A stretch of 11,265 nt of DNA, from positions 1,136-12,400 of the forward strand of contig NW_014013375.1 in NCBI RefSeq assembly GCF_000611645.1. The letters run 5' to 3'. Positions 1 to 11,265 of the stretch are shown piece by piece (the stretch's first letter is position 1; each line of letters opens with the position of its first letter). A program made the translations under genes and the position numbers. The DNA comes from Monoraphidium neglectum (taxonomy: Eukaryota; Chlorophyta; Chlorophyceae; Sphaeropleales; Selenastraceae). The notes beneath the pieces were generated by a model. The model saw nothing but the letters and a program-made list of their open reading frames with translations. It had not been told where the DNA came from and did not search any database.

Positions 1-199
1 GCATAGGGGGGTGAGGAGGGGGGAAGGCGAAGCTGTCGCCGCAGCGGCCCCGCAGTGCAGTGGTGCGGTGCCGGCGGGGGCGGGCGCGCATGAAACCAGC
101 ACCCTGCTGCCTCGATACGCGAAGTGTGCGCACTCTCAACGCGGTGCAGAGCACAGGCTGCAGCCAACCGCGCCGACGCATGCACATGCACATGCGCAC
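1..199 (-). other. Intron 1 of the ligase gene (incomplete)
   Basis: Non-coding sequence follows the GTGCGC donor at 199. It contains a short alternating tract of CATGCA/ACATGC units at about 179-197, directly next to the donor, and a C/T-rich stretch (minus strand) at 1-25 that looks like a polypyrimidine tract. No convincing ligase frame continues here, so the next exon should be outside the window. Confidence 0.45.
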
Positions 200-379
200 C
201 CCGGGCAGCAGCAGGCGGTAGATAGCATAGACGTCTTTGCTGGGGCGGACCACATTCTTGGTCCTGAACTCGACCAGCTGCCTGTTCTTGGCATCGCCTT
301 TCTTGGCGTTCTCAAAGCACGTCAGAAAGCGCACCAGGTTCTCAAACGGCACATCACTGCAGCAGGCATAGGGCGGCAT
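200..379 (-). CDS. LIG4: DNA ligase IV-like, first coding exon (partial gene)
   Basis: Sixty residues are read from an ATG at 379-377 to a GTGCGC donor beginning at 199. The pattern fits the start of the N-terminal DNA-binding domain of eukaryotic ATP-dependent DNA ligase IV: VPF-E-L at residues 10-15, an F-E-N-x-K-K stretch, E-F-R at 37-39, then D-V-Y-A-I-Y-R-L-L-L-P at 49-59, matching the family's D-x-Y-x-x-x-R-L-L-L/I-P. Ligase IV seals double-strand breaks in non-homologous end joining with XRCC4; that role is family knowledge. The nick-sealing lysine motif and BRCT repeats would lie left of the window. The start is the first ATG after an in-frame TGA upstream, and the family usually begins just before this motif. 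Positions 1-199 are read as intron 1; on the minus strand it ends in a pyrimidine-rich tract at about 1-25, as if an acceptor lay just outside. A different ATP-dependent ligase is possible; one exon cannot exclude it. Confidence 0.62.
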
Positions 380-1058
380 GGCGCCAATGACGTCGAAGCG
401 CCTGAAAGCGGCGGTGCGGGGTCCCACGGAGCCAACGCTGCTGCACTGCCTGTACCGGCACCTCCCTTGTCACGGCTTAGATGCTGTATGATCCCTCATG
501 TCGTGGCCTAAGGCCCCCCTGAAAGCCCGTGCTGTGCCTGGCATGCTGCGCTTCACGCTAAAAACAACCGATCTAGCTCGCCGCAGAGCCGCAATACTTT
601 TTAATGCGCTAACATTTTTCAATGCATATGGCATGTGTGCGCGGTGAAGCAGCCCAGTAGACATTCGAAGTGACAACTGAGCACTCCGAGATCGTTGAGC
701 GCCTTTCAACTCTGCACACTGATTCAAAGTCCATATAGCTCAACATCAGACATCCTCATATCTGATCCTGGGATGTTATACCTCGGGAGGGAATTGCAGC
801 TGCTGCTCTGATCGCTTGCGTGTCCCTGCTCGCACGCCAGCGGCGGTTTCGTATTGAAATTTCTAGTAATATCCGAGGGTTGGCAGCTGCGACGCCAAGG
901 CCCGGGGGGGCGGCGGCACGCCCCGGGACCCTGCATCGAACGCGGTTGTGTCGCGTCACCGCCGCTGCTGGGAGCCCTGACAACAGCACGCCTCGCAGCC
1001 CACTCATTCAATAGCCAGTGTGGACGTTAAGAGCAACAGTGGCGCCCCGGCCGCCGCC
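380..1058. promoter_or_regulatory. Divergent intergenic region, ligase (-) / carrier (+)
   Basis: This 679-nt gap separates the starts of two genes pointing away from each other, so both promoters and 5' UTRs must lie here unless distant non-coding exons exist. Base composition changes: 585-650 is clearly AT-richer than its surroundings, with T-runs near 598-602 and 614-620, and short TATA-like stretches occur near 733-740 and 774-780. The reading frames crossing it show no recognisable protein family. No specific factor-binding site can be assigned. Confidence 0.45.
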
Positions 1059-3742
1059 ATGCACTCGGGGGATGCCACCACGTCAGGCGTGGCGGCGCCG
1101 AACACGACTGTGCACAAGCAGCAATGGCAGCCGCAGCATCACAATCAGGAGCGGCCCATTTCCCAGCAACAGCAGCAGCAACAGCAGCCGGCCCACGAGC
1201 TACAGCAGCAGCCGGGGACGCCATTCATGACAGAGGACAAATGGCGGGCGGCCAAGTTTGTCTTTGCAGGAGGTGCGCGCGAGGTTGGCTTCCATCTCCC
1301 GTGGCGGATGGTCGTCGCTCGGCCACAGCGGTCGCGCAAAGGCACGGCCGCACCGCGCCTTCTCCGCACCGCGGGCTGTCACGCTCGTCAACTGGCTGTC
1401 AACACGCCTGTGCCGCGCCCGGGCGCCCCTCCCCCTTGCAGGGCTGGCCGGCGCCGTCAGCCGCACCGCGACGGCGCCCGTCGACAGGCTGAAGATGCTG
1501 CTGCAGGTGCAGGAGTCGCAGCACCTCACGCTGCGGCAGGGTCTGAAGATCATGGCGTCGGAAGGTGGGCGGGCGGGCCGCGGCGGCGGCAGCCGCCCCA
1601 CGCTCGGGCGGGCCCCTGCTGCGCCGGCCCCTTGTTCGGCGGCAAGCCGCCGAGGGAGCGCCAGAGGCGGTGGTTGGCGGTTGCAGGTTGGCGTAGCCTT
1701 TTGACGGCACCGCCGTGCCAGCGCGTGCTCCTGTGCAACAAAGCGTACGCGCTGCGTGCCCCGCAGGCAGCTTACGGGCATATTTCAAGGGGAACGGGAC
1801 CAACGCGCTGAAGGTGGGGCGCCGCCGCGGCAGGCGGCAGGGACGCAAGGACGGTGGGGGCAGGGGCACCGGTGGCACGCGCCAGCTTCGCTGCGGGCCG
1901 CGTGGCGTCAAACCGCGCCCCCCTTCCCCCCCCCGGCGGCCGGCTGGGGACGCGGGAGGGGTGCGCGACCTGACGCATGACAGGGGCGCCGCGTTGCTGC
2001 CTCGCGGTCCACCCCGCATGGCTGCCCTCCAGATCGCGCCCGAGACCAGCATCAAGCTGACGTTGAACGACTGGCTGAAGCACCATATCGGCAAGGACCA
2101 CCGGGACATATCGCCCTGGGAGAGGGTGGCCTGCGGCGGCTTGTCGGGGGCGGTCGGGCAGGTGCGGGCCAGATGAAGAGCAGGGACGCCGGGAGCTCGG
2201 GGGGCCGCGGCGGGCGCCCCGCCGGATGCAGCGGCGGCGGCGGCGCAAACACGTCCGCGCTTTCGACAGACTGCAGCCGACGGCAGGGGCACGGGCCCAT
2301 CAAGCCTGGATTATATGTGCATGGTTGGCGCTGCGGCAGCGAACGAACAACATTGAGCAAACAACAACACCCTGGCAGGGGCTGGTGTACCCCCTCGACA
2401 CCGTGCGCACGCGGCTGGCGGTCTGCCACACGGACGAGTACGCCGGGATCTGGCAGACGGCCGTGCGGCTCGCGCGCAACGAGGGCTTCGCGGCATTCTA
2501 CCGCGGCCTCGTGCCGTCCATGGTGCGGCCGCGGCACATCGGCAGACGCCCGCCCTGTGGGGCCTGGGTTGCTGAGGAGCTGCGCAGGGTTGCCAGGGAA
2601 AGCAGCTAGCCGGGCTGTGGCAGCTGCCGCAGCTGCTTGGCTGCCCCAGGGGCCGGCAGGACTGGTGTCTGCAGCGGGCACGCATGCCCAATTGCTGGGT
2701 GCCTTGCGCAGGGTCACCCCAGGCGGCAGGGGGCCGCACCACCTCGATCAGAACCAGCAGGGAGCTGCACACAAGGTCCCTCTGCCCCATAACACCCCAA
2801 ACCGCGCCGCAGTGCGGCATCCTGCCGTACGCCGGCACCGACATAGCCCTGTTTGAGATTCTGAACGAACACCTGCACGACCGGTACGGCGGCGAGCCCC
2901 CCCACCTGGCTATCATCGGGGCAGGCATGGTGTCCAGCGTGTTCGCGCAGGTGCGAGCCCGCGCGCCGCTTGGCGCACGCCCGCCCACCTGGGTCGCGGC
3001 AGACGCCGCGCTGCGCGTGCTCTGCGTGGCGCTGCTGCGCCGCGCGTGCTTTGCATGGCGCTGCTGTCGGCTGGCGCCGACCTTTCATGCGCCTGGCGTG
3101 GCTGGGGTTGCCGCCGCTCCTGGCCGTCGGTGCGGTGCTGCTTCAGCTCCCACGCTGACTGTACGGCTGCGCACTGCCTCGCGCCGATCGCCCCGCGCGC
3201 CGCCGCAGTTTGTCTCCTACCCGCTGGCGCTCGTGCGCACGCGGCTGCAGGCGCAGGGCGTCGGCGGCAACCCCATAAAGTACAGCGGCATGCTGGACGT
3301 CTTCTCGCAGACGATGAGGAACGAGGGCGTCAGGGGGCTGTACAAGGCGCGCGGGCGTGGGGCGTGGGCCGAGGGGGCTGTTGGGTTGGATTGTATGTCT
3401 GTGGATGGGTCGGCAGGCGTTTGGTGCCTGGCTCCAGGGTCAGCCAGCAGTGGTGCACCTGCTGCTATCTGATGCAGAGTTTGCAACGGCATGTGTGCGA
3501 GCAGGTTTGTCTGCTCGTGTGGGTACGTGGGTGTGAGTATGCATGCGTTCGCGTGTGCGTGTGCGCGTGCAAGCCGCTCACAGCTGGGGCATCACGACGT
3601 CATCAGCCTCCGACACGCCCGCTGTCCTGCCTAACTGCAGGGGCTGCTGCCAAACCTCATAAAGCTGGCGCCGGCCGCAGGCATCAGCTGGTACGTCTTT
3701 GAGCAGACCAAGCTGGCGCTGGGGGTCAATCCCGGGAGCTAG
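1059..3742 (+). CDS. Mitochondrial carrier, ATP-Mg/phosphate (SCaMC/APC) type, 8 exons
   Basis: Exons: 1059-1272, 1442-1564, 1767-1813, 2033-2161, 2379-2522, 2813-2950, 3209-3346, 3641-3742; they join in phase to 344 residues ending at TAG. Three tandem carrier repeats are visible. Repeat 1 has P84-V-D86-R-L-K89 followed by E-G and Y-F-K-G; repeat 2 has P176-L-D178-T-V-R181 and N-E-G-F-x-x-F-Y-R-G; repeat 3 has P270-L-A272-L-V-R275 and N-E-G-V-R-G-L-Y-K-G. The Y-P-L-A-L-V-R-T-R-L-Q-A-Q form of repeat 3, the L-P-Y-A-G-T-D-I-A-L loop and the I-S-W-Y-V-F-E-x-T-K-x-x-L-G-V end resemble the ATP-Mg/Pi exchanger family of the inner mitochondrial membrane. These exchange adenine nucleotides for phosphate. 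The usual Ca2+-binding EF-hands are absent: residues 1-60 are Gln/His-rich with eight glutamines at 36-43. The ATG lies in a GCCGCCGCC-ATG context. A related nucleotide or coenzyme A carrier is possible. The fold is near certain, the substrate inferred. Confidence 0.88.
1164..1187 (+). repeat. CAG/CAA run coding for eight glutamines
   Basis: Mixed CAG and CAA codons encode Gln 36-43 of the carrier, with three more glutamines a few codons later (CAGCAGCAG). The run sits in the non-conserved N-terminal extension before the first transmembrane helix. Confidence 0.9.
3347..3640 (+). other. Carrier intron 7, apparent GC-AG intron
   Basis: The conserved G-L-Y-K/G-L-L-P-N junction of the third carrier repeat is restored exactly only if the exon ends at AAG (3346) and the next begins at GGG (3641). 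The intron then starts GCGCGC and ends CTGCAG. No GT donor within the next few bases keeps phase 0; the first in-phase GT (a GTT codon about 30 nt downstream) would insert about ten residues at a conserved junction. The intron also holds a GT/GC-rich, repeat-like stretch at about 3527-3570. Confidence 0.6.
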
Positions 3743-4153
3743 GGCGCCCGCACTTGCTGCTGGGCGCCCGCGCCCTGCTGCGCCCTGCCGCTGCCGCGCT
3801 CTTCCTCGGCGACCAACTATCCACGGTGCTTTGGAGTCTTTCCTTGCGACAGATTACGTGTATTTGAGGTTCTGCCACGTCGCTGTGATGGCACATGCGC
3901 ACGCCGCAATGCGTGCACACTTTTCGGTTGACTGATATTCAGCAGCGCGAGCAGCTGCTGCGGGTGGAGTTCGCGTAGTCAGGCTCTTGCCGTCACCGAT
4001 ATTCACTACCCCTCAAATGCTGCAATTTCTACACACAAGTCATGCCTCCGTCTTTGCCAACAAACGCGCTGCGTTGAGATCCGCAAGTGCTGGCAGATCA
4101 GCTGCACCGTTCACTGTATCAAGCAAGCCCACCCAGCATATACGGCAGCATCG
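3743..4153. other. Intergenic, carrier 3' UTR and zinc-finger gene 5' region
   Basis: This 411-nt gap between two genes on the same strand must contain the end of the carrier transcript and the promoter of the next gene. It is less GC-rich than the coding sequence, especially at 3840-4110. I found no TGTAA poly(A) signal on the plus strand here and no clear TATA box. Confidence 0.5.
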
Positions 4154-6216
4154 ATGTTGAAGCGGCAAGATTGGCAGTTTGTGCACGGCAAGGAGGGTGG
4201 CGACTCAGGCAGCGAGACCAGCGACGACTCGGGTGAGTTACTGCGGGTTGCGGAAGGGGTTTTCAAGCCAAACGGATGTTTCGGACTCTTTGGTGTGTCG
4301 TACAAGGGATGCGGCAGCACGCGTGGCCTGGGCCGCCGCATGGCGACAGCAGCAGCGCGGCTTTTGGCAGCCGCCGGGTGCCATGAGGTTGCTTGCTTCA
4401 TACAACTATTACCCCACCCCGCAATGCAGATCGTGACGACGACGTATCTTCCGAGGACGGCAGCCCAGGCCCTGGGGCCGCCGCTTCAAAGCGTCCGCGG
4501 GCGTCTGCAGCCCCTCGTGTGAAGCCGGCGCCGGCAAAGCGGGCAAAGCGGGCAGAGCAGTCAGTGGCGGGGGGCAGAAAAGACGACAGCTCGGATGGGG
4601 GTGAGCAGAGCGGCGAGGGCAGCAGCGGCAGCGGGGACGATGACGACGATTTGGTGGGCAACGGCGGCCCCAGCGGCTCGGACGTCGGCGCTGTCTCGGA
4701 TGGCGGCGGCGGCGGCGGCGGCGATGATCGCGGCGGCAGCAGCAGCGGCGACGGGGATGGGAGCGACGAGGAGGGCGGGGAGCTGCGCGTGGAGGAGCTA
4801 ATACGGTGAGGCCGCGTGGAGTAGTAAGATGGAGCCAAACCGCCCGAGGGGTTGCGCGCCTGCAGCGGCGTTGGGGCTTGTCTGCGGCAGCAACGGCCCA
4901 GTTGGCCCGAATCGCTGCAATCAGACGTAGGCGGCTCCTGGCACCTCAACTCACCCTCCCATGCGCCGCGTGCGTCCCGTACAACCGCCGCAGCAACTGG
5001 GAGGCGGCGCCCTTGCAAGAGGCCGTCAGGGTGCGCGCCCGCGCTCCCCCCCCCCCCAAAAAAAACCATGTTGCCTTGCATTGGCTGCGATGCTGTAGCG
5101 CCGCCCGCCCGCCTGGAGCCTGTGAGAGCAGATCAAGTGGGGGACGGGCGACACCACAATGCATTTGCACCACGCACAGCTGGCCCTGTTTCGGCCGTCT
5201 CGCTGCAGAGGGCCCGGCGCTGCAACCCCCTCCAACCCCCAGGGAGTGGCCCTGCGGTGCGTCGCCTGCAAGGCGCTGCTCATCAACGCCCAGGGGTACC
5301 GTGCCCACGCCCAGTCCAAGGTGTGCGCCGCCAGCGGGGGCGCGCCGCCGCGGGACCCGCCCGCTCCCGCGCCCACGCAGGTGCACGTGGGCACGCCACG
5401 CCTAGCGGACGGCGCGGGGCGTGCCGACACGCGCACCATCGCCCGGGCTGCGCCGCGCGCCCACCCGCGTGCGTGGAAACGGCCACGCCCGCGCACGCAC
5501 GCGGCCCCTCGCCTGCACGCGCACAGCCGACAGCACCCCCTCCCCACGCTCCCCCACGAGCAGAAGCACATAGGCGCCATGAGGAGCTGGCCCGAGCATC
5601 TGGGGCCCGCCATCGTGTTTGCCACCGACGCGGCGAAGGGGGAAGAGACCGGGGAGACGCACGGGGAGCGCCTGGCGCGGCTGCGGCGGCAGGCGGAGCT
5701 CGACGCTCAGGACGCGGCCGGCGGCAGCGAGGGCGGCGGCGCGGCAGGTCGGTCGGTTCAGCAGGGCAGCCGGAAGGCGTGGGGGCGGGCTCGAGCGAGG
5801 GCGGGGCTCCCGCTAGAGCGTTGGCATTGGTGTGGTCAAACCAGGGCCCGACCTAGTCCCTTGGTGCGGGCTTTCGTGCGCTAGCTTGTGTTGGTTGTGC
5901 CTCATCTCCGCCGCCGCCGCGGCGCGCCGCGCCCCCGCCGCCCGCCGCAGGCGGGAAGAAGGCTAAGGGCAAGGGGCGGCGCAAGGAGGGGGACAAGCCT
6001 GCGCGCAAGCGGCCGGGCAAGCGTCAGCGGGAAGCTCTAAAGGCAGATCCGCCTGCGGGCGCCGCCGCTGCGCAAGGCGCCAAGCGCGGCGGCAAGAAGG
6101 GCGGGCCCCGCGGCGGCAACAAGGCTGGTCCCGAGGGAGCTGAGGGCGGAGAGGCAGCGCCCAAGCGCAAGCGTCCGGGGAAGCAGGCACGGGCGGAGCG
6201 CAGGGCGGCAGCGGGA

Positions 6217-6261
<45 letters not shown>

Positions 6262-6381
6262 ACGGCGACGACACCTGCTGTCGAGGCCCCGGCGCAGCCG
6301 GCTGCAGGGCCGGCTGTGGCGGCGGGCGGCAAACAGGCAGCTGGGGGCAAGGGGCGCACCGGGGCACGCCGCTCGGCTTAG
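4154..6381 (+). CDS. C2H2 zinc-finger protein with acidic and Lys/Arg-rich regions, 5 exons
   Basis: Exons: 4154-4232, 4430-4805, 5209-5320, 5564-5747, 5951-6381; phases match (1, 2, 0, 1) and give 393 residues ending at TAG. Residues 13-60 are Ser/Asp/Glu-rich, followed by a basic stretch with A-K-R-A-K-R-A-E, then an acidic, Gly/Ser-rich region up to about 148. A single zinc finger has C169-x2-C172-x12-H185-x5-H191, the spacing of the U1/JAZ-like C2H2 class that can bind double-stranded RNA or act in ribosome-biogenesis factors. Residues 252-337 are Lys/Arg/Gly-rich with K-R-K-R-P-G-K and A-R-K-R-P-G-K motifs resembling nuclear or nucleolar signals. A run of 16 glycines follows at 339-354. 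I do not recognise an orthologue; a nuclear or nucleolar RNA-related role is inferred. The least certain boundaries are the exon 3 start (supported by phase) and the weak GTCGGT donor after exon 4. Confidence 0.68.
6214..6261 (+). repeat. GGC triplet tract coding for 16 glycines
   Basis: One GGA followed by fifteen GGC codons in the last exon of the zinc-finger gene. Such triplet tracts are prone to length change. The opposite strand would read as long Ala, Pro or Arg runs, which explains the large antisense frames here. Confidence 0.93.
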
Positions 6382-6430
6382 CACGCCAGCGGGCGCAACT
6401 GACTGTTTCCCCAGACGGTCGATTGCAGTG

Positions 6431-6435
6431 TTACA
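6431..6435 (-). terminator. Candidate poly(A) signal TGTAA, peroxidase gene
   Basis: The only minus-strand TGTAA I found in the convergent gap, about 790 nt after the peroxidase stop codon. If used, the two 3' UTRs would overlap by roughly 400 nt. Weak evidence on its own. Confidence 0.25.
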
Positions 6436-6842
6436 GTGCGTTGCAATTGGTAAATGGTTGAGTTGACAGGTGCGGCAGCAGGGGGCCGCAGCTGGGGGCT
6501 GGCGTCGGGTGAGCGTTGAGCGAGCCAGGCAGAAATATCATGGTAGACTATGGCAGCCAGGCAGAAGGGCCCAGCGACCGGCACCTGCAGCCACCCTCCA
6601 AGCGGAAGCTGCAGGCGGCAGGCCCGATATTTGGGCGGCATTGCAGCAAAGACCCTCTCGGACAAATGTGCTCACAATGCACTCTAGGAGCAGACAAGCG
6701 CCGCCAACGCAGCACTGCGCACAGCCGTGCCAGGCGAATGCTGCCATCCTGCTTGTATGCTGAGTTGTGTCGGGCAGTTGCCCAGCGGAAGCACAGGGTG
6801 CGGCCAAACTGAAATGGGGGTTGAGATTGGGCCGTGAGCCTG

Positions 6843-6847
6843 TGTAA
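6843..6847 (+). terminator. Candidate poly(A) signal TGTAA, zinc-finger gene
   Basis: TGTAA is the usual near-upstream polyadenylation element in chlorophytes. It stands 462 nt after the stop codon, an ordinary 3' UTR length for these algae, but a 5-mer alone is weak evidence. Confidence 0.35.
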
Positions 6848-7226
6848 ATCAGGGGTAGCAGGCCTAGCGTGTGAGCCGCGGCGGCACCAACTCGTGCAAA
6901 CCAACGCTCACAGACTGCTGACGAACAGGCCTCACCGGAACTGAACCAGCCAACGCGCATTGCGTGGTGGGTGAGCAGTCAATTGCTCAACGCTCAGACG
7001 CCAGCCAGCGCGGCGCCCCACCCAGGTCGTATGCAAGGGCCAAACAATCCTGGGCTTGGCCCACGCCTGCCGGTGGCAGCACTGAGCAGCCGCAAACAGC
7101 AAAGCTGCGCCCATCGCTTGCGCGCGCAGCTTCATCGCACGAGCATGCTGACATGCCCACGTCGGGCCGTCATCTCCATGCCTGAGATGCCAGGCCTGAT
7201 CACCTGCGGAGGTGATGATGGTGCTG

Positions 7227-10200
7227 CTACTGCTGCTGTTGGTGGTGCTGCTGGTGCTGCTGCTGGTGATGTTGGTCGTGATTGTGATCATGGTGCTGCC
7301 ACTCATGCGAATCGTGGTCCGTATGGTGCTGCTGCCCGTGCTCCTGCCAGTGCTGCCCATGCTGCTGCTCGTGGTGCGCCTCATGGTGCTGCTGCTGCCC
7401 GTGCTGCTGCTCATAGTGCTGCTCGTGGTACTTGTGCTGCTCATGCGCGCCGCCGCCGCCGCCGTGGTGCGCGTGGTGCGCCTGGTCGTGGTCCGGCACG
7501 TGCTCCCCCGCGTGGTGGTCGTGCTCTGTGGCGAGCCAGTCCTCGTACTCCTTCTCCCCGGCCAGCAGCAGATCATAGATCGCGTTCTCAACCTCGGCCT
7601 GGTCCCATGCCTGGCCGATGAGCTTGACGGGGCGGCCGCGCTGGTCGACCAGGATCTGCAGGGGTTGCAGGGGAGGGGGTGAGAGCGGGGGTCATGCGGT
7701 GCAGCGCAGGGCACACGCGACCCACTACACAAGGCAGCGAGCACGGGCCAGATGTGTTGACAAATGGAGAGGCAAAAGCCTGCCGCCCGGTCCCAAGCCA
7801 CGTAAAGCCCATACCGGCCGCATCTCGAGTGCGCCTTCAACTCACATCTCCACTCAACCCCACCCCTTCCTAAACACACAGAAACGGCATGATTCACACA
7901 CAATTTGCCGCACCCATAAAAAGCAGAGCCACAGCAGCTGCCAGACCAACGATTACACCTGTAGGCGACGCACCTTTTGGAAGTTCCAGACCAGGTCTTT
8001 GCCGGTCCCGTGGCCGCCGCCGCCGCCCTCCGCCACTGGCAGCTCCCTCTTCAGGTATTGGTAGACAGGGTGGGCGTGCGGCCCGTTGACGTCCACCTGC
8101 GGGCGACACAGGGTGCAGGAACGGGGTGCACGTGTTGGGCGGCTGATGTTGGAATAGGTTTTATTGGGGCCGCAACACCACCTCCCCCAGGTAGTGTTGC
8201 TGCATAATGTCTGCCGCTGTAGGGGGAGGACGCAGCCGCAGCGTGGCGGGCGTTCGCCTTGTTGTTGGCTGTTGTCGGCAAGAAAGGCACAAGGCACTGC
8301 GGGAAGGCTTGAGACCCAATTCAAGGTAGAAACATGACCGCGACCCGCATTCCCGTGACAACGAAGCGTCCCTCAATCCTCCAGAACCACGCATGCTCAG
8401 ACGCATCTGCACGCACATGCGCAACCCCTCCCCCGCCCCCACCTTGCTGAACAGCTCAAAGCTGGTGTTGTAGTGGCCCTTGCAGAACGCCTTGATCTCC
8501 GCGTTGCTGCCCGGCTCCTGGTGCCCAAACTGGTCCGAGGGGAACGCCAGGATCTCAAGGCCGTGGGGGTGATACTTCTCCCAGACCGACTGAAGGCCGC
8601 GGTAGTTTGAGTCGGTGGACCCGCAGCGGCTGGCCACGTTTACGACGAGCGTCACGCGGCCCGCCAGCGCGCTCAGGCGGCGGGGGCGGCCGTCGATGTC
8701 GGTGGCCTCCTGCGGGTTTGGGTTGGGGTTTACAAGGCAGGCAGGGTGCGGCGAGGATAGTGTGGGGATGGAGACCTCTTCCAGCGCCTGAGGGTGGCGC
8801 CATCTACGGCGCTTGCCCAGCAAAGCTACCTGAGTCAGTTGCCCGGCTGCGCCGCCCAAAACTGCGCCGTGCGCCCTGCCCACGTACGCAAAGCTGCTCG
8901 CCAGCTGACAGGCTCAACCGCGGGCCCAGAGGTCTGTAGAGCGCACGGTCCTGTACAGCCCCTTGGGTGCAGCGCTCCTCCCCCTGATTTCGCTCGCACC
9001 CACCAAGGTGTACAGCCCCTGCGGGACGGCGTGATCCGGGTGGTGCAGGTGGTGCGGCGCGTGCGCGTGGTCGACGTGGTGTGCCGAGTCCTCCACGGGG
9101 TCCGGCAGCGCGGCCTGCTCCTCATACCACTTCTGGATAGCCTCGTCATAGTGGGGGTGCCACTGGTCGTCGTGGTGACCCGGGTCGTGGTGACCTGCGT
9201 CGTGGTGACCCGCGTGCTCGTGGTGGGCGGCGGCCCCGTCGTGGTGGGGGTCGTGCGACCCCCAGTGGTCGCCGCCGCTGTGCTGGCTATCCCAGTCGTG
9301 GTGCAGCGGCGCGTGCCCGTGGTCGCCGCCGTGCAGGATGACGTCATCGTGGCCGCCCGCGGCGTGCTCGTGGGCCATGTCCCTGTGGTCCGCCGAGTGG
9401 TCGTACGGGTCTGTGCTGTGCACGCCGTGCGCACGCGGCGTGTGCTGCGCGCCGTGCGCGTCCTGGTGGGCGCCGTGGGCCTGCCCGTTGTGTTGATGGT
9501 GCGACCGCTGGTCCCAGTGGGGGTCGTGGTGGCGCGGCTGATCCCAGTGGTGTGCATCGTGGCCGTGGTCGCCGTGGGGGTTGGCCAGGTCATGGTGCTG
9601 TTGGTGCTGATGCTGGTGCTGCTGCTCGTGCCCCTGCTGCTGCTGCAGGTTTCGGTGGCTGTCCCAGCCCGCGTCGTGGTGGTGCCAGTCCTCGTGCCAC
9701 GAATGGTGGCCGGCGTCGTGGACACCGTGCTGCGCGGCGCGACGGTCGGGCGGCGCGTAGCGAGAGCATGAGGCGGGGCGCGCAGCACCGATTTGAATGT
9801 AGGTGCGGGGCAGCCCTTAGCAGGTGTACACGCCCTGCTCCGGCGACCCACGTGACTCGCCATTAGTAAGGCTGGAGGATGCTGTACAGTAGCAGCAGTC
9901 ACAGAGCTTCCTGCTGACTGTTACAAAAAGCTCAGCCGCCGATCCCACATCAGCTGCACAACCAAGACCCGAGGTCGAGGTTCTGTTGCGCCCAGGTCCA
10001 CCGCCCACACGCACCAGCTCTTGGCCGTGATGTTTGCTGCCCGTGCGGCTGACTAGCACCAAGCCGCAGATGCCAAACAGCGCAACCGCTGCAAGTGCCG
10101 CGTTCCTGCGTCGATGCAGCGCCCCAACATCAGCGCGCGCTGGTGCCAGGCATCGGCCGTGAGTGAGCGCCCGGACGCGCCGGCCACACCGCAGCCAATT

Positions 10201-10334
10201 GTGTTGCTTTTGTTATCTCAGACTCACCCCGCGATCCCTCGGCGTGTCTTCTTCAGCGTGGGGCTGCCGGCCCGCCCGCACACCGGCAGCAGCTCCGGGG
10301 TGTTCGCCCCATTCGATCGCACACGGCGCATCAT
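7227..10334 (-). CDS. Membrane-anchored glutathione peroxidase-like protein with His-rich arms, 6 exons
   Basis: Exons in transcript order: 10334-10228, 10105-10015, 9729-9004, 8709-8443, 8096-7974, 7655-7227; phases are 2, 0, 0, 0, 0 and give 580 residues ending at TAG. Residues 1-36 are basic (K-K-T-R-R at 28-32), 37-55 form one hydrophobic helix, 67-300 are a His/Asp/Gly-rich arm, about 304-470 the peroxidase domain, and 483-580 a His/Gln-rich tail. Catalytic residues are present: C337 in V-A-S-R-C-G, Q368 in F-P-S-D-Q-F-G, and W434-N435 in V-W-N-F. C337 is encoded by TGC, so this is not a selenoprotein. C384 (E-I-K-A-F-C) sits where the resolving cysteine of bacterial and yeast thioredoxin-dependent members lies; the common F-P-C-N-Q cysteine is Ser366. 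The family reduces hydrogen peroxide and lipid hydroperoxides with thioredoxin or glutathione. A signal anchor with the arms and catalytic domain on the far side of a membrane is inferred. Exons 3-6 are secure, exons 1-2 rest on phase and splice consensus. Confidence 0.8.
7230..7523 (-). repeat. His/Gln-rich low-complexity tail (C-terminal)
   Basis: The last 98 residues of the peroxidase contain about 34 histidines, with Gln replacing the Asp/Gly of the N-terminal arm in the distal part, and end in four glutamines before TAG. It follows the last helix of the peroxidase domain (A-I-Y-D-L-L-L) in the same exon without interruption, so its attachment to the catalytic domain needs no splice prediction. 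Confidence 0.9.
9029..9729 (-). repeat. His/Asp/Gly-rich low-complexity arm (N-terminal)
   Basis: Exon 3 codes for 242 residues with about 67 histidines (roughly 28 percent), often as H-H, H-D, H-x-H and W-H pairs, with Asp, Gly, Ala and Trp between them. A short less repetitive island (A-I-Q-K-W-Y-E-E-Q-A-A-L-P-D-P-V-E-D) lies near the end. The composition suits Zn, Ni or Cu binding, but no ordered metal-site motif can be assigned. Confidence 0.85.
9169..9213 (-). repeat. Three 15-nt tandem units (G-H-H-D-A/P)
   Basis: On the plus strand GTCGTGGTGACC occurs three times at a 15-nt spacing (9169, 9184, 9199), each followed by a variable triplet. In the peroxidase frame it reads as G-H-H-D repeats joined by Ala or Pro, which suggests local slippage or unequal exchange lengthened the arm. 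Confidence 0.85.
10015..10105 (-). other. Predicted signal-anchor transmembrane segment (exon 2 of the peroxidase)
   Basis: Exon 2 encodes about 19 uncharged residues (Ala/Val/Leu/Phe/Ile/Gly/Cys, residues 37-55) preceded by K-K-T-R-R in exon 1 and followed by R-T-G-S-K-H-H. A basic flank before a single hydrophobic helix is typical of a type II signal anchor. The splice sites are strong (GTGAGT donor before, GACGCAG acceptor, GTGCGTG donor after) and the phases fit only this reading. Confidence 0.6.
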
Positions 10335-10644
10335 CTTTAAAAAGCTTATTTCATCAATTATTAACCCTCGTTTGTCTGCGGGGGTCTCCGTGCAGTTGCC
10401 GAGGTTGGCTGCAACTCGATGTGCAGCTCTCGCCCTTTCAAAGGCAAAACCGCACCGAGAACAAATAAAAAATCTGCAACCTTGACGTAATGCCACTCGG
10501 TAAGTGACTTCATGGCTGCGGCGATGCAGGGTGCTGCGTCGATATTACTCGAGTGCATGCGCCAAGCGGGGTACTCCCCCCCTCCGCAGCGGCGGCGCAG
10601 CATTGCATGGAACAAGGCCCGCGCGGCGACGCAGGCAGGCTGCG
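10335..10644 (-). promoter_or_regulatory. Intergenic: OPR gene 3' UTR and peroxidase promoter
   Basis: This 310-nt gap between two minus-strand genes has AT-rich stretches at about 10332-10372 (next to the peroxidase ATG, including TTAATAATT on the minus strand) and at 10460-10475. These may belong to the core promoter or 5' UTR. No minus-strand TGTAA poly(A) signal for the upstream gene was found. Confidence 0.4.
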
Positions 10645-11265
10645 TCAACACAATAAGCCACCACTTGGGTTGGGTTGGTAGCAGAGACTCCCGCCGTTCA
10701 AAACGACCAGCGCAGCCATCAGCTTGCGCCGCACCGGGCGCACCGCCACGCCGGCCCGCCGCCGCCAGCCGGCGTGCACAAGCCAGGCGGCCAGCGCGGC
10801 GCCATCCGCGCTCGCCGCAGGCAGCCGCATGCGCCCGAGCGCCCAGAGCGACCTGAGCACGTCCAAGTCGCTCAGCGCGGGCAGGCCGCAGGCCAAGGCC
10901 TCGGCTAGCGCGAGCAGCACATGCTGCGGCGGGTGAGACGCCAGGCAGGCGGCTGCCCATAGAATAGCGGCCGCCTGTTTCGCGCTGACATGGTGCGACG
11001 GCGCGCAGTCTGCTCCCTGTGATTGCTGGTCCAAAGACGGCTGCCGTGCTGCGCGTGGCGTCGCGACGAGGCGCGCGGCGAGGGCTTTGGCGGCAAGCGC
11101 TGCCGAGGCGGGCGCCTGTGCTGGTGCGGTGCCCCCCAAGGTGTCGCTGTCGCAGCTAGGCCCTCGCCACGCCGGCCGCTCCAGCTTCGCCAGCTTACTG
11201 GCGGGCGCCGCATGGACCGCCAGCGCGCGTGCGGCCGCGGGTGGCGAGGCCTGCGGCGGCCCGCC
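10645..11265 (-). CDS. OPR (octotricopeptide) repeat protein, 3' part
   Basis: One frame is open from the right edge of the window to TGA at 10647-10645, giving 206 residues. Two L-W-A-x-A/G motifs (I-L-W-A-A-A-C-L and S-L-W-A-L-G-R-M) have their tryptophans, residues 103 and 141 of the visible part, exactly 38 residues apart, the OPR period. The residues between are helical and Ala/Leu-rich, as in this family. OPR proteins are usually nucleus-encoded factors imported into chloroplasts or mitochondria, where they bind organellar mRNAs and control processing, stability or translation. That role is family knowledge; the target RNA is unknown. The last 20-25 residues (from L-N-G-G-S-L) lose the repeat character, so this may be a true C-terminus or read-through into an intron. 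The N-terminus, with any transit peptide, lies beyond the window. Confidence 0.66.
   Translation of the reverse strand, partial: GGPPQASPPAAARALAVHAAPASKLAKLERPAWRGPSCDSDTLGGTAPAQAPASAALAAKALAARLVATPRAARQPSLDQQSQGADCAPSHHVSAKQAAAILWAAACLASHPPQHVLLALAEALACGLPALSDLDVLRSLWALGRMRLPAASADGAALAAWLVHAGWRRRAGVAVRPVRRKLMAALVVLNGGSLCYQPNPSGGLLC

Follow-up and report, generated by a model that had tools for sequence, protein, structure and literature searches.

An 11,265-nucleotide stretch of the genome of the green alga Monoraphidium neglectum, referred to here as the window, raises the question of whether a glutathione peroxidase (GPX) can form the centre of a membrane-anchored protein with a long histidine-rich arm on either side and, if so, what such arms are for. 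The original prediction joined these parts in a single gene and suggested that the arms could concentrate or buffer metal beside a peroxide-reducing site, stop metal-driven radical chemistry at a membrane or drive pH- and metal-dependent assembly. In the model examined here, a 580-residue product is encoded by six minus-strand exons (10334-7227) whose joints are all in phase, and all five introns have GT-AG borders. Its parts are as follows.

10228..10334, minus strand: exon 1, start codon and basic N-terminus (MMRRVRS...KKTRRGIA), the start being common to the sister gene described below
10015..10105, minus strand: exon 2, single hydrophobic helix, residues 36-54, by hydropathy and identity with the sister
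9004..9729, minus strand: exon 3, His/Asp-rich arm 1, ending in PQGLYTL, by alignment with the sister
8443..8709, minus strand: exon 4, peroxidase core with catalytic Cys337 and Gln368 and a possible resolving Cys384, by Pfam and PDB comparison
7974..8096, minus strand: exon 5, peroxidase core with Trp434 and Asn435, by PDB comparison
7227..7655, minus strand: exon 6, end of the peroxidase domain and His/Gln-rich arm 2, coding 7655-7230

The N-terminus of approximately 35 residues ahead of the helix contains eight Lys or Arg and one acidic residue, and leads into a single hydrophobic peak of 19 residues with a mean Kyte-Doolittle value of 2.2; the next best peak (1.1) lies within the peroxidase domain. 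Both features had been predicted, as had a 242-residue exon with about 28 percent His: exon 3 has 242 codons, of which 67 (27.7%) specify His, and arm 1 has 67 His in 237 residues. The tail was expected to be about one third His, and arm 2 contains 34 His in 99 residues (34%), the earlier length of 98 residues reflecting a different choice of arm start. The TAG stop codon (7229-7227) falls within a CAG run, past which the His frame stays open for eight codons to a TGA (7200-7229). With six in-phase exons, GT-AG introns and the same design in a second gene, the fused model is right as far as sequence can show, its exon joins being backed by conservation in that second gene rather than by transcripts.

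In the 34.6-Mb, 1632-contig assembly, a search with the PF00255 profile returned four matches, which fall into three gene loci (those of the window, C1101 and C1055), and a search with the window's own domain returned the same three contigs; as both searches proceed exon by exon, a very divergent GPX copy could escape them. The gene on C1101, hereafter the sister (G000:C1101, locus L010, 2072-6258 plus stop), has seven exons that encode 863 residues without an internal stop, and one intron has GC instead of GT at its donor site (GC-AG). The order of its parts is that of the window gene: an MMRRVRS start, a helix, a His-rich arm, a peroxidase domain and a His-rich tail. Arm 1 of the sister holds 77 His in 327 residues and the tail 63 in 280, with 149 His in the whole protein; a long poly-Gln run is also present. 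The peroxidase domains of the two proteins are 66.9% identical across 178 residues and the first seven residues (MMRRVRS) are identical throughout. A DNA pattern for MMRRVR occurs at two sites in the genome, which are these two genes, and the reversed-pattern control occurs at one. The third locus, C1055 (L009), encodes a plain peroxidase, with no arms in the frames read around the gene. Between its exons lie long CA/GT repeats that translate as His-Thr or Cys-Val tracts, a trap for scans that seek His-rich sequence. A search with the N-terminus also proposed C300 as a third family member (E 0.045); this candidate was rejected, as it has a stop in frame and 3,129 bases there contain neither peroxidase nor arms, and the longer C300 stretch L029 holds no His-rich tract. 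Segmental duplication of the neighbourhood was likewise rejected: when the window and L032 were compared by blastn with L010 and L030, a comparison that excludes the stretch just downstream on the window contig, which reads N, all matches lay within the gene, bar two of 38 bases each (E 0.001).

Conservation between the two genes, assessed with a purpose-written Nei-Gojobori count, bears directly on whether the His-rich frames are translated. At the end of arm 1 (last 40 residues), 30 of 40 residues are identical, with dN 0.20, dS 0.84 and dN/dS about 0.24. The other two frames of this junction are identical at 22 of 39 positions, and both are interrupted by a stop in the sister. As the His frame is better conserved and its rivals are closed in the sister, it is the translated one at this junction. 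The junction between arm and peroxidase is conserved as protein and arm 1 is therefore part of the peroxidase gene in either copy. A His exon belonging to a separate gene was rejected on the same basis, since PQGLYTL at the end of exon 3 forms the opening strand of the peroxidase fold and the sister has the same junction. The helix region is identical at 13 of 25 residues (dN 0.34, dS 1.90) and the peroxidase part has dN 0.26 and dS 0.85 (173 codons, including the first few tail residues), the exact dN/dS values being rough because synonymous distances are large. Outside the junction, the arms of the two genes align poorly, their composition being kept and their sequence not. Arm 2 follows the peroxidase domain within the same open exon in both genes; alignment there is confined to the first tail residues and is otherwise a matter of composition only.

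Cys-type glutathione peroxidases (PF00255), which include the thioredoxin-dependent 2-Cys enzymes of plants, yeast and bacteria, have a catalytic tetrad of Cys, Gln, Trp and Asn. The full domain and complete tetrad claimed for the window protein are both borne out: Pfam GSHPx matches residues 305-413 over model positions 1-108 of 108 (E 7.9e-38; 128.8 bits against a curated cut-off of 27), and the tetrad consists of C337, Q368, W434 and N435. The catalytic residue is the Cys of NVASRCG, and neither selenocysteine nor a UxxC motif is present. A second cysteine, C384, aligns with the FC of the bacterial relatives L033 and L005, at a position that may be that of the resolving Cys in a thioredoxin-type cycle. 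Judged by its sequence, the window protein is a member of the Cys-type family, which it resembles in its complete domain, tetrad and second cysteine and in its identity to L033. It differs from the 81 relatives compared (the best 80 of 584, plus L005) in having an anchor, two His-rich arms and a length of 580 residues, as against 157-223 residues from the first Met in 74 of the 81; the other seven (251-979 residues) probably represent open frames that run too far in GC-rich genomes. The maximum His count per 50 residues, taken over stop-to-stop frames, is 12 in one relative (L052) and at most eight in the other 80. A further difference is the motif FPSDQF, which reads FPCDQF in 80 of the 81 relatives and FPSDQF in the remaining one. 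In viral_contigs, the peroxidase domain was found at three loci, of which L005, examined in detail, is a plain peroxidase, and no relatives of the arm junction or of the arm-2 exon were confirmed there.

The sister provides a natural dissection of this design. At the tetrad sites it has S441, Q472, A536 and N537, such that the catalytic Cys and Trp are both gone. Not one cysteine occurs in its 863 residues, the position of C384 included. A version of the sister with a shortened poly-Gln run and without the tail still scores 93.4 bits as a GSHPx fold. Identity to the bacterial relative L033 is 48.8% for the window domain and 43.6% for the sister, whilst identity to the alga's plain GPX is 40.9% and 34.4%, respectively; that the window domain is nearer to a bacterial protein than to the plain GPX of its own genome may reflect a separate origin of the domain. 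The sister is probably a pseudo-peroxidase. It is best regarded as still a gene, since neither stop nor frameshift has arisen at a synonymous distance near 0.85, although the pairwise dN/dS count takes both branches together and cannot show constraint on the sister branch alone. As the sister lacks the catalytic residues yet has the arms, these cannot exist only to serve catalysis, which suggests that they have a function of their own. The proposal that the arms serve peroxide reduction through metal at the active site is weakened accordingly, given that the sister kept arms and anchor and lost Cys and Trp. The original interpretation is half right: the arms are real and have been retained as a design, but they are untied from catalysis.

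The composition of the arms is distinctive. The four arms of the two proteins contain 22-34% His, 1.0-6.4% Cys/Ile/Leu/Phe/Val/Met, 2.0-4.3% Trp and 1.0-2.5% Lys/Arg. Their G+C content is 0.86-0.92 at first and third codon positions and 0.19-0.37 at second positions; for the two peroxidase parts, the third-position values are 0.91 and 0.83. When the DNA of each window arm was resampled 2000 times under a first-order Markov model and scored on the best of three frames, the maximum was 45 His for arm 1 (67 observed) and 22 for arm 2 (34 observed), a control which keeps dinucleotides only and leaves out repeat slippage. Frame 0 stayed open in 274 of the 2000 resamples for arm 1 and in 738 for arm 2, so an open frame alone proves nothing. 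The possibility that the His frame of arm 1 is a chance frame of repeat DNA was rejected, the junction conservation and the resampling counts both standing against it. His residues and net acidic charges number 67 and 34 in arm 1 and 34 and 15 in arm 2 of the window protein, and 77 and 41, and 63 and 33, in the respective arms of the sister (ratios of 1.97, 2.27, 1.88 and 1.91). With His at approximately twice the net acidic charge, the arms would be close to neutral when His is half protonated and would change sign below that pH; full protonation would take window arm 1 from a computed charge of -34 to one of +33, with a change of sign in the other three arms as well.

Each protein has a single N-glycosylation sequon and both occupy the same aligned site (N389 in the window protein, N491 in the sister), at which 0 of 71 bacterial-type relatives has one (10 of the 81 being unreadable). 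Within 15 residues of the helix, four basic residues precede it and two (window copy) or three (sister) follow. Together, the positive N-terminal flank and the sequon weakly favour an N-in/C-out, type II arrangement with a lumenal C-terminal part, the sequon argument resting on one site and the difference in flank charge being small.

These observations can be brought together in what we consider the likeliest reading, at about even odds, namely that the two are type II proteins of an endomembrane or the cell surface with metal- and pH-responsive arms, peroxide reduction being an extra in the window copy. The pair would then constitute a two-gene family of membrane-anchored proteins with a glutathione-peroxidase fold. 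The lumenal part would be held by a single helix, preceded by a short basic tail in the cytosol, and would consist of a peroxidase-fold core between two long, presumably disordered arms rich in His, Asp, Glu, Gln and Trp. Within an endomembrane compartment or at the cell surface, the arms could form a ligand brush that takes up divalent metals (Zn, Cu, Ni) with high capacity and low affinity and whose charge is predicted to flip near the pKa of histidine. The window copy would add a two-cysteine peroxidase activity, whilst the sister would use the peroxidase fold only as a folded spacer or partner. In a bolder form of this scheme, which we consider unlikely, the active peroxidase and the cysteine-free pseudo-peroxidase would assemble together, in an acidic compartment or on the surface of the alga, into a brush or condensate that responds to pH and metals. 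The fold would be a replaceable core and the pair a new lineage of membrane-tethered His-arm proteins, in which the dead copy sets assembly and metal load and the live copy clears metal-made peroxides.

The main rival, somewhat unlikely in our estimation, holds that the arms are mainly low-complexity filler without metal or pH function, produced as CAG/CAC slippage in a GC-rich genome lengthened tolerated disordered linkers. Tandem repeats of 3 to 63 bases are indeed present in the arms of both genes, the arrays covering approximately 183 of the 297 bases of window arm 2, and more in the sister, whose poly-Gln run and unequal arm lengths fit the same process, as does the position of the window's TAG inside a CAG run. 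Arm 1 fits it less well: arrays occupy only approximately 207 of the 726 bases of exon 3, yet the His content there is 28%, and the low dN/dS of the His frame at its end, with the other frames closed in the sister, also argues against filler. A His content of 22-34% in all four arms also speaks against it. A scan of 27 loci (129,557 bases with some overlap, N making up at least 16,435), which represent a small part of the genome, sought tracts with at least 20% His over 90 residues and left out any window that contained six HT or HM pairs or more. Apart from the two study genes, it found only a Gln/His tract in L123 and a tract next to a CA repeat in L118. Genome-wide, the pattern HHDxxHH has 16 sites, three of them in these two genes, and is not enriched relative to its reversed control, with 17. 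As the arms align poorly away from the junction, part of their length, perhaps most of arm 2, may be due to slippage; given the array coverage, the argument against filler is a good one for arm 1 but a weak one for arm 2.

It is quite unlikely that the window protein is an ER/Golgi thiol oxidant comparable to GPX7 or GPX8, with arms that only tether the enzyme or concentrate it with partner disulfide isomerases. GPX8 is described as a 209-residue, type II membrane Cys-GPX of the ER (PMC10017475), an anchored arrangement like that predicted for the window protein. At that length, GPX8 has no room for such arms, and PDB comparison scores the window protein higher against natural GPX4-type chains (approximately 114-127 bits) than against GPX7 (110.8 bits, a small margin) or GPX8 (approximately 87 bits). 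Furthermore, a shared oxidant role cannot explain the gene pair, because the sister has lost the Cys. A plastid or mitochondrial destination offers a counterpoint to the endomembrane reading; in this version, which we consider very unlikely, the N-terminus is a transit peptide and the arms buffer metal near electron-transport chains at an organellar membrane. The basic, acid-poor N-terminus would suit such a peptide, and the host has an rbcL gene of green-algal type (contig C1632), whose protein matches PDB chain 1gk8, a Chlamydomonas Rubisco, best and at full length. However, the tail of approximately 35 residues runs straight into the helix, with more positive charge on the N-terminal side, and the aligned sequon in both proteins also speaks against an organellar location.

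Should the reading as type II proteins with metal- and pH-responsive arms hold, the alga would possess a membrane peroxidase that bears its own large responsive arms, together with a catalytically dead twin, a design that resembles selenoprotein P in concept but is built from a glutathione peroxidase. His-rich domains on the redox domain of selenoprotein P bind Zn, Cu, Ni, Co, Cd and other metals (PMC11818150; see also PMC10264388), so that metal binding by this kind of combination has a precedent. The likeness lies in a redox domain joined to two His-rich stretches, judged for the window protein by composition, whereas selenoprotein P is an animal selenoprotein that is secreted, contains a UxxC motif and has short His stretches, with 23 His in all. 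Neither GPX8 nor selenoprotein P is claimed as a homologous architecture, and the comparison is one of analogy. The original prediction knew of no described peroxidase of this design, which agrees with the full-text literature: among the matches listed there was no His-armed GPX or pseudo-GPX. Nor did the literature matches listed include a His-rich disordered algal or coacervating protein of this kind. What is new here is a variant of the Cys-type GPX with an anchor and two His-rich arms, a design that may or may not be rare among algae. In this gene pair, nature has uncoupled the arms from the enzyme, so that the role of each can be tested on its own.

Two further genes, one of them only probable, lie on the plus strand of the window. 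A mitochondrial carrier gene in several exons occupies 1050-3740, with ends placed by eye and two Mito_carr matches (8e-11 and 5e-12). At 5240-6381, a C2H2-type finger (zf-met, E 1.6e-4) marks the probable gene; a basic stretch with a long poly-Gly run follows further along and may be read as one gene with the finger.
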